NCBI RefSeq assembly: GCF_004803755.1
Contig: NZ_CP032311.1
Span: forward strand, 3,054,501-3,118,500
Length of the DNA stretch: 64,000 bases
From: Pseudomonas sp. DG56-2
Lineage (GTDB): Bacteria; Pseudomonadota; Gammaproteobacteria; Pseudomonadales; Pseudomonadaceae
Direction of reading: 5' to 3'
The translations under genes and the position numbers were made by a program. Each line of letters opens with the position of its first letter. The first letter of the stretch is position 1. Shown here piece after piece: positions 1-64,000 of this stretch. The notes under the pieces are model-generated. The model searched no databases and was not told the origin of the DNA. It was given only the letters and a program-made list of their open reading frames with translations.

Positions 1-234
1 CGCCTGACTCAGGCGCTGGCCGGTACCGAGAGCAAAACCGTGAACATCGAAGGCCGCGAGATCAAAGTCGGCGTTCAACAGGCGATGATCGACGGCGCCA
101 GCCAGAATATCCCGTTGGGCCGTCCGGGTACCGCTGAAGAGGCCGCAGGCTCGGTAGTGATGCTGTGCCTGCCAGAAGCCAACTACGTCTCGGGTCAGAC
201 TTTGGTCTGTGGCGGCGGAATGGGCAGCCTCTAA
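1..234 (+). CDS. SDR-family oxidoreductase, C-terminal part
   Basis: Only the last 77 codons are in the window; the frame is open from base 1 to TAA at 232-234. The end (AEEAAGSVVMLCLPEANYVSGQ followed by a Gly-rich GGGMGSL tail) is typical of short-chain dehydrogenases of the FabG type: a 'PEEIA..V.FLaS..a.yvtGq.l.vdGG' C-terminus. The Rossmann glycines and the Ser-Tyr-Lys catalytic residues lie upstream of the window. It is followed 86 bp downstream by an acyl-CoA dehydrogenase, so a 3-hydroxyacyl-CoA or alcohol dehydrogenase role in the same pathway is likely by context. Family is confident; substrate is unknown. Confidence 0.8.
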   Translation, partial: RLTQALAGTESKTVNIEGREIKVGVQQAMIDGASQNIPLGRPGTAEEAAGSVVMLCLPEANYVSGQTLVCGGGMGSL

Positions 235-320
235 TAATCGCTGCTTTTGGCTCACGCCTGTTGCTGCATTGAACAGGCGTGATCGGGCATAGAATTACAA
301 AAACAACCGAGGAATTTGCC

Positions 321-1466
321 ATGTTGGAAAACTATCGCTCGCCGTGGATGACGGAAGACGTACAACCTTTCGCCGACAGTATTCGTCGCTTCGTCACTCA
401 GACTCTGGCCCCACGCGAAGATAAATGGCGTGAGCAGCATCAGGCCGACCGCGAGTCATGGCTGGCGTGCGGTGAAATGGGCATGATTCTGCCTGATCTA
501 CCTGAAGAGTATGGCGGTGCGGGCGGCACGCCTGCCCACGTCGCCGCAGTGGTAAACGAGCTCAATTATGCCGGCGTGTCGGGTCTGGGCCTGACCATCA
601 ACCATATCGTCGGCCACTACATCCTTGATGACGGCACTGCGGCACAGAAGCAGTTCTGGTTGCCGAAGATTGCCTCCGGTGAAGTCATCTGTTCGGTCGC
701 CATGACCGAGCCTGGCACAGGCTCTGACTTGCAGGCGGTGCGCACCCGCGCGGTGAAGCAAGGCGACCGCTATATCATCAATGGTGCCAAGACCTTCATT
801 ACCAATGGCCAGCTCAGTGACATGGTGGCTGTGGTCGCAAAGACTGACCAGAGTGCCGGCCCCAAAGGCATTTCGATCTTCCTGGTCGACACCTCGCTGC
901 CTGGCTTTCGTCGCGGAAAATGCCTGGACAAGGTGGGCCTACAGTCTTCCGACACCTCGGAAATGTACTTTGATGACGTCGAAGTTACCGCCGACTGTTT
1001 GCTAGGCGGCGTCGAAGGCAAGGGTTTCTACACCCTGATGAAACAACTTCCGTACGAACGGGTGCAGATCGCCATGTGCGCAGCCGCACAGATGGAGCGA
1101 GCACTGGCGCTGACCCTGGATTACGTCAAGGAACGCACTGTATTTGGCAAAGCGGTTCTAGACTACCAGAACACCCGCTTCACCCTGGCTGACGTCAAGG
1201 CGACGGTGCTGGCATCGCGAACCTTCTGTGACCATCTGATCCAGCAATGGGTCGAAGGCAAGCTGGATTCGGCGACTGCCTCGATGGGCAAGTTCTGGCT
1301 GACCGAACGCAACAGCGAAGTCCTCGACCGCTGCCTGCAGTTCTTCGGTGGCTACGGCTACATGAACGAATACCCGATCGCCCGGATGTGGGCTGATGCC
1401 CGGGTGGCAAGAATCTACGGCGGCGCCAATGAAATCCAGCGGGAATTGGTTGGCCGCTCACTTTGA
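321..1466 (+). CDS. acyl-CoA dehydrogenase (IVD/LCAD-like active site)
   Basis: FAD flavoprotein of 381 residues that would introduce the alpha-beta double bond into an acyl-CoA and pass electrons to ETF. The order is ACAD N-terminal helices, the beta domain with MTEPGTGSD and NGAKTFITNG, and the C-terminal helical domain ending YGGANEIQRE. The Glu usually seen as YEGT in the C-terminal loop is Gly here, while LPYERV in the preceding helix carries a Glu at the place used by isovaleryl- and long-chain acyl-CoA dehydrogenases, suggesting branched or bulky substrates. ATG 321 is preferred over an upstream GTG at 279 because GAGGAA lies just upstream. It sits between the SDR gene and the acyl-CoA ligase, all on the same strand. 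Confidence 0.9.
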   Translation: MLENYRSPWMTEDVQPFADSIRRFVTQTLAPREDKWREQHQADRESWLACGEMGMILPDLPEEYGGAGGTPAHVAAVVNELNYAGVSGLGLTINHIVGHYILDDGTAAQKQFWLPKIASGEVICSVAMTEPGTGSDLQAVRTRAVKQGDRYIINGAKTFITNGQLSDMVAVVAKTDQSAGPKGISIFLVDTSLPGFRRGKCLDKVGLQSSDTSEMYFDDVEVTADCLLGGVEGKGFYTLMKQLPYERVQIAMCAAAQMERALALTLDYVKERTVFGKAVLDYQNTRFTLADVKATVLASRTFCDHLIQQWVEGKLDSATASMGKFWLTERNSEVLDRCLQFFGGYGYMNEYPIARMWADARVARIYGGANEIQRELVGRSL

Positions 1467-1569
1467 AATCTGTTTCTTGCCAGGGATGGCTTTCGGCATT
1501 GTTGTGCGTACCAGCGCCGTGCCAGATGTGGCGATACGACTAACGATAACAACAAGATTGGAGTAGCCC

Positions 1570-3138
1570 ATGTACATCACTCAAGGTTTGCACCGTCATT
1601 TGCAAGCCAGGCCCCATGCCACCGCCGTGCGCTTTGCCGGGCGCAGTATCACTTACGCCCAATTGGGCGAACGTGTTGCACGGCTTGCCAGCGCCCTGCA
1701 GGGTTTGGGGGTAGCCCGCGGGGATCGCGTGGCTATGCTTTCACTCAACTCTCAGCGCTACATTGAGTATTACTTGGGCGTGCCCTGGGCGGACGCCGTG
1801 CTCAATCCGGTGAACATCCGCTGGAGTGCCGCCGAAATCATCTACTCCCTGGATGACTCGCAAACCTCGGTGCTGATCGTCGATGAAACCTTCCTCGACC
1901 TGGGCAGAAAAGTTGCGGCCGAGTCCAAGACCCTGCGCACGCTGATTTATGCCGGCGAGGGTGAAGTCCCCGACGGCATGCTCAGTTACGAAGACCTGCT
2001 GGCATCCTCAATGCCGATCGAGGACGCACGTCGTGGCGGTGATGAACTGTTAGGGATCTTCTATACCGGTGGTACCACTGGATTCCCCAAAGGCGTAATG
2101 CTGAGTCATAGCAACGTTGCCTTTTCCGCGATGGCGACTTTGAACTCAGGCAGCTACGGGGCGAATGCAGTTTTTCTCCATGTGATGCCAATGTTTCACC
2201 TGGCTGACTTCGCCGCCATGACTGCACTGTTCTCTAGTGGTGGCATACACGTTGTACAGCCCTCCTTTGTCCCCCAAAAGGTACTGGAGGCCATCGATCA
2301 GGAACGAATCACCGAGATTCTACTGGCCCCGACCATGATCCAAATGCTGCTCGATTGCCGTGACAAATCCGAGCAAGCACGCAGGCTGGACCTGAGTTCG
2401 CTGGCTTGTATCGGCTATGGCGCCTCGCCCATCACTCCGGCCCTGCTCGATCGTGCGCAACAGGCCTTCCCCGCCGCCGGCTTCTCCCAGGGCTACGGCA
2501 TGACCGAACTTGCCCCCATGGCCACCACCTTGGCGCCGGAATACCACTGCCAAGCTCACCACGACAGCGGCAAGATGTATTCGGCCGGGCGTCCAGCCAT
2601 TTGCGTAGAAGTGCGCATCGTCGATGCCCAGGACAACGAGGTACCGCGCGGTACCGTCGGCGAGATCGTCGTTCGTGGCCCGAACGTCATGCTGGGCTAC
2701 CTGAACAAACCGCAAGAAACTGCCGAAGCGCTGAGAAATGGCTGGATGCACACCGGCGATGGTGGGTACATGGACGATGATGGGTTCATTTACGTCTGCG
2801 ACCGCCTCAAAGACATGATCGTCAGTGGTGGCGAGAACATCTACAGCGCCGAAGTCGAAACCGCAATCGCCAGCCATCCCGCCGTTTCACAGATCGCTGC
2901 AATTGGTATCCCCTGTCAGAAATGGGGCGAATCGGTCCACGCCATTATCATCCTCAAAGCTGGCGTGACCGTCAGTGGTGAGGAAATCGTTGCCCATTGC
3001 CGTGAGCGCATTGCTGGCTACAAGTGCCCACGAAGCGTTGAATTCCGCGACAGCCTGCCGCTGTCCAGTGTGGGTAAGGTGCTAAAGAACGAATTGCGTA
3101 AAGCCTTCTGGGAAGGCCATCAGCGCAACATCGCCTGA
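1570..3138 (+). CDS. AMP-forming acyl-CoA synthetase (ligase)
   Basis: Adenylate-forming enzyme of 522 residues, the usual size for class I acyl-CoA ligases. It would activate a carboxylic acid to its CoA thioester with ATP, feeding the neighbouring dehydrogenase and hydratase. Visible motifs: P-loop YTGGTTGFPKG near residue 165, the A5 motif QGYGMTE, the hinge/ATP motif GWMHTGD, and the C-terminal lysine motif SSVGKVLKNELR with the catalytic Lys. The start has GGAG eight bases upstream. Substrate cannot be read from sequence; the surrounding racemase and IVD-like dehydrogenase point to a branched or terpenoid-like acid. Confidence 0.9.
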   Translation: MYITQGLHRHLQARPHATAVRFAGRSITYAQLGERVARLASALQGLGVARGDRVAMLSLNSQRYIEYYLGVPWADAVLNPVNIRWSAAEIIYSLDDSQTSVLIVDETFLDLGRKVAAESKTLRTLIYAGEGEVPDGMLSYEDLLASSMPIEDARRGGDELLGIFYTGGTTGFPKGVMLSHSNVAFSAMATLNSGSYGANAVFLHVMPMFHLADFAAMTALFSSGGIHVVQPSFVPQKVLEAIDQERITEILLAPTMIQMLLDCRDKSEQARRLDLSSLACIGYGASPITPALLDRAQQAFPAAGFSQGYGMTELAPMATTLAPEYHCQAHHDSGKMYSAGRPAICVEVRIVDAQDNEVPRGTVGEIVVRGPNVMLGYLNKPQETAEALRNGWMHTGDGGYMDDDGFIYVCDRLKDMIVSGGENIYSAEVETAIASHPAVSQIAAIGIPCQKWGESVHAIIILKAGVTVSGEEIVAHCRERIAGYKCPRSVEFRDSLPLSSVGKVLKNELRKAFWEGHQRNIA

Positions 3139-3145
3139 ATCATCG

Positions 3146-3168
3146 CCCTCTGCCTTTACAGCAGAGGG
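3146..3168 (+). repeat. 8-bp perfect hairpin between ligase and DUF1254 genes
   Basis: CCCTCTGC (3146-3153) and GCAGAGGG (3161-3168) with a 7-base loop. No U-run follows, so it is more likely an RNA-stability or partial-polarity hairpin than a full terminator. Confidence 0.5.
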
Positions 3169-3194
3169 GATAATCACTCTGTGGAGCCAGAACA

Positions 3195-4679
3195 ATGACA
3201 ATACGCATTGGCGTACCGCTTCGACGCGCCCTGAAAACCCTCACTCTGATCAACCTCGCAACTGTCCAGTTGGCACTGGCGCAACCCACACCCCCTGGTG
3301 CCTCTACTCAATACGAGTTTCAAAACGGCTACCCGAGTCCGGCCACCATCAGCCAGGTCTACGATGAAATCGACCTGAACCGAGCAGTACAGGCCTACCG
3401 ATTTTTTTACCCAAATGTCTCGATGATGAATCTCTGGCAGGCCAACATCGAGGACGGCATGCAGCCCAACCAGGTGTTCGCGCTGATGCAGGGCTCACCC
3501 GCCAAGCGGGCATTTACGGCGAACTCTGATACCCCGTATGCCGGAGCGCCCATAGACCTGTCAGCCGGGCCGATGGTCGTAGAGTTTCCGCCAGGGCCAC
3601 TGATGAGCGTGGCCAATGATCTGAACCAAAGTTGGATCATGGACCTCGGCGTGCCTGGTCCCGATGCAGGCAAGGGTGGCAAACACCTGATCCTGCCTCC
3701 GGAATATAACGGACCGGTTCCAGAAGGCTATTTTATTGGTCGTTCTACCACCAACAAGCTGTTGTTGCTGCTGCGTGCACTGCCGATAAAAGGTGATATC
3801 GAGGGTGCCATCGCATTAATGAAAAGCGTAAAAGTCTACCCGCTGAACAATTCCGCGGATTGGGTGGCGCCAAGCTGGGTGAATTTGAGTGAGCACGCAG
3901 TTGACCTGACACCAGTAAAGCTCGAAGACAACCTCCAATATTGGCGCACCCTACACACCTTGCTCGATTCAGAGCCGGCCAACCCGGCCTACAGCAACTA
4001 CTACGGTGAACTTGCAGCATTGGGTATCGCCAAGGACAAACCGTTCGAGCCCGACGCTCGCATGCAGCGCATTCTGATTGAGGCAGCAAAAAAAGGCATG
4101 GTGCAAATGCGCGTGCAATCGTTCGCCGACCGTCGCCCTGATCGCGTCGTGTGGCCGGATCGCCAGTGGGAATGGGCGGTGTTGCGCCCGGAAAACGGTA
4201 CCTTCAGCACTGGTGGCTACACCGATCTGCAAGCCAGAGAGAAATGGTTCTTCCAAGCCATGATCGCCTCTCCAGCAATGTTCCGGCGCGCGCCGGGTGC
4301 AGGTTCACTCTACTGGCTAGGTAGCCGTGACGCCCAGGGGCAGTACCTGGACGGAGCAAAGGCCTACACCCTTAGCGTGCCGTTGCCATTGCCGGCAAAG
4401 CTGTTCTGGTCAGTCACTGTCTACGACAGCCAGACACGCTCACAAATCGAAACTCCGCAGGCCAAGGCAGCCCTGCGCTCCCTCGAGGAGCTCAAGGGTC
4501 AAGGTCACACTGGCACAGCCCAGCTGTACTTCGGCCCTACTCCGCCCCCCGGCAAGGAACAGAATTGGATCAAAACGACTCCGGGCAAGGGTTGGTTCGC
4601 CTACTTCCGTATTTATGGCCCCGACAAACCGGCCTTCGACGGAGCCTGGAAGCCAGGTGACTTCAACCCAGTGAACTGA
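3195..4679 (+). CDS. DUF1254/DUF1214 domain protein, exported
   Basis: Protein of 494 residues. The N-terminus has a basic stretch (RRALKTLTLINLATVQLALAQ) that looks like a signal peptide with cleavage after ALAQ, so a periplasmic location is inferred. A DUF1254 region follows (about residues 60-180, including NSDTPYAGAPIDLS and PEGYF), then a DUF1214 region near the C-terminus ending YFGPTPPPGKEQNWIKT and a FRIYGP motif. No enzymatic function is established that I can state with confidence; the families often occur next to lipid and xenobiotic catabolic genes. It is followed 38 bp later by a second member, and both lie inside the acyl-CoA gene cluster. Confidence 0.8.
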   Translation: MTIRIGVPLRRALKTLTLINLATVQLALAQPTPPGASTQYEFQNGYPSPATISQVYDEIDLNRAVQAYRFFYPNVSMMNLWQANIEDGMQPNQVFALMQGSPAKRAFTANSDTPYAGAPIDLSAGPMVVEFPPGPLMSVANDLNQSWIMDLGVPGPDAGKGGKHLILPPEYNGPVPEGYFIGRSTTNKLLLLLRALPIKGDIEGAIALMKSVKVYPLNNSADWVAPSWVNLSEHAVDLTPVKLEDNLQYWRTLHTLLDSEPANPAYSNYYGELAALGIAKDKPFEPDARMQRILIEAAKKGMVQMRVQSFADRRPDRVVWPDRQWEWAVLRPENGTFSTGGYTDLQAREKWFFQAMIASPAMFRRAPGAGSLYWLGSRDAQGQYLDGAKAYTLSVPLPLPAKLFWSVTVYDSQTRSQIETPQAKAALRSLEELKGQGHTGTAQLYFGPTPPPGKEQNWIKTTPGKGWFAYFRIYGPDKPAFDGAWKPGDFNPVN

Positions 4680-4717
4680 ACCGGTGACGTCATTTTCTAA
4701 TACATAAAGGATTGCTC

Positions 4718-6154
4718 ATGAGACATCATTTTGGCTTGAACCGTCCGACAACGGCGACGGTCCTGGTACTGCTTGCCTTGCTGGTTATTATGTTTCAAAA
4801 GGCCCCGGCCGCTGCCAGCCAATCGCAAATCACCACACGGGTAATGGAAAGCCGTGCGATGGAAGCAGCGTTATGGGGTATGCCCTTGTTGAATTTCAAC
4901 GCCATGCGCCAGGCCTATTTTCGCGATGCTGGCGCCCAATACAACGACATCATGTACTGGTCGCGCCCTTCAGATTGGCGCAACCAGACCGCTACTCCTA
5001 ACCACTCCACCTTGTATGTGATGTTCTTCATCAACCTCAAGGACGGACCTGTGGTCGTTGATATTCCTGCGACGCAGGAGGCAGGTTTGTATGGAACGCT
5101 GATCGACGCCTGGACCACACCGATGGTCAACGTCGGTAACAAGGGCCAGGACCAAGGCAAAGGTGGACGATACCTGGTACTGCCACCGGGCTATAGCGGG
5201 CAGGTACCAGCAGGCTATGTTCCAGTACAGAGCAAGACCTTCAACAACTACAGTCTGCTGCGGGTAATAACCAGGTCGGGTGGCGAGAAGGACCTGGCGC
5301 ACGGTGTCGATTATCTGAAAAACATGAAGGTCTACCCTCTGGGGGGGACTGGTAGTTCCTCATCAGGCCGCTTCATCGACATGGCGGACAAGGTCTACGA
5401 TGCACTGCCCAAATTTGATGACAGCCTGTATGACTCGCTCGCGACGATGGTCATCGAGGAGCCAATGCAGGAACGTGATGTGGCCATCATGGGGCAGTTT
5501 CGTACGCTCGGTATCGGTAAAACGCTGCACTTCAACCCTGACCCTCAACAGCGCAAGTTGCTCGACACGGCAGCCAAGCAGGCTCAAGCCTACCTGATGA
5601 CAGGTTACGAACAGTCTGGGCTGGCCATCTGGAGCGGACAACGGAAATGGCGCACATTGGCCGATCCGAAAACCAGCTTAGCGTCCGGGGTAACCTTCGT
5701 GCTGCCAGATCAAGGTCTACTGCTCGATGAACGTGCCTTTGCCTGGTTCGCGATGTTTGGCCCTGTTGTGCCACCAACACCACACGTCTACATGAAAAGC
5801 TATGAGACCGGTGCAGGTCAGCTACTGGACGGAAGCAAACGCTACCGTCTGCGTATCCCTGCCAATGCGCCCGCCAAGGAATTCTGGTCGGTGGATGCCT
5901 ATGATGCCAGCACTGGCGGTTTCATCCGCAAGGCGCCGGTAGTCGGTCTGGACTCCTATGACAAAAAGCTCAAGCGCAATGCCGACGGTACCGTAGACCT
6001 GTACTTTGCCCCAGAACCACCTCCCGGACAGGAAAGTAATTGGATCAGCACCCAGGCTGGCCAACGTTTTTTCACTTTGTTCAGAATCTATGGTCCTGAG
6101 CAGGCCATCAAGGACCGCAGTTGGGTTCTCAACGACATCGAACAGATCAACTGA
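4718..6154 (+). CDS. DUF1254/DUF1214 domain protein, second copy
   Basis: Protein of 478 residues, diverged paralogue of the preceding gene: both have NxST/DTxY near the start of the family domain, GGRYLVLPPGY-type and NNYSLLRVI stretches, and end in YFxPxPPPGQExNWI then FRIYGPE. ATG 4718 is chosen over TTG 4712 because AAAGG ends 7 bases before it. A hydrophobic N-terminal segment (VLVLLALLVIMF) ending near AAAS suggests export or a membrane anchor. Tandem different copies of this family suggest a two-component envelope activity (binding or modification of the pathway's hydrophobic substrate), which is inference. Confidence 0.78.
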   Translation: MRHHFGLNRPTTATVLVLLALLVIMFQKAPAAASQSQITTRVMESRAMEAALWGMPLLNFNAMRQAYFRDAGAQYNDIMYWSRPSDWRNQTATPNHSTLYVMFFINLKDGPVVVDIPATQEAGLYGTLIDAWTTPMVNVGNKGQDQGKGGRYLVLPPGYSGQVPAGYVPVQSKTFNNYSLLRVITRSGGEKDLAHGVDYLKNMKVYPLGGTGSSSSGRFIDMADKVYDALPKFDDSLYDSLATMVIEEPMQERDVAIMGQFRTLGIGKTLHFNPDPQQRKLLDTAAKQAQAYLMTGYEQSGLAIWSGQRKWRTLADPKTSLASGVTFVLPDQGLLLDERAFAWFAMFGPVVPPTPHVYMKSYETGAGQLLDGSKRYRLRIPANAPAKEFWSVDAYDASTGGFIRKAPVVGLDSYDKKLKRNADGTVDLYFAPEPPPGQESNWISTQAGQRFFTLFRIYGPEQAIKDRSWVLNDIEQIN

Positions 6155-6170
6155 CGTTCTGACGTTCATG

Positions 6171-6200
6171 GCCATCGGTGCGCGAGCCTGCACCGATGGC
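6171..6200 (+). repeat. 11-bp perfect hairpin after the DUF1254 pair
   Basis: GCCATCGGTGC (6171-6181) pairs with GCACCGATGGC (6190-6200) across an 8-base loop. No U-run follows; likely a 3'-end stabilising or partial termination structure between 6154 and the crotonase gene. Confidence 0.5.
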
Positions 6201-6254
6201 TACTGGACAAGCTGCTGACGCCCTGCCCATACACATCTTCCTCGGAGTACCGCC

Positions 6255-7076
6255 ATGAGCGATTCACTCGCCCGTATGCCTTTCACGCGCCTACACATTG
6301 CTGGACCAGATGCCGACGGCATCGCCCTGGTCACCCTGGCTCGGCCTGAAAGCCTCAACGCTATTGATCTGGATATGTTCCACGAACTCAAACAACTCGC
6401 CCTCGTCGCCGAAGCAGACCCCGAGGTACGCGCTTTGATCCTGACCGGTGCGGGTCGTGGCTTCTGCGCAGGCCTCGATCTTGAGGTGGCGGGAAGGCTG
6501 TCGCAGTTGAGTATCGAGGCGTATATGAAGATTCAGGAGCTGGCCGGCAGCACTGTCTATGCATTGCGCCTTTTGCCCAAACCAGTCGTCGCCGCGGTCA
6601 ATGGCGCCGCCACCGGTGGCGGACTGGCGCTGGCGTTGGCAGCCGATATTCGTATCGCCAGCGAACAGGCCCGTTTTGGCGTCGCGTTCACCCGCCTGGG
6701 ACTGTCGGCCTGCGATGTCGGTATGTCCTGGTTGCTGCCACGTATCATTGGCATGGCTCATGCCAGTGAATTGATGCTTACCGGGCGCATCATCGACGCC
6801 CAGGCGGCTGCACGCATCGGCCTGACCAATCGAGTGGTTGCCGCCGAAGAACTGCTTGGTTGTGCCTATGAGGTTGCCCGCGAGATAGCCCGCAACTCAG
6901 CATTTGCCATGCGTTTGACCAAACAAGGCTTGCAAATGAACGTTGATGCGCCTTCGCTGCAGGCCGCTATCGAGCTTGAAAACCGCAGCCAGGCGCTAGC
7001 CGCCCGCTCGGATGAAATGCCTCAAGTATTTGCCCGGTTTCGCCAAGAGCAGGCCACCAGCCGTCGCCAACGCTAA
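6255..7076 (+). CDS. enoyl-CoA hydratase/isomerase (crotonase family)
   Basis: Crotonase-fold protein of 273 residues that would hydrate an enoyl-CoA (or isomerise it). The oxyanion-hole motifs are visible: GAGRGFCAGLDL near residue 75 and NGAATGGGLALALAADIRIAS near residue 117. The following stretch FGVAFTRLGLSACDVGMSWLLPR resembles the EchA group common in actinobacterial and pseudomonad lipid clusters, in which the usual catalytic Glu pair is not fully conserved. GGAG lies 7-10 bases before the ATG; an internal ATG at 6276 is also possible. Last plus-strand gene of the cluster, convergent with the racemase gene. Confidence 0.87.
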   Translation: MSDSLARMPFTRLHIAGPDADGIALVTLARPESLNAIDLDMFHELKQLALVAEADPEVRALILTGAGRGFCAGLDLEVAGRLSQLSIEAYMKIQELAGSTVYALRLLPKPVVAAVNGAATGGGLALALAADIRIASEQARFGVAFTRLGLSACDVGMSWLLPRIIGMAHASELMLTGRIIDAQAAARIGLTNRVVAAEELLGCAYEVAREIARNSAFAMRLTKQGLQMNVDAPSLQAAIELENRSQALAARSDEMPQVFARFRQEQATSRRQR

Positions 7077-7106
7077 AAAAAGCCGGTACGCGAAAGCGAC
7101 CGGCTT
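7075..7106 (-). terminator. intrinsic terminator for the racemase gene
   Basis: AGCCGGT (7081-7087) pairs with ACCGGCT (7099-7105), continued by CGC/GCG around a GAAA tetraloop. On the minus strand the hairpin is followed by a run of seven U, so it terminates the gene ending at 7127. On the plus strand the tail is weak, but it may also help end the crotonase transcript. Confidence 0.8.
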
Positions 7107-7126
7107 GCTATTTGTGGTTTGACCTG

Positions 7127-8227
7127 TCAACGCCATACCGATGCAGTAGCGTCTTCTAGCGCTGCCTGAACTTGTTCGGTGTGCTCACCAAAGCCAGGGA
7201 TTGGTCCTGGAATCACCACCTTGTTATCAAACCGCGGTGCAGCCACCGTTTGCAACAGTTCATCGCGCTCAAAGTACAACTGGCGAGCGACGTTATGAGG
7301 GTGTTGCGCAGCCTCATCCGGGCTCAGTACCGGCGCAAAACAAGCATCGGAGTACTCCAACACCTCGCACCATTGCGCACGAGTGCGCGATTCAAACAGT
7401 TCAGCGAAGTGCTGATGCATTTCGTGCCACTTGCTGCTGCCCCACTGTCGGGCAAAACGTGGGTCGTCCGCCAGGCCCAATTTTTCGAGCAAGAGTGTAT
7501 AGAACTGCGGCTCGATGGAACCTAGCGTGATGAACTCGCCATCAGCGCAACGGTAAGTCGAATAGAAGTGTGAGCTGTCATGCAGGTTGTTGCCGCGTTG
7601 GAAGCCCTCGCCGAAGAACCCGGCGTTACGGGTAGACAGCATCAACTGCATCATATGCGCCGAACCGTCGAGAATCGCTGCATCTACCACAGTGCCCTGC
7701 CCGGTCTGACGTGCCCGCAGCACCCCAGCCAACAGCCCCACCGCCAGGTACAACGCACCACCGCCGATATCACCGAGCAGCGTGATCGCGGTACTCGGTG
7801 GTTCGCTCGATGTGCCGTTATGAAACAGTGCACCGGATAGCGCAATGTAGTTGTTGTCATGACCAGCCGCCTGAGCCATCGGCCCGCTCTGACCCCAACC
7901 CGTCATACGGCCAAACACCAGACGCGGATTACGTGCCTGACACACCTCGGGCCCAAGCCCCAGGCGTTCCATAACGCCGGGACGCATGCCTTCGATCAAA
8001 ACATCGGCATCTTCGATCAGACGCAGCACCAGCTCGCGACCTTCAGCTGATTTCAGGTCGGCGCTGACGGAGCGTTTGCCACGATTGATCAAGTTGGTCC
8101 TGGCGTTCGCCCCCTGGTCGGCGCGCTCGATAGCGATGACATCCGCCCCAAGGTCGGCCAAGTGCATGGCACAAAATGGCCCGGGGCCAATTCCACAGAT
8201 TTCAACAACCTTGATACCCGACAACAT
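7127..8227 (-). CDS. alpha-methylacyl-CoA racemase-like CaiB/BaiF protein
   Basis: Class III CoA-transferase fold, 366 residues. The segment GHDNNYIALSGAL matches the AMACR-type motif (His-Asp then Asn/Ile-Asn-Tyr) rather than formyl-CoA transferase, and LLGDIGGGALYLAVG carries the second acidic residue of the racemase site. It would epimerise 2-methyl-branched acyl-CoAs so that the S form can enter beta-oxidation. The start ATGTTGTCG at 8227 has AGGAG upstream; longer versions to 8416 lack such a signal. It is convergent with the crotonase gene and divergent from the DUF2889 gene. This gene is the best clue that the cluster handles methyl-branched acids. Confidence 0.85.
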   Translation of the reverse strand: MLSGIKVVEICGIGPGPFCAMHLADLGADVIAIERADQGANARTNLINRGKRSVSADLKSAEGRELVLRLIEDADVLIEGMRPGVMERLGLGPEVCQARNPRLVFGRMTGWGQSGPMAQAAGHDNNYIALSGALFHNGTSSEPPSTAITLLGDIGGGALYLAVGLLAGVLRARQTGQGTVVDAAILDGSAHMMQLMLSTRNAGFFGEGFQRGNNLHDSSHFYSTYRCADGEFITLGSIEPQFYTLLLEKLGLADDPRFARQWGSSKWHEMHQHFAELFESRTRAQWCEVLEYSDACFAPVLSPDEAAQHPHNVARQLYFERDELLQTVAAPRFDNKVVIPGPIPGFGEHTEQVQAALEDATASVWR

Positions 8228-8409
8228 GGACGCTCTCCTTTCTTGTTTTTGCCTGATTTGGGCAGTACGTCGCGCAAACAGATGGCAGATTAAGTGATTT
8301 GCCGAACCCTGCCTCCAACCCATGAAAGGTGGTGTTCTTTCAACCCGCAGCCCACCGAAAATCAAGCATTGCCGCTGTAATTCTCTTTTAGCCAGAAAAG
8401 GTAAAGGGT

Positions 8410-8967
8410 ATGCCACGCCACACCGATGAACGTACCAGCCGCCGATTGCTGCACTCGCGACAAGTAACCTGTAACGGCTATGTCCGAAGCGATGGTCTGT
8501 ACGAAATTGAAGGTCGCTTGCAAGACATCAAGACCGACGACAGCGATATGTTTTTCAAGTATGTGCGTGCGGGTGAACCGATCCATCAGATGCGCCTGCG
8601 CCTAGTCATCGACCTGGATCTGGTTATTCATGACGTTGAAGCTTTTACCGAAGCTGGGCCCACACCTTACTGCGCGCAAATCAATGCGAGCTACACGCAA
8701 CTGATCGGCCTGAAGATTGGGTCTGGTTTTAAAAAACAGGTGTTCCAGCGAGTGGGGGCCAGCCTGGGTTGTACCCACTTGACCGAACTGCTGGGTCCGA
8801 TGGCGACCACCGCTTTCCAGACCACCTTTTTCTTTCAGCACCAAGCCCAACAGCAGAAACATGCCAATAACCCTAGCGCTCCCGTGCCAAGACCCTGGGT
8901 GATTGGGACCTGCCATGCCTATCGAACCGATGGCGAAGCGGTTCGGCTGATATGGCCGGAAGGCTGA
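8410..8967 (+). CDS. DUF2889 domain protein
   Basis: Protein of 185 residues matching DUF2889 from end to end: RRLLHSRQVTCNGYVRSDGLYEIEG at the N-terminus, an acidic His-containing centre (DLVIHDVEA) and GCTHLTELLGPMATTAFQT near residue 120. Function is not established; members are often found next to acyl-CoA ligase, dehydrogenase and CaiB genes, as here. It is divergent from the racemase gene with 182 bp between the starts, which should hold both promoters. Soluble, no signal peptide. Confidence 0.85.
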   Translation: MPRHTDERTSRRLLHSRQVTCNGYVRSDGLYEIEGRLQDIKTDDSDMFFKYVRAGEPIHQMRLRLVIDLDLVIHDVEAFTEAGPTPYCAQINASYTQLIGLKIGSGFKKQVFQRVGASLGCTHLTELLGPMATTAFQTTFFFQHQAQQQKHANNPSAPVPRPWVIGTCHAYRTDGEAVRLIWPEG

Positions 8968-8986
8968 TCTGCTGGCGCCGGCCTAC

Positions 8987-11521
8987 TCACTGGCTGTTGG
9001 TAAAAAACCAGCGGAAATACGGATTATCTGGAGCCTTTTGCATCAACTGCGGTACTTCCCGCGCCCAGCCCTGGCGGTCACCGCCATAAGCCATCAGGGT
9101 CAAGCCGTAGAACTGGCGCAACAGCCTCCACTGCTGCTCCACGGCTAAGCGCTGGGCTTGGTCGGTGTGTTGCAGCGGCGGCGACGTCCTCAGTGCCAGT
9201 AATGGCGGCAGCACCCGGGTGATTTCTCGCGAACGGACCCAGGGCGCGTATTCGATTCGCGGCAGGTCGTCGGTGACCGCTGGGGCATCACCGGCAAAGT
9301 GCTGCAGGCCCTGGCGGTCGGTCAGCCAGGTGGCGAGCAAGGCTTCGACCGTTGGCACCCCGACTTCGGCCAGCGCCGCCGCCACGTGCGGTTGCGCAAA
9401 GCGCTGGCTGATCCGTTCAACGTCCAGGGCCAGCGGCTGCAGCGAGCCGATCAACAGCGTTTCGTGGAACTCGGTGGTCCACAGGCTGGCATACGGGAAT
9501 ACGTCGAGAAAGCTGCGCACCAGCGAACGACTGTCGTCAACGTTCTGGGTCGGCAGCGGCAACCACTGGGCGACAATACCCTTGTCCTCCAGCCGCGAGG
9601 CGGCCAACTGATAGAAGTCTCGCGAATATAGGTTGACCACACCGCTCGCCGACGGCGGTGGCGGCTCCAGGGTGACTACGTCATAACGTTGGTCGCTGCG
9701 CAGCAGCTCACGCCGACCATCACGCAGACGGATGTCCAGGCGTGGGTCGCTGACCGCCGCGAAGTTACCGTTGAACAACGGCGCGGCCTGCAGTACTTCC
9801 GGTAGCAGCTCGGCGACGACCGGACGTTGCAGGCCGGGAAACTGCAGCATGGCACCCGCGGTGATCCCGGTGCCAAAGCCGATGACCATGGCCGATTGGG
9901 GCTCGCCGTTGTGAATCAGCAGTGGCAGCAGCGCCTGCAGACGCATGTAGCGCAACGACGGCATGGCGTCGCCGGTATTGGACACACCTTGAATGTACAG
10001 GCGATTGAAGCTGCGCCCCTGACGTTGCTGGGAGACCACGGCAACGGTGCCGCCCCGGCCCTCTTCATAAAATGTGAGGGTGCCATTGCGTGCACCCGGC
10101 AACAGTTCGGCAAGCCGCTGCGGCGGCGTCAGCACCCCGACCACCAGGGTTGTCAGGCTTACTCCGAGAATCGCTGCGCGCAGGCCCTTGTGCTGCGCCC
10201 GGCCGTGCCACATGGCAATGCAGCCGGTTGCCGCAGCGATCAACGCCAGTACCACCAGGGTGCGAACCAACCCCAGTTCCGGCACCAGGACAAAGCCCAC
10301 CAGTACGACGCCGGCGATACCGCCCAATGTATTGACCGCGACCACCGTACCGACATCCCGGCCGACCTGGCCGCTGTCGACCGCCAGGCGCAGGGCCAGG
10401 GGAAACGCCGCGCCCAACAAGGTGGTAGGCAGAAACACCACGCACACCGCTGCCGTGGCAAACCGTGCTGACATACCTGCCAGTTCGTTGCCGGTCAGGT
10501 GCAGCACGAACGCCTCCACTTCGGTCTGAGCGAAGATCAGCCAGCGCCCCAGCCCAGCAACCAATACCAGCGCAAACAAACCGGCCAAGGCAATCAACAG
10601 GCCGAACAGTCCCCATGGATCACGAATCCGGTCGGCGCGCCGGGCATAAATAGCGCTGCCAATGACCAAACCGGTCAGGTAGGTCGCCAGCACCACGGCG
10701 AAGGCGAAAGCGCGGGTGCTCATGAACTGCACGATGGACTGGGTCCACACCACTTCATAGCCAAGCGCAACACCACCCGCCACGCAGTACAGGGCAATGG
10801 CCAGGCGCGCCGCAGAGGTACGCGGCATGGTCGGGCGCTGTGTTTCAACGGGCAGTTGCTGGTCGCGACGGCGGAAGAGCCAGGCGCCAGCCGCTGCCAG
10901 CAGATTGAGTACTGCGGCAATCAGCGCGCTGCCGGTTACACCAACATTGGCCAGCAGCACGAACGCTGTCAGTAACGTGCCGCAGATTGCCCCCGCGGTA
11001 TTGGCCGCATACAGGCGCCCACCGGCCTCGGCCATCTGCCCCTGGGCAGGGGTCAGGGCGCGCATCAGCACCGGCAGCGTGCCGCCCATGAAAAAAGCAG
11101 GAATACCCACTAACAGAAAGGGCACAAACCAGGCCAATAGCCCGACGCTGGCTTCAAGCCGGGCGAACAGTCCGGCGCTGTTGGCCAGTGCCAATGTCGC
11201 CAGCACACCCAACACCGCTACACCCAGTTCCAGCACGGCATAGAGGACGACTGGACGCTGCAGGCGGTCCGCCCAGCGACCGAACAGCAGGCCGCCCAGG
11301 GCCAGGCCGATGAAAAAGGCACTGATCCCGGTGGTGATGGCGTACACCTCCACCCCCACCACCAATGACAGTTGCTTCACCCACAGTACCTGGTACACCA
11401 GCGCCGCCGTGCCGGATACGAACAGCAACGCGGCCGGTATCAGCATTTGCAGGCGATGGTCGCGGCTTGCCGCTTGCGCGGTAGCAGTGCGAACGCGGGA
11501 GGGACTGACAGCTGAGCGCAT
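8987..11521 (-). CDS. fused MFS-like/spermidine synthase-like membrane protein
   Basis: Protein of 844 residues. The first two thirds hold many membrane segments arranged like a major-facilitator half plus further helices (for example RLQMLIPAALLFVSGTAALVYQVLW near the start). The last third is a class I methyltransferase-like fold related to spermidine synthase: VIGFGTGITAGAML, then RLRDGRRELL and a EPPPPSASGVVNLYS loop. The canonical GGGDG and DxxDP residues of true aminopropyltransferases are replaced, so spermidine synthesis should not be assumed. The C-terminus may sense or transfer a substrate moved by the membrane part. The gene is separated from the upstream sulfatase gene by a terminator. 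Confidence 0.82.
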   Translation of the reverse strand: MRSAVSPSRVRTATAQAASRDHRLQMLIPAALLFVSGTAALVYQVLWVKQLSLVVGVEVYAITTGISAFFIGLALGGLLFGRWADRLQRPVVLYAVLELGVAVLGVLATLALANSAGLFARLEASVGLLAWFVPFLLVGIPAFFMGGTLPVLMRALTPAQGQMAEAGGRLYAANTAGAICGTLLTAFVLLANVGVTGSALIAAVLNLLAAAGAWLFRRRDQQLPVETQRPTMPRTSAARLAIALYCVAGGVALGYEVVWTQSIVQFMSTRAFAFAVVLATYLTGLVIGSAIYARRADRIRDPWGLFGLLIALAGLFALVLVAGLGRWLIFAQTEVEAFVLHLTGNELAGMSARFATAAVCVVFLPTTLLGAAFPLALRLAVDSGQVGRDVGTVVAVNTLGGIAGVVLVGFVLVPELGLVRTLVVLALIAAATGCIAMWHGRAQHKGLRAAILGVSLTTLVVGVLTPPQRLAELLPGARNGTLTFYEEGRGGTVAVVSQQRQGRSFNRLYIQGVSNTGDAMPSLRYMRLQALLPLLIHNGEPQSAMVIGFGTGITAGAMLQFPGLQRPVVAELLPEVLQAAPLFNGNFAAVSDPRLDIRLRDGRRELLRSDQRYDVVTLEPPPPSASGVVNLYSRDFYQLAASRLEDKGIVAQWLPLPTQNVDDSRSLVRSFLDVFPYASLWTTEFHETLLIGSLQPLALDVERISQRFAQPHVAAALAEVGVPTVEALLATWLTDRQGLQHFAGDAPAVTDDLPRIEYAPWVRSREITRVLPPLLALRTSPPLQHTDQAQRLAVEQQWRLLRQFYGLTLMAYGGDRQGWAREVPQLMQKAPDNPYFRWFFTNSQ

Positions 11522-11574
11522 GGATCAACCTTATCGGGCAGTCAGCTGGCCGTTGCCGCCGCGCCCGAGTCACG

Positions 11575-11604
11575 AAAAAGGAAGCGCCCGTCGGGGACGG
11601 GCGC
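11575..11604 (-). terminator. intrinsic terminator after the sulfatase gene
   Basis: GCGCCCGTC (11584-11592) pairs with GACGGGCGC (11596-11604) with a 3-base loop. On the minus strand it is followed by TTCCTTTTT. It separates the sulfatase transcript from the fusion protein gene downstream. Confidence 0.75.
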
Positions 11605-11615
11605 TGGTGCACGGT

Positions 11616-13181
11616 TTACTTCTTCATTTTCTCATCGATCCTGCGGTCAACATCGGCACGAATCTGGTCGATGCTAAAGCTCGCCGGGCGTTGGCTTGGT
11701 GGGTAATCAACGAAGGTTTCCAGGAAGGCTCCGGCCTTCATAGTGGCTTCGAAAAGCAAGTAATCGTTCTTGGTCAACCAGTCGTAATACTGGTCAGAGA
11801 CCACATCGGCCCGCTCATAGGGATCCATGCGCAGGTTGAACAGCTTGGGTACCCTCAAGGAGGTAAACGGCTCGCTCCACACCTTGAAGCCGCCAGGTGC
11901 ACGCTGCTCGGCGTATACCACTTTCCAATCGTTCATGCGCATGGCGACCAGCTCGCCATCGTCGTTGAAGTAGTAGAACTCGTTGCGCGCGCTCTTGTCA
12001 GCCTTGCCAGTGAGGAAGTCCAACTGGTTGTAGCCGTCCAGGTGCACCTTGAAGTTCTTGCCGCCAACATCAGCGCCTTTAAGCAAGCGATCCTTGATGT
12101 CAGTGTCACCCGCTGCCGCGAGTAAGGTCGGAAACCAGTCCAACCCGGAGAACATCTGAGTCGTCACCGTGTCTGCCTTAATCTTGCCAGGCCAGCGAAC
12201 CAATGCGGGAACCCGATAAGCGCCCTCCCAGTTGGAGTTTTTCTCGTTGCGAAACGGTGTGGTCGCAGCATCCGGCCAGGACCATTGGTTAGGCCCGTTG
12301 TCGGTGGTGTAAACCACAATGGTGTTGTCGGTAATCTTCAAGTCATCGAGCTTCTTGAGCAATTTGCCAACGTCGCCGTCGTGTTCGAGCATGCCGTCGG
12401 CGTACTCGTTGCCGAGCATGCCGCTTTGCCCCTGCATGGATTCACGCACATGAGTGAAGGCATGCATGCGGGTGGTGTTCATCCAGACAAAGAATGGCTT
12501 ATCGGCCTTGACCTGCTTGTCGATAAAGTCGATGGCGGCCTGAGTGGTCTCGTCATCGATCGTTTCCATGCGTTTCTTGTTGAGCGAGCCGGTGTCCTCG
12601 ACCTTACCGTCGGCACTGGATTTGATCACCCCACGCGGTGTGGCAGCCTTGAGAAACGCTGCATCATCCTTGGGCCAATAGGGACGTTCCGGCTCCTCTT
12701 CGGCATTGAGGTGATAGAGGTTGCCGAAGAACTCATCGAAGCCATGGTTGGTTGGCAGGTATTCGTCGCGATCACCCAAGTGGTTCTTGCCAAACTGCCC
12801 TGTCGCATACCCGTGCGACTTCAGGGCCTGGGCAATGGTTACGTCGCGCGCCTGCAAGCCTACCGAAGCGCCGGGTACGCCAACCTTCGACAAACCGGTA
12901 CGCAGCGCCGCCTGACCAGTAATGAAGGTCGAGCGCCCGGCAGTGCAACTGTTCTCCGCGTAATAATCGGTGAACATCATGCCTTCTTTGGCGATACGGT
13001 CGATGTTGGGCGTCTGGTAGCCCACCACGCCATTGCTGTAGGCACTGATGTTGGTTTGCCCAATGTCATCGCCGAAAATCACCAGGATGTTGGGTTTATC
13101 TGCTGCATGAGCCACGTTGATGCCCATCGCCACGGTGGCGGCGAAGGTCATTGTCGTTAACCACCCTCTACTCGGATTCAT
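11616..13181 (-). CDS. periplasmic Cys-type sulfatase (arylsulfatase family)
   Basis: Sulfatase of 521 residues (alkaline-phosphatase-like fold) that would hydrolyse sulfate esters. After a signal peptide (MNPSRGWLTTM to VAHAA) come the metal residues in NILVIFGDDIG, then SCTAGRS near residue 78: the C-x-A-x-R signature whose Cys is converted to formylglycine. YTTDNGPNQW near residue 300 supplies the second metal-binding Asp-Asn. ATG 13181 is chosen because the signal peptide begins there; a longer frame to 13232 is less likely. No formylglycine-generating enzyme is in the window, so maturation must come from elsewhere. The gene follows the HAD phosphatase and Bat genes with about 100 bp between. 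Confidence 0.88.
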   Translation of the reverse strand: MNPSRGWLTTMTFAATVAMGINVAHAADKPNILVIFGDDIGQTNISAYSNGVVGYQTPNIDRIAKEGMMFTDYYAENSCTAGRSTFITGQAALRTGLSKVGVPGASVGLQARDVTIAQALKSHGYATGQFGKNHLGDRDEYLPTNHGFDEFFGNLYHLNAEEEPERPYWPKDDAAFLKAATPRGVIKSSADGKVEDTGSLNKKRMETIDDETTQAAIDFIDKQVKADKPFFVWMNTTRMHAFTHVRESMQGQSGMLGNEYADGMLEHDGDVGKLLKKLDDLKITDNTIVVYTTDNGPNQWSWPDAATTPFRNEKNSNWEGAYRVPALVRWPGKIKADTVTTQMFSGLDWFPTLLAAAGDTDIKDRLLKGADVGGKNFKVHLDGYNQLDFLTGKADKSARNEFYYFNDDGELVAMRMNDWKVVYAEQRAPGGFKVWSEPFTSLRVPKLFNLRMDPYERADVVSDQYYDWLTKNDYLLFEATMKAGAFLETFVDYPPSQRPASFSIDQIRADVDRRIDEKMKK

Positions 13182-13280
13182 AAGGCCATTGCTCCGTTTC
13201 ACGTTACTGGCATGTGCCACGACTACGTACACGTGAGGCCGACTACCTGACTGGTTCCCTGTGTGCCTGCGGGTTCTCGT

Positions 13281-14282
13281 TCACTGGTCTTTATTGCTGT
13301 CAAAGGGGTAGATGCGCTGCCACTCACGAGCCATGTCGACTACGGTCCAGCCGTTGTCCCTGGCAGCAGTCAGGGCCTTGTCCAGGCGTCCGACCTTACT
13401 CTGGCGGTCATAGGCCCATTCGCGCCGGGCATCGGTGTGATGCACCAAGCCTGCAAAGCGCAGGCCGTTGCCGGCGGTGGTCCACTGCAGCATCTGCAAG
13501 TCACCATCGGAATTGCCGAAAGCCAGGATCGGCCGCCGACCGATGATCGAATCAATACTCACCGGTTTTCCGGGGCCATCATCGTTGTGCAGCAACTTCG
13601 GCGAACGAACGATCGAATACTTGCCGCCGGTTTCCTGGAAGCGCGCCTCAAGTGTCGTGCCGATAACCTGCTCCGGGGGTATGCCGTAGACTTCCTCGGC
13701 AAAGGCACGCATGAAGGCAACCTCACCGCCCGAAACGATGTAGGTTTTGAAACCATTGGCGCGCAGGTAATCAAGTAGCTCGAGCATTGGCTGGAAAACC
13801 ATTTCGGTATAGGGCTTACCCGTTTTCGGGTGCACGGCGCTGGCCAGCCATTGGCGCGTACGGGCGATGAACTGCTCGGTGCTGACATCTGAGTGAGTCG
13901 CGGCGACGATTTTCAGCAGGCCATCCATGCCAGTGGCGGCCAGGGCTTTCTGGTCTCCGGCAAGCACTGCCTTGAACGGTTGCTGAGTTTTCCACTCCGG
14001 GTGTTGCGGGGCCAGGCGCCGAACCTCGTCGAGGGCAAACAACACCTCGAAGTACAGCGGTTGCTCGCTCCACAGCGTACCGTCGTTATCAAATACTGCG
14101 ATGCGTTCTGGTTGCGCCACGTAGTCCTTGCCACCGACCTCGGTCACAGCAGCGACAAATCGCACGATCGCCTGTCGCGAGGCGCCGTCGTACCAAGACG
14201 GCAGCGGCTCTGCGGCGACGCCAAGCAGCGGCGCCAGCATCAGCAGCGCAAATAACCCGTACAGCCGAGAAATCCTTTGCAT
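13281..14282 (-). CDS. exported HAD-superfamily phosphatase
   Basis: Protein of 333 residues with a signal peptide (RLYGLFALLMLAPLLGVAAE). HAD motif I is FDNDGTLW (nucleophile and acid Asp), motif II is YIVSGGEVAFMRAF and motif IV is LAFGNSDGDLQML, so a phosphohydrolase of the PSP/HAD type is likely, acting in the periplasm. Substrate unknown. It lies 30 bp after the BatD gene and 100 bp before the sulfatase gene, on the same strand, so the three envelope proteins are probably co-expressed. Confidence 0.85.
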   Translation of the reverse strand: MQRISRLYGLFALLMLAPLLGVAAEPLPSWYDGASRQAIVRFVAAVTEVGGKDYVAQPERIAVFDNDGTLWSEQPLYFEVLFALDEVRRLAPQHPEWKTQQPFKAVLAGDQKALAATGMDGLLKIVAATHSDVSTEQFIARTRQWLASAVHPKTGKPYTEMVFQPMLELLDYLRANGFKTYIVSGGEVAFMRAFAEEVYGIPPEQVIGTTLEARFQETGGKYSIVRSPKLLHNDDGPGKPVSIDSIIGRRPILAFGNSDGDLQMLQWTTAGNGLRFAGLVHHTDARREWAYDRQSKVGRLDKALTAARDNGWTVVDMAREWQRIYPFDSNKDQ

Positions 14283-14312
14283 AGTTCGCCTCTGGGTAAC
14301 TGCTGCAGGCAG

Positions 14313-15614
14313 TCAGGGATTCAGTGGTTTCAAACCCTTTCTTGCATCGGTGACGCTGTTGCGTTTCATACGTTGGCGTAGTTGACCCAAGTTTTTCAGC
14401 AAGCCCGCTGGCACTTCGGCGCTTGCCGACGCCCGGCTGTAGCGGGTTTCGAGCAAGTCTAGTGAACGAAAATCGGCCGCGTCGGAAAAAAGTTCATAAA
14501 ATGTGCGCAGTGTCCGTTTGCCGCTGCTGCGGCGTACCCACAGGTACAACGCGTCCAGCCGTGGTGGCTGACTGTGCAACTGCTTGCCCAGTTGTTTCCA
14601 GGCATAGTCAGCCGAGGCCAGGCGCTCGCTGCGACGTTTGTTCTGCCAGGCACGCAAGCTATCGCGAAGCGGACGCCACCAGCGCCGGCCAAGGATTGCC
14701 AGCACGGCTAGCGTTACCAGCACGACTGCCAGCAGCAGCCAATGGGCGCTGAGACGAATTTGCGCCTGTTGGCCAAGCGCTCGGAGATCATCGCTGATGG
14801 AAAACGGTGTGTTGTACTGTGCCTGGACTGTGTCGATCGACACCGCCTCCACTGCGACGCTATGCGCTTGGCCTGCGTAATCCCACCACTTCAATTCAAT
14901 GGCCGGGAGGCTGAGCGGTCCTGCTCGCGTTACTACATAGGTTGCTGTGTCCTCACGCACGCCGCCTGATGTACCCCCTCGCCCATCATTGAGCGCCTTG
15001 ACCGCGGGTGGCTGCAGGTAGCGTTTGAAACCCTCTACTTCGACAAACTGCGGTGCAGGCATCAGCATCGCCTGGGCACCTTCAGCCTGTAGGGTCAGTT
15101 GCCGGGTGATGCTATCGCCGACCCGCAGGGGCTCATGGGAGCGTTGCAGTACCTGGGTAAAGGTTACGTTGCGCGCTACCAACTGCTGCTGACTGCCGCC
15201 ACCGGCCAGGGCCCGGGCGGTAAAGCTCAGTGGCTGGCTGGTGAGGGTTACCGGGCCACTGCCCTGTCCTGGCTGAACCACGAACGGCAGTGCCGGAATT
15301 GTGAACTGCCGTGCAGCTTGCGCCGTGATCTGGTAGGTGTAGCGCAGGCCAAAGAAGGTCTTGCCATCGATCTTCTGGTTCAGGTGTTCGGCTTCACCAG
15401 TGGGCGGCGTGACCACTGCATCTGCCAGCTCCAGTTTTGCCAGCACCGGCGCTGCGGTGTACCAGGTGTCGACCAGCAGATCGACCTCCAGGCTGACGGT
15501 CGCCCCCACCAGCGGATCACCCTCGGGCAACAGACGACTTTGGATGCGCACATCGGGATCGGCCACGGCAAACCATGGCATGCAGATCAGCAACAGGCAG
15601 GCCAGGCGCTTCAT
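14313..15614 (-). CDS. BatD-like protein
   Basis: Protein of 433 residues: signal peptide (MKRLACLLLICMPWFAVA), repeated Ig-like beta domains (DPDVRIQSRLLPEGDPLVGATVSLEVD; later VTFTQVLQRSHEPLRVGDSITRQL), one membrane helix (LLLAVVLVTLAVLAILG) and a basic cytoplasmic tail of about 100 residues. This layout is that of BatD of Bacteroides-type aerotolerance operons. It overlaps the BatB gene by four bases (ATGA), showing translational coupling. Probably an envelope scaffold for the MoxR/VWA module. Confidence 0.85.
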   Translation of the reverse strand: MKRLACLLLICMPWFAVADPDVRIQSRLLPEGDPLVGATVSLEVDLLVDTWYTAAPVLAKLELADAVVTPPTGEAEHLNQKIDGKTFFGLRYTYQITAQAARQFTIPALPFVVQPGQGSGPVTLTSQPLSFTARALAGGGSQQQLVARNVTFTQVLQRSHEPLRVGDSITRQLTLQAEGAQAMLMPAPQFVEVEGFKRYLQPPAVKALNDGRGGTSGGVREDTATYVVTRAGPLSLPAIELKWWDYAGQAHSVAVEAVSIDTVQAQYNTPFSISDDLRALGQQAQIRLSAHWLLLAVVLVTLAVLAILGRRWWRPLRDSLRAWQNKRRSERLASADYAWKQLGKQLHSQPPRLDALYLWVRRSSGKRTLRTFYELFSDAADFRSLDLLETRYSRASASAEVPAGLLKNLGQLRQRMKRNSVTDARKGLKPLNP

Positions 15615-17209
15615 GGTGTTGTTCCTGCTGGGGACTGGCGGGCGGCATCCTGCAGCGAAAACTTGCGCCTGAGGAACTGTGCCGGTGACGTGCTCAGGTT
15701 GTTCAGCCAAAGTTCATCGGAAGCCGCCTGGGCAGTGGTCTGCTGCTTGTCCTTGCCACCTTTGCTGGACGTCTGGTCCTCGACCACCTTGTCGGCTTTC
15801 TCATCGGGGGTGCCGGCCTGCTGCTGATCGTCATAGTCCTTCTGCAGCGCCTGGGCCAGGGCGAGGTTCGCCGTGGCCTGCGGGAAGTCCTTCTGGCGTT
15901 GCAATGCCTGTTGGTAGGCGGCTATCGCTTGCGGGAACTTGAACAGGTGGACGTAGATATTACCCAGGTAGAAATAGGCGGCTGGCGTGTCCAGGCGGGC
16001 AAATTCGCCCAGCGCCACTTTATAGTCGGCCGCGCTGTAGGCCGCCACGGCGCGCCAGTACGGATCCTGGAAATGTGCGGCTGCCTCGGCGTAATGACCA
16101 TGCTCGAAGGCCCAGCGCCCTTGCTGGTCGGCGCTAAAAAATGCATCGGCAAGCGCTCCTGCACGGGCTGCTTGCGGGGTTATGCCGGCTGATACCATCA
16201 GCAGCACGGCCAACCAGTGCACTCGCCAGCCACGGCGAATGCAGCACCATGCAATCAGGGCCAACGGCCAGCACAGCCAATAACCGGCGTCCTTCCAGTG
16301 CACTTCCTGGCCTTGGTCCTGGACTGCCTGGAAATGCTGCTGCGCATGCAAGGTTATCCAATCAAGATCGTCATCGTTGAGGGTCAAGCTGCCCAACGGC
16401 GCGTTGGCGGCCTTGGCCAGACCTTTGAGGCCCTCGGCATCGAAGCTTGCCAGCAGCGGGCGGCCATCGTTACCGATGCGCGGCCGCCCTTGTTTATCGT
16501 GCAGCACGCCCCCGTCCTGACTCCCCACCGCCAGTACCAGTACTTGCAGGTCGCTACCCTTGATGGCCGCGGTGATGGCCGCGAACTGCTGGGTATCGGC
16601 GCCATCGGTGATCAGCACCAAAGTCCCGGGCAGCTTTTCGGCAGCCAGCAGGGCCCTGGCCTGCTCGATTACACCCAGCACATCCTTGCCGGGACGATCC
16701 ATCAACCCGGTCGCCAGCGCCTGCAGAAAGCTGTCCAGCAGACTTGGATCCTCGGTAGCTGGAAGTACCAGATGGGCGCTGCCGGCATAGGCAATCAGCG
16801 CCGTACGGGCCCCAGCGCGGCGGCTCAACAGGTCGTGCATCTTGTGTTTGGCGGCCGCCAGGCGCGAGGGTGGCACATCGTCGGCATCCATCGACGGTGA
16901 CAGGTCGAAGGCGAGAATCAACGGTGCCCGGTTGTCGACAAAGTCAGGCCGATCCTCGGTCCAGGTCGGTCCTGCAGCAGCCACCGCGCCAAGGCCCAGA
17001 ATCAGTGCAAGCAGGTGCACCGGATGAACCTTGGTGCGTACCTGAGGGGTGATCACCAGCGCGGTGATCAGGTGCGGTGCAATCAAGCCGTCCAATTGCC
17101 GCTTGAGGTCATGACGACGTGTCCACAGCCAGGGCAGCAGCATTGCTGGCACGATCAGCAGCAGCCATAGCGGGCGCAGGAAGTGGAAGGCGCTAAGGTC
17201 GATGTCCAT
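15611..17209 (-). CDS. VWA-TPR membrane protein (BatB/BatC fusion)
   Basis: Protein of 532 residues with N-terminal membrane helices (LRPLWLLLIVPAMLLPWLW; LLALILGLGAVAAAG), a von Willebrand A domain with an intact MIDAS (DLSPSMDADD, then LITDGAD), two further helices near residues 310-350, and C-terminal tetratricopeptide repeats (AYFYLGNIYVHLFKFPQAI; AIAAYQQALQ) ending in a charged, disordered tail. BatB and BatC are therefore one chain. It overlaps BatA by 17 bases and BatD by 4, so the order is a tight operon. Confidence 0.87.
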   Translation of the reverse strand: MDIDLSAFHFLRPLWLLLIVPAMLLPWLWTRRHDLKRQLDGLIAPHLITALVITPQVRTKVHPVHLLALILGLGAVAAAGPTWTEDRPDFVDNRAPLILAFDLSPSMDADDVPPSRLAAAKHKMHDLLSRRAGARTALIAYAGSAHLVLPATEDPSLLDSFLQALATGLMDRPGKDVLGVIEQARALLAAEKLPGTLVLITDGADTQQFAAITAAIKGSDLQVLVLAVGSQDGGVLHDKQGRPRIGNDGRPLLASFDAEGLKGLAKAANAPLGSLTLNDDDLDWITLHAQQHFQAVQDQGQEVHWKDAGYWLCWPLALIAWCCIRRGWRVHWLAVLLMVSAGITPQAARAGALADAFFSADQQGRWAFEHGHYAEAAAHFQDPYWRAVAAYSAADYKVALGEFARLDTPAAYFYLGNIYVHLFKFPQAIAAYQQALQRQKDFPQATANLALAQALQKDYDDQQQAGTPDEKADKVVEDQTSSKGGKDKQQTTAQAASDELWLNNLSTSPAQFLRRKFSLQDAARQSPAGTTP

Positions 17210-18209
17210 CCCGGCCCCCTTCTGGCAAAGACTTCACAACCCGGTGTGGCAGCCGCCCATACAGCGCTGCAACAACATGGCTGACCGTCAACAGCGCCAA
17301 TGCAACGCCCAACGGCAACCAGAACAGGTCGCGCTTGGGTTGGTGACGCAGGGTTTTCACCTGATGCGGGGTGATTCTGTCGAGCGTTGCGTAAACCTCC
17401 TGCAAGGCATTGCGGTCCTCGGCGCGGAAAAACCGTCCCCCGGTTTCCTCGGCGATAGCCTTGAGTACCTGCAAGTCAACCTTGGCGTCACCACTGGCCT
17501 CGGGGTCACCGATACCGATGGTGTGAATCACGATACCCTGTGCCTTGGCCAAACGTGCCGCGTGCGCCGGCGTGATGGCACTGCTGGTGTCGTTGCCATC
17601 GGTCAGCAGGATCAGCACTTTCTGTTGTTCGTGCGCCTTGGCAAACAGCTTGATTGCCAGGCCGATAGCATCGCCCAATGCGGTGTTGGGCCCGGCCATG
17701 CCGATCCCCACCTCATTCAACAGCATTTGCAGGCTGGCATGGTCCAAGGTAAGCGGTGCCTGCGGGTAGGCGCCGGTTCCGAACACGATTAGACCAATGC
17801 GGTCATCCTTGCGCTGTGCAACGAAATCACGCACCACATCCTTGACCACGCTCAGGCGGTCGGTACGGGTGCCTGCGGCATCGGTATAGTCGAGGGTTTC
17901 CATGGACTGGGAAATGTCCAGGGCGAGCATCATGTCGCGCACCGGTTGCGCATGCTCAATGGCTTTTTCGACCCACACCGGACGCGCGCATGCCGCCACC
18001 AGCAGTGCCCAGACCAACAGGTTCAACCACAGTTGCCAGCGACTGCCCCCACCGTCGGCCTGGGGCTTCAACCCGGCGGCGCGACTCATGGCCGCGAAGA
18101 ACGGCACCCGCACTGCGCTGCGCGCCTCGCGGTATTCACTGAGGTAGCGCCAGGCAAACCACGCCGCTGGCAGCAGCAACAGCGCCCAGGGATAGTCAAA
18201 CTGCCACAT
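17193..18209 (-). CDS. VWA membrane protein (BatA-like)
   Basis: Protein of 338 residues: short N-terminal helix, second helix (LWLNLLVWALLVAACARPVW), a VWA domain with MIDAS DISQSMETLD and LLTDGNDTSS, and a C-terminal membrane helix (FWLPLGVALALLTVSHVVAAL). BatA proteins act with MoxR AAA ATPases, probably presenting client proteins at the membrane. It overlaps the genes on both sides (14 bases with DUF4381, 17 with BatB). Confidence 0.87.
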   Translation of the reverse strand: MWQFDYPWALLLLPAAWFAWRYLSEYREARSAVRVPFFAAMSRAAGLKPQADGGGSRWQLWLNLLVWALLVAACARPVWVEKAIEHAQPVRDMMLALDISQSMETLDYTDAAGTRTDRLSVVKDVVRDFVAQRKDDRIGLIVFGTGAYPQAPLTLDHASLQMLLNEVGIGMAGPNTALGDAIGLAIKLFAKAHEQQKVLILLTDGNDTSSAITPAHAARLAKAQGIVIHTIGIGDPEASGDAKVDLQVLKAIAEETGGRFFRAEDRNALQEVYATLDRITPHQVKTLRHQPKRDLFWLPLGVALALLTVSHVVAALYGRLPHRVVKSLPEGGRDGHRP

Positions 18210-18702
18210 GGTGAGTCTCGATCCATTGTCGGCTATGGGCGAGCAACAGGCGCAGTTCCTGCTCCGGAATATTCAGCACCTGGGCCTGCGGCGCGTACGC
18301 CAGCGTCTGCAGTTGGGCGCCGAACTGCTCAGGCAACGGTGTACGCGCTCGCTGCAGCAGAAACGCCTGCCACTGCGCCCCACCCAGCGCTGCCACGGGC
18401 GGCGCGTCGGTCATCGACAGGGCAACGCGCTTGAGCAACGCTGGCACTGCGCGCAGTGCTTGCAAACGCAATTGCGGATCAGCCAGTTGCTGGGTCAACT
18501 CATCGAATTGCGCCAGCGCTTCGCGCCGATAGCGATCGCGCTGCCAACGCCACCAGCGCCATGCTACCCAACCGGCCACAGCGGTCAGCAACAACGCCAG
18601 CAACACCCACCAGCCCCAGGTCTGCGGTGCGTAACTGAACGGTGGCGTGCCCAGTGGCAGTTCCTGCAACTGGTCAATCGATGGCACCACGGCGATACTC
18701 AC
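18196..18702 (-). CDS. DUF4381 membrane protein
   Basis: Protein of 168 residues with one membrane helix (WWVLLALLLTAVAGWVAWRWW) followed by a helical, Arg/Gln-rich cytoplasmic domain (REALAQFDELTQQLADPQLRLQALRAVPALLKRVAL). The order DUF58-DUF4381-BatA is the usual one for proteobacterial MoxR/Bat operons. Start overlaps the end of the DUF58 gene by four bases. Its biochemical role is unknown. Confidence 0.82.
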   Translation of the reverse strand: MSIAVVPSIDQLQELPLGTPPFSYAPQTWGWWVLLALLLTAVAGWVAWRWWRWQRDRYRREALAQFDELTQQLADPQLRLQALRAVPALLKRVALSMTDAPPVAALGGAQWQAFLLQRARTPLPEQFGAQLQTLAYAPQAQVLNIPEQELRLLLAHSRQWIETHHVAV

Positions 18703-19658
18703 CGCGCGGCCCCAGACAAGCGCCCCAGTTCGCGGCGCACCTGCAGCAAGGGTTCTTCGCCGGTACTGATCATCAGCACCGGGATCTGGCTGCGCCGCAG
18801 CAGTTCGGCGACTTCCTGCAGGCGTCCGCCGAGAAACTCGGTCAGCGGCCGGTTGACCTGGCGGCGGTCTACCTGCAGTTCCACTTGCCGTTCGCCCTGG
18901 GTCACGGTAATGCGTCCCTGCTCCGGCAGGCGCAACGCCAGTGGGTCGTAGACCTGCATGGCGATCACATCATTGTGCGCGCTGAGCTGGCGCAACAGCT
19001 GTAAGGTCTGCGCCGACACCCCGGCAAAGTCGCTGATGATGCACACCAGCGCATCATGCCCGGCCAAGGCGATGCAACTGCGCAAGGCGGCGTCCAGTTG
19101 CAACTCGTTTTCGCTATCCGGCCCGGTCGCAGACAATGCCCGATTGCTGCGAATGATCTGCGCGCACAACGCTTCTATGCGACTGCGGCTGCGCAATGGA
19201 CGCACTTGGCGGATGCCCTGGTCGTCGAACACCAGGCCCCCTACCCGATCACCGGCATGAAACGCCATCCATGCCGACAGCGCCGCCAACTCTGCCGCCA
19301 CCACCGACTTGAAGGCGCGCTGCGAACCGAAGAACATGTTCATGCGCTGGTCCACCAGCAGCCAGGTCGGACGGTCACGTTCCTCGGTGAATGTGCGCAC
19401 AAAGGGTTTGCCGTAGCGCAGCGAGGCACGCCAGTCCAAATGGCGAAGGTCGTCTCCGGGGATGTAACGACGCAGTTCATCGAAGCTCAGGCCGCGTCCG
19501 CGCAGGCGCGAGGCATGACCACCGGCAAGAATACTCGACAGCGGCTGCCTGGAAACAAAGCTCAGGCCGCCGACTCGATGCTCCAGCGCCATCAATTGCG
19601 CCAGCGATGCATAGACGAAGCCGTCGGCCGGCAAGGTATCGACAGTTGGCGTTGGCAT
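18699..19658 (-). CDS. DUF58 protein of the MoxR/Bat operon
   Basis: Protein of 319 residues. The signature GRGLSFDELRRYIPGDDLRHLDWRASLRYGKPFVRTFTEERDRP is diagnostic of DUF58; the remainder is a VWA-like fold whose MIDAS is degenerate (LLVDQRMNM). DUF58 proteins are adaptor partners of MoxR ATPases. The start lies four bases after the MoxR stop region and its end overlaps DUF4381, so translation is coupled. Confidence 0.88.
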   Translation of the reverse strand: MPTPTVDTLPADGFVYASLAQLMALEHRVGGLSFVSRQPLSSILAGGHASRLRGRGLSFDELRRYIPGDDLRHLDWRASLRYGKPFVRTFTEERDRPTWLLVDQRMNMFFGSQRAFKSVVAAELAALSAWMAFHAGDRVGGLVFDDQGIRQVRPLRSRSRIEALCAQIIRSNRALSATGPDSENELQLDAALRSCIALAGHDALVCIISDFAGVSAQTLQLLRQLSAHNDVIAMQVYDPLALRLPEQGRITVTQGERQVELQVDRRQVNRPLTEFLGGRLQEVAELLRRSQIPVLMISTGEEPLLQVRRELGRLSGAAR

Positions 19659-19661
19659 GGT

Positions 19662-20642
<981 letters not shown>

Positions 20643-20718
20643 ACTCCTTGTCAGCGCAGCGATGGGGTAAATCTAGCAGCCGCTTTCGCTGGCGCCAGTT
20701 GTGGTCCGAATGTTTGGC

Positions 20719-23058
20719 CTACTGAGTCTTCCAATATGGCTCGATCGCCTGCAGCCGCGGATCATCGGGCGCCACCTGACGCATGCGTTTGACGTACTCG
20801 AAGGCATCGCTTCGCTCACCGGCCAAGGCATGCAGGTAAATCAGCGAGTACAGCAGGTCGGGGTCATCCGGCGACTGCTGCAGGCCACTGCGCAAGGCGC
20901 TGACCGCTTCGTCACGACGGTTGAGTCGCGACAGCAACAGGCCCTGGTTGTAGCGAATCCGCGAGTTGCCCGGTAACGCCTGGGCCGCGGTCTCCATCCA
21001 CTGCAACGCTTCGTCTTGCTTGCCCCGCTCGACCAGCAACAGCGCCAGCATGTAGGCCAGGTTGCCATGGTCAACGGCAGGCATCTTGTCCAGGGCAACG
21101 CCGTCGCGCAGCAGTTGTTCTGCTTCGTCGAGTTGCTGCGCAGCGCTGACCATGGTGACCAGATTGACCCGCGCCGGAACGAAATACGGGTCGATCCGCA
21201 ACGCCTGGCGATACTGCTCCATCGCTTCGCCGTCGCGGCCTTGGCGACTCAACAGCACAGCAAGGTTCAGACGCCCACCAGGCAAGTCGGCATTGCTGCG
21301 CAGGCGCTGCTCGTAATTGGCCAGCGCGCCCTTGAAGCTGTCCCGCACCTGCTCGGGCAGTTGGTCTGCCGGTACATCGGCAAGTACCCGGAGCGCTTCA
21401 TCGCGTACCGCCAGGGTTGGGTCCTGAAGCAAAGGCAGTAGCGGCTGCAGGCGCTGCGCCGCAGGTACACTGGCGAAACCGGAGATCGCATAGGCGCGCA
21501 CCACAGGGCTGCTGTCCTTCAATGCCCAGCCAAGGCTGATTATCGACTGCGGGCCAAGGTCGGCCATCTGCTCGGCAGCGGTGGCGCGCACGATGGCAGG
21601 TTTGCCCGGGTCGGCCAGAATGGCGCCAAGCTGACTGAGCGCCACGCCTTCACCGCTGCGCACCGCGTGAAAGCTCTCACCATAATGCGCAGGACGCTTG
21701 CGCGCGCCGAACCAGCCATCAATAGCGCTAGCGGCCCATTCCGGCGTCTGCCCCTGGTGACAACGGGTACACGCGTCGGGACTGGCAGTCTTGCCGGCCA
21801 AATCCGGGCGCGGGATGCGCAAGCTGTGATCACGCCGTGGATCGACCACCATATAGGTCTTGGTCGGCATGTGGCACTCGACGCATTGCGCCCCCGGTGT
21901 GCCCGCTTTGTGGTGATGGTGCGCTTCACTGTCGTAGTTCTTGGCCTGCAGGCTTGGAAAGCGCTGCGATGGCGGCTGATCGTTGTGGCACTGCAGGCAC
22001 AGGCCGTTACCCTCGATCTTCACCTTGGCAGTGTGAGGATTGTGGCAATCGCTGCAACCCACCCCGGCGGCGTACATTTTGCTTTGGGTGAATGAGCCAT
22101 ATTCATAGACTTCGCCGTCGATCTGGCCGTCTGCATGGTACAGGCCGCTGCGCAGAGTGGCCGGCAGGCTCTGGTCCAGTTGTGGATGTCCGGGTAACTG
22201 GCCGACGCCCAGGGTTTGCCGCCGGCTGTGGCAGAAAGCGCACTGCTCTACCTGCCCCTGGCTCCCCAGCGCCTTGTAGTCCACCGCCAAGCCAAGGTCC
22301 TTGGCAGGACCAGGCGCCTCACCGGGCTTTGCTGTCTTCGCCCAGTCGACATGGGCTTTGCCGGGCCCATGACAGCTCTGGCAACCGACGTTTTTCTCCT
22401 GCCAGGTCGTAGCGAAACTGTCGTCCTGGTCGTTGTAGTTTTTCAACAGGCGAGTGGAGTGGCAGTCGGCGCACATGCCGTTCCAGTTCTGATAGCGGCC
22501 GGTCCAGTGCAAAGGGTCATTGGGCGCAAAGCGTTGCCCGGGATACAGGGAAAACCAGCGTTGTCCGCCTTGCGCCTTGGCACGACTGTCCCAGGCAATG
22601 GTCAAGGCCTGCAAGCGCCCGCGTGGCAGCGAAACCAAGTATTGCTGCAGCGGGTAATGGCCAAAGGTTTGGCGAATTTCGAAGTCGGCCGGCTTGCCAT
22701 CCTCGCCTTCGATATTGACGAAGAAACCCTGGTTCTTGCGAAAGAAACGCGCCTTGACCCCCGCTTCATCGAAGCGGGCGTTGTTGAAATTGCCCAGCAC
22801 ATTGCTGGCACTGGCATCACGCATCGCCCAGCCGTGATCAGAATCTTTCCATTGCGCCGCTTCGGTTTGATGGCAACCGAGGCACGTGGCGGTCGCCACA
22901 TAGCCCTCGGCAGGACTTGCCTGCCCAGGCTCTGCTACAAGGGAAGAACTAGCGGATGCCAACGGGGCAAAACTGCACAAACCCGCCAATAAAACCGTGG
23001 AAATAACGCGACGCCAGAAAAACGCCCACCTGCTCTCCATAGGTACTGCCTGCCCCAT
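20719..23058 (-). CDS. octaheme cytochrome c with HEAT and TPR repeats
   Basis: Protein of about 779 residues. A signal sequence (WRRVISTVLLAGLCSFAPLASA) is followed by eight CxxCH heme sites (CLGCH, CADCH, CQSCH, CAFCH, CSDCH, CLQCH, CVECH, CTRCH) within the first 450 residues. Then HEAT-like helices (RAYAISGFASVPAAQRL) and several TPRs (GEAMEQYRQALRIDPYFVPARVNLV) to the C-terminus. Periplasmic electron transfer linked to protein binding is the likely role. ATG 23058 is preferred because GGAG lies six bases upstream; GTG 23070 and ATG 23040 are alternatives. It precedes the MoxR operon on the same strand. Confidence 0.85.
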   Translation of the reverse strand: MGQAVPMESRWAFFWRRVISTVLLAGLCSFAPLASASSSLVAEPGQASPAEGYVATATCLGCHQTEAAQWKDSDHGWAMRDASASNVLGNFNNARFDEAGVKARFFRKNQGFFVNIEGEDGKPADFEIRQTFGHYPLQQYLVSLPRGRLQALTIAWDSRAKAQGGQRWFSLYPGQRFAPNDPLHWTGRYQNWNGMCADCHSTRLLKNYNDQDDSFATTWQEKNVGCQSCHGPGKAHVDWAKTAKPGEAPGPAKDLGLAVDYKALGSQGQVEQCAFCHSRRQTLGVGQLPGHPQLDQSLPATLRSGLYHADGQIDGEVYEYGSFTQSKMYAAGVGCSDCHNPHTAKVKIEGNGLCLQCHNDQPPSQRFPSLQAKNYDSEAHHHHKAGTPGAQCVECHMPTKTYMVVDPRRDHSLRIPRPDLAGKTASPDACTRCHQGQTPEWAASAIDGWFGARKRPAHYGESFHAVRSGEGVALSQLGAILADPGKPAIVRATAAEQMADLGPQSIISLGWALKDSSPVVRAYAISGFASVPAAQRLQPLLPLLQDPTLAVRDEALRVLADVPADQLPEQVRDSFKGALANYEQRLRSNADLPGGRLNLAVLLSRQGRDGEAMEQYRQALRIDPYFVPARVNLVTMVSAAQQLDEAEQLLRDGVALDKMPAVDHGNLAYMLALLLVERGKQDEALQWMETAAQALPGNSRIRYNQGLLLSRLNRRDEAVSALRSGLQQSPDDPDLLYSLIYLHALAGERSDAFEYVKRMRQVAPDDPRLQAIEPYWKTQ

Positions 23059-23147
23059 TCCTTGCTCCACGGTCAGTTCTACGGGCCCTGTGCCGGGCTC
23101 TCATGCAACCAGCGTCGACGGGTTGCGAGCATTAGGCTAGTGCATTT

Positions 23148-23390
23148 TTAGCACCGCGGCCGGTATAGCAACCAAGAAAGGACTTTGCTACCGGTCACTT
23201 TCACGTCGACCTTTTTCAACACGAAGCAGCCTTGAACCGAAACTTCCTAGTGTGGAGCGACAATCAAGTCGGCGTCGCTGTTCTTCACCGCTTTGAACGC
23301 GGCTGCAGCCTTGGCCGCAGAGACCGGATCAAATGCTGCCAGTCGGTGGCCAACCTCTATGCAAAAATGCAGACTGCGCCTGCAGTTTTG
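23148..23390 (-). pseudogene. decayed small secreted-protein gene remnant
   Basis: Read on the minus strand, an open stretch gives an Ala/Lys-rich sequence (DPVSAAKAAAAFKAVKNSDA, DLIVAPH), then an in-frame TAG at 23249-23247, and continues EVSVQGCFVLKKVDVKVTGS to a stop at 23150-23148. 'DLIVAPHYEV' followed by 'KKVDVKVTG' resembles the end of small exported proteins of pseudomonads in which TAG stands where a Tyr codon would be. No start codon with an RBS is visible. It fills most of the 440-bp gap between the cytochrome gene and the hydrolase gene; the rest of the gap holds no other feature I can support. Confidence 0.4.
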
Positions 23391-23498
23391 TCGATTGTAA
23401 TGAGCAAATTTGCACTGATAGGATCCCTCGATCCTCTAGCGCCTATCCAGCTCGTGTAAATTCACGTGGAAAATCAATAACAAAGCAGGGAGACAGCG

Positions 23499-24569
23499 AT
23501 GACCGCGCACGCTCAAATGGCAACTGACGCCTCCATACTGGCCCAGGTTCGCAACCACATCGGTCACTTGACCCTCAACCGTCCCGCCGGCCTCAACGCC
23601 ATTACCCTGGATATGGTCCGCAGCCTCCAGCAACAGCTTGATGCCTGGGCCAATGACCCTCAAGTACACGCCGTCGTCCTGCGTGGCGAAGGCCCCAAGG
23701 GCTTCTGCGCCGGGGGTGACATCCGGTCGCTGTACGACAGCTACAAGAGCGGCGACACCCTGCATCGGGATTTCTTCATCGAAGAATACGCCCTCGACCT
23801 GACCATCCACCATTACCGCAAACCCATCCTGGCCTTGATGGACGGCTTTACCCTAGGCGGCGGCATGGGCCTGGCACAAGGCGCAGAACTGCGCATTGTC
23901 ACCGAACGCAGTCGCCTGGCCATGCCGGAAGTCGCCATCGGTTATTTCCCCGATGTCGGCGGCAGCTATTTCCTCTCCCGCGTACCCGGCGAACTGGGCA
24001 CCTACCTGGGCGTCAGCGGTGTTCAGATCCAAGCTGCCGATGCATTGTACTGCGGCCTGGCCGACTGGTATGTCGACAGCAGCAAGCTGGCCTTGCTTGA
24101 TGAGCGACTGGACACCCTGACGTTCAGCGAACATCCGCTCAAGGACTTGCAAGGCATACTGGCGAAACTTGGCACCCAGGCATTGGAGGATGCACCGCTG
24201 GCCAAACTGCGCCCGGCCATCGATCACTTCTTTGCCCTGTCGGACGTCAGCAGTATCGTGGAACAACTACGCAGCGTAACTGTTGCCGATAGCCACGACT
24301 GGGCGCTGAAAACTGCTGACCTGCTGGAAACCCGCTCGCCGCTGGGCATGGCGGTCACCCTGCAAATGCTGCGTCGTGGCCGCGAACTGAGCCTTGAAGA
24401 CTGCTTCAAGATGGAACTGCACCTGGACCAGCAATGGTTCGACCATGGTGACCTGATCGAGGGCGTTCGTGCCCTGATAATCGACAAGGACAAGCAGCCG
24501 CGCTGGAACCCTCCGACCCTCGCAGGCTTGAGCCGTACGCGCGTGGATCAATTCTTCGAAGGCCTGTGA
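23499..24569 (+). CDS. 3-hydroxyisobutyryl-CoA hydrolase-like enzyme
   Basis: Crotonase-fold protein of 356 residues, longer than hydratases and typical of HIBCH. Motifs: [15 protein letters not shown] near residue 65, [22 protein letters not shown] near residue 112, and [20 protein letters not shown] near residue 142, the last being characteristic of the hydrolase branch. It would release 3-hydroxyisobutyrate from its CoA ester in valine catabolism. Start ATG 23499 has GGGAGA upstream; ATG 23517 is a possible alternative. It is followed after 16 bp by an acyl-CoA dehydrogenase, forming a two-gene operon. Confidence 0.88.
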
Positions 24570-24585
24570 TGCCTGGAGTATGCAG

Positions 24586-25737
24586 ATGCAAGACCTGGAA
24601 CTGACTGAAGAACAGATCATGATCCGCGACATGGCCCGCGACTTCGCCCGTGGCGAAATCGCGCCGCACGCCCAAGCTTGGGAAAAGGCTGGCTGGATCG
24701 ACGATGAAGTGGTCAAGAAAATGGGCGAACTGGGCCTGCTCGGCATGGTGGTGCCCGATCAATGGGGTGGCAGCTATACCGACTACGTCGCCTACGCCCT
24801 GGCGGTGGAGGAAATCGCTGCCGGCGATGGTGCTACCGGCGCCTTGATGAGCATCCACAACTCGGTGGGTTGCGGCCCGTTGTTGGCCTACGGCAATGCT
24901 CAACAGCAACAAACCTGGCTGGAACGTCTGGCGAGCGGCGAAGTGATCGGCTGCTTCTGTTTGACCGAACCGCAGGCCGGTTCAGAAGCGCACAATTTGC
25001 GCACCCGTGCCGAACTACAGGGTGATCACTGGGTCATCAATGGCGCTAAACAGTTTGTCAGCAACGCCCGTCGTGCCGGCCTGGCCATTGTCTTTGCGGT
25101 GACCGACCCGGACCTTGGCAAGAAAGGTATTTCCGCATTCCTGGTGCCTACCGACAACGAAGGTTTTGTGGTTGACCGCAGCGAACACAAAATGGGCATC
25201 CGCGCCTCGGACACCTGCGCAGTCACCTTGAACAACTGCCGCATTCCTGCCACCAATATGCTCGGTGAGCGTGGCAAGGGCCTGGCTATTGCCCTGTCCA
25301 ACCTCGAAGGTGGCCGTATCGGCATCGCCGCCCAGGCACTGGGGATCGCCCGCGCTGCGTTCGAAGCGGCACTGGCGTATTCGCGTGATCGCATCCAATT
25401 CGGCAAACCGATCAATGAACACCAGAGCATTGCCAACCTGCTGGCCGACATGCAGGTTCAGATCAACGCTGCACGCTTACTGATTCTTCATGCCGCGCGC
25501 CTGCGCAGCGCCGGCAAACCCTGCCTGAGCGAAGCCTCGCAAGCCAAGTTGTTCGCCTCGGAAATGGCTGAGCGGGTGTGCTCCAAGGCGATCCAGGTGC
25601 ATGGTGGCTATGGCTACCTTGAGGACTACCCGGTCGAGCGATACTACCGCGATGCTCGGATCACCCAGATCTACGAAGGCTCCAGCGAAATCCAGCGCAT
25701 GCTGATCGCCCGCGAACTCAAGCACTACCCCCTGTAA
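24586..25737 (+). CDS. acyl-CoA dehydrogenase, isobutyryl/short-branched type
   Basis: Flavoprotein of 383 residues with all ACAD signatures: [30 protein letters not shown], and the C-terminal [11 protein letters not shown] in which the catalytic Glu is present at the common (SCAD/MCAD) site. Coupled to the 3-hydroxyisobutyryl-CoA hydrolase, it fits isobutyryl-CoA dehydrogenation in valine breakdown. ATG 24586 is chosen over ATG 24580 because the GGAG at 24576-24579 is at correct distance only from the second. Differs from the IVD-like copy at 321-1466 in active-site layout. Confidence 0.88.
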
Positions 25738-25784
25738 TCAACCGTCAAAAGGAAACGGCAAGCGACACAGAACTGCTTTCGCTC

Positions 25785-25814
25785 TTGATCTTGATTTTGA
25801 TTTTGATCTTGATC
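25785..25814. repeat. five tandem TTGATY hexamers
   Basis: TTGATC, TTGATT, TTGATT, TTGATC, TTGATC follow one another without a gap, 48 bp after the dehydrogenase stop codon. Low-complexity tract at the edge of the intergenic element. Confidence 0.85.
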
Positions 25815-25839
25815 TACCTGCCCCGTTAACCAGAAGGGC

Positions 25840-26070
25840 CGAGTGAAGGTGTTGCGAAAGGGCTAGCGCGTAGCGCCTTCGGCTTGGCCGAAGTTGCGAA
25901 TCGTAGTGTTGCTTGCAACGCGTAGATCGCAATGCCCTGTAGCGACACCGTAGCGAGGGGACCCGAAGCGCAGCGTAGGGCCCCTGGTGGGGCGAGCCCT
26001 TTGCTTACTTTGGGGCGACTGCCAAAGTAAGGCGCCGTAAGGGCGCAAGGGTGACTCAGCGTCACCCTAG
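25840..26070. repeat. hairpin-rich Pseudomonas intergenic element
   Basis: Non-coding stretch with three strong inverted repeats: CTTCGGC/GCCGAAG (25877-25893), CTTACTTTGG/CCAAAGTAAG (26004-26031, 8-base loop) and AGGGTGAC/GTCACCCT (26048-26068, 5-base loop). The same wording (a 'GGGCCCC..GGTGGGGCGAGCCCTTTGCTTACTTTGG' style text) recurs between genes in many Pseudomonas genomes as I recall, and gives rise to spurious proteins when translated on the minus strand. No transposase is present. Function unknown. Confidence 0.6.
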
Positions 26071-26180
26071 CAAACGGATCAGCACCAGATCGAAGAGCCC
26101 CATCGCAAGCCAAGCCAGAAACCAACACCCACCCAGCCCCCACAATAGTCCCCCCAAATCAAACTAATGCAAATTAGCGA

Positions 26181-26210
26181 TTGAAACCGTAGCAGCGGCT
26201 GAAGTAAGCT
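26181..26210 (+). promoter_or_regulatory. candidate sigma-70 promoter for the DAHP synthase leader
   Basis: TTGAAA at 26181-26186 and TAAGCT at 26205-26210 with an 18-base spacer, 25 bp before the first leader peptide. Just upstream, CTAAT-GCAA-ATTAG (26164-26177) is a small dyad that could be an operator. Spacer and -10 are only fair matches. Confidence 0.35.
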
Positions 26211-26234
26211 CGGAACCATCACCTGGAGAGTCCC

Positions 26235-26369
26235 ATGTCGCCAACCACCCTCAAACACACTCAACACGCAGGTCGCCCATCGCGTCCCGTGCTGACTGTG
26301 GCCGAGTGCGCGACTGCAACTCCCGCTGCATTTTATTTTGGGTATTGGTTTAGCCACAGGCGCCGCTGA
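26235..26369 (+). CDS. aromatic-rich leader peptide 1 (attenuator peptide)
   Basis: Small ORF of 44 codons with GGAGAG five bases before the ATG. Near its end it encodes FYFGYWF (26331-26351): six aromatic codons in seven (Phe, Tyr, Phe, Tyr, Trp, Phe), then SHRRR and a UGA at 26367-26369. It precedes an intrinsic terminator and the gene for the first enzyme of aromatic amino-acid synthesis, so a ribosome-stalling attenuator sensing Phe, Tyr and Trp is the natural reading. The peptide itself should have no other function. Confidence 0.85.
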   Translation: MSPTTLKHTQHAGRPSRPVLTVAECATATPAAFYFGYWFSHRRR

Positions 26370-26404
26370 TACCCACACCGGCGCCCACTTTCAAGGGGCC
26401 GCCG
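26359..26404 (+). promoter_or_regulatory. attenuator switching segments
   Basis: Three segments can pair in exclusive ways. A, GGCGCC at 26359-26364, pairs with GGCGCC inside B (26380-26385). B, CGGCGCCC at 26379-26386, can instead pair with C, GGGGCCGCCG at 26395-26404. C can pair with CGGtCGGCtCCCC (26427-26439 region) within the terminator, forming an antiterminator. A ribosome stalled on the aromatic codons leaves A free (A:B, then C opens the terminator); one reaching the stop codon covers A (B:C, terminator forms). Pairings are read by eye. Confidence 0.6.
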
Positions 26405-26421
26405 AACACGAGAATACTCAA

Positions 26422-26457
26422 CCCCCGGTCGGCTCCCCGACCGGGGGTTTTGTTTTT
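26422..26457 (+). terminator. attenuator terminator before DAHP synthase
   Basis: CCCCCGGTCGG (26422-26432) pairs perfectly with CCGACCGGGGG (26437-26447) around a CTCC loop, and TTTTGTTTTT follows. A strong intrinsic terminator located between leader peptide 1 and the rest of the leader, 240 bp upstream of the structural gene. Confidence 0.92.
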
Positions 26458-26498
26458 CAGGCCCCCGGACAACCGAACAGATAACGAGGATTTACCCC

Positions 26499-26648
26499 AT
26501 GACCTACACCACCTACCACCGTTACCCAAGCTTTGCATGGCGATTTAGCCAATCCCGTTCGGGCCAGCCTGCCGCCTCCGATCGGTCCTGCACAGGTGGC
26601 GCCATCACACCGAATTCCAATCCGGCTCTTTGTCGAACACCTCGATAG
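26499..26648 (+). CDS. aromatic-rich leader peptide 2
   Basis: Second small ORF, 49 codons, with GAGGA eight bases before the ATG. It begins MTYTTYHRYPSFAWRF: seven aromatic residues (four Tyr... three Tyr, two Phe, one Trp plus His) within the first 16 codons, then a Ser/Pro/Arg-rich tail and UAG at 26646-26648. Unlike peptide 1 the aromatic cluster is at the start, and no U-run terminator follows; instead the stop codon lies at the base of a hairpin next to the RBS of the DAHP synthase gene. Translation is inferred from the RBS, the composition and the position only. Confidence 0.6.
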   Translation: MTYTTYHRYPSFAWRFSQSRSGQPAASDRSCTGGAITPNSNPALCRTPR

Positions 26649-26683
26649 GGCCGACAACGCGGGCTTGAACCCGCCGTCTGCCC
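26648..26683 (+). promoter_or_regulatory. hairpin adjoining the DAHP synthase RBS
   Basis: Three stacked helices: GGGC (26648-26651) with GCCC (26680-26683), GAC (26653-26655) with GTC (26676-26678), GCGGG (26659-26663) with CCCGC (26670-26674). The SD sequence AGGGA starts one base later (26684). A ribosome ending translation of leader peptide 2 at 26646-26648 would sit on this hairpin, so translational coupling is possible. Confidence 0.55.
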
Positions 26684-26698
26684 AGGGAAAAAATCGCC

Positions 26699-27796
26699 AT
26701 GCAATCGTCTTCGCTCGCTCTGCCCCTGACCCAACCTCAAGCTGCCAACTCCGCTGTCAGCCAACGCCTGCCCAGCCCGCACTTGCTCAAGCAGCAAATG
26801 CCGCTCAGTACCGCCCTCGCCCATCAGGTCGATCACCATCGCCAGGCCGTCCGCGCCATTCTCGAAGGCCGTGACCCACGCCTGCTGGTCATTGTCGGCC
26901 CATGCTCTATCCATGACCCGCGCTCAGCCCTGGAATACGCCGACCGTCTCGCTGCCCTCAACGCAGCGGTCAGCGATCAACTGCTGCTGGTCATGCGCGC
27001 CTACGTTGAAAAGCCGCGCACCACTGTTGGCTGGAAAGGACTGACCTACGACCCACACCTGGATGGTAGCGACGACATGCACGCGGGCATCGCACTGTCG
27101 CGTGGGTTGATGCTGGGCATGCTTGAGCGCGGCCTGCCGATTGCCACTGAACTGCTGCAGCCGATGGCGGCCGGCTACTTCGATGACCTGCTTAGCTGGG
27201 CGGCCATCGGCGCGCGTACTACCGAGTCGCAGATTCACCGTGAGATGGTCAGTGGCCTGGCGCTTCCTGTGGGCTTCAAGAACGGCACCGACGGTGGCGT
27301 TGCCATCGCCAGCGACGCAATGCGCAGCGCGGCCCATGCACACCGCCACTTCGGCATGGATACCCAAGGCTACCCGGCGATTATCGAAACCCTGGGCAAC
27401 CCGGACACCCACCTGGTACTTCGCGGTGGTCACCAAGGGCCGAACTACGACCGAGCCAGCGTGGCAGCGGCTCGCCAAGGGCTGATCAAGGCCGGGCTGG
27501 CCCCGCGGATCATGGTCGACTGCAGCCATGCCAACAGCGGCAAGGACCCCTTGCGCCAACCAGCGGTGTTCGACGATGTGTTGCGTCAGCGCCTCGATGG
27601 CGATCGTTCGATTATCGGCATGATGCTCGAAGGGCACTTGTTCGATGGTTGCCAGGCACTGGGCAAAGGAGCGCTTGAGTACGGTGTCTCCATCACCGAT
27701 GGCTGCCTGGGATGGGACGCCACACAAGCGCTGTTGCGTCAGGGTGCGGCATCTCTGCGCAACATTTCCCAGGAAAAATCGGCGCTAATCCGGTAG
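26699..27796 (+). CDS. 3-deoxy-7-phosphoheptulonate (DAHP) synthase, class I
   Basis: Enzyme of 365 residues condensing phosphoenolpyruvate and erythrose 4-phosphate, the first step of the shikimate pathway. Class I (AroFGH type) motifs: LLVIVGPCSIHDP near residue 62, RAYVEKPRTTVGWKGL near residue 99, IGARTTESQIHREM, VGFKNGTDGG, LRGGHQGPNYD and DCSHANSGK (metal and substrate residues). The N-terminal extension of about 40 residues is where allosteric aromatic binding occurs in this class; which amino acid inhibits it cannot be read here. Expression appears governed by the long leader upstream with two aromatic-rich peptides and a terminator. Confidence 0.93.
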   Translation: MQSSSLALPLTQPQAANSAVSQRLPSPHLLKQQMPLSTALAHQVDHHRQAVRAILEGRDPRLLVIVGPCSIHDPRSALEYADRLAALNAAVSDQLLLVMRAYVEKPRTTVGWKGLTYDPHLDGSDDMHAGIALSRGLMLGMLERGLPIATELLQPMAAGYFDDLLSWAAIGARTTESQIHREMVSGLALPVGFKNGTDGGVAIASDAMRSAAHAHRHFGMDTQGYPAIIETLGNPDTHLVLRGGHQGPNYDRASVAAARQGLIKAGLAPRIMVDCSHANSGKDPLRQPAVFDDVLRQRLDGDRSIIGMMLEGHLFDGCQALGKGALEYGVSITDGCLGWDATQALLRQGAASLRNISQEKSALIR

Positions 27797-27828
27797 TCTC
27801 GGCACTTTCTGGAAAAGGAGTATGTCCC

Positions 27829-28110
27829 ATGGCCAAAGCCACTGCCCGTCACATCCTGGTTGCCACTGAAGACAAGTGCAATGAACTGAAGGCTCAGATC
27901 GAAGCCGGTGCCGATTTCGCTGAAGTCGCCAAAGCCAACTCCACCTGCCCATCCAGCCGTCAGGGCGGCGACCTGGGCTCCTTTGGCCCAGGCCAGATGG
28001 TCAAGGAGTTCGACACCGTCGTCTTCAGCGCTCCGGTCAACACTGTGCAAGGCCCGGTGAAAACCCAGTTCGGTTATCACCTGCTGGAAGTAACCAGCCG
28101 CCAGGACTGA
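27829..28110 (+). CDS. ppiC: parvulin-type peptidyl-prolyl isomerase
   Basis: Single-domain parvulin of 93 residues, cytoplasmic, without signal peptide. Hallmarks: ARHILV at the N-terminus, FAEVAKANSTCPSSRQGGDLGSFGPGQMVKEFD in the middle and VKTQFGYHLLEV at the end, including the two His and the FGxG-type catalytic stretch. ATG 27829 is chosen because AAGGAG lies eight bases upstream and the family starts there; a longer frame from 27712 merely overlaps the DAHP synthase end. A related copy lies at 36571-36846. Confidence 0.92.
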   Translation: MAKATARHILVATEDKCNELKAQIEAGADFAEVAKANSTCPSSRQGGDLGSFGPGQMVKEFDTVVFSAPVNTVQGPVKTQFGYHLLEVTSRQD

Positions 28111-28120
28111 GTCCACCATT

Positions 28121-28144
28121 GAGCCGGCCCGCCAGGGCCGGTTC
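28121..28144 (+). repeat. 10-bp hairpin after ppiC
   Basis: GAGCCGGCCC (28121-28130) pairs with GGGCCGGTTC (28135-28144) with one G-T pair and a 4-base loop. No U-run follows, so it is a weak terminator at best. Confidence 0.4.
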
Positions 28145-28205
28145 AAGCACTGCGGTCTGACCTGCTAAGCTTCAGCCACAATCGTGGGCACAGGTAGTCA
28201 GGCGC

Positions 28206-30056
28206 TTGCAAACCGGATCTTCCCTTCTTGCTGTAATGCTTGCTCTGGCCCTGGCCTGGAGCCAAGCTGCGTTGTCAGCCCCTGGGCATGCCCTGACTGT
28301 TTATGGCGAGTCGCCTCGCTATCCTGCCTCCTTCCAGCACTTCGCCTACGCCAATCCCGACGCCCCCAAAGGCGGCAGCCTACGCCGCTCGGCGATCGAG
28401 ATCGGCCAGTTCGACCATATCCTGCCTTATATCGACAAGGGCATCGGCATTGCCGAGGTCGATGGCTGGCTGTATGCCCCCCTTGCCGTGCGTTCCCAGG
28501 ACGAGCCCTACACTGTGTATGGGCTGATTGCCCGCCAGCTTGAACGGGACCCCGATGGTCGCTGGCTACGTTTTTATCTGGACCCGCGTGCACGCTTTGC
28601 CGATGGCCAAGCCATTCGCGCCGAGGACGTACGCTACACATTTGAGCTGCTGATGCGTGAGGGCAATCTCAAATATCGCACGCAGTTTGCCGATGTCGAA
28701 CGGGTGGAGATCGAAGGCCCCCGGCAAATTCGTTTTCGCTTCAAGAGCAATCAAAGCCGAACCCTGCCTTTGGATCTGGCTACCTTGCCAGTGCTGCCTG
28801 AACACTGGTGGAAAGACCGAGACTTCGCCAACGGCGGCGGTTTTGAAGCACCGCTGGGCAGCGGCCCGTACCGAATCGGCCGGATCGACAATGGCCGCAG
28901 CGTGACTTTCGAGCGCGATCCGCACTGGTGGGGACGCGATCTGCCGGTAAACCGTGGACGCTACAACTTCGACCACCTCACCATCGAGTATTTCGGTGAT
29001 ACCGAAGTCGCACGCCAGGTGCTGCGAGGCGGTGGCTTCGACTACAACCGCGAGTTCTCGGCGACGGGTTACTCGATCGGCTACAACAGCCCCGCGCTGA
29101 GCGACGGCCGCCTGCAGCGCGCCCATTTGGCCAAGGACGCACCACAGACCGCCCAGGGCTTTGTGTTCAATCTGCAGCGGCCGGTGTTCAAAGACCGTCG
29201 CGTGCGCCAGGCACTGGCCCTGCTGTGGGACTTCGAGTGGAGTAACCGGCAGATGATGCGCAACATGTACATCCGCCAACAGAGCTTTTTTGCCAACAGC
29301 GCTCTGGCGGCTCGTGCCTTGCCGGATGCCCAGGAGCTCAAGCTGCTTGAACCGTTGCGCGGGCAGGTCCCGGATGAAGTCTTCAGCCAGGTATTTCTGG
29401 CCCCTCGCACCGACGGCTCCGGGCTGATTCGCGACAAGCAGTTGCAAGCCCTTGAACTGCTGAGCGCTGCAGGCTGGAAGCCGGAGGGCGATCAACTGGT
29501 CAACGCCCAGGGCGAGCCACTGGCATTTACCTTTCTCAACGGCCAGGCCGGTTTCGAGCGTCTGTTGCTGCCATGGAAGCGCAATCTGGCGCAGATCGGC
29601 ATCAGCATGGACATCCGCCGGATCGACGCCTCGCAGTACGTCAACCGCCTCATGGCTCGGGACTACGACTTGATCGTTACCGGCTACCCGGTGTCGCCTT
29701 CTCCGGGCCTTGAACTGTACAACTTCTTTGGTTCGGCAGCGGCCAACGACCCAGGCTCGAACAACTACATGGCGCTCCAGGACCCGGCGGTGGACCAATT
29801 GCTCGACGGCCTGGTCAAGGCCGAAAGCAAAGCCGACATGCTCCGTCACGCCCACGCCCTGGATCGGGTACTGAGCTGGAATTACTACTGGATTCCCAAT
29901 TATTACCCACCAGGCTCCTCGACGGTGTGGTGGAACCGCTTTGGCCTGCCCAAGGTACAGCCGAGCAACGATGAAGGCCTGGACAGCTGGTGGGAAGTCA
30001 GCCCGACGGCGTTGACCAACGCGCAGATGGCCGAGCGTCTCAAGGAGCAGCCATGA
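28206..30056 (+). CDS. peptide/microcin-type ABC transporter solute-binding protein (YejA-like)
   Basis: Family 5 extracellular solute-binding protein of 616 residues with a signal peptide ([19 protein letters not shown]). The motifs [29 protein letters not shown] and GTxxxFDxxxPYIDKG-like text, then [24 protein letters not shown], are those of YejA proteins. No ATG with an RBS precedes the signal peptide; TTG 28206 is the only start that keeps it intact, while ATG 28236 would cut it, so the start is uncertain. The stop overlaps the permease start by four bases. Likely substrates are oligopeptides. Confidence 0.87.
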
Positions 30057-31111
30057 CCGCCTACATCCTGCGTCGATTACTCCTGATCATTCCCACCTTG
30101 CTGATCATCCTGCTGGTCAACTTCGTCATCGTCCAGTCCGCGCCCGGTGGGCCGGTGGAACAAGCCATTGCACGCTTGCAAGGCATCGGCGGCGGTGCGC
30201 CAGGGGCAAATGTCGAAGCCGTGCATGCCAGCTCCCGAGCCAGCCGCGGCCTGGATCCGAAGCTGATCGAGGACATCAAACGCCAGTACGGTTTCGACAA
30301 ATCCGCCCCTGAACGGCTGTGGCTGATGCTCAGCCAATACGCCCGTCTGGATTTCGGCAACAGTTTCTTTCGCGGCGCCAAGGTAACCGACCTGATCCTG
30401 GAGAAAATGCCCGTGACCCTCTCCCTTGGCTTCTGGGCCACCCTGATCACCTACCTGGTTTCGATCCCGTTGGGCATTCGCAAGGCGATACGCCACGGCA
30501 CCGCCTTCGACGCCTGGAGCAGCAGCCTGATAGTGATTGGCTACGCCCTGCCTTCATTCCTGTTTGCCTTGTTGCTGATCGTGCTGTTCGCCGGAGGCAC
30601 CTCACTGAACTGGTTCCCGGTTCGTGGGCTGGTCTCGGAGAACTTCGACCAGTTGAGCCTGCTGGGCAAGTTGGCCGATTACTTCTGGCACCTGGTGCTG
30701 CCGGTAAGCGCTCTGGTGATCGGTGGCTTTGCCACCCTGACGTTGCTGACCAAGAACGCCTTTCTCAACGAAATTACCCGCCAGTACGTCATCACTGCCC
30801 GCGCCAAGGGCCTGAGCGAGCGTCGTGTGTTGTACGGCCATGTATTTCGCAACGCCATCCTGCTGGTGGTCGCAGGCATTCCCCAGGCATTGATCAGTGT
30901 GTTCTTCGCCGGCTCCTTGCTGATCGAGGTGATTTTCTCCCTTGATGGACTTGGACGCATGAGCTACGAAGCCGCCGTCTCCCGGGACTACCCGGTAGTG
31001 TTCGGTTCGCTGTTCATCTTTACCTTGTTCGGGCTGCTGATCCGTCTGCTGGGGGACCTCTGCTACACCGTGGTCGACCCGCGTATCGACTTTGCCACGA
31101 GGGCACACTGA
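30053..31111 (+). CDS. yejB: ABC transporter permease (YejB-like)
   Basis: Inner-membrane permease of 352 residues with DppB-type topology: first helix [22 protein letters not shown], a large periplasmic loop and five further helices. The segment AARAKG-like [27 protein letters not shown] is the EAA loop that contacts the ATPase. Start ATG 30053 overlaps the stop of the binding-protein gene (ATGA); its stop overlaps the next start (TGATG). Works with the 31111 gene as a heterodimeric channel. Confidence 0.9.
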
Positions 31112-32133
31112 TGTTCAGTCTCTCGCCCATTTCGCGCAGACGCCTGCAGCGCTTTCGGCGCAATCGTCGCGGCTGGTATTCGCTGTGGCTGTTCGCTGTA
31201 ATGCTGGTGTTGAGCCTGGGCGCGGAACTGGTGGCTAATGACAAGCCGCTGGTGATGGGTTACCAAGGACAACTGTATTTCCCGGCATTCAAGCGTTACA
31301 CCGAGCAGACCTTCGGCGGTCAGCTGCCTTTTCAACCGGATTACCGCAGCCAATATGTGCAAAGGCTGATCAAGGATCAGGGCGGATGGATGCTGTTCGC
31401 CCCCGTGCCATTCAGTGCCGACACGCCCAATTACGACCTGCAGCAGCCCGCCCCTAGTCCACCTTCGACGACCAACTGGCTAGGCACCGACGACCAGGCC
31501 CGCGATGTATTGGCACGAGTGCTCTACGGCACACGGGTATCGATCCTGTTTGCCCTGGCGCTGACCTTGATCAGCACGGTGATTGGTATTGCCGCTGGCG
31601 CCTTGCAGGGTTATCACGGCGGCTGGGTGGACCTGATCGGCCAACGCTTGCTGGAGGTCTGGTCCGGCCTGCCGGTACTTTACCTGCTGATTATCCTCAG
31701 TGGCTTTGTCGAGCCGAGCTTCTGGTGGCTGCTGGGGATAATGGCGCTGTTTTCCTGGCTGGCCCTGGTGGACGTGGTGCGCGCCGAATTTCTTCGCGGG
31801 CGCAACCTTGAGTACGTGCAGGCCGCTCGCGCCCTGGGCTTGCAAGACAGCGGCGTGATCCTGCGGCATATCTTGCCCAATGCCATGAATGCCACCTTCA
31901 CTTACTTGCCGTTCATTCTCACCGGCGCGATCACCACCCTTACCGCTCTGGACTTTCTCGGCTTCGGCATGCCCGCCGGAAGTGCATCGCTCGGCGAGTT
32001 GGTCAATCAGGGCAAGCAGAACCTGCAGGCGCCCTGGCTGGGCTTTACCGCGTTCTTTGCTCTGGCCTTGATCCTGTCACTGTTGGTGTTCATTGGCGAT
32101 GCCTTGCGCGAAGCTTTCGATCCACGGGCATAA
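31111..32133 (+). CDS. yejE: ABC transporter permease (YejE-like)
   Basis: Permease of 340 residues, DppC-type. The first helix (WYSLWLFAVMLVLSLGAELV) is followed by the characteristic NDKPLVMGYQGQLYFP region of YejE, a periplasmic loop with DDQARDVLARVLYGTRVS, and the EAA loop YVQAARALGLQDSGVILRHILPNAM. The gene that normally follows, the double ATPase YejF, is absent; a sigma-54 regulator comes next after 30 bp. The ATPase must be encoded elsewhere or be shared. Confidence 0.9.
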   Translation: MFSLSPISRRRLQRFRRNRRGWYSLWLFAVMLVLSLGAELVANDKPLVMGYQGQLYFPAFKRYTEQTFGGQLPFQPDYRSQYVQRLIKDQGGWMLFAPVPFSADTPNYDLQQPAPSPPSTTNWLGTDDQARDVLARVLYGTRVSILFALALTLISTVIGIAAGALQGYHGGWVDLIGQRLLEVWSGLPVLYLLIILSGFVEPSFWWLLGIMALFSWLALVDVVRAEFLRGRNLEYVQAARALGLQDSGVILRHILPNAMNATFTYLPFILTGAITTLTALDFLGFGMPAGSASLGELVNQGKQNLQAPWLGFTAFFALALILSLLVFIGDALREAFDPRA

Positions 32134-32163
32134 TCGCAGCTTTCAAGCTCAAGAGAATGGCCC

Positions 32164-33555
32164 ATGCCTGCCAGTGACAGCCTCAAGGATTACCAACAGG
32201 TGCGCCAACTGGCGATTCGTTCGCTGTTCGAAATCATCGAGCAGTTCAGCGAGGGCACCCTTATCGTCGACCGCGATGCGCGGATTGTGTGGATGAACGA
32301 ACGCTACGCCCGCCGGTTTGGCCTCGAAGATGCAGCCAGCGTCATCGGCCAACCCTGCGAGAGCGTGATTCCCGGCAGCTTGATGCGCGAGGTGATCAGC
32401 AACGGTCGACCTATCCTCCTGGACATGCTCGACACCCCCAAAGAGCCATTGGTGGTGATGCGCCTGCCGGTCCACGACGCGCAGGGCGAGTTGATCGGTG
32501 CCATTGGTTTTGCCCTGTTCGATGAACTGCGCAGCCTGTCGCCGCTGCTCAAGCGCTACGCCAGCATGCAGCAGGAGCTGGCCTCGACCCGTTCGCTGCT
32601 GCGTGCACGCCAGGCCAAGTACAGCTTTGCGCAGTTCATCGGCACCAGCGCCGCCAGTCTTGAAGTCAAGCGCCGCGCCCGGCGCGGCGCCAGCAGCGAC
32701 TCATCCATTTTGCTGCTGGGGGAAACGGGCACCGGCAAAGAGCTGCTTGCCCATGCCATTCACGCCGCTTCACCCAGGGCGCACAAGGCATTTGTCAGCA
32801 TCAACAGCGCTGCCATTCCAGAAACCTTGCTGGAAGCCGAATTCTTCGGCACCGCACCCGGCGCTTTTACCGGTGCCGACCGCAAGGGCCGTCCGGGCAA
32901 GCTGCAACTGGCGGAGGGCGGTACCCTGTTTCTCGATGAAATCGGCGACATGCCGCTGCCATTGCAGAGCAAGTTGCTGCGGGTACTGCAGGAAAAGGAG
33001 TACGAGCCGGTGGGTTCCAATCAGATGATGCACAGTGATGTAAGAATCATCGCCGCGACCTCGACCGATCTTGGCGCGGCAATGGCGCGTGGCGAGTTCC
33101 GCGCCGACCTGTACTACCGGCTGAACGTCTTGCCGATTCATGTCCCGGCATTGCGTGAGCGCCTGGAAGACCTGCCCGCCTTGAGCGAAGCGATTCTTGA
33201 AGAGTTGGGCAGTCAGCACGAACTGGACGCCGAAGCGCAGGCGTTATTGGCCCGCCACACCTGGCCAGGCAACATCCGCGAACTGCGCAATGTGTTGGAA
33301 CGCACTACGTTGCTGGCTGACCAGACGCAGCTGAACGCTCGGGACCTGCAGGCAGCCATGGGCAACTTCGAGCCGTTTGAGCGGGAAACTGCGCCAGTGA
33401 GTTTTAAGCAGGCCTGTGCCGATTTTGAGCGACAGTTGCTCGGTACAACCCTTGCCCGCTGCGCAGGCAGCGTGCCACAGGCGGCGAAGGAACTGGGGCT
33501 GGGCCGGTCTACCTTGTATAAAAAATTGGTTGCGCTGGGGCTTTCGTCTCAATAA
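32164..33555 (+). CDS. sigma-54-dependent activator with PAS domain
   Basis: Enhancer-binding protein of 463 residues: an N-terminal PAS sensor (about 20-125; EQFSEGTLIVDRDARIVWMNERYARRFG), a central AAA+ domain (Walker A LLGETGTGKELL; GAFTGA loop for sigma-54 contact, here APGAFTGADRK; Walker B GGTLFLDEIGD) and a Fis-type HTH (SVPQAAKELGLGRSTLYKKL). Downstream lie a GntP-type permease and 3-hydroxybutyrate dehydrogenase preceded by a -24/-12 promoter and upstream dyads, so it is very probably their activator, responding to hydroxybutyrate or a related acid. Same gene order is known from other pseudomonads. Confidence 0.9.
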   Translation: MPASDSLKDYQQVRQLAIRSLFEIIEQFSEGTLIVDRDARIVWMNERYARRFGLEDAASVIGQPCESVIPGSLMREVISNGRPILLDMLDTPKEPLVVMRLPVHDAQGELIGAIGFALFDELRSLSPLLKRYASMQQELASTRSLLRARQAKYSFAQFIGTSAASLEVKRRARRGASSDSSILLLGETGTGKELLAHAIHAASPRAHKAFVSINSAAIPETLLEAEFFGTAPGAFTGADRKGRPGKLQLAEGGTLFLDEIGDMPLPLQSKLLRVLQEKEYEPVGSNQMMHSDVRIIAATSTDLGAAMARGEFRADLYYRLNVLPIHVPALRERLEDLPALSEAILEELGSQHELDAEAQALLARHTWPGNIRELRNVLERTTLLADQTQLNARDLQAAMGNFEPFERETAPVSFKQACADFERQLLGTTLARCAGSVPQAAKELGLGRSTLYKKLVALGLSSQ

Positions 33556-33661
33556 AGAGACTTGAGTTTCTGATTTGAGATTACTTACCCAGGCTAGCCT
33601 GCTCCTAGCAAATGCGGCAGTAGTGACCTCGCCCTGCGAGATCTTCATCTCCATTTAGAGA
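33547..33661 (+). promoter_or_regulatory. two TCTC-N6-GAGA dyads, candidate activator sites
   Basis: TCTC-AATAAA-GAGA at 33547-33560 and TCTC-CATTTA-GAGA at 33648-33661 have the same arms and spacing. Their centres lie about 187 and 86 bp before the predicted start of transcription (33741), the usual place for enhancer sites of sigma-54 activators. A partial third copy (TCT-GATTT-GAGA) lies near 33569. Confidence 0.5.
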
Positions 33662-33713
33662 CAGACGTCGTTATAAAATACAAATTATTTATATAAATCA
33701 GTAACTTAGCTAG

Positions 33714-33730
33714 TTGGCACGATTCCCGCT
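33714..33730 (+). promoter_or_regulatory. sigma-54 (-24/-12) promoter
   Basis: TTGGCACGATTCCCGCT: the GG at 33716-33717 and the GC at 33728-33729 are exactly 12 apart, matching TTGGCACG-N4-TTGC except at the first two bases of the -12 box. Predicted start near 33741, 36 bases before the permease ATG. Confidence 0.8.
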
Positions 33731-33776
33731 ATCTCCTGCAACCTACAAAAACAAGATGCACCCAAGGAGACACTCG

Positions 33777-35168
33777 ATGAGTGTAATCATCGCCCTGGCA
33801 GCCCTCGCGCTGCTGATGCTGGCTGCTTACCGTGGTTATAGCGTTATCCTTTTCGCCCCAATCGCCGCCCTTGGCGCGGTACTGCTTACCGACCCTTCGG
33901 CCGTGGCCCCCGCCTTCACCGGCGTGTTCATGGAAAAGATGGTCGGCTTCATCAAGCTGTACTTCCCCGTGTTCTTGCTCGGCGCCGTGTTCGGCAAGCT
34001 GATCGAGTTGTCCGGCTTCTCTCGTTCGATTGTTGCAGCAGCTATCCGCCTGCTCGGCACCCGCCAGGCCATGCTGGTAATCGTATTGGTGTGCGCGCTG
34101 CTGACCTACGGCGGGGTCTCGCTGTTTGTAGTGGTGTTCGCCGTCTACCCGTTCGCTGCCGAAATGTTTCGGCAGAGCAACATCCCCAAGCGCCTGATCC
34201 CGGCGACCATCGCTCTGGGCGCATTCTCTTTCACCATGGACGCCCTGCCCGGCACCCCGCAGATCCAGAACATCATCCCCAGCACATTCTTCAACACTAC
34301 GGCCTGGGCTGCGCCGTGGCTGGGCTTGATCGGCACCTTGTTCGTGTTCTGCTCCGGCATGCTGTACCTGCAACGCCAGCGCAACAAGGCCCAGCGTGCC
34401 GGCGAAGGCTATGGCACAGACCTGCGCAACGAGCCGGAAACTGCCGCCGATCTCAAGCTACCTAACCCGCTGCTGGCCCTGTCGCCGCTGCTGCTGGTCG
34501 GGGTGATGAACCTGCTGTTCACCCACTGGATTCCCGACTGGTATGGCAAGACCCACAGCCTCAGCCTGCCCGGCATGAGCACCCCAGTGCAAACCGATAT
34601 CGCCAAGCTCACGGCGATCTGGGCGGTGGAAGCAGCCCTGCTGCTGGGTATCTTGCTGGTATTGGTGACAGGCTTCGGGGCGATCAAGAATCGTTTGGCC
34701 GAGGGCAGCAAAGCTGCGGTCAGTGGCGCGCTGCTGGCCGCGATGAATACGGCGTCCGAATACGGCTTTGGCGCGGTGATCGCCTCGTTGCCAGGGTTTC
34801 TGGTGCTGGCCGATGCCCTGCGCGCTATACCGAACCCATTGGTCAACGAAGCAATCACGGTAACCTTGCTCGCCGGTATAACTGGCTCCGCCTCTGGCGG
34901 CATGAGTATCGCCCTGGCGGCGATGTCGGACAGCTTCATCGCTGCGGCGAACGCGGCCAACATTCCTCTTGAAGTGCTGCACCGGGTTGCGGCCATGGCC
35001 AGTGGCGGCATGGACACCCTGCCGCACAACGGCGCGGTTATCACCCTGCTGGCCGTAACCGGTCTGACACACCGCGAAGCCTACAAAGACATATTTGGTA
35101 TTACCCTGATCAAGACCCTGGCAGTGTTCGTGGTGATCGCCACTTTCTACGCGACCGGCATCGTTTAA
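33777..35168 (+). CDS. GntP-family permease (likely 3-hydroxybutyrate uptake)
   Basis: Membrane protein of 463 residues with about 12 hydrophobic segments, GntP/CitM type: SVIIALAALALLMLAAYRGYSVILFAPIAALGAVL at the start and the conserved SGSASGGMSIALAAM-like stretch near residue 370 plus SGGMDTLPHNGAVITLL. ATG 33777 follows AAGGAG by seven bases; upstream frame extension to 33714 covers the promoter and is not coding. The dehydrogenase gene starts 10 bp after its stop, so both form an operon for hydroxybutyrate use. Confidence 0.88.
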   Translation: MSVIIALAALALLMLAAYRGYSVILFAPIAALGAVLLTDPSAVAPAFTGVFMEKMVGFIKLYFPVFLLGAVFGKLIELSGFSRSIVAAAIRLLGTRQAMLVIVLVCALLTYGGVSLFVVVFAVYPFAAEMFRQSNIPKRLIPATIALGAFSFTMDALPGTPQIQNIIPSTFFNTTAWAAPWLGLIGTLFVFCSGMLYLQRQRNKAQRAGEGYGTDLRNEPETAADLKLPNPLLALSPLLLVGVMNLLFTHWIPDWYGKTHSLSLPGMSTPVQTDIAKLTAIWAVEAALLLGILLVLVTGFGAIKNRLAEGSKAAVSGALLAAMNTASEYGFGAVIASLPGFLVLADALRAIPNPLVNEAITVTLLAGITGSASGGMSIALAAMSDSFIAAANAANIPLEVLHRVAAMASGGMDTLPHNGAVITLLAVTGLTHREAYKDIFGITLIKTLAVFVVIATFYATGIV

Positions 35169-35178
35169 GGAGCAATTG

Positions 35179-35949
35179 ATGAATCTCACAGGCAAGACAG
35201 CAGTAGTGACCGGCTCCACCAGTGGCATCGGCCTGGGCATCGCGCACGTGCTGGCACGAGCCGGCGCCGATTTGATCCTCAACGGTTTCGGTGACGTCAA
35301 CGCTGCCATCGCCGAAGTTGCCCGCCACGGTACACGGATCGGGCATCACCCCGCCGACCTGGGCGATGTTGCGCAAATCGAAGACCTGTTCGGCTACGCC
35401 GAACGCGAGTTTGGTGGCGTCGATATTCTGGTCAACAACGCGGGCATCCAGCACGTAGCGGCGGTGGAAGATTTTCCGGTGGATCGTTGGGACGCGATCA
35501 TCGCGATCAACCTGTCTGCGGTGTTCCACGGTACACGCCTGGTGCTGCCGGGCATGCGCGCGCGCAACTGGGGTCGCATCGTCAACATTGCCTCGGTGCA
35601 TGGCCAGGTCGGCTCCACCGGCAAGGCAGCCTATGTCGCCGCCAAGCATGCCGTCGTCGGGCTGACCAAGGTGGTTGGGCTGGAAACCGCGACCAGCAAC
35701 ATCACTTGTAACGCCATCTGCCCAGGATGGGTACTGACTCCGCTGGTGCAAAAACAGATCGATGATCGCGCCGCCAGCGGCATTGACCCGCAGCAGGTAC
35801 AGCACGATCTGTTGGCCGAAAAGCAGCCTTCTCTGGCCTTTGTCACTCCCGAACACCTGGGTGAGCTGGTATTGTTTCTGTGTAGCGAAGCTGGCAGCCA
35901 GGTTCGTGGCGCTGCCTGGAACATCGATGGTGGCTGGCTGGCCCAATGA
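35179..35949 (+). CDS. bdhA: D-3-hydroxybutyrate dehydrogenase
   Basis: SDR enzyme of 256 residues oxidising 3-hydroxybutyrate to acetoacetate with NAD. The Rossmann motif [12 protein letters not shown] at residues 12-23, [15 protein letters not shown] near residue 89, the catalytic Ser in [23 protein letters not shown] with the YxxxK pair, and the HBDH-type C-terminal region ([18 protein letters not shown] and a [10 protein letters not shown] end) are all present. ATG 35179 has AAGGAG at correct distance; TTG 35176 is adjacent and less likely. Confidence 0.92.
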
Positions 35950-36004
35950 CGGGCCGCTTGGGACCTGGCTGCGGCAGCGTCTTTTTTATCTGCAAGGAGG
36001 CCTT

Positions 36005-36484
36005 ATGCGCCCAATCCCTTTCACTGCGTTGCTCACCCTGACCCTGGCACTCGGCACCTCGGTACAGGCCGCCAGCCTCAAGGACGTAGCACCTTACCCC
36101 GAGGCCGAAAAAGGCTTTACCCGTCAGGTCATTCACGTGCCTGAGCAAGCCGACGAGTCGGCGTTCAAGCTGGAAGTACTGGCGGGCAAGCAACTGCAGG
36201 TCGACTGCAACCGCCAGCACTTGGGCGGCACGCTGGAAGAAAAAACCCTGGAAGGCTGGGGCTACAGTTACTACCGCCTGGATAAAGTCATGGGCCCGGC
36301 ATCCACGCTGATGGCATGCCCGGACAACCGCAAGCAAGAGGCCTTTGTGCCAGTCGTCGGCGACGGCTTCCTGCTGCGTTACAACAGCAAACTGCCGGTG
36401 GTGGTATACGTGCCCGAAGGTGTCGAAGTGCGTTATCGCATCTGGTCGGCCTCTGACGAGGTGAAGAAGGCCAGCGTCGAGTAA
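36005..36484 (+). CDS. eco: ecotin, periplasmic serine-protease inhibitor
   Basis: Protein of 159 residues with a signal peptide ([18 protein letters not shown]) and a mature part that matches ecotin throughout: [50 protein letters not shown] and [14 protein letters not shown]. The disulfide cysteines (VDCN and ACPD) are kept. At the reactive bond (STLMACP) the P1 residue is Leu where E. coli ecotin has Met, with Met at P1'. It protects periplasmic proteins from trypsin-, chymotrypsin- and elastase-like proteases. RBS AAGGAGG lies four bases before the start. Confidence 0.93.
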
Positions 36485-36491
36485 GGCGCTC

Positions 36492-36512
36492 AGGAGGCGC
36501 GGCGCGCCTCCT
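36492..36512 (+). terminator. 9-bp GC-rich hairpin after eco
   Basis: AGGAGGCGC (36492-36500) pairs with GCGCCTCCT (36504-36512), loop GGC. No U-run, so it may act as a weak terminator or 3' stabiliser of the ecotin transcript. Confidence 0.45.
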
Positions 36513-36570
36513 CTGATCGGCGAGATCAGGCATAATGCGCGGTTTTAGCGCGTTGCGAAGGTACCTCGAA

Positions 36571-36846
36571 ATGAAAGCACAGGCCCGGCATATTCTGGTC
36601 AAGACCGCCGAAGAAGCCGAACAGCTCAAACAACGCATCGCCAAGGGCGAAGCGTTCGATGTGCTGGCCAAGAAGTATTCGACCTGCCCCTCCGGCAAAC
36701 GCGGCGGCGATTTGGGCGAAGTGCGTCCTGGACAGATGGTCGGCGCGATCGATCAGGTCATCTTCAAAAAACCGCTACGCGTCGTTCATGGTCCGATCAA
36801 GAGCAAGTTCGGCTATCACCTGGTCCAGGTGTTCTATCGCGATTAA
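36571..36846 (+). CDS. parvulin-type peptidyl-prolyl isomerase, second copy
   Basis: Single-domain parvulin of 91 residues related to the protein at 27829-28110: shared ARHILV, STCPS-x-x-GGDLG, PGQMV and KFGYHLVQV. Start ATG 36571 fits the family; an in-frame ATG at 36535 would add 12 residues across a CATAAT -10-like element at 36531, so it is not used. Its TAA overlaps the stop of the convergent DUF1652 gene by three bases. Cytoplasmic. Confidence 0.88.
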   Translation: MKAQARHILVKTAEEAEQLKQRIAKGEAFDVLAKKYSTCPSGKRGGDLGEVRPGQMVGAIDQVIFKKPLRVVHGPIKSKFGYHLVQVFYRD

Positions 36847-37103
36847 AGGCTGTCACGCCGACGCCCCGCGTACCGCTGGCGCTGGTCGGCGAGATCGTTG
36901 CGCAAGCCTGCGATCAGATCGGAAATTGCCCGGCTGCTGGTCAACTGCTCGGCATCGATACCGGTAACCAGCAGGTCAACCCGTTCGCAGGTTCGATCAA
37001 ACACCTTAACCGTAAGGGAACGATCAGCGGCCAGTGTGCATTGGCAGCGTACGGGCAGAAAACTGCATTCAATGATGTTACGCAACTCCAGGGTCGAGAG
37101 CAT
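36843..37103 (-). CDS. DUF1652 protein
   Basis: Protein of 86 residues starting MLSTLELRNIIECSFLPVRC, with LTVKVFD, RVDLLVTGID and SSRAISDLIAGLR, the standard text of DUF1652, a family found mostly in Pseudomonas. Function unknown. ATG 37103 has AAGGAG nine bases upstream; the frame to 37157 lacks a signal. Ends convergent with the parvulin gene. Confidence 0.88.
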   Translation of the reverse strand: MLSTLELRNIIECSFLPVRCQCTLAADRSLTVKVFDRTCERVDLLVTGIDAEQLTSSRAISDLIAGLRNDLADQRQRYAGRRRDSL

Positions 37104-37231
37104 GGTGATGTCTCCTTGGCAGAGGTGGGCAGCAATCCGTGTGCCCGGTCCAGCCATAAGCCTAGGACATTTCAGGCAACGCTCTCAGACCCTTTGTCTA
37201 TAAGTGCCTACAACCCCACCTTGCGCGGTGG

Positions 37232-37858
37232 TTAGGCCCGGCGCGCCGCCAGCAGACCGATCCCCGCGCAGCCGAGCAATGTGGCGCTGACCCGATTGAA
37301 CAAACGTCGCGGTCCGGGCTGATTGAACCAACGCTGCAGGTAAGCCCCCAACCAGGCATAGATTGCGATTGCAGCCCATTCCAGCAGCAAGAACAAACCG
37401 CCGAGCCAGACGAATTGCTCCGAGACCGGCACGGGACTATTCACCGTGACGAACTGCGGCAAAAACGCAGTGAAAATCAGGATCGCCTTGGGGTTACCCG
37501 CGGCAACGAAAAATTCCTGACGCCCCAGGCGCAGCACGCCGCCCTTGTGTTCGCCTGCCGGTCCGCTTTGACCAACAGGCGCCCGCCACAGTTGCCAGGC
37601 GATATAGAACAAGTAGAACGCCCCCACCACCTTGATGGTGAGGAACAGGTACTCGCTGGTGTGCAACACCACCGCGAGCCCCATCGCTGCGAGCATGATC
37701 ATCCCCGCAAAGGCCAGCAGCCGGCCAACTCCAGCGACGCAGGCAGTACGCAAGCCGTAACGGCTGGCATTGTTGAGTGACAACAGGTTGTTCGGACCAG
37801 GCGCCATGTTCAAAGCAAAGCAGGCGGGAACGAACAGCGCGAGTAACGACAGGTCCAT
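37232..37858 (-). CDS. LysE/RhtB-family amino-acid exporter
   Basis: Membrane protein of 208 residues with six hydrophobic segments and the RhtB motif LNMAPGPNNLLSLNNASRYG near residue 15, then GNPKAILIFTAFLPQF near residue 125. Exports amino acids or homoserine-lactone-like compounds; the substrate cannot be read. ATG 37858 starts exactly at the conserved family start. Confidence 0.9.
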   Translation of the reverse strand: MDLSLLALFVPACFALNMAPGPNNLLSLNNASRYGLRTACVAGVGRLLAFAGMIMLAAMGLAVVLHTSEYLFLTIKVVGAFYLFYIAWQLWRAPVGQSGPAGEHKGGVLRLGRQEFFVAAGNPKAILIFTAFLPQFVTVNSPVPVSEQFVWLGGLFLLLEWAAIAIYAWLGAYLQRWFNQPGPRRLFNRVSATLLGCAGIGLLAARRA

Positions 37859-38004
37859 CAACAATCTCCAGCGGTTCGATCCGGCAGACTCCAGCCTGAG
37901 CGCCATCGCGTCAAGATACAGTTGAGCAGCAAAACTGTGTGTTTACTGTGCGCCCCCCTTGGAGGGACGGACACGCCCGAACGAAAGTGGTGTCGACTGA
38001 CTCG

Positions 38005-38688
38005 CTACACGTTGGCCAGACTCAAGGTGTCCAAAGCCAACAAACTGAAGTGGCCACGATTCCAGCCACCCGTGTCGATATGCCAGATATTGCCCAGTAC
38101 CCGAACCTCGCTCAGCGGCGTATGGCCGACGATTAATGCACGCAATCCGGCAATCGGTCGCTCGTCATCGGCCTTCAGGCGCCGACGCGACCATTGGCAG
38201 TACTCCTGCAGTTCATGGGGAGCCTGGCGTTGCAGTTGTTCACACATTTCGGCCCAACTGGCACACGGACAGTCGGCATGCAACAGCCCAACCAGCCCAG
38301 CAGACGTTTGCACCTCCAGGGCCAGCGGCATGCGCGCAAAGCGCTCGGCGAAACGTGCTTGCTCGTTGTCCGGCAGGTCGAGAAACCAGCCACCGCCAGC
38401 GGCACGATACTGGTCATAATCCAACCAGCCGCCACTGACATGGGTCACCGCCAGCGCTTCGTGGTTACCTTGCACAGCGTGAAACCATGGCTGGTCCAAC
38501 CAATCCAGGACCTGGGGGCACTGCGGGCCGCGGTCGACCAGGTCCCCCACGCTGAACAATCGATCCACTGCCGAATTAAAACCGATCGCTGACAGCTGTT
38601 CTTGCAGGCGCTCGAAGTGACCGTGAATATCACCCACGGCGTAATCCCTGCCTTGCCGGTTAATGGCAAACTGCTCGATACGACTCAC
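38005..38688 (-). CDS. PPP-type metallophosphoesterase
   Basis: Protein of 227 residues with the three PPP/ApaH signatures: YAVGDIHGHFERL, FSVGDLVDRGPQ and VQGNHEALAV, followed by the fourth VGHTPLSE. Resembles bacterial serine/threonine phosphatases such as PrpA/PrpB, dinuclear metal site. GTG 38688 is used, with GGGAG upstream. It is divergent from the DUF3016 gene with 77 bp between. Confidence 0.88.
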   Translation of the reverse strand: MSRIEQFAINRQGRDYAVGDIHGHFERLQEQLSAIGFNSAVDRLFSVGDLVDRGPQCPQVLDWLDQPWFHAVQGNHEALAVTHVSGGWLDYDQYRAAGGGWFLDLPDNEQARFAERFARMPLALEVQTSAGLVGLLHADCPCASWAEMCEQLQRQAPHELQEYCQWSRRRLKADDERPIAGLRALIVGHTPLSEVRVLGNIWHIDTGGWNRGHFSLLALDTLSLANV

Positions 38689-38765
38689 CCTGTTCTCCCC
38701 TAACCCACCATCCCTGGCAGGCGTACAATAAAAGCTGTGCACAGACTCGCACCTTGAGGTGAATC

Positions 38766-39284
38766 ATGCGCCCTGTATTGATCTTTGTCGCCTTGAGCTT
38801 AGCCGTCACAAGCAGCCTGGCTCAAACACCGCCCGGCCCTTCGGTGGAGGTCATCTACGACAACCCCGAACACTTTCGCGATGCAAGCCTGGACAGTAAT
38901 GGCTACGAGCGCGGCGCCGACCAGCAGGTGATGAAGGAGCTGCGCAGTTACCTGCAAACACTGGGCAAACGCTATCTGCCCCCCGGCCAGACCCTGCGTA
39001 TCGATATCCGCGATATCGACCTCGCCGGTCGCTACGAGCCTTGGCATCGGCAGGCCTACAGCATTCGCTTCATGCGTGATATCACTTGGCCAAGTATTGA
39101 CCTGCACTATGTACTATCGCAACAAGGCCAGCCGTTAAGTCAGGCCGATGCGCGGGTCACCGACAAGTTCTACCTGCAACGGCCGGGACGCAGCGCCAAC
39201 AGCGATCGACTGTATGCCGAGAAGGCCATGCTCGAAGAGTGGTTTCGCAAACAGTTTGCCGTTCAGCATCAGAACTCGTCCTGA
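38766..39284 (+). CDS. DUF3016 exported protein
   Basis: Protein of 172 residues with a signal peptide ending SLAQ and the DUF3016 text: VEVIYDNPEHFRDA, LGKRYLPPGQTLRIDIRDIDLAGRYEP and WPSIDLHYVL. The family is periplasmic and without known function. Good RBS (TTGAGGTG) close to the ATG. Confidence 0.85.
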   Translation: MRPVLIFVALSLAVTSSLAQTPPGPSVEVIYDNPEHFRDASLDSNGYERGADQQVMKELRSYLQTLGKRYLPPGQTLRIDIRDIDLAGRYEPWHRQAYSIRFMRDITWPSIDLHYVLSQQGQPLSQADARVTDKFYLQRPGRSANSDRLYAEKAMLEEWFRKQFAVQHQNSS

Positions 39285-39364
39285 ACCAGGTTCGCGATGG
39301 GCGGGCGCCAAAGCCCCAGGGCAGCCAGCACCGGAGCCGTAAGCACCGGGCCGGCTAGTTCAAC

Positions 39365-39565
39365 TCAGCGTGGCTCAGGGTGCTCACTGGATACCGAGTT
39401 GTTGGCCTCTACATCGGCCAGTTCCTTTTCGACAGGCGCTTGATCATCGGCGGGCAATGGAATCTCACCTTCTTTGTGCTTGGGGTCGTGACCGCTCTCG
39501 CTGTCCGTTTTGCCGCCTACACCCTGCTGGGATGTATTGCCGGGTGCATTTTCATCAATGTCCAT
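39365..39565 (-). CDS. small acidic, disordered hypothetical protein
   Basis: Protein of 66 residues starting MDIDENAPGNTSQQGVGGK, rich in Asp, Glu, Ser, Pro and without hydrophobic core, so probably disordered. GGAG lies nine bases before ATG 39565. Not assignable to a family; similar short acidic proteins occur in other pseudomonads. Confidence 0.55.
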   Translation of the reverse strand: MDIDENAPGNTSQQGVGGKTDSESGHDPKHKEGEIPLPADDQAPVEKELADVEANNSVSSEHPEPR

Positions 39566-39784
39566 GCTGTTTCTCCTCTGCAGTCGCGCGGGAAATCCGC
39601 ACATACACATGAGAGAAAGCACGACATATCAAGTGCCCGGAACTGGACGAGTGGTCGCTGGAGGAATATGGGTTTTTCTTGAAGTTTTGTGGAGCTTTGG
39701 TGTGTTGGTTAGACAGCGCCTGGTTGTCATTTTTAATATCAACCACCTTTTCTCAACAACAGCTGTCAGTGAGACGAACTTTAT

Positions 39785-40189
39785 ATGCAACCCTGGAAAA
39801 AGTGCGCCCTGAGCATCATCATCTCCCTCTCGGCCATCCTGTTATTCACTTATGCCATTTCAGGCACGCCTGACAACCCTGACGACCCCAGCGATACGCG
39901 CGGGATACCCGTTGCGGCTATGTATACAACGATAATAATCGTCCTCGGCCTGTTCTCCTGGGGCGCTTTGTTAATCGGCCTACTGGTGAACTGGCTGATC
40001 AATCCAGAATGGAGAAAATCCAGTTTATTTATCTCGCTGATTACCAGCCTACCGTTATTTTTAACCTCGGCTCTTGGGGTTTTCTGTGTGGCGGCATTCG
40101 CCAGTGATTCAGTCAGGGGAATATCCAGCGGTGCGCTGTTTTTTCTAGTGATGGTGTGCCTGCTCTGGAAGACCAAGCGATCAATATGA
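39785..40189 (+). CDS. four-helix hypothetical membrane protein
   Basis: Protein of 134 residues with four hydrophobic segments (LSIIISLSAILLFTYAI; TTIIIVLGLFSWGALLIGLLVNW; LFISLITSLPLFLTSALGVFCVAAFA; GALFFLVMVCLLW). No known motif. The DNA is clearly AT-richer than the flanking core genes, marking the start of an accessory stretch. No good RBS is visible before the ATG. Confidence 0.6.
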   Translation: MQPWKKCALSIIISLSAILLFTYAISGTPDNPDDPSDTRGIPVAAMYTTIIIVLGLFSWGALLIGLLVNWLINPEWRKSSLFISLITSLPLFLTSALGVFCVAAFASDSVRGISSGALFFLVMVCLLWKTKRSI

Positions 40190-40279
40190 CCACCCATCAG
40201 CCAGACGCCGCGCCACAAGCAGATCACTAGACTTCATAGGGGGGACGAAATCAACGCACCTCAATGCAGGAGATCTGTG

Positions 40280-40720
40280 ATGAACAGAATATCTTGGCTT
40301 GCGTTGGTAGCAGCAGGGGCAATTTCTGGTTGTGCAAGCAACGCCCGGATTGTCGATGTCCCTCTCACTGCTACTTCTCAAAACGCAGAGCACATCGCTC
40401 GAGCCACCCTTAGCCCTGTGGGCGATCAGACCAGCATCAAACTCACCGTCGGTGGTGTTCCTCAGGATATGGCCGTGCCGAGCCGTCTTGACCCGGTTAT
40501 TTATGCAGGTTCATGCCAACACCTGGGCGCATCGCCTGCCTATGACAGTCACCAGGCCAATAGCGTCGATTATCCGTCGCTAACACCCCGAACCCAACAT
40601 TGGGCCCTGGCACCGGTAGCGCTGAGCGATCTGGCCAGAGGTGACTACGCGCTGCTCATTCGCAGCAGCCCGGCAGACGGCAGCCGTCCGTTGTTCTGTG
40701 GCGACATCCGCACTGGCTAG
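40280..40720 (+). CDS. hypothetical lipoprotein
   Basis: Protein of 146 residues with a lipobox (LVAAGAISGCAS, acylated Cys at about residue 17) and a beta-rich mature part with two Cys near the middle and end (GSCQHLG; LFCGDIRTG) that may form a disulfide. AGGAG lies seven bases before ATG 40280. Family not recognised; envelope location is inferred from the lipobox. Confidence 0.65.
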   Translation: MNRISWLALVAAGAISGCASNARIVDVPLTATSQNAEHIARATLSPVGDQTSIKLTVGGVPQDMAVPSRLDPVIYAGSCQHLGASPAYDSHQANSVDYPSLTPRTQHWALAPVALSDLARGDYALLIRSSPADGSRPLFCGDIRTG

Positions 40721-40846
40721 GCAACCGGCTGTTAGCGGCGCATTTCTATCTGAATAGCCGTGGATGACAGCGTGCCAGGCAAATGCGTTCACGAACCTTT
40801 CACAAGCCTCGGTGCATAGTCTCCCCTACTCCTCTTGAAACTTTTT

Positions 40847-40875
40847 AGCCCGCCTTTTTTGTGCGGGCTTTTTGT
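40847..40875 (+). terminator. intrinsic terminator
   Basis: AGCCCGC (40847-40853) pairs with GCGGGCT (40863-40869); TTTTT follows. It lies 127 bp after the lipoprotein gene. Between 40721 and 40846 I see no gene. Confidence 0.8.
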
Positions 40876-40972
40876 TGCCAGGGTTTGCGCCTCCGCACTC
40901 CCGGCACTATGACCCGAACCGCCCGAGCCAAGCGCTCGCCGCTGAGGCGCCTGAACCTCTTCCATCAGAGAA

Positions 40973-41686
40973 TCAGCCCCCGGCCGTCGCTCTACTCCCT
41001 CTGCACGCATCAGGGGTAAGTAACGCTCTCAGCGCTTGAGGAACTTCAATAATTTCCTTGGTAACCGGTGAGACGCAAACATGTGTCAGGCTTGCGGTAA
41101 ATGCCTTGATAGCTGGCGCTAGATTTCCCTCGATTGCAAATGTGAACGAGTGAAGCGAAACACTGGAAACAGTTACCGTCATGGAAAGTTCATCATCCCA
41201 AGTGACCGGATGGAGGAACTCCAGCGAAAATGCCCTTGCCGGAGGCAACAAATCAAAACCCAACAGAGTTCTCAGACCAGGACCAGACAGCCAAACTGAA
41301 AGCGCATCATGAACGGCCTCAATCACGAAGTACGAAAATCTGGGCGTATAGACAATCCCTTCCGGGTCGCAGTCGCCAAACAACACCTTTCTTTTGACAA
41401 TCACTGAGTTCGGCACAACATCAATCCTTAATAGAGAGTGACAAAGCTCTGACGCGGCTGCCGACACATCGAGCCCGTGGGAGCGGGCAATTGCTACCGC
41501 ATCGATGGATGCCAGCCTGATGGATAATGAATCAACACTCATCTGACTGCACGTACTGCTGGCATGATCCAGTAGCGAGCGGCCAATACCTTTCCCGCGC
41601 AGATCCGGCTCGATGAAGAACATCTCTACGCGGCTTTCATTGAGCCCGATAAACCCCTCCGGGCAGTCTAGCGCAGCCAGAAAAAA
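40973..41686 (-). pseudogene. chimeric remnant: GNAT fragment joined to hotdog thioesterase
   Basis: One open frame directly follows the methyltransferase stop. Its first 45 codons read as the middle of a GNAT acetyltransferase (CPEGFIGLNESRVEMFFIEP, then DLRGKGIGRSLLDHA with the acetyl-CoA motif RGKGIG) but the N-terminal half of a GNAT is missing and no start codon with RBS exists. From about 41480 the frame becomes a 4HBT/hotdog thioesterase (VLFGDCDPEGIVYTPRFSYFVIEA with the catalytic Asp, then AFSLEFLHPVTWDDEL). ATG 41623 and ATG 41542 are possible internal starts, neither with an RBS. Best read as fused debris; a functional thioesterase from an internal start cannot be excluded. Confidence 0.6.
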
Positions 41687-42487
41687 TCACCTCGGCTTAA
41701 CTGAGCACGTTGCGATAAAAGTTGGCATGTAATTATCGATCAGAAACCGCGGCGTCGGCTGAAAAGCTTCCTCGAAGCCTGTAAGCAACAAACCAGCCTG
41801 CAACTGCCCATTTATTTGTTCCGCCAAAGTGTGACCGAATACGAAAGCCTCATTTCTGGCAATCTTGTCTGCAATTTCACCCTCACTCAGATCAGTTATA
41901 TCGGCGTAGGGCAGTGTAAAACGCGGCTTCATTAAACCTTCCTTGGCTAGATCAGCAGAGCGCTCAAAAACAAATACCGCCGGGTTGTAGAAGCTGCTGA
42001 GCAATTTCCCTCCTTTACAGAGGACGCGACAACATTCAGCCCACACTTTCTGAATATTAGGCACATACAGATTCGAAATCGGATGAAAAATCAGGTCAAA
42101 GGATTCATCATTAAATGCTGACAAGTCCTGCATATCTCCCAAGACTGTGCGTAGAGACAGATTGTCCCGTTTTGCAACCATCTCATCTAGTGCCAACTGA
42201 TCTTGAGAAGCATCCACCACAACTACGTCAGCCCCCGCAGCCGCCAACACTGGAGCTTGTTGTCCTCCGGAACCAGCCAGGCATAAAATACGCTTCCCTT
42301 GCACATCGTCAAGCCATCCTGCTGGGAGTTCTGCAGGGATTAGCTGTATTTGCCACTCCCCTCTTCGGGCAGCCTGAATAACTTCCGAAGAAACGGGTTT
42401 TGACCAATCACAACCTTCGCGAGCAAGTCGATTCCAGACGTTCTGATTATGTTGGTAAACATCTTTCGAGAGATAGGGGGTAGCCAT
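41687..42487 (-). CDS. class I SAM-dependent methyltransferase
   Basis: Protein of 266 residues. SAM motif I is ILCLAGSGGQQAPVLAAAGADVVVVDASQ (residues 69-97), motif II DESFDLIFHPISNLYVP and motif III CRVLCKGGKLLSSFYNPAVF. The C-terminus (PRFLIDNYMPTFIATCSVKPR) is complete. Small-molecule methyltransferase by type; substrate unknown. It lies within the AT-rich accessory stretch; its stop is immediately followed, in the same frame, by the GNAT remnant. Confidence 0.85.
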   Translation of the reverse strand: MATPYLSKDVYQHNQNVWNRLAREGCDWSKPVSSEVIQAARRGEWQIQLIPAELPAGWLDDVQGKRILCLAGSGGQQAPVLAAAGADVVVVDASQDQLALDEMVAKRDNLSLRTVLGDMQDLSAFNDESFDLIFHPISNLYVPNIQKVWAECCRVLCKGGKLLSSFYNPAVFVFERSADLAKEGLMKPRFTLPYADITDLSEGEIADKIARNEAFVFGHTLAEQINGQLQAGLLLTGFEEAFQPTPRFLIDNYMPTFIATCSVKPR

Positions 42488-42907
42488 CGTTTTCTATCCT
42501 TAGCAAAGGAAAACAACGCCAAATAGTAAAGCACGAAGGCTTTATCAGCCGCCACCATCAGTCAACCCAAGGTAACTGGCCATAGAGATGCGAACGACCA
42601 TGCGCTTTTACTTTTGGCAAAAGAGTAAAAAGTAAAGACACATTAATTGTTCATTTCTGGAGAGTCTCGCGGAAAAATTGATACGGTGTGAATATTCTCA
42701 ATATAACCACCCATGCAGATTCATGCAAGTTTAGGACTCGAAGTCCAGAACGGACTGAAGACGGCCTGAACCATGATGAGTTACATCACTTTCCGGGACA
42801 CGATAAAATCACCGTTCGGTTAGGTTGTGGCTTGTCGATCGTGACTCAGCCAGAATGGCTTAGCAATTGCGCTAAAATCAACGCCACATTCAGCACGGAC
42901 GCGCCAA
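42488..42907. other. 420-bp gap without a recognisable gene
   Basis: AT-rich sequence between the methyltransferase start and a small lipoprotein gene. Short frames here have no RBS or family resemblance. It should hold the divergent promoters of the two neighbours; I cannot place them with confidence. Confidence 0.5.
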
Positions 42908-43240
42908 ATGAAATTCGTAAACACGCTGCTCATGTCTAGCTTGTTAACAGGTTGCGGGACGATCAACACCGTCTTCAACGATGACATGATTTCAAGCAAC
43001 AAGCTTGCCCGCTGGCACTCACATTGCGACGCCATTCCACGAATCTACAGCGGTGTCGCAATGAATTACTGCCTTCTGGATGCAGAGCCCCGCTGCGCTG
43101 TCGGCTTCGATGGCTACCCTGGGACGCCGTTGATAGTTTTCGATATCGCGCTCTCTGGCATAGCTGACACTGTAATGTTGCCCTACACAATCTATCTGCA
43201 GACCGAACACGGAGATATTCCAAAGGCGCATTTCGAGTAG
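42908..43240 (+). CDS. YceK/YidQ-type small lipoprotein
   Basis: Protein of 110 residues with lipobox LLTGCGTI (Cys at residue 16). IYSGVAMNYCLL, FDIALSGIADTVMLPYTIYLQ are the YceK/YidQ (DUF1375) signature, here complete. Outer- or inner-membrane lipoprotein of unknown role. Its DNA is AT-richer than core genes. Confidence 0.82.
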   Translation: MKFVNTLLMSSLLTGCGTINTVFNDDMISSNKLARWHSHCDAIPRIYSGVAMNYCLLDAEPRCAVGFDGYPGTPLIVFDIALSGIADTVMLPYTIYLQTEHGDIPKAHFE

Positions 43241-43401
43241 TGGCAGACAAGTCCCTCAGAATTGCAGGTCGTTGCCGACAATGCGGTACCGGTCACCGTA
43301 TTTCGCCCAACCGTGATCGGACCTTAAAGGGCCTGAAGCACATCGCGCCTGCCCGACAGCAAGCGCGCGGGTGATTCGTAGCAAGGCGTTGGCCCGCTGG
43401 G

Positions 43402-43788
43402 TCACCCGCAGACACCAGTTTCGAGATAGTTACTCACTGCCTTGATGTAGGGCGAGTTCTTGACCAGCGTGGCGTCTCGCATTGTCAGATTGACTGAGTC
43501 GCCTGATTTCTGCCCAACGATGCTGCTGAATATCTGCGGGCCGCTCATGCTCTGAGGGCCATACTCAATCCGGAATTCGCCCATTTTAGGGTAGATAGCA
43601 CTGCGCACGATCCATTTCCCGCAATCACTATTGCTCGGAGCGCCAGCGGTTAGCTTGTAAAAGACCTCCTCGAGGTCCCCAGCTACCGTCATGCGTTTGG
43701 TGACCGGAGCTTGATTGATGTCGCCGGCACAGCCCGACACGCTCAACGCAGCTGCAATCAGAAAAGCCAGTCCCGTCGCTTTACGCAT
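43402..43788 (-). CDS. hypothetical lipoprotein
   Basis: Protein of 128 residues with lipobox LSVSGCAG (Cys near 20) and a mature part containing two Cys (NSDCGKW and the C-terminal GVCG). No family recognised. ATG 43788 begins the signal peptide; the longer frame to 43905 would put a second unrelated segment in front. Only a weak RBS (GGGATGA) is seen. Confidence 0.6.
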   Translation of the reverse strand: MRKATGLAFLIAAALSVSGCAGDINQAPVTKRMTVAGDLEEVFYKLTAGAPSNSDCGKWIVRSAIYPKMGEFRIEYGPQSMSGPQIFSSIVGQKSGDSVNLTMRDATLVKNSPYIKAVSNYLETGVCG

Positions 43789-43894
43789 AACTATTTCATC
43801 CCTATTTGAGGCACCGACGTTATGTCGGTACACACAAATAACCCAGACTCTCAAATCACGCCACCCCGGCGCCGAGCAACCTAAGAAGGGAAAG

Positions 43895-44224
43895 GGAGGG
43901 ATCACGGAGTCACCATTGCTTTTCCCGCCATCGATGATTGCTGAGTTCGTCCAGCAGATCTCAGACCTCCATCATCACGGGCGTTCGCTACTGAAAGAAC
44001 TGGGGATTCGTTACCAACCGCCATACAACTGTCGCCACACCTATGCGACAATACGCTCAATGTCTGGCCTCAACCCCGCATTTATCTCCCAACAGCTCGG
44101 CCACAGCGTGCAAATGCTGCTGTCGACGTATGCGCGTTGGATTAACTCAAGCTCCGACTGGAGCGAGCTGGAAAAGCTGCAAATTGGTATCAAATCGGTA
44201 TCAGCCGCAATGCCAGCGACGTAA
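43895..44224 (+). pseudogene. C-terminal remnant of a tyrosine recombinase (integrase)
   Basis: About 105 codons read as the end of a phage/island integrase: FPPSMIAEFVQQISDLHHHG, RYQPPYNCRHTYATIRSMSG (His-x-x-Arg box), FISQQLGHSVQMLLSTYARW (second His and the catalytic Tyr). The N-terminal three quarters, including the first catalytic Arg, are absent and the text before 43895 belongs to nothing similar. It ends 20 bp before the ybiT start, so the island edge lies there. Confidence 0.8.
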
Positions 44225-44244
44225 GCTATTGATAGGTAAGCCCT

Positions 44245-45831
44245 TTGATCTCCACCGCTAACATCACCATGCAGTTCGGCGCCAAGCCGTTGTTCGAGAA
44301 CGTCTCGGTCAAATTCAACAACGGCAACCGCTACGGCCTGATCGGCGCCAACGGCTGCGGCAAGTCGACCTTCATGAAAATCCTCGGCGGCGACCTGGAG
44401 CCTTCTGCCGGCCAGGTAATGCTTGAGCCGAACGTGCGCTTAGGTAAGCTGCGTCAGGACCAGTTCGCCTACGAAGAATTCAACGTGATCGACACGGTGA
44501 TCATGGGCCACGAGGAACTGTGGAGGGTAAAAGCCGAGCGCGATCGTATCTATTCGCTGCCGGAAATGACCGAAGCAGACGGTATGGCCGTTGCCGAGCT
44601 GGAAACCGAATTCGCCGAAATGGACGGCTACACTGCCGAGTCCCGCGCCGGTGAACTGTTGCTGGGCCTGGGTATTCCCCTGGAACAGCACTTTGGCCCG
44701 ATGACTGAAGTCGCGCCAGGCTGGAAGCTGCGCGTATTGCTGGCCCAGGCGCTGTTCTCCGATCCTGAGGTGTTGCTGCTCGACGAACCGACCAACCACC
44801 TGGACATCAACACCATCCGCTGGCTGGAAACTGTTCTCACGGCGCGTAACAGCACCATGATTATCATTTCCCACGACCGCCACTTCCTCAACAGTGTGTG
44901 CACGCACATGGCTGACCTGGACTACGGCGAGCTGCGTCTGTTCCCAGGTAACTACGATGAGTACATGACCGCTGCGACGCAATCGCGTGAGCAATTGCTG
45001 TCGGACAACGCCAAGAAGAAGGCCCAGATCGCCGAGCTGCAAACCTTCGTCAGCCGCTTCTCGGCCAACGCCTCGAAAGCCAAGCAGGCTACTTCCCGTG
45101 CCAAGCAGATCGACAAGATCCAGCTGGCCGAGGTCAAGCCATCGAGCCGCGTCAGCCCGTTCATCCGCTTCGAGCAAACCAAGAAGCTGCACCGTCAGGC
45201 AGTAACGATCGAGAAGCTGTCCAAGGGCTTCGAAGGCAAGACCCTGTTCCAGAACTTCAGCTTCACCGTTGAGGCCGGCGAACGCGTTGCGATCATCGGT
45301 CCTAACGGTATCGGCAAGACCACCTTGCTGCGCACCCTGGTGGGTGAGCTGGGCCCGGATGCCGGCGCGGTCAAGTGGACCGAAAGCGCAGAACTGGGCT
45401 ACTACGCTCAGGACCACGCCCACGACTTCGAAGATGACGTCAGCCTGTTCGACTGGATGGGTCAATGGACCCAGGGCGAGCAGATGATCCGTGGCACCTT
45501 GGGTCGCATGCTGTTCTCCAACGATGAGATTCTGAAGTCGGTCAAGGTCATCTCCGGTGGTGAGCAAGGTCGCATGCTGTTCGGCAAGTTGATTCTGCAA
45601 AAGCCAAACGTGCTGTTGATGGACGAACCCACCAACCACCTGGACATGGAATCGATCGAGGCGCTTAACCTGGCGCTGGAGAACTACCCGGGCACGCTGA
45701 TTTTCGTCAGCCACGACCGTGAGTTCGTATCGTCCCTGGCCACCCGCATCATCGAGCTGAGCCCGAGCGGTGTCGTGGACTTCAGCGGCACCTACGATGA
45801 CTACCTGCGTAGCCAGGGCGTCGTGGTTTAA
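44245..45831 (+). CDS. ybiT: ABC-F family ATPase
   Basis: Soluble ABC-F protein of 528 residues with two nucleotide-binding domains: Walker [10 protein letters not shown] (residues 34-42) and GPNGIGKTT (around 353), signature and Walker [14 protein letters not shown] and [13 protein letters not shown], and a charged linker between. The start [22 protein letters not shown] is that of YbiT. Begins with TTG, with AGG about nine bases before; the integrase remnant ends just upstream. ABC-F proteins act on ribosomes, some in translation quality control. Confidence 0.92.
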
Positions 45832-45852
45832 GAACGTAACCGCAAGGCAAGC

Positions 45853-45891
45853 CAAGTCAGTTGCAGCAGCGTCTGCGGCGCAACTGACTTG
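45853..45891 (+). terminator. long nested palindrome after ybiT
   Basis: CAAGTCAGTTGC (45853-45864) pairs with GCAACTGACTTG (45880-45891), twelve perfect pairs, and inside the loop GCAG/CTGC (45866-45869, 45873-45876) form a second hairpin. No U-run follows; probably a transcript-end or stability element. Confidence 0.55.
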
Positions 45892-46006
45892 AGCGAGTCT
45901 TGGCACAGCAAGCACTGTCCTTTTTAAAATTAGTTAGCCTGCTTTCTTTTATCGTCGCTGCCAGCCATCATGGGCGCTCTTCTTCCGCCCGCCAGCGAAC
46001 GAGCAC

Positions 46007-47197
46007 ATGACTGCGTCACCCTCCTCCTCAGCCAACACGTTCGCGGTTACGCTGCAGATCCTCTCGATTGTTTTCTACACCTTCATAGCCTTCCTCTGCA
46101 TCGGTCTGCCGATAGCCGTATTACCTGGCTACGTGCATGACCAGCTGGGATTCAGCGCGGTCATTGCCGGGCTGACGATTGGCCTGCAGTACTTGACCAC
46201 GCTGCTGAGCCGTCCCCTTGCCGGACGCATCGCCGACAGCAAAGGCAGCAAACAGGCGATCATTCTCGGGTTGATCGGCATTGCTACCAGCGGCGTGCTG
46301 ACGTTTGTCTCCGCACTGACGGTAAACACACCAATAGTCAGCTTGTTGGCGCTGCTCGCCGGACGTGTGTTCCTGGGCCTGGCTCAAGGCTTGATTGGCG
46401 TCGCCACCTTGAGCTGGGGCATCGGCGCGGTCGGCACGGAGCATACCGCGCGGGTGATTTCCTGGAACGGCATTGCCTCCTACGGGGCCATCGCCATCGG
46501 GGCACCGCTGGGTGTGATGCTCGCCGATGAGATGAACTTTGCCACCCTGGGGCTGGTGTTGACGGCACTCGGCCTATTGGCACTACTGGTGATTCGCAAC
46601 AAAGCGTCGATTCCCGTGGTACGCGGTGAGCGCCTGCCGTTTTGGGCCGCATTCGCCCGGGTTGCGCCCTGCGGCATGGGCCTCACTCTGGCCTCGATTG
46701 GCTACGGCACCTTGACCACCTTCGTTACCCTGTTCTATCTGGAACAGGGCTGGAGCGGCGCGGCCTGGTGCCTCAGCGCTTTCGGCCTGTGCTTTATTCT
46801 CTCGCGGCTACTGTTCGTCAATGCCGTGAACCGCTTCGGCGGCTATCCGGTGGCAATCGTCTGCATGAGCACCGAAGCGCTGGGCTTGGCGCTGCTGTGG
46901 CTGGCCCCCAGCCCCATGTTGGCACTGGTCGGCGCCGGCCTTACCGGCTTTGGGCTGTCACTGGTGTATCCGGCGCTGGGTGTCGAAGCAATCAAGCAAG
47001 TGCCCGTCTCCAGCCGTGGGGCCGGCCTGGGCGCCTATGCGGTGTTTTTCGACCTGGCGTTGGCGATTTCGGGCCCATTGATGGGCGCAGTGGCGCTGCA
47101 CTTGGGCTATGCCTGGATCTTCTGCATTGCCGCCCTGTTATCGCTGGCAGGCGTTGGCCTGACTCTACTGTTGTCGCGACGCTCCCGAGGTTATTGA
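46007..47197 (+). CDS. MFS transporter (YhhS/YfcJ type)
   Basis: Major-facilitator carrier of 396 residues with twelve hydrophobic segments, MFS motif SRPLAGRIADSKGSKQAII after the second helix and GRVFLGLAQGLIG near residue 115. The set resembles the uncharacterised drug-efflux-like YhhS/YfcJ group. Start is the first ATG with GAGC upstream (weak). Its stop overlaps that of the convergent hydrolase gene by seven bases. Confidence 0.87.
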   Translation: MTASPSSSANTFAVTLQILSIVFYTFIAFLCIGLPIAVLPGYVHDQLGFSAVIAGLTIGLQYLTTLLSRPLAGRIADSKGSKQAIILGLIGIATSGVLTFVSALTVNTPIVSLLALLAGRVFLGLAQGLIGVATLSWGIGAVGTEHTARVISWNGIASYGAIAIGAPLGVMLADEMNFATLGLVLTALGLLALLVIRNKASIPVVRGERLPFWAAFARVAPCGMGLTLASIGYGTLTTFVTLFYLEQGWSGAAWCLSAFGLCFILSRLLFVNAVNRFGGYPVAIVCMSTEALGLALLWLAPSPMLALVGAGLTGFGLSLVYPALGVEAIKQVPVSSRGAGLGAYAVFFDLALAISGPLMGAVALHLGYAWIFCIAALLSLAGVGLTLLLSRRSRGY

Positions 47198-48222
47198 TTG
47201 ACGGTATCCAGCCTGGAACGGCCGCTGCGGCTCAATGTGCGAGTAAAGAAGTGCGCAGCTTCCTCTTGCAATGACAGGTGAATCGTCTCGCGATCGACAC
47301 CCTCCGGGTCGTCGCACAGCGCAGCCATGTGTTCTCGCTGCTCGTCTTCGCACGGCGCCATGAAGACGAAGTGCCCTGCCCCGGCGAGCAACTTGTAGTT
47401 TGGCGTGACTGGCAACTTGCGCGCCAGGGCTTGGGCGTTCTTGTCGATAGCCAGCAACTGGTCGTTGTCACCGCTGTAAATCAACGCCGGCACCTTGACC
47501 TGTGCCAACGCATGGCGGCCGAACATCAAGCTCAACGGCGCCATTAGCAATAAGGCATGGATGCGTGGATCGGCTTCGGCTCGCAAATCGGCACGGTCAG
47601 CGATGAGTACGCCCTGGGTTTTGCAGGCATCGGCGTCATGCGGCCGCTCCAGGCAATAGCGGCGCAATCGATCCAGGTCGGGCTGGGCGCCGGACAGAAT
47701 CAAGGCAGTTTCACCGCCTGCCGAGTAACCGATCATGCCCACCTGTTCACCACTGACATAGGGCCCAAGCAGCGGGTCGGCAAGGCTGGCGGAAATAGCG
47801 GCGCTTATCTGCAACGGCCGTCCGTAGAGATTGCTCAAGGTTCCCAGACGGCTGTGATCGTGGGCGTTGTCACCTGGATGGACCACCGCCACCACGACAA
47901 ATCCTCGTCGCGCCAGCGCCGTCGCCAGGTCATGCAGAGCCAATGGTGTTCCAGTGTTGCCATGAGACAGCATCAACAGCGGATAGCGACCGGAGGCGAT
48001 GGGCGCACCTTCACTGGCAGCGACTCGGTAACCGTCGATGCGACTGTTGCGCTCAGGGCCGCTGGAGGGATAGAACGCCAGCGCTTGTACCGGTCGCGCA
48101 TCGAGCGGGTCGGCAAACACCATGCGATGCAAACCAACGCTGTGCTGCTGTGCAGGTTGAGCATGCGCCAGGCAAGCGAGGCCAAACCAGAAGGCCATGA
48201 GTATCGCAGCGAATCTGCCCAT
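47191..48222 (-). CDS. exported alpha/beta hydrolase
   Basis: Protein of 343 residues with a signal peptide (AAILMAFWFGLACLAHA). The hydrolase fold shows YPLLMLSHGNTGTPLALHDLA (oxyanion turn), the nucleophile elbow GYSAGGETAL and a C-terminal His in LLAGAGHFVFM. Resembles PET-hydrolase/dienelactone-hydrolase-like predicted esterases of the periplasm. Substrate unknown. Confidence 0.85.
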   Translation of the reverse strand: MGRFAAILMAFWFGLACLAHAQPAQQHSVGLHRMVFADPLDARPVQALAFYPSSGPERNSRIDGYRVAASEGAPIASGRYPLLMLSHGNTGTPLALHDLATALARRGFVVVAVVHPGDNAHDHSRLGTLSNLYGRPLQISAAISASLADPLLGPYVSGEQVGMIGYSAGGETALILSGAQPDLDRLRRYCLERPHDADACKTQGVLIADRADLRAEADPRIHALLLMAPLSLMFGRHALAQVKVPALIYSGDNDQLLAIDKNAQALARKLPVTPNYKLLAGAGHFVFMAPCEDEQREHMAALCDDPEGVDRETIHLSLQEEAAHFFTRTLSRSGRSRLDTVNQ

Positions 48223-48292
48223 CGGCTGTCACCCTGCCTGGTTGATGCCCCAGCATAGAGCGCACTGTTGCGTCGCGGATGAAAGCTCAATG

Positions 48293-48328
48293 AAAAAACC
48301 GACAGCAAGCGCAGCCTGCTGTCGGTTT
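48293..48328 (-). terminator. intrinsic terminator of azoR
   Basis: AACCGACAGCA (48297-48307) pairs with TGCTGTCGGTT (48317-48327), and on the minus strand a six-U run follows. It lies 20 bp after the azoR stop. Confidence 0.85.
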
Positions 48329-48347
48329 CGGTCACGCGAGCCAAGCA

Positions 48348-48959
48348 TCAGGCGGCAGCAAACAGCTCGGTGCTGATCTGCTTGCGTGCAGCATTCATGG
48401 CGTTGTCGCGGTGTTCCTCACCATAGGCCAGGCCGTGGGCGCGAACGATCTCGACGTCGGTGATGCCAATGAAACCCAGAAACACCTTAAGAAAGTCTTC
48501 GTGGCCAACACCGGTAGGCTGACCAACGTGCAGGCCACCCGACGTGGAGACCAGGATGACTTTCTTGTTGCCACACAGACCTTCAGGGCCGGCTTCGGTA
48601 TAGCGGAAGGTCTGACCGGCAACGGCGACGCGGTCGATCCAGGCCTTGAGCTGGGTTGGAACGGTGAAGTTGTACATTGGCGCGGCAATGACGACCGCGT
48701 CTGCTTCCAGAAACTCTTGCAGGGTTTCGCTGCTCAGCTTGGCTTCATGCTGTTGCGCGGCATCACGCATCGCTTCGGGCGTACCCGCGGCAACCAGGGT
48801 AGCGGCAGAGAAGTGGCTGATGGCATCGGCTGCCAGGTCACGGTAAACCACTTCCAACGCAGGATCTGCGGCTTTCCAGGCATCAACAACTTCGCGGCTC
48901 AGCTGGCGGGAGGCGGAATTGTCGCCCAGGATGCTCGAATCGATATGCAACAGTTTCAT
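48348..48959 (-). CDS. azoR: FMN-dependent NADH-azoreductase
   Basis: Flavodoxin-fold quinone/azo reductase of 203 residues. Starts [21 protein letters not shown] (phosphate-binding loop), then [23 protein letters not shown] (isoalloxazine loop) and [19 protein letters not shown]. Reduces quinones and azo compounds with NAD(P)H. Divergent from a LysR-type regulator gene, which probably controls it. Confidence 0.92.
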
Positions 48960-49058
48960 GGGACTCTCCTGATTGAAGACCGCACCTGGGCGATCACGAT
49001 GGGAAGAATCCTACCTGGATAGCGAATAGCTGATAAGTAGGCAAAAATGCGTTAGTTT

Positions 49059-49074
49059 GTCCTACTGACAGGAC
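49059..49074. promoter_or_regulatory. dyad between azoR and its LysR gene
   Basis: GTCCT-ACTGAC-AGGAC, a perfect five-base dyad, in the 128-bp azoR/LysR interval. AGTAGG (49036-49041) and CCTACT (49061-49066) form a second, wider inverted pair. Candidate regulator site. Confidence 0.35.
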
Positions 49075-49087
49075 AATGGTGATCCCC

Positions 49088-49996
49088 ATGCAAGACCTCA
49101 ACGACCTTTTCTACTTCGCGCGGGTAGTCGAAGCAGGTGGTTTTGCCGCTGCCGGGCGTGTGCTTGGCATCCCCAAGTCGCGCTTGTCACGCCGTATCGC
49201 CGAGCTTGAAGAGCGCCTGGGCACGCGGCTGCTGCAGCGCACCACACGGCAACTGAAACTTACAGCCGTCGGAGAACGCTACCTGCGCCATTGCCAGGCG
49301 ATGCTGCTGGAAGCCGAAATGGCTGACGAGGCCGTCGCCAGCATGACCAGCGAACCCCGCGGCCGCCTTCGAGTGTCGTGTCCGGTGGGACTGGCACATA
49401 CCCTGCTGCCGCAAGTCATCAGCCGCTTTCTTGAGCAGTATCCGCAGGTTCAACTGGACATGATCCTGCTCAACCGCCGTGTCGACCTGATCACCGAAGG
49501 CGTTGACGTGGCCCTTCGCGTTCGGGATCTAGGTAATGAAGACCCAATGTTGGTAACTCGACGTTTGCGCCAGGCTCAGATGTATCTGGTCGCTGCACCG
49601 AGCTTCGTCGCCGCCCACGCCCCCGTCACCCCCGAAGACCTGCGCGGCCTGGCAGTATTGGGGGCGGTAGAGGCCGACCGTCTTGTGCATCTGCAACTGC
49701 TCGATACGCGAGGTCACAAGCAGGAGCTGACCCTGGAAGCGCGCCTGGCCATCGACGACTTTGTCGTGCGCAAGGCTGCGGCAATTGCGGGGCTTGGGTT
49801 CACCGCCCTGCCGAGCATGCATTGCGAACAAGAACTGGCCAGTGGCGAACTGGTTCGCTTGCTGCCCGATTGGTCGTTGCCGGGCGGCTACCTGCAAGCC
49901 GTCTATCCTCACCGGCGTGGCCTGCTACCGGCTGTGCGGGTGTGGATCGATCACTTGGTCGAGTCTTTTGCAGAGTGTGGGGAGCACTATGTCTAA
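49088..49996 (+). CDS. LysR-family transcriptional regulator
   Basis: Regulator of 302 residues: N-terminal HTH (FAAAGRVLGIPKSRLSRRIAELEERLGTRLLQRTTRQ), LysR substrate-binding domain from about residue 90 (RGRLRVSCPVGLAHTLLPQVISRFLEQYPQVQ). The group includes regulators next to NAD(P)H reductases. Starts ATG 49088 (family begins MQDLNDL); ATG 49076 would add four residues. Stop overlaps the next gene by eight bases. Confidence 0.88.
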   Translation: MQDLNDLFYFARVVEAGGFAAAGRVLGIPKSRLSRRIAELEERLGTRLLQRTTRQLKLTAVGERYLRHCQAMLLEAEMADEAVASMTSEPRGRLRVSCPVGLAHTLLPQVISRFLEQYPQVQLDMILLNRRVDLITEGVDVALRVRDLGNEDPMLVTRRLRQAQMYLVAAPSFVAAHAPVTPEDLRGLAVLGAVEADRLVHLQLLDTRGHKQELTLEARLAIDDFVVRKAAAIAGLGFTALPSMHCEQELASGELVRLLPDWSLPGGYLQAVYPHRRGLLPAVRVWIDHLVESFAECGEHYV

Positions 49997-50348
49997 GGGG
50001 AAAATGAGCGAAGCGCAGGTGGCGGACTTTTGCCTGAGCCTGCCGGGGGCGCGGGAAGACTATAAATGGGGAGGCATTCGGGTGTTTTCGATTGCCGGAA
50101 ACAAGATGTTTGCAGTGCTGGACCTGGCGGGCGCCGGGCTTTCGTTCAAAGTCGACAGTGATCTGTTTCTCAGCTACGCCGACCATCCCGGCGTGCGACC
50201 TGCACCGTACCTGGCGCGGGCTCACTGGATCAGCATGACGCCACCTTACCCCATGGGGCGCGAAGAGCTTTGCGACCTGCTGCAACGCTCCCATCAGTTG
50301 GTTGTCAGGCGCCTGCCAAAGCGCCTGCAACCGGGCCTGCTCATCTGA
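49989..50348 (+). CDS. MmcQ/YjbR family protein
   Basis: Small protein of 119 residues with the MmcQ/YjbR signature: FCLSLPGAREDYKWGGIRVFSI, FAVLDL, and a Trp- and Pro-rich end (HWISMTPPYPM). Cyay-like fold, reported to bind DNA; role unknown. GGAG at 49981-49984 and ATG overlapping the LysR stop show coupling. Stop overlaps that of the convergent DUF1294 gene. Confidence 0.87.
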   Translation: MSKGKMSEAQVADFCLSLPGAREDYKWGGIRVFSIAGNKMFAVLDLAGAGLSFKVDSDLFLSYADHPGVRPAPYLARAHWISMTPPYPMGREELCDLLQRSHQLVVRRLPKRLQPGLLI

Positions 50349-50787
50349 GCAAAGGCCCTAGCGCGCTACCCAACCAACGACCGTCGAGCAGCAGGTGATC
50401 GATCCAGAACAATTGATGCACGGCGACAATTGCCCAAAAGCTCAATTGGAACGAGACTTTGCGGGTTTTATGCCGCAAAGCCTGCTGAGCCAACAGGGCC
50501 CCAGGCCAACCGCCCAGCATCTCGCTGGCATGCAGCACCTTCTCCGGGGTTCGCCAGCCTTGTGTGCGAGCCTGATGCTTGTCTCGCCAATACAGCGCAA
50601 AACTAACCAGACTGACGAGCGGGTACGCCACGGCAGGCAACCAGGACTGCCCGCTGAGCAGCATCTGCAACGCCCCTCCCAGCGGTAGCAGGCACAGGCC
50701 AACAAACACCAGCAACTTGCTGCGCGGATGCTGGACAGTAGCGTTTGCACCGGCAACGTGACGGCCGGAGGGCTGTGCTCGGCTCAT
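50341..50787 (-). CDS. DUF1294 membrane protein
   Basis: Protein of 148 residues with about three hydrophobic segments and the DUF1294 text YWRDKHQARTQGWRTPEKVLHASEMLGGWPGALLAQQALRHKTRKVSF. Many relatives have an N-terminal cold-shock domain; here only a short basic N-terminus is present. Starts four bases after the uppP stop, so co-transcribed with uppP is possible. Confidence 0.84.
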   Translation of the reverse strand: MSRAQPSGRHVAGANATVQHPRSKLLVFVGLCLLPLGGALQMLLSGQSWLPAVAYPLVSLVSFALYWRDKHQARTQGWRTPEKVLHASEMLGGWPGALLAQQALRHKTRKVSFQLSFWAIVAVHQLFWIDHLLLDGRWLGSALGPLLR

Positions 50788-50791
50788 CGAC

Positions 50792-51622
50792 TCAACCCTG
50801 GGCCGTGGCCCAGTCGACCCAACCGAACTGCCAGGTCGCCAGGATCATCAACCCAAAAACAATGCGGTACCAGGCGAACATGGCATAGCTATGGTTGGCG
50901 ATAAAGCGCAGCAAGGCCCGCACGGCAATCATGGCGAAAATGAACGAGACGACAAAGCCGATGGCGAAGACCGGAAAATCGCCGGGCTGGAACAGATCGC
51001 GGTACTTGTAACCTGAGTACACTGCGGCACCGACCATGGTCGGCATGGCCAGAAAGAACGAAAACTCGGTGGCAGCCTTGCGCGACATGCCGAACAGCAA
51101 ACCGCCGATAATGGTCGAACCGGAGCGTGAAGTACCCGGAATCATCGCCAGACACTGGGCAAAGCCGATTTTCAGGGCGTCAGTCCAACGCATGTCATCG
51201 ACACGCTCAACGGTGATGACATGCTCACGGCGCTCGGCCCAGAGCATGATCACACCGCCAATCACCAACGCAGTGGCGACAGTGATGGGGTTGAACAGGT
51301 AATGGTGGATCAGATCGGCAAACAGCACGCCCAATACCACCGCTGGCATGAAAGCGATCAGCAGGTTGGCGGTAAACCTTTGCGCTTCACGCTCCTTGGG
51401 CAGCCCGACGACCACGTCGAAAATCTTGCGCCGAAACTCCCAGACCACGGCCAGGATCGCACCCAACTGAATGATGATGTTGAAGGCCATTGCCCGCTCG
51501 CCACCGAAGTCGATCAGGTCCGCGACCACAATCTGGTGACCGGTACTGGAGATCGGCAAGAACTCGGTCAAGCCTTCGACAATACCCAAAATGACAGCCT
51601 GCAGGCCAGTCCAAAGATCCAT
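50792..51622 (-). CDS. uppP: undecaprenyl-diphosphatase
   Basis: Membrane phosphatase of 276 residues (BacA/UppP) that recycles undecaprenyl pyrophosphate for cell-wall synthesis. Motifs: [18 protein letters not shown] near residue 14 with the catalytic Glu and Ser, and the second motif [20 protein letters not shown] near residue 165. ATG 51622 is preceded by GGGGGA; the longer frame is not supported. Confidence 0.94.
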
Positions 51623-51922
51623 TATTCCCCCACGAAGCGATGCCAACGGCATGCCCCCGTTGTAGTTTCCATAAGCCAAGGCTGTTACGAATATTCGGTC
51701 GGTTTACCGCGACAGTTGGTCGCACAGTCGGCAAAAAAGTTCAGTCACCCTTCAGGTTTGCCGCGACCGGGCCGAAATCCTATCAGACCTCTCGAATAAA
51801 CGCTGCTGGTCGCTACTACACACCTGGGTAGATCGGGCACTTAGCCCTTGGTCGAGTAGGTGGTGGGAAAAAACCATGCTGGGATGCGCAGGACAATAAA
51901 AAGAATCCGGGGTGACCGTTCT
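51623..51922. other. 300-bp intergenic region, uppP to chemoreceptor
   Basis: Divergent control region for uppP and the chemoreceptor. I searched for a sigma-28 type sequence (TAAAG-N15-GCCGATAA) and saw no convincing match. No gene or strong hairpin was found. Confidence 0.5.
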
Positions 51923-53557
51923 ATGAAGACTCTGCGAAATATGTCGATCAGCCGCCGCTTGTGGCTGATTCTGGTAGTGGCGGTGGTGATGTTGCTGACC
52001 CTGGGCTTGTTGATGCTCAGACAGATCCACGGCGACCTGTATCAGGCCAAGGCCCAGAAGACCCAGCACGTGGTGGAGACCGCAGCCGGCATCCTCACCT
52101 ATTACCAGGGGCTGGAAGCCGCTGGTACGCTGAGCCGCGAGGCTGCCCAGCAACAAGCGCTCAATACCGTACGCGGCCTGCGCTACGACCAGAACGACTA
52201 CTTCTGGATCAACGATCTCGGGCCGAAGATGATCATGCACCCGGCCAACCCCAAACTGGATGGACAGGACCTGTCCGGCATTCGTGACCCCGATGGTTTT
52301 GCCTTGTTCAACGAAATGGTCACACTGGCCGAGGCCCAGGGCGCGGGCATCATCGACTACCGCTGGCCGAAGCCTGGTGCCAGCGAGCCGGTGGAAAAGA
52401 CCTCCTACATCCAATTGTTCAAGCCTTGGGGCTGGGTCATCGGCTCGGGGGTTTATATCGATGACATGCAGAACGAGTTCATGCGTCAGCTGCGCGATGC
52501 CTCACTGCTGGGCCTGGGCATCGCCCTGATCATGACCCTGCTGGTGGCATTGATAGCCCGCAGCATCTCACGGCCGTTGCAGGAAGCGGTCGATGCCATG
52601 TCCATGATTGCCAGCGGTGAAAGCGACCTGACCCGCCGCCTGGACACCCACGGCCGTGACGAAGTAACCCAGTTGGGTGAGCATTTCAATCGTTTTACTG
52701 GCAAGTTGCAGGGTGTCATCGGCCAGTTGCAGGGTGCGGCCCATGCCTTGGGGCAATCGGCGGTCGATGTCGGCAGCAATGCCAACCAGGCCCAGCAACA
52801 CAGCGAACAGCAATCGGCGCAAATGGAGCAAGTGGCTACCGCTATAAATGAAGTGACCTACGCCGTGCAGGATGTGGCCAGGAATGCTGAACAGGCTTCC
52901 AGCGAAATGCGTGATGCGCAACAGCGTGCCACTCAGGGTCAACACAGTATCCACGGCAGCCTGCAGCAGATCGATCAGTTGTCGGGCACCATCGATGAAG
53001 CGGTTCAGGTGATCCAGACCCTGGCCAGCCAGAGCACCCGCATTGGCAGTGTTCTGGAAGTAATACGCTCGATTGCAGAGCAGACCAACCTGCTGGCACT
53101 GAACGCGGCCATCGAGGCGGCCCGAGCGGGCGAGCAAGGCCGCGGCTTTGCCGTGGTTGCCGATGAAGTTCGCCTGCTGGCCCAACGTACCCAGCAGTCG
53201 ACGGCAGAAATACAGAGCATGATCGAACACCTGCAGGGCCAATCCGAAGCGGCAGTGAAGGCAATCGATGCCAGCAGCGCCGCTTCGCGGCAAACCATCG
53301 AGCAAGCCAATGAAGCGGGTGTCAGCCTCGATGCCATCAGCCAAGCGTTGCACAACCTCACCGCCCTCAACGCCTCGATTGCCAGTGCCACGCTGCAGCA
53401 GTCGCATGTGGTCGAGGAGATCAACCGCAACGTGACTGAAACCGCAGACCTGTCACGCCAGACCGCCACGGCAGCACAGCAGTCGAGCAATGCCGGTGTG
53501 GCGTTGAACCAGCTGCGCGAACAGCTGGATCGATTGCTGGGCCAGTTCCGGGTGTAA
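51923..53557 (+). CDS. methyl-accepting chemotaxis protein, Cache type
   Basis: Chemoreceptor of 544 residues: N-terminal membrane helix ([22 protein letters not shown]), single Cache ligand domain ([32 protein letters not shown]), second helix ([18 protein letters not shown]), HAMP, then the long coiled signalling domain with the CheA/CheW tip [36 protein letters not shown]. The Cache motif with DYFWI is typical of small-organic-acid or amine receptors. ATG 51923 chosen over 51860 because GGGGTGA lies nine bases upstream. Confidence 0.9.
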
Positions 53558-53637
53558 AGCAATAGCGGTTGGAGTGTGGCTTGCGAGGCGACTCAAGGTA
53601 CAATCGCCGCCCTCCTCCGAACCGCCAAGGAACGCCG

Positions 53638-54204
53638 ATGTCCGGCCTCGAACTGTTCGCCGCCGTACTCGGCGTTATCGCCGTATGGCTCACGACCAAG
53701 CAGAATCCGTGGTGCTGGCCCATTGGCCTGGTCATGGTGCTGCTCTACAGCTGGATCTTCTTTGAAGTGCGGTTGTACTCGGACATGCTTTTGCAATTGG
53801 TCTTCGCGGTGCTGCAGGTCTACGGCTGGTGGCAATGGACGCGTCCAGACCGTCAGCGCGAAGCCCGTCAGGTAAGCCAGCTCGCCACCCAGCCGCTGCT
53901 ATTGGGCCTCGGCCTGGGGTTGCTGGGCAGCCTCGCTCTAGGCGCAGCGATGTCGACCTGGACCGATGCTGCACAACCTTGGCTAGACGCGGCGCTGACC
54001 GCATTCAGTCTGGTCGCGCAGTTATGGATGGCACAAAAACGCGTAGAGTGCTGGCCACTGTGGGTGGTACTGGACGTGATTTTTGTCGGCCTGTTCCTTT
54101 ATAAGGGGTTGTACTTGACCGCAGCGCTGTACGCCTTGTTCACCTTGATTGCAGTGCGTGGCTGGCGCGAATGGCGTCGCGACCTTGCGTTGGTCAGCGC
54201 ATGA
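53638..54204 (+). CDS. pnuC: nicotinamide riboside transporter PnuC
   Basis: Membrane protein of 188 residues, seven predicted helices, with the PnuC motifs AVWLTTKQNPWCWPIGLV and YGWWQW near residues 18 and 60 (aromatic substrate-binding residues). Facilitates nicotinamide riboside uptake. AAGGA precedes ATG 53638; four-base overlap with the kinase gene (ATGA). Confidence 0.92.
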   Translation: MSGLELFAAVLGVIAVWLTTKQNPWCWPIGLVMVLLYSWIFFEVRLYSDMLLQLVFAVLQVYGWWQWTRPDRQREARQVSQLATQPLLLGLGLGLLGSLALGAAMSTWTDAAQPWLDAALTAFSLVAQLWMAQKRVECWPLWVVLDVIFVGLFLYKGLYLTAALYALFTLIAVRGWREWRRDLALVSA

Positions 54205-54752
54205 AGGTCCTGGTGCTGACCGGCCCCGAGTCCAGTGGCAAGAGCTGGTTGAGCGGCGAAATCCAGGCGCATTTCGGTGGCGAATGTGTGGGTGAATACG
54301 TACGCCACTTCATCGATGAGCAAGGCCGCGACACCTGCTACGCCGACATTCCTGCGATTGCCCAGGGCCAATTGGCCTGGGAGGACGCCGCACGGGCCCG
54401 TCAGCCAGAACTCCTGATTCTTGACACGCACTTGTTGAACAACCTGCTCTGGAGCCGGGTGCTGTTTGGTGATTGCCCGGCCTGGATCGAGCAGGCCCTG
54501 CTCCAACGCCGTTATGATCTGCATCTGTTGCTGGACCCGGCAGGCGTGAGCTGGGTAGGTGATGGCCAACGCTGCCAACCCGACCTTGGCCAACGCCAGG
54601 CGTTTTTTGCCGACAGCCTCGGCTGGCTGCAGCGCAACAAGCAACCCTTCAAAGTAGTTGGCGGTGACTGGCCGCAGCGCAGCGCGGCGGTATTGAGCGC
54701 GGTACAGCAGTTGCTTAGCGGCAAATCGCCAGCCTGCCCCACCGAGTGTTAA
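54201..54752 (+). CDS. NadR-like ribosylnicotinamide kinase
   Basis: P-loop protein of 183 residues: LTGPESSGKSWLS at residues 6-18 (Walker A) and EYVRHFIDEQG, ELLILDTHLLN, the kinase half of NadR without the adenylyltransferase or DNA-binding domains. It would phosphorylate nicotinamide riboside as PnuC brings it in, trapping it for NAD salvage. Confidence 0.88.
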   Translation: MKVLVLTGPESSGKSWLSGEIQAHFGGECVGEYVRHFIDEQGRDTCYADIPAIAQGQLAWEDAARARQPELLILDTHLLNNLLWSRVLFGDCPAWIEQALLQRRYDLHLLLDPAGVSWVGDGQRCQPDLGQRQAFFADSLGWLQRNKQPFKVVGGDWPQRSAAVLSAVQQLLSGKSPACPTEC

Positions 54753-54798
54753 TGCGTTGTAACACCCCAGTGGGCCATAGCCCCCGTTTTTGCGCACT

Positions 54799-54818
54799 GG
54801 TCCCCAATTCTGGGGGCC
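54799..54818. promoter_or_regulatory. dyad upstream of the fap operon
   Basis: GGTCCCCA (54799-54806) and TGGGGGCC (54811-54818) form an inverted repeat with a 4-base gap and one G-T pair. Centre about 198 bp before the predicted fap transcription start: possible enhancer site for the sigma-54 activator, or the end structure of the kinase transcript. Confidence 0.35.
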
Positions 54819-54979
54819 GTGTTAAGCCGACGATACAGTCGGTTAAAAAAGCCTTCGGACACCGCAGCCACCACTCCAAGCAGTAACCTCGCAAAAAAAT
54901 GTCTCACGGTTGATACAGCGAAATCAATTCCTCTCTTCGACTACCCACCAAGCCTTTGTTTTTTAATCAAAAACCAAAA

Positions 54980-54996
54980 GCGGCACGGCTTCTGCT
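54980..54996 (+). promoter_or_regulatory. candidate sigma-54 promoter of the fap operon
   Basis: GCGGCACGGCTTCTGCT: GG at 54982-54983 and GC at 54994-54995 are 12 apart, and GGCACG matches the -24 box; the -12 box is CTGC instead of TTGC. Predicted start near 55007, 43 bases before the fapA start. The convergent sigma-54 activator at the operon end supports it. Confidence 0.65.
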
Positions 54997-55049
54997 CTCC
55001 TCCTCACAACGCTGAAAAGGGCCAGCGCACTGAAGAAGGAATCGCCATC

Positions 55050-55487
55050 GTGGGAACCCTAGATAAAGGCATTTATCGCCTCCTACTGGTCGGCTGCGTT
55101 TTAGGAACAAGCCTCAGCTTGCCAGTCCAGGCCGAAAACGGAGTCGTCGTCATCACTCGCGATGTGCAAGTGCGCAACGCCGTTCGTGCCCCGCTCATAC
55201 CCGACCCCAGTCCGGTCACCGTCAATACCAACCCCTCCGCGCATATCCTCAGACAGACCAACGAACTGAGCGACGGTGATTTTGCCGGCGTCAGCAGCGG
55301 TGCAGGCATCTCTTCCCTGATCACCCAACAGACCAACAATCTGGGCGCCAATATCAACCATCAGAACCAATTGCCTAATCTGGCCGGCGGGCGATCCGGC
55401 AACTCCGGCAACGGTATCTCCAACATGGTCAACTCCAACATCCAGAAGGGTCTGGCGCCCCTGCAAATCCTGACTGGAGGCAAGTGA
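55050..55487 (+). CDS. fapA: FapA, functional-amyloid operon protein
   Basis: Protein of 145 residues with a signal peptide (YRLLLVGCVLGTSLSLPVQA). The mature part is low-complexity, Asn/Gln/Gly-rich (ILRQTNELSDGDFAGVSSGA; LITQQTNNLGANINHQNQLP) and ends ISNMVNSNIQKGLAPLQILTGGK. As first gene of the fap operon it matches FapA, which modulates fibril make-up. Starts with GTG, with AAGGA nine bases upstream; the frame upstream to 54819 is non-coding promoter region. fapB begins two bases after its stop codon. Confidence 0.85.
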   Translation: MGTLDKGIYRLLLVGCVLGTSLSLPVQAENGVVVITRDVQVRNAVRAPLIPDPSPVTVNTNPSAHILRQTNELSDGDFAGVSSGAGISSLITQQTNNLGANINHQNQLPNLAGGRSGNSGNGISNMVNSNIQKGLAPLQILTGGK

Positions 55488-55488
55488 G

Positions 55489-56061
55489 ATGAGGCACACG
55501 CTGCTGATTCTGGCCACCTTTTGCAGTGCATCGGCCTTTGCCCAACCCCCGGTCATCAATAACGCCACCATCGACAATTCCGGCAAGCAGTATCAGGGCA
55601 ACTTCGCTGTGAACCAGGCTGCTGGCGATCTGCTGCAACAAGCCAATGCCCGGGCGTTCGCCATCGGCCAAGGCGCCAGCGCAACCACGGACATTCGCCA
55701 ACGCTCGATCAGCATTGTCGACCCCTCGATCGCCGCCCAATCCAACATTCAGGGCGACTCTTTCAGTAATGGCACCGGCGCGCTAGGCGTCAACCAGAGT
55801 GCAGGCGCCAGCAACCAGCAAGCCAACGCACTTCGTATCAGTATCAGTAATCAGCCGCAAAGCATCGATGACAGCGTCCTCATGCAACAGAACGTGGCGC
55901 TGGTCAACAACTCCGATCCAACTGGCTCTGCACCCGGTTATCGCCAGATCACTACCAGTGATCAGGCATTCACCGGTAGCCGTGGGGTGATCCAGTTGAA
56001 TCAGAGCGCCGGGGTAGGAAATCGAACAGCAAATACCCTGAGCGTACGGGTCGCGGACTGA
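55489..56061 (+). CDS. fapB: FapB, minor amyloid subunit (nucleator)
   Basis: Protein of 190 residues with signal peptide (MRHTLLILATFCSASAFA) and three imperfect repeats: AVNQAAGDLLQQANARA, GVNQSAGASNQQANALRI and LNQSAGVGNRTANTLSV. The GxNxxAGxxNxxAN pattern is the amyloid repeat that FapB shares with FapC. FapB is thought to nucleate FapC fibrils. GGAGG lies 8-12 bases upstream and overlaps the end of fapA. Confidence 0.9.
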   Translation: MRHTLLILATFCSASAFAQPPVINNATIDNSGKQYQGNFAVNQAAGDLLQQANARAFAIGQGASATTDIRQRSISIVDPSIAAQSNIQGDSFSNGTGALGVNQSAGASNQQANALRISISNQPQSIDDSVLMQQNVALVNNSDPTGSAPGYRQITTSDQAFTGSRGVIQLNQSAGVGNRTANTLSVRVAD

Positions 56062-56113
56062 CCCAAACAGGTAAGAACAACACTTAACCTAAAATAAAGT
56101 ACGGAGAATCACC

Positions 56114-57601
56114 ATGAAACCCTCGATGGCACTCAAGCCTCTGGTTTTCGCAATTGCTGCGGTCATGGCTGTTGCTGTACAAGCTGAACAAAACGATCGG
56201 CGTGGTAATGGCCACAATCACAACCACACGCCTCCTCAAAGAATGATTGATATCGATGCAACGGCCAACGCACACGACAGGCAAACCAGTACCAACAATA
56301 AAATCTGGAACGAAGGCGTTCAAAACGAAGCAGAAATGAGCAGCTCTGCAGGCGGCACCAGCGGCAACGTCGGTGTCAACGTGGCTGCAGGCTCCGGCAA
56401 CCAGCAGGACAACGCGGCGGCCATTGCCAATGCGGCCTCTGATGCCAGTGCCATCGACAACAGCTTCGTCTTCGGTACTGCCGAAGCCACAGCTCGCGTC
56501 GTTCAAACCAGCAACAACAACAAGGTCTTCAACTTCGGCACCACCTCATCTGCTGTGATGAGCGGGTCTGCCAACAGTGCCGACGGCAACATGGGTGTCA
56601 ACATTGCCGCTGGCGACCTGAACCAACAGAAAAACACCATGGCAATTGCCAACACCAACGCAGGACTTGGTAGTGCAACCGCCACCGCCTCCGCCGATCA
56701 AAGCGGCCCAGGCCTGGAAGTCACCAACAGGGCCGACCGGACCTATCGTGTGGATACGCTGACGGTTACCAAAACCTCCAGCGGCTCATCCTCTCGCGAA
56801 GGCACATTCGAATCGACCGACAACAGAAGTTCCTCTTCGAGCCTGAACCTGAGCGGTTCCCACAACTCGTCGGCGAACGGTTCCAACAGCACTGCCTCCA
56901 GCGGTTCCAACAGCTGGAATGCCAGCGGCTCCAACTCGTCCAATGCCAGTGGCTCCAACAACTGGAATGTCGACGGTTCTGCCAATGCTAACGCCAGCGG
57001 TTCCAACAACAGCAGCTCGAGCTCTACCTCGGCTTCTTCGTTGAACGCTGCGCTGAACGTTGCGGCAACTGCTGCCGGGAACGTCACCTGGGATGACGGC
57101 CGTCGTGAACGCAGCCGCAGTGTAGATGCCAGCGCGTCGCTTGATGCAACGCTGGACGCATCACTGAACACCTCGCAGCAAAACACCAACGAGTCGTCCT
57201 TCGATACCGCGTTCGATGCCTCGTTCTCCAAGTCGTTGAGCTCTTCGTACGACAGATCGCGTGACTCTTCATATGAAAAAGCGCACGACTCTTCATATGA
57301 AAAAGCCCACGAATCTTCGTATGAACAAGCGGCCGCTTCCTCGTTCGACAAGTCGTTCGAAAAATCGTCCGAGTCTGCCAACGATGTATCGAAAAGTTAT
57401 AGCGAGGCCAACTCCTATGACTTGAGCAACACCATCTCGTACCAAGTGCTGACCCCAACCGGCTGGGCTAACCCTGTGACCAACACTGCAACCCTGAGCG
57501 GTTCGGTGAACGGCGGCAGCGGCAACCTCGGCGTCAACGTGGCATCGGGTGTAGGCAACCAGCAAAGCAACTCGCTGGCCATCTCCAACCAATCGTTCTG
57601 A
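56114..57601 (+). CDS. fapC: FapC, major amyloid subunit
   Basis: Protein of 495 residues, larger than FapB, secreted (signal KPLVFAIAAVMAVAVQA). Three amyloid repeats: GVNVAAGSGNQQDNAAAIANA (about 88), GVNIAAGDLNQQKNTMAIANT (about 165) and GVNVASGVGNQQSNSLAISNQ at the very end. Between repeat 2 and 3 lies a very long linker: a Ser/Asn/Gly-rich stretch (SGSHNSSANGSNSTASSGSN...) and tandem SSYEKAHD-type octapeptides, then the YQVLTPTGWANPVTNTATLSG segment. No cysteine occurs anywhere. Forms the biofilm fibre. Confidence 0.92.
   Translation: MKPSMALKPLVFAIAAVMAVAVQAEQNDRRGNGHNHNHTPPQRMIDIDATANAHDRQTSTNNKIWNEGVQNEAEMSSSAGGTSGNVGVNVAAGSGNQQDNAAAIANAASDASAIDNSFVFGTAEATARVVQTSNNNKVFNFGTTSSAVMSGSANSADGNMGVNIAAGDLNQQKNTMAIANTNAGLGSATATASADQSGPGLEVTNRADRTYRVDTLTVTKTSSGSSSREGTFESTDNRSSSSSLNLSGSHNSSANGSNSTASSGSNSWNASGSNSSNASGSNNWNVDGSANANASGSNNSSSSSTSASSLNAALNVAATAAGNVTWDDGRRERSRSVDASASLDATLDASLNTSQQNTNESSFDTAFDASFSKSLSSSYDRSRDSSYEKAHDSSYEKAHESSYEQAAASSFDKSFEKSSESANDVSKSYSEANSYDLSNTISYQVLTPTGWANPVTNTATLSGSVNGGSGNLGVNVASGVGNQQSNSLAISNQSF
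57263..57334 (+). repeat. three tandem 24-bp units in fapC
   Basis: Units at 57263-57286, 57287-57310 and 57311-57334 encode DSSYEKAH, DSSYEKAH and ESSYEQAA; the first two differ by a single base. A more diverged unit (SSYDRSR) precedes them. Recent slippage or recombination in the FapC linker. Confidence 0.9.
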
Positions 57602-57616
57602 TTGTTATGGCCTGGA

Positions 57617-57640
57617 GGCCCCCTTCGGGGGGCCTTTTTT
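57617..57640 (+). terminator. intrinsic terminator between fapC and fapD
   Basis: GGCCCCC (57617-57623), TTCG loop, GGGGGCC (57628-57634), then TTTTTT. It lies 16 bp after the fapC stop and inside the operon, so only part of transcription would reach fapDEF. Confidence 0.88.
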
Positions 57641-57665
57641 CAACAGAACCAGAAGGCGCCCGACC

Positions 57666-58346
57666 ATGCGCATCATTGCCTTGGCGTTTTTGCTTTGTGT
57701 GGCCAGTGTGAGTGAAGCTGCTCAGATGCCACTTTCCGTGTTACCCGGTGGTGCGGTGGTATTCAAGCCCATCCAAAGCGTACGCGAGCGCAAATTCGCT
57801 GACCTGGTTCAACAGAAAACCGATTTCAGCTGTGGCGCCGCAGCGCTGGCGACCATCCTGCGTCAAGCCTATTGGCTGGACGTGAACGAAGAGCAGATCA
57901 TCGAAGGCATGCTCGCCCACGCCGACCAGGACCTGGTCCGCGTCCAGGGTTTCTCCATGCTCGACATGAAGCGCTATGTAGAAAGCCTGGGCATGCGCGC
58001 CCGTGGCTATCGGGTTGCACCCGAGACCTTGAACAATGTCCGCATTCCGGTCGTGGTACTGATGGACATCCGCGGCTACAAGCACTTTGTAGTGCTACAG
58101 AAAGTCGACAAAGGCTGGGTGTATATCGGTGATCCGGTACTGGGCCACAAGCGCTACACCATCGACGACTTTGTCAAAGGCTGGAACGGCATCATCTTCG
58201 CCGTCATCGGCCAAGGCTACGACAAGACCAATGCCTTGCTCGACCCGCCGCTGCCGCTTACCGCCAAAAGAAAAATAAACAACTTCACCCCGGTGCAAGA
58301 CGCAGAGTTGATGGATTTCGGATTCATCCAAAGCGACTTCTTCTAA
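57666..58346 (+). CDS. fapD: FapD, C39-family protease
   Basis: Protein of 226 residues with signal peptide (MRIIALAFLLCVASVSEA). C39 peptidase triad: Cys in DFSCGAAALATILRQAYW (about residue 57), His in GYKHFVVLQ (about 140) and Asp in YIGDPVLGHKRY. FapD is held to process Fap proteins in the periplasm. AGAAGG precedes the ATG. Confidence 0.9.
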   Translation: MRIIALAFLLCVASVSEAAQMPLSVLPGGAVVFKPIQSVRERKFADLVQQKTDFSCGAAALATILRQAYWLDVNEEQIIEGMLAHADQDLVRVQGFSMLDMKRYVESLGMRARGYRVAPETLNNVRIPVVVLMDIRGYKHFVVLQKVDKGWVYIGDPVLGHKRYTIDDFVKGWNGIIFAVIGQGYDKTNALLDPPLPLTAKRKINNFTPVQDAELMDFGFIQSDFF

Positions 58347-58379
58347 TGACACGTGAGCACGACGCTCCTGGAGCATGCA

Positions 58380-59132
58380 ATGAAGACTCCAATCTGGCTG
58401 ACCCTTGCATGTCTGGCTGCCAGCCTGCCCATCCAGGCCCAGACATTTCAACCCATTGAGCTCAAGGACCAGGAATTGGCGAACCTGCGCGGTCGCTACG
58501 TGATGCCCGGACGCATCATCAGCTTCGGCGTTGTCATGACCAGCACATGGCAAAACGCCAAAGGCGATGTAATCGGCGCAACCTCCTCGATGCAAGTGCA
58601 GCAATCGACCATCAAGCCCCAGTTCTATGTGTCGATGATCAATGAAAAAGGCAATGGCACGGCGCATTCAGGGAATACCGGCACGGGTACCGGTACCGTC
58701 AATGGTGGTGCCGGCCTGAACAGCACCGAAGGCGTAACGCAGATCGTGCGAGCCGCCGGCGACAACAACACAGCCTACAACGGCGTGGACATCAGAGTCA
58801 CCAAGGCCAACCAGGCACCCGCCGGCCAACAACAAGGCAAACCGTTGGCCCCAGGCTCGACCGTGGTCGGCGCGAACGGCGCAGGTTCGCTGAGCGTTTC
58901 CTCCACAGGGTCTGGTGTACAGATGAACATTGTTGCCAACAATAACCAGGGCAATACCGTACAACGCCTGGCCCAGGGCGGTCTGATGCAGAACACGACG
59001 TTGCTCGGTGGCGGCAACCAGGTCAGGAACCTCACCTCGCTGAACGTGGTGCTGCGTGAGAACGTGCCGACCGCCGGTTCGCTCAATGGCAACCTGGACC
59101 AACTCAAAGGCCTTCGTACTCTCGGATACTGA
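58380..59132 (+). CDS. fapE: FapE, amyloid-associated secreted protein
   Basis: Protein of 250 residues with signal peptide (IWLTLACLAASLPIQAQ). Mature part begins FQPIELKDQELANLRGRYVMPGRIISFGVVMTSTW and continues with Gly/Asn-rich, beta-rich text (NIVANNNQGNTVQRLAQGG). Matches FapE by position and by the 'ELANLRGRYVMP' segment. ATG 58380 has GGAG six bases upstream; the frame to 58353 overlaps fapD's trailer and lacks a signal. Confidence 0.85.
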   Translation: MKTPIWLTLACLAASLPIQAQTFQPIELKDQELANLRGRYVMPGRIISFGVVMTSTWQNAKGDVIGATSSMQVQQSTIKPQFYVSMINEKGNGTAHSGNTGTGTGTVNGGAGLNSTEGVTQIVRAAGDNNTAYNGVDIRVTKANQAPAGQQQGKPLAPGSTVVGANGAGSLSVSSTGSGVQMNIVANNNQGNTVQRLAQGGLMQNTTLLGGGNQVRNLTSLNVVLRENVPTAGSLNGNLDQLKGLRTLGY

Positions 59133-59178
59133 TCTACGCTGAGTCTCATCGAATGTAGTCAGAAGGGACGGCTAACCC

Positions 59179-60459
59179 ATGCACCGATCGTTAACGTTCA
59201 GAGCTGTCGTTTGTTTGAGTACCCTGGCACCGGCTACATTGCTTTACGCAGCAACGGACCCCCAGGTCGAAGCACTAAAACAAGAACTCATGGAGCTGAA
59301 ACAGCGTTACGAAGCACAACAGAACGCGCTGATGGTACTCGAGCAGCGCGTTCGCCAAGTAGAAGAAGCACCGGCTACACCTGCTCCCAGACGCCTGACC
59401 AAGTCCCCTGCCGAAACCACCAGGAGTGGCCAGACCGTGGCTGCAGGCGCGCCTGGCACCACCGGCAGTTCATACGGGCAGTCACTCAAAGATGACTCCG
59501 AACCGGCGCAGAGCGTTTCCAACTTGTATGACGAAGCCAGCGGCTTCTTCGGTGGCGGCAAGTTCAGCGTCGAAACCGGCCTGACCTACACCCATTACGA
59601 CACCCGCGCACTGGTGCTCAACGGTTTTCTGGCGTTGGACTCGATTTTCCTTGGCAACATCAACCTTGACCGCATCAAGGCCGACAACTGGACCCTGGAC
59701 CTGACGGCCCGCTACAACCTGGCGCAACGTTGGCAATTCGACATTAACGTTCCCGTGGTCTATCGCCAGTCAACCTATTCGTCGGGTGGCGCCGGCGGTT
59801 CCGGCCCGACTACATCGGATGCAACCGTCGATCGCGACCCGACCATAGGCGATATCAACGTTGGCGTTGCCTACAAATTCCTCGATGAATCCGAGAACCT
59901 TCCCGACGCGGTGTTCACCCTGCGCGTCAAAGCGCCGACTGGGGATGACCCCTATGGCATCAAGCTGGTCACCGACCCGACCAACGACAACCTGGCGGTG
60001 CCTGAAAGCCTGCCTACCGGCAACGGTGTCTGGGCGATCACACCCGGCATCTCACTGGTCAAGACCTTCGACCCTGCCGTGCTCTTTGGTAGCCTGTCGT
60101 ACACCTACAACATGGAAGACTCGTTCAGCGACATCAGCCCGGCAGTCAACTCCAAGGTCCCGGGTGACGTGAAGCTCGGCGACTCCTGGCAGATCGGTGC
60201 CGGTATTGCCTTTGCCCTGAACGAAAAGATGAGCATGTCCTTTTCGTTCTCTGACCAATTTGCCAGCAAAAGTAAGATCAAGCCTGACGGCGGTGACTGG
60301 CAATCGATTTCCAGCAGCGACTACAACGCGGCTAACTTCAACATCGGCATGACCCTGGCCGCTACCGATAACCTGACCATCGTCCCGAACCTGTCCATCG
60401 GGCTGACAGACGACTCTCCGGACTTCTCCTTCAGCCTGAAATTCCCGTACTACTTCTGA
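59179..60459 (+). CDS. fapF: FapF, outer-membrane amyloid secretion channel
   Basis: Protein of 426 residues: signal peptide ([25 protein letters not shown]), a coiled coil ([20 protein letters not shown] to RQVEEA, about 30-65), a flexible plug segment, and an amphipathic beta-barrel domain ([41 protein letters not shown]) ending in [11 protein letters not shown] with a terminal Phe. It exports Fap subunits through the outer membrane. Last gene of the operon. Confidence 0.92.
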
Positions 60460-60488
60460 TGGCGGGCTGGGTGAAAGCAATGAGTGCA

Positions 60489-60528
60489 TGACTGCGGATC
60501 GGTTGCTTTGGGTCGTGATCTGCAGTCA
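60489..60528. terminator. 12-bp convergent hairpin after fapF
   Basis: TGACTGCGGATC (60489-60500) pairs with GATCTGCAGTCA (60517-60528), one wobble pair, 16-base loop, overlapping the last codon of the convergent regulator gene. Likely the shared transcript end. Confidence 0.5.
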
Positions 60529-61851
60529 GCGAATCTGATGTTTGTGCAGCAAGCGGTAAAAGGTTGGCCGAGACACCCCAAGCACCTTGGCGGCGATACT
60601 CAAGTTATCGCTGTGCCGATTGAGTACGTCGCATAGCGCCTGGCGCTCGGCACGGTGCTTGTAGTCTTCAAGGGTACCCATGCTCAACGTGAAAGCATGC
60701 TGACTGAGCAAACCCAAGTCCTGCGCCTCGATCTGCCGCCCTTCTGCTAGCACCAGGCCACGCCTGACGCGGTTGGCCAGTTCACGCACGTTACCCGGCC
60801 AATCATGCTTGCCCATAGCAGCCAATGCGTCTTCACTGAACGAGCGCGGTCGGCGTCCGGTTTCCAGGCTGTAGAAGTGCGAAAAATGGCTGGCGAGCAT
60901 CGACAGGTCGCCATGGCGGTCACGCAGGGGCGCGGTGATCACCTGCAGAACGTTGAGCCGGTAGTACAAGTCCTCCCGGAAACGCCCGCTGCTGATGGCC
61001 TTTTCCAGGTCCACATGGGTAGCCGCCAGAACCCGCACATCGACTGCTATCGGCTGGCTACCGCCAACCCGTTCAATGTGCTTTTCCTGAAGAAATCGCA
61101 ACAAGTTCGCTTGCAGTTCCAGGGGCAGGTCACCAATTTCATCCAGGAACAACGTGCCGCCGTTGGCCGCTTCGATGCGACCGATCTTGCGCTGATGGGC
61201 GCCAGTAAACGCGCCCTTCTCGTGGCCGAACAACTCGGACTGAATCAGGTTTTCAGGAATCGCCCCGCAATTGATCGGCACAAAGGGTTTGTCGCGGCGC
61301 TGGGACTGGCGATGCAAGGTACGCGCGACCAGCTCTTTGCCGGTGCCGCTTTCGCCGCGAATCAACACCGGAGACTCCGTGGGCGCCAATTTGCTCAGCA
61401 GCTTACGCAGTTCGCGAATCGGTCGGCTTTCACCCAGCAGCTCATGCTCCAGCTCATCGACATGCACGCTGCCCTTGCCTCGCAGGCGCGCCATACCGAA
61501 GGCTCGGCCGATGGTGACCTGAACCCGCGAAACATCAAACGGCAAGGTGTGAAAGTCGAAAAACCATTCACAGACAAAGTCGCCAACATTCTGCATGCGC
61601 AGCTCGTCAGGGCTGAGTACTGCGATCCACTCGGTATTGCTGCGCGTGATCAGGTCCTTGACCGCATCCGGATGCTGCAGGTGTGATGCCTGTAAACGCA
61701 GCAAGCCGACATCACAGGGCTGTTCCAGGGCCGAGGACAAGGTTGAGCTGAAAACATCCCAGCCGACATTGCGCAAGCCTGGCAACAAACGGTGGCAATC
61801 GTCGCACGGGTCAACGATCAGCAGGCGACGGTTGGGTACAGGTTCGAGCAT
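60526..61851 (-). CDS. sigma-54 activator with VpsR-like N-terminus
   Basis: Enhancer-binding protein of 441 residues: N-terminal receiver-like domain (RRLLIVDPCDDCHRLLPGLRNVGWDVFSS, about 5-125) of the VpsR type without a clear phospho-Asp, AAA+ domain with Walker A RGESGTGKELVA, GAFTGA (EKGAFTGAHQR) and Walker B GGTLFLDEIGD, and a Fis HTH (LSIAAKVLGVSRPTFYRLL). Located end-to-end against fapF, with a sigma-54 promoter before fapA: probably the activator of the fap operon, possibly c-di-GMP-responsive as VpsR and FleQ are (inference). AAGGAAAGG precedes ATG 61851. Confidence 0.85.
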   Translation of the reverse strand: MLEPVPNRRLLIVDPCDDCHRLLPGLRNVGWDVFSSTLSSALEQPCDVGLLRLQASHLQHPDAVKDLITRSNTEWIAVLSPDELRMQNVGDFVCEWFFDFHTLPFDVSRVQVTIGRAFGMARLRGKGSVHVDELEHELLGESRPIRELRKLLSKLAPTESPVLIRGESGTGKELVARTLHRQSQRRDKPFVPINCGAIPENLIQSELFGHEKGAFTGAHQRKIGRIEAANGGTLFLDEIGDLPLELQANLLRFLQEKHIERVGGSQPIAVDVRVLAATHVDLEKAISSGRFREDLYYRLNVLQVITAPLRDRHGDLSMLASHFSHFYSLETGRRPRSFSEDALAAMGKHDWPGNVRELANRVRRGLVLAEGRQIEAQDLGLLSQHAFTLSMGTLEDYKHRAERQALCDVLNRHSDNLSIAAKVLGVSRPTFYRLLHKHQIR

Positions 61852-62163
61852 GACCTTTCCTTGGCGCCAATTATGGAATTTTAAATAGAAACAGCACGTT
61901 GGCAGGCCCGTCTGTAACAGTAGCAACGTTGCGTCAATCGCCCACTACCGTTTGTCCATAAAACGTGAAAACGGAGTTAAGTCCGTGTTGTTATTAAACT
62001 TCCTGCGTCGCCGCTGGCTGCCAACCTGTATGTTTTCCAAAAATAATTAAATTATTTTGAAGATTGTTGTGACTCGATCCCCCCCTGCGCGCATCAGTAC
62101 AAGTAACTCACCGCTAACGCGGCTATTGATTATCTTGTTTGGGCCCACAGAGAGACCGAACCC
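61852..62163. other. 312-bp control region
   Basis: AT-richer non-coding region between the activator gene and a small protein gene, holding promoters for both. CGTTT-N7-AAACG (61949-61965) and AAAACGG (61968-61974) are repeated motifs that may be regulator sites. No promoter is clear enough to place. Confidence 0.4.
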
Positions 62164-62430
62164 ATGAACGCCTCGCTCCGTGTCAACGAAGCACTGCTGA
62201 TTGCCGACCACGCCTTCGAACCCTTCCAGTGTGTTGCTTGGGATTCGCCTAACGGTACAGGTGAGCTGAGCTTGGCAGTGATCGACCGGACCAGCACCCG
62301 CATCGGCAGCAAGCAGGTGCCAAGCAGCACCTACTCCGATCCCAAGCAACTGGCCAATCTGATTGAACAGATGCGCGCCGAGTTGCAAGAACAAGGCTGC
62401 CACTTGCAGCCGTGGTCGATGCCGAAGTAA
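62164..62430 (+). CDS. conserved hypothetical protein
   Basis: Soluble protein of 88 residues (MNASLRVNEALLIADHAFEP...), including VAWDSPNGTGELSLAVIDRT and an amphipathic C-terminal helix (LANLIEQMRAELQEQG). Similar proteins are found in pseudomonads; no function is known. Weak RBS (AGAGA). Confidence 0.6.
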   Translation: MNASLRVNEALLIADHAFEPFQCVAWDSPNGTGELSLAVIDRTSTRIGSKQVPSSTYSDPKQLANLIEQMRAELQEQGCHLQPWSMPK

Positions 62431-62457
62431 TTACCAGCCCTCCCCGCTGAACATATA

Positions 62458-62494
62458 GCCGCACATCTTTTTGCTGTGCGGCGAGCAACTTTTT
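62458..62494 (+). terminator. hairpin with U-run after the 62164 gene
   Basis: GCCGCACA (62458-62465) pairs with TGTGCGGC (62475-62482), 9-base loop; TTTTT follows seven bases later. Probably a terminator, imperfect because of the spacer. Confidence 0.55.
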
Positions 62495-62563
62495 ATTCAA
62501 AAAAGTACAAACTGCGACAACCCGTCGCAGCCCTGCTCTTGTACAGTTCCGTACATGCCTTAT

Positions 62564-63232
62564 TTATTCGACAACGCTGAAACTTTCAATCGGGCGATAT
62601 TCAGCCTCTATCTGCTGCGCCAATAAACGTGCACGCCCAAGGCGTACGGGTGAAGACTCGATATCGACCAATAGGCTCGGGCATGGCAACGGTTGCAGGG
62701 GGTCCCAGGCTTTCAGCCGGCCATCGGTCACGATCAGGCAGTGCTGCTGCTCATGGGGATGCTGGCGCTGACGCAGTTCAAGCCAATGCCGTGCCTGCTC
62801 CAATGCGCCAAGCAGCGGCGTACCGCCACCGGCGCCGAGACTGTCGAGCCACGGCTTCAAGGCGGCCGAGGCTTTCAGACCATGACGCTGCCAACGCGGC
62901 GCATTGCCACTGGCGGTAAGCAGGGTCAGGCGTACGCGCTGGAGATAGGCTTGGTCGAACAACGCTGCCAGCAGCCCCTTGGCCTTGCTCAATGCCTGGT
63001 AGCGCCGGGTCGAGGCCGAGGCATCGACAATAACCAGCCACTGCTCATGGGCACTGGCAGTGCGTTGCTGCCAACACAGATCGCGACGCTGAAGCGGACG
63101 GCCCTTGAGCAAGGTTGCCGGCCATGCGACCGAACCTTGCAAGGCCTCGCGGGCGCGCCCGCGCGGCCCTTGCTTAATCGGTCCCGAGCGGGGTTTGGCA
63201 TCCGCCGCCTGGGGCCGACGGATGCTCAGGGC
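62564..63232 (-). CDS. chlD: VWA part of chlD-type chelatase gene (reached by -1 frameshift)
   Basis: Read in the -1 frame relative to the AAA+ gene upstream. About 222 residues: a basic linker (RSGPIKQGPRGRAREALQGS), then the VWA domain with MIDAS DASAST (WLVIVDASASTRRYQAL), the GGGTPLLGAL loop with Thr and LIVTDGR. It has no ATG and no RBS in the right frame, and the linker text ahead of the first TTG (63142) is itself conserved in ChlD/BchD proteins. The natural reading is the C-terminal half of a ChlD-type protein made by frameshifting from the AAA+ gene; it would assist metal insertion (cobalto- or magnesium chelatase). Confidence 0.8.
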   Translation of the reverse strand, partial: ALSIRRPQAADAKPRSGPIKQGPRGRAREALQGSVAWPATLLKGRPLQRRDLCWQQRTASAHEQWLVIVDASASTRRYQALSKAKGLLAALFDQAYLQRVRLTLLTASGNAPRWQRHGLKASAALKPWLDSLGAGGGTPLLGALEQARHWLELRQRQHPHEQQHCLIVTDGRLKAWDPLQPLPCPSLLVDIESSPVRLGRARLLAQQIEAEYRPIESFSVVE

Positions 63233-63238
63233 TTTTTT
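63198..63238 (-). promoter_or_regulatory. programmed -1 ribosomal frameshift signal
   Basis: On the minus strand: slippery heptamer A-AAA-AAG (63238-63232) in the correct zero frame, a 6-base spacer holding the zero-frame stop UGA (63228-63226), then a 10-bp hairpin, GCATCCGTCG (63225-63216) with CGGCGGATGC (63207-63198) around an 8-base loop. A -1 slip leads directly into the VWA frame (GCC CTG AGC). The heptamer is the same as in dnaX of E. coli. Confidence 0.85.
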
Positions 63239-64000
63239 GCCCAGTTCGGCACCTCGCGACGGGCACCGGTCGTTATCGCTTGTGGCGGCATCTCGCCCCA
63301 GGCCCCCTGCCCTTGTTCGGTGCTGGAGTCCTGGCCAGCCGGAGGCTGTGGCGCCGAGCCTTGTTCAGCCTGTGGCGGCACATCGCGGCGCCGATGACGC
63401 AGGGCAAACTCGGCCACTGCATCGATATCCTGGGCTTCAATCTGCTCAGCACCCCGCCAGGCGGCGTGCGCCCGAGCAGCGCGTAACCAGACCAGATCGG
63501 CGCGCAGACCGTCTACCCCAGCAGCAAAACAGCGCTCGGTGATCTGTGCCAGCGCCTGATCATCCAGAGCAATGCGCGCCAGCTGCTCGCGGGCCGTTTG
63601 GCAGCGTTGGCGCAAATGCGCCTGCTCAGGCGCCCACTGCAGGCAAAATGCTTCTGGGTCAGCATCGAAATCCAGGCGCCGGCGAATGATCAGGCTACGC
63701 GCCTCGGGAGCAGGATGACCTGCGAGCACAACGTTGAGACCGAAGCGGTCGAGCAACTGCGGGCGCAACTCACCTTCTTCCGGGTTCATTGTGCCAATCA
63801 GCACGAATCGCGCACTGTGACGATGAGAAATACCATCGCGCTCGACCCGGTTGGTACCGCTGGCAGCGACATCCAGAAGCAGATCGACCAGGTGGTCGGC
63901 CAGCAGGTTGACCTCATCGACATACAGCACGCCGCCGTCGGCCTTGGCCAGCACGCCCGGGGAAAACTGCGCCTTACCCTGGCCCAGCGCGGCGTCAAGA
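63226..64000 (-). CDS. chlD: AAA+ chelatase subunit (ChlI-type), N-terminus outside window
   Basis: 258 codons are in the window; the frame runs off the end at 64000. It shows Walker B GGVLYVDEVNLLADHLVDLLLDVAASG, sensor VLIGTMNPEEGELRPQLLDRFGLNV and the C-terminal lid (GLRADLVWLRAARAHAAW), the ChlI/BchI pattern. The Walker A region is upstream. Ends in zero frame with NWAKKP and UGA at 63228-63226, giving the short form; the frameshift product continues into the VWA domain. Together they would form the AAA+ motor of a cobalt or magnesium chelatase, probably of cobalamin synthesis with CobN. Confidence 0.85.
   Translation of the reverse strand, partial: LDAALGQGKAQFSPGVLAKADGGVLYVDEVNLLADHLVDLLLDVAASGTNRVERDGISHRHSARFVLIGTMNPEEGELRPQLLDRFGLNVVLAGHPAPEARSLIIRRRLDFDADPEAFCLQWAPEQAHLRQRCQTAREQLARIALDDQALAQITERCFAAGVDGLRADLVWLRAARAHAAWRGAEQIEAQDIDAVAEFALRHRRRDVPPQAEQGSAPQPPAGQDSSTEQGQGAWGEMPPQAITTGARREVPNWAKKP

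Follow-up and report, generated by a model that had tools for sequence, protein, structure and literature searches.

The gene for the type I 3-deoxy-7-phosphoheptulonate (DAHP) synthase, the first enzyme common to all three aromatic amino acid pathways, is preceded in Pseudomonas sp. DG56-2 by two short open reading frames that are rich in aromatic codons, and the question raised by this locus is what two such leaders in series might do. We analysed a stretch of 64,000 nucleotides, hereafter the window (contig NZ_CP032311.1, positions 3,054,501 to 3,118,500), and all coordinates below refer to it. The region 26235-26705 is probably a two-stage attenuator of DAHP synthase, in which leader 1 would act on transcription and leader 2 on translation. 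The features of the region are as follows.

26235-26369, plus strand: open reading frame of leader peptide 1, MSPTTLKHTQHAGRPSRPVLTVAECATATPAAFYFGYWFSHRRR, from the ATG at 26235 to the stop codon at 26367-26369
26327-26447, plus strand: match to Rfam RF00627, 'Pseudomonas sRNA P15' (112 bits), read here as the leader 1 attenuator
26331-26351, plus strand: putative regulatory codons of leader 1, TTT TAT TTT GGG TAT TGG TTT (Phe Tyr Phe Gly Tyr Trp Phe), read from the sequence and conserved
26359-26364, plus strand: segment 2, GGCGCC, predicted partner of segment 3 when a ribosome stalls upstream (fold, and covariation of the equivalent helix)
26379-26386, plus strand: segment 3, CGGCGCCC, predicted to pair with segment 2 or with 26395-26404 (fold, alignment)
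26395-26404, plus strand: segment 3', GGGGCCGCCG, a candidate antiterminator that, when free, would pair with the terminator over its 5' arm and apex (fold)
26420-26449, plus strand: intrinsic terminator stem-loop of 13 pairs, followed by TTGTTTTT (terminator scan)
26499-26648, plus strand: open reading frame of leader peptide 2, MTYTTYHRYPSFAWRFSQSRSGQPAASDRSCTGGAITPNSNPALCRTPR (open frame, conservation)
26533-26546, plus strand: predicted 5' arm of the base stem, TTGCATGGCGATTT (pairing)
26538-26546, plus strand: leader 2 core TGG CGA TTT (Trp Arg Phe), present in 105 of 110 loci and also used as search string
26555-26562, plus strand: 5' arm of pseudoknot helix 1, CCGTTCGG (alignment, covariation)
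26571-26576, plus strand: 5' arm of pseudoknot helix 2, GCCGCC (alignment, covariation)
26578-26585, plus strand: 3' arm of pseudoknot helix 1, CCGATCGG, with one U-U mismatch in this species (alignment, covariation)
26595-26600, plus strand: 3' arm of pseudoknot helix 2, GGTGGC (alignment, covariation)
26648-26683, plus strand: hairpin between the leader 2 stop codon and the Shine-Dalgarno site of the DAHP synthase gene, made up of GCGGG...CCCGC within GGGC...GCCC (folds)
26691-26704, plus strand: predicted 3' arm of the base stem, AAATCGCCATGCAA, which holds the DAHP synthase start codon (pairing)
26699-27796, plus strand: type I DAHP synthase gene, whose protein matches NF009395 (518 bits), TIGR00034 aroFGH (436.8 bits) and PF00793

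Leader 1 is a short open reading frame with a start site, located upstream of the DAHP synthase gene in the sense direction and conserved as an open frame. Re-reading of the sequence placed the features named in the first-pass annotation where it had put them, but the peptide does not end in FYFGYWF, as was claimed, since SHRRR follows before the stop codon. The terminator, described there as an 11-bp stem, has 13 pairs and leads into a T run, and the reported 53 bases are correct as the distance from the leader 1 stop codon to the beginning of the C run. The gene starts (26699) 250 bases beyond the terminator, and the scan for terminators in the window lists none on the plus strand from 26450 up to the gene. 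The leader is far more stable than shuffled sequences (-64.1 versus -40.2 kcal/mol, z = -6.25), and it matches the P15 covariance model over its full length, with 112 bits against a gathering score of 70. This model matched 34 of the 36 genomes of the genus, the genome of the window included, gave no match in the other two, and was found in none of the 21 other genomes of the order. In all 30 P15 loci that were fetched from the 34 matching genomes, the DAHP synthase gene lies downstream on the same strand. P15, the leader 2 model and a 12-mer of leader 1 each match the window's own genome once, and no comparable aromatic reading frame was found within 400 bases upstream of the second type I DAHP synthase gene of this genome.

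A further 80 named loci, from Pseudomonas, Stutzerimonas, Halopseudomonas, Halomonas, Chromohalobacter, Salinicola, Cobetia and others, were drawn from a search with the DAHP synthase protein, so that the presence of the gene is given in these. The 110 loci are partly non-independent, as the leaders of L024 and L063, and those of L028 and L077, are identical. Leader 1, the terminator and the DAHP synthase gene occur together across Pseudomonas and Halomonadaceae. A cluster of end-product codons was present in all 30 P15 loci and in all 41 loci of a second listing, and the Tyr-Trp-Phe pattern was found in 49 of 52 further Halomonad-type loci, where the rest of the leader 1 peptide differs; L118, L170 and L180 were the three of these 52 in which it was not found. 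Among the 105 loci that carry leader 2, a pattern search recovered the Tyr-Trp codons together with a terminator in 98, and the remaining seven, all Halomonad-type, each show an aromatic open reading frame. The first-pass annotation had tied its attenuator to conservation among relatives, and for the aromatic codons this conservation is evident. Database relatives of the peptide (query L001) are unnamed or hypothetical proteins, apart from a transporter label from one source. Substitutions in leader 1 show no excess at third positions, so the case for its translation rests on the conserved frame and codons.

The alternative helices of leader 1 were examined by folding. In the fold without a ribosome, 26379-26386 is paired with the 26395-26404 segment. 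With a ribosome positioned on the first Phe codons and RNA polymerase just beyond the 5' arm of the terminator, 26359-26365 paired with 26379-26385, and 26397-26404 paired with 26426-26434 of the terminator, which reproduces the stalled fold proposed in the first-pass annotation, with segments 2 and 3 paired and the antiterminator freed. Once the complete terminator is present it prevails in all states tried, so the switch would have to be kinetic, as in known attenuators. In a thermodynamic simulation over 98 loci, stalling gave the terminator 5' arm a higher predicted occupancy than the stop state did in only 36, and we think that this poor separation is partly due to the model, which lets the RNA behind the ribosome pair freely.

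Stem pairing is conserved as well, and for helix 2:3 the compensating changes anticipated earlier were seen by two of four measures. In an alignment of 43 rows, which we chose from 75 near-distinct sequences of 80 distinct loci, 89.0% of 344 cells were paired compared to 83.0% after shuffling (reached in 0 of 500 shuffles), and the covariation score was 0.123 compared to 0.029 (0 of 500), but neither the count of pairs that differ on both sides (287 of 500) nor that of pair types (290 of 500) exceeded the shuffles. In Halomonads, eight distinct arm pairs of helix 2:3 were all fully paired (100%), a level that shuffling did not reach (maximum 98.4%, 0 of 1000); these arms were chosen by sequence pattern, which left 40 of 50 loci readable and 10 dropped. 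Helix 3:3' is conserved without variation among its pairs. The antiterminator pairing is likewise conserved, without covariation in the Pseudomonas-type rows, and in Halomonads its covariation was reached by 99 of 1000 shuffles. Helix 2:3 is supported by compensating changes in its pairing and covariation score, and the antiterminator itself is a candidate that we infer from the folds. Taken from the sequences, the attenuator interpretation of the first-pass annotation is supported, and leader 1 is most likely a classical leader-peptide transcription attenuator in which stalling codons for Phe, Tyr and Trp are combined.

The first-pass annotation correctly spoke of two peptides, and it named leader 2 and left it unexplained. 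Leader 2 is the more unusual half of the region, and together with its pseudoknot it is the new part. The string TGGCGATTT (Trp Arg Phe) was used to find leader 2 in the ~520 bases upstream of the gene, and this core precedes DAHP synthase in 105 of the 110 loci; the claim that Trp-Arg-Phe is invariant is partly circular, because the same string served for the search. The five loci without the exact core are L095, whose core reads TGGCGCTTT with one changed base, and four from Salinicola, in which leader 1 is followed by the gene without a leader 2 (two of these four are printed with terminators). An in-frame ATG precedes Trp-Arg-Phe in all 105 loci, and a Shine-Dalgarno-like sequence was found in 103 of them. 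Directly before the core lies a Tyr-rich cluster, for example YYRYDSFSAWRF in Pseudomonas and GYYGYWRF in Halomonads. Over the first 15 codons of 50 distinct leader 2 sequences of the same length, 1730 differences fell on the third codon position compared to 1017 and 908 on the others. Database relatives of the peptide, searched with that of the relative L010, are unnamed or hypothetical proteins.

A search with the core pattern gave hits, some of them chance matches, in 29 of 390 genomes of the order and in 61 of 121 genomes of one Halomonad family, which is presumably Halomonadaceae, judging from contigs shared with named records such as L096 and L167. In all 57 further leader 2 loci fetched from these pattern searches, DAHP synthase lies downstream in the sense direction. 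A class-wide search of 229 genomes with a leader 2 model found only the copy of the window, which is weak evidence of absence, as at most 22 candidates were scored per genome. In 91 Pseudomonadaceae-type loci, the distance between the leader 2 stop codon and the gene start was 42-49 bases (10th to 90th percentile), and in three Halomonad loci the stop codon lies 7 bases before the gene. A frameshift at Trp-Arg-Phe that would carry ribosomes into the gene was considered and rejected, as the gene occupies each of the three possible frames with respect to leader 2 (42, 36 and 26 of 104 loci), and reading in the -1 frame mostly meets a stop codon immediately.

Beyond Trp-Arg-Phe, two crossing helices can be drawn in the window, 26555-26562 with 26578-26585 and 26571-26576 with 26595-26600. 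The first base lies 8 bases past the Phe codon, and the dimensions, 8 pairs, an 8-base loop, 6 pairs, 1 base and a loop of ~9 bases, are those of an H-type pseudoknot. It occurs in the long form of leader 2, in the P. putida and fluorescens groups and the Halomonads, and was not seen in the short leader 2 of the P. citronellolis and Stutzerimonas groups. In a first alignment of 57 rows, which had been admitted by a string resembling the last pseudoknot arm, 92.7% of the cells were paired. A second alignment of 74 distinct rows combined 52 from pattern searches with 22 of 28 earlier, hand-picked loci (six were repeats), and excluded 12 chance hits and L121, which carries an insertion. Here, 96.4% of 1036 cells were paired and six of the 14 pairs had changed on both sides; the search pattern had fixed five bases of the first arm and left columns 18, 21 and 22 and the second and third arms free. 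Controls with slid arms paired 21-51% of the cells, and the +3 slide gave 37 cells changed on both sides, compared to 36 for the real arms, but paired only 51% of the cells.

Analysed separately, helix 2 was matched by 1 of 500 shuffles both for the covariation score and for changes on both sides, and helix 1 by 0 of 500 for the covariation score; its pairs changed on both sides were not above the shuffles (101 of 500). Helix 1 has a central mismatch in most Pseudomonas, including the window, and is paired at this position in the Halomonads. The most variable pair, columns 18:48, appears as CG, GU, GC, UG, UA and AU and joins two third codon positions, a variation for which conservation of the protein does not account. 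The wobble-position covariation supports a putative H-type pseudoknot in leader 2, and the two helices could also be alternatives to each other instead of a pseudoknot.

In the window, the arm that contains Trp-Arg-Phe and the region around the DAHP synthase start codon can form 14 contiguous pairs. Among the 263 start-site-like places of the 64 kb (its own included), this predicted base stem is the strongest, with the next-best place at -22.2 kcal/mol, 2 kcal/mol weaker, and 11 of 10,662 stretches of 36 bases in the window pair with the arm as strongly. The predicted probability that the start codon is unpaired was 0.00 for free RNA, 0.46 with a ribosome on Trp-Arg-Phe, and 0.00 with a ribosome at the leader 2 stop codon. 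The Shine-Dalgarno site of the window was not predicted to open in these ribosome states (0.31, 0.32 and 0.28), and the other groups altered little on stalling. Contiguous helices of 8-11 pairs, with differing sequences, recur outside the window: near relatives have them, as do the P. citronellolis group and a single Stutzerimonas locus of four, with 9-11 pairs in the near relatives L026, L031, L032 and L038, 8 pairs in L068, L069, L071-L073 and L079, and 11 in L084. Most fluorescens-group and Halomonad loci lack such helices.

The base stem as a universal feature was rejected. An excess of pairing was absent from 47 fluorescens-group loci (mean z -0.11), from 11 Halomonad-type loci (z -0.49) and from the three near relatives L021, L036 and L037 (z 0.00), and when partners were exchanged between species, pairing was on average no weaker (mean rank 0.50, 104 loci). 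Contiguous helices of at least 8 pairs were present in 15 of 104 loci (14%) compared to ~8% of shuffles, and those of L082 and L100 sit upstream of the start region proper, so we treat the base stem as lineage-specific. In consensus folds with RNAalifold and ribosome masks, stalling did not open the Shine-Dalgarno site, either for the long type (0.54 to 0.54; 63 rows, without L070 and L076) or for the short type (0.57 to 0.41; 19 rows, without six), which counts against simple sequestration in those groups. Both consensus folds contain a hairpin between the leader 2 stop codon and the Shine-Dalgarno site like that at 26648-26683. Since the base stem is confined to some lineages, the translational step remains a proposal, and translational attenuation is, with moderate confidence, the most likely role of leader 2.

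Combined, the two leaders would work as follows. The conserved frames, the terminator sequence and the covariation of helix 2:3 and of the pseudoknot are observed, and stalling, kinetic switching, the antiterminator and the whole of the second stage are proposed on top of these. Placed one after the other, the two aromatic-rich leaders would sense how much charged Phe-, Tyr- and Trp-tRNA is available. When these are scarce, a ribosome stalled on FYFGYWF would leave 26359-26364 free to pair with 26379-26386, by which 26395-26404 would become available to the terminator's 5' arm and apex as a pairing partner, and transcription would continue. When they are plentiful, a ribosome at the stop codon (26367) would cover 26359-26364, 26379-26386 would pair with 26395-26404, the terminator would form, and transcription would end early. 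On mRNA that has been read through, fast passage over leader 2 under plentiful conditions would allow the Trp-Arg-Phe codons to pair with the gene start region (14 bp) around the H-type pseudoknot and close the start codon, and under scarce conditions a ribosome stalled on the Phe and Trp codons of leader 2 would cover this stem arm and keep the start open.

The two-stage reading has to be weighed against explanations in which leader 2 senses nothing or acts differently. Leader 1 alone might regulate, as a classical transcription attenuator, with leader 2 and its pseudoknot sensing no amino acids and serving as a translated spacer that maintains ribosomes on the mRNA or as a device that couples translation into the gene. 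The limitation of the base stem to some lineages, the nearly constant stop-to-start spacing in Pseudomonadaceae-type loci, and the 7-base gap of the three Halomonad loci, which resembles coupling, are in line with this, but leader 2 retains the Tyr/Phe/Trp cluster before Trp-Arg-Phe where its other residues differ, and a spacer would not need an RNA fold that is selected at silent sites, and we consider this explanation rather unlikely. Leader 2 might also act through Rho-dependent termination or mRNA decay, when stalling or the pseudoknot hides or exposes a Rho-loading stretch before the stop codon. The stretch from pseudoknot to stop codon appears by eye to be C/A-rich in fluorescens-type loci, and the absence of a listed terminator site between 26450 and the gene in the window would fit as well; however, the RNA beyond a stalled ribosome is usually exposed and not hidden, the opposite of what relief upon starvation would require, and this makes the Rho mechanism improbable. 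The peptide TnaC is known to arrest within the exit tunnel of the ribosome, and leader 2 could in a similar manner be a nascent-chain sensor of a free aromatic compound, as a Ser or Thr follows Trp-Arg-Phe in nearly all leader 2 peptides printed. Against this, the residues just upstream differ in identity and spacing between families, and the core was recovered as a single DNA string, suggestive of a constraint at the RNA level, so that there is only a very slight chance that this applies.

Finally, P15 may be a trans-acting small RNA with an incidental leader peptide, as its Rfam name and type ('Gene') imply, and a later paper (PMC2375449, accessible part) includes it in a list of sRNAs that Livny et al. 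detected in P. aeruginosa. This is highly improbable, as P15 precedes the same gene in sense orientation in each of the 30 loci, contains a conserved open frame with aromatic codons, and has alternative helices of the attenuator type; moreover, a terminated attenuator would likewise show up as a small RNA, and the detection of P15 as such, as far as that source describes it, fits a terminated leader. Rfam files as an sRNA gene what is, by its 112-bit match, the same RNA as the leader 1 attenuator. The P. aeruginosa counterpart of the DAHP synthase gene is, judging from gene order, presumably PA1750. P15 has been proposed to be a riboswitch on grounds of synteny, and the accessible part of that article was not found to describe a leader peptide for it (PMC2527527); P15 and PA1750 are unmentioned in the main text, in its accessible part, of a P. 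aeruginosa 3'-end study (PMC8297930), and a term search did not find P15 in PMC3349714, PMC3272035 and PMC8395346. In the openly accessible literature that was searched, we recognised no description of this leader.

We therefore return to the two-stage attenuator and its relation to known systems. The enterobacterial trp and phe operons are controlled by the leader peptides TrpL and PheL through transcription attenuation, and textbook leader-peptide attenuators are specific for one amino acid. Leader 1 resembles these in its end-product-rich peptide and its predicted, mutually exclusive antiterminator and terminator before a biosynthetic gene, but it carries codons for Phe, Tyr and Trp in one sensor, which matches the first enzyme common to all three pathways, and a second aromatic leader follows beyond the terminator. 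Two regulatory reading frames in a single leader are also found in the mgtCBR leader, with mgtM and mgtP, although the signals differ and mgtCBR is not an amino acid biosynthetic gene. The uORFC-13-1 motif before aroF in Acholeplasma comprises, in the accessible part of its description, an upstream reading frame with Phe codon(s) and a terminator (PMC8632094), and thus shares a Phe-codon reading frame and a terminator before a DAHP synthase gene with the leader studied here, but it has a single reading frame, Phe alone is named, and the lineage is unrelated.

For leader 2, the closest parallel is the LEU element before leuA in Actinobacteria, which, as described in the accessible part of the source, combines leader codons, a pseudoknot and a base stem between the codons and the Shine-Dalgarno sequence (PMC1262725). 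Each of these has a counterpart in the leader 2 of the window. In contrast to the LEU element as described there, leader 2 is found in Proteobacteria, before DAHP synthase and with aromatic codons, its predicted base stem covers the start codon and occurs in some lineages only, and a transcription attenuator precedes it. By analogy, leader 2 may work like the LEU element, of which it is not a member, as it precedes DAHP synthase in Gammaproteobacteria. The authors of the LEU study cite experiments in which changes of the leucine codons had no effect (PMC1262725, accessible part), which is a warning for the translational reading of leader 2.

We tentatively suggest that the locus may represent serial attenuators for all three aromatic amino acids, one acting on transcription and a subsequent, pseudoknot-based one on translation, in which two stall checkpoints must agree before this shikimate-pathway enzyme is made, with leader 2 as an independent counterpart of the LEU element and 'sRNA P15' as the discarded first half. 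If true, this would explain how an entry enzyme to all three aromatic amino acids is controlled in these bacteria, and the long-catalogued 'sRNA' P15 would be the terminated half of an attenuator. It would also provide a case of two attenuators in series, for which the lineages with a pseudoknot, those without one, and Salinicola, which has no leader 2, would offer a natural comparison.

The tandem aromatic leaders were found in front of only one of the two type I DAHP synthase matches of the genome, namely the copy in the window. The other match, locus L182 (543 bits; G000:C1:1904898-1905938, minus strand), was searched over the 400 bases upstream, and no aromatic leader ORF was found there. 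Of note, a dispersed repeat is located at 25935-26075 of the window, with the acyl-CoA dehydrogenase-like gene on one side and the leader region on the other. This repeat has 43 matches in its own genome, five of which, the window copy included, are 95-100% identical across 132-141 bases.

For leader 1, the probable transcription-attenuator half, the terminator apex is rebuilt in locus L037 of P. putida GM4FR. Here, the new apex (CGGCCC) matches the upstream segment of the same locus (GGGCCG) over six bases, and this is possibly a compensating change in the antiterminator. The Rfam P15 model also gave a weak match on the minus strand, at 26422-26518 of the window (25.5 bits, below the gathering score of 70 bits), which was put down to the palindromic nature of the terminator.

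Two sequence features of leader 2 recur across loci. The motif CGAACAC, close to the end of this leader (26634-26640 in the window), is present in 85 of 104 loci examined, and in 82 of these 104 it lies in the leader-2 frame. Within the Trp-Arg-Phe core (26538-26546 in the window), the Arg codon is CGA in the 105 loci that were found by the exact 9-mer, and also in the 57 loci found using a search pattern that left that base open. In six genes of the window, by contrast, CGA accounts for 12 of 201 CGN codons. The base stem, the predicted pairing of the Trp-Arg-Phe codons with the DAHP synthase start region, does not account for the fixed CGA in the groups without such a stem.

In the Halomonas loci L106, L107 and L109, a gap of 7 bases separates the end of leader 2 from the DAHP synthase start. 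The final codons of the leader therefore overlap with the probable Shine-Dalgarno site, and coupling or occlusion may take the place of the base stem in these loci. In four Salinicola loci (L086, L087, L090 and L094), leader 1 is retained and leader 2 was not found upstream of DAHP synthase; these loci constitute a natural test of the role of leader 2.
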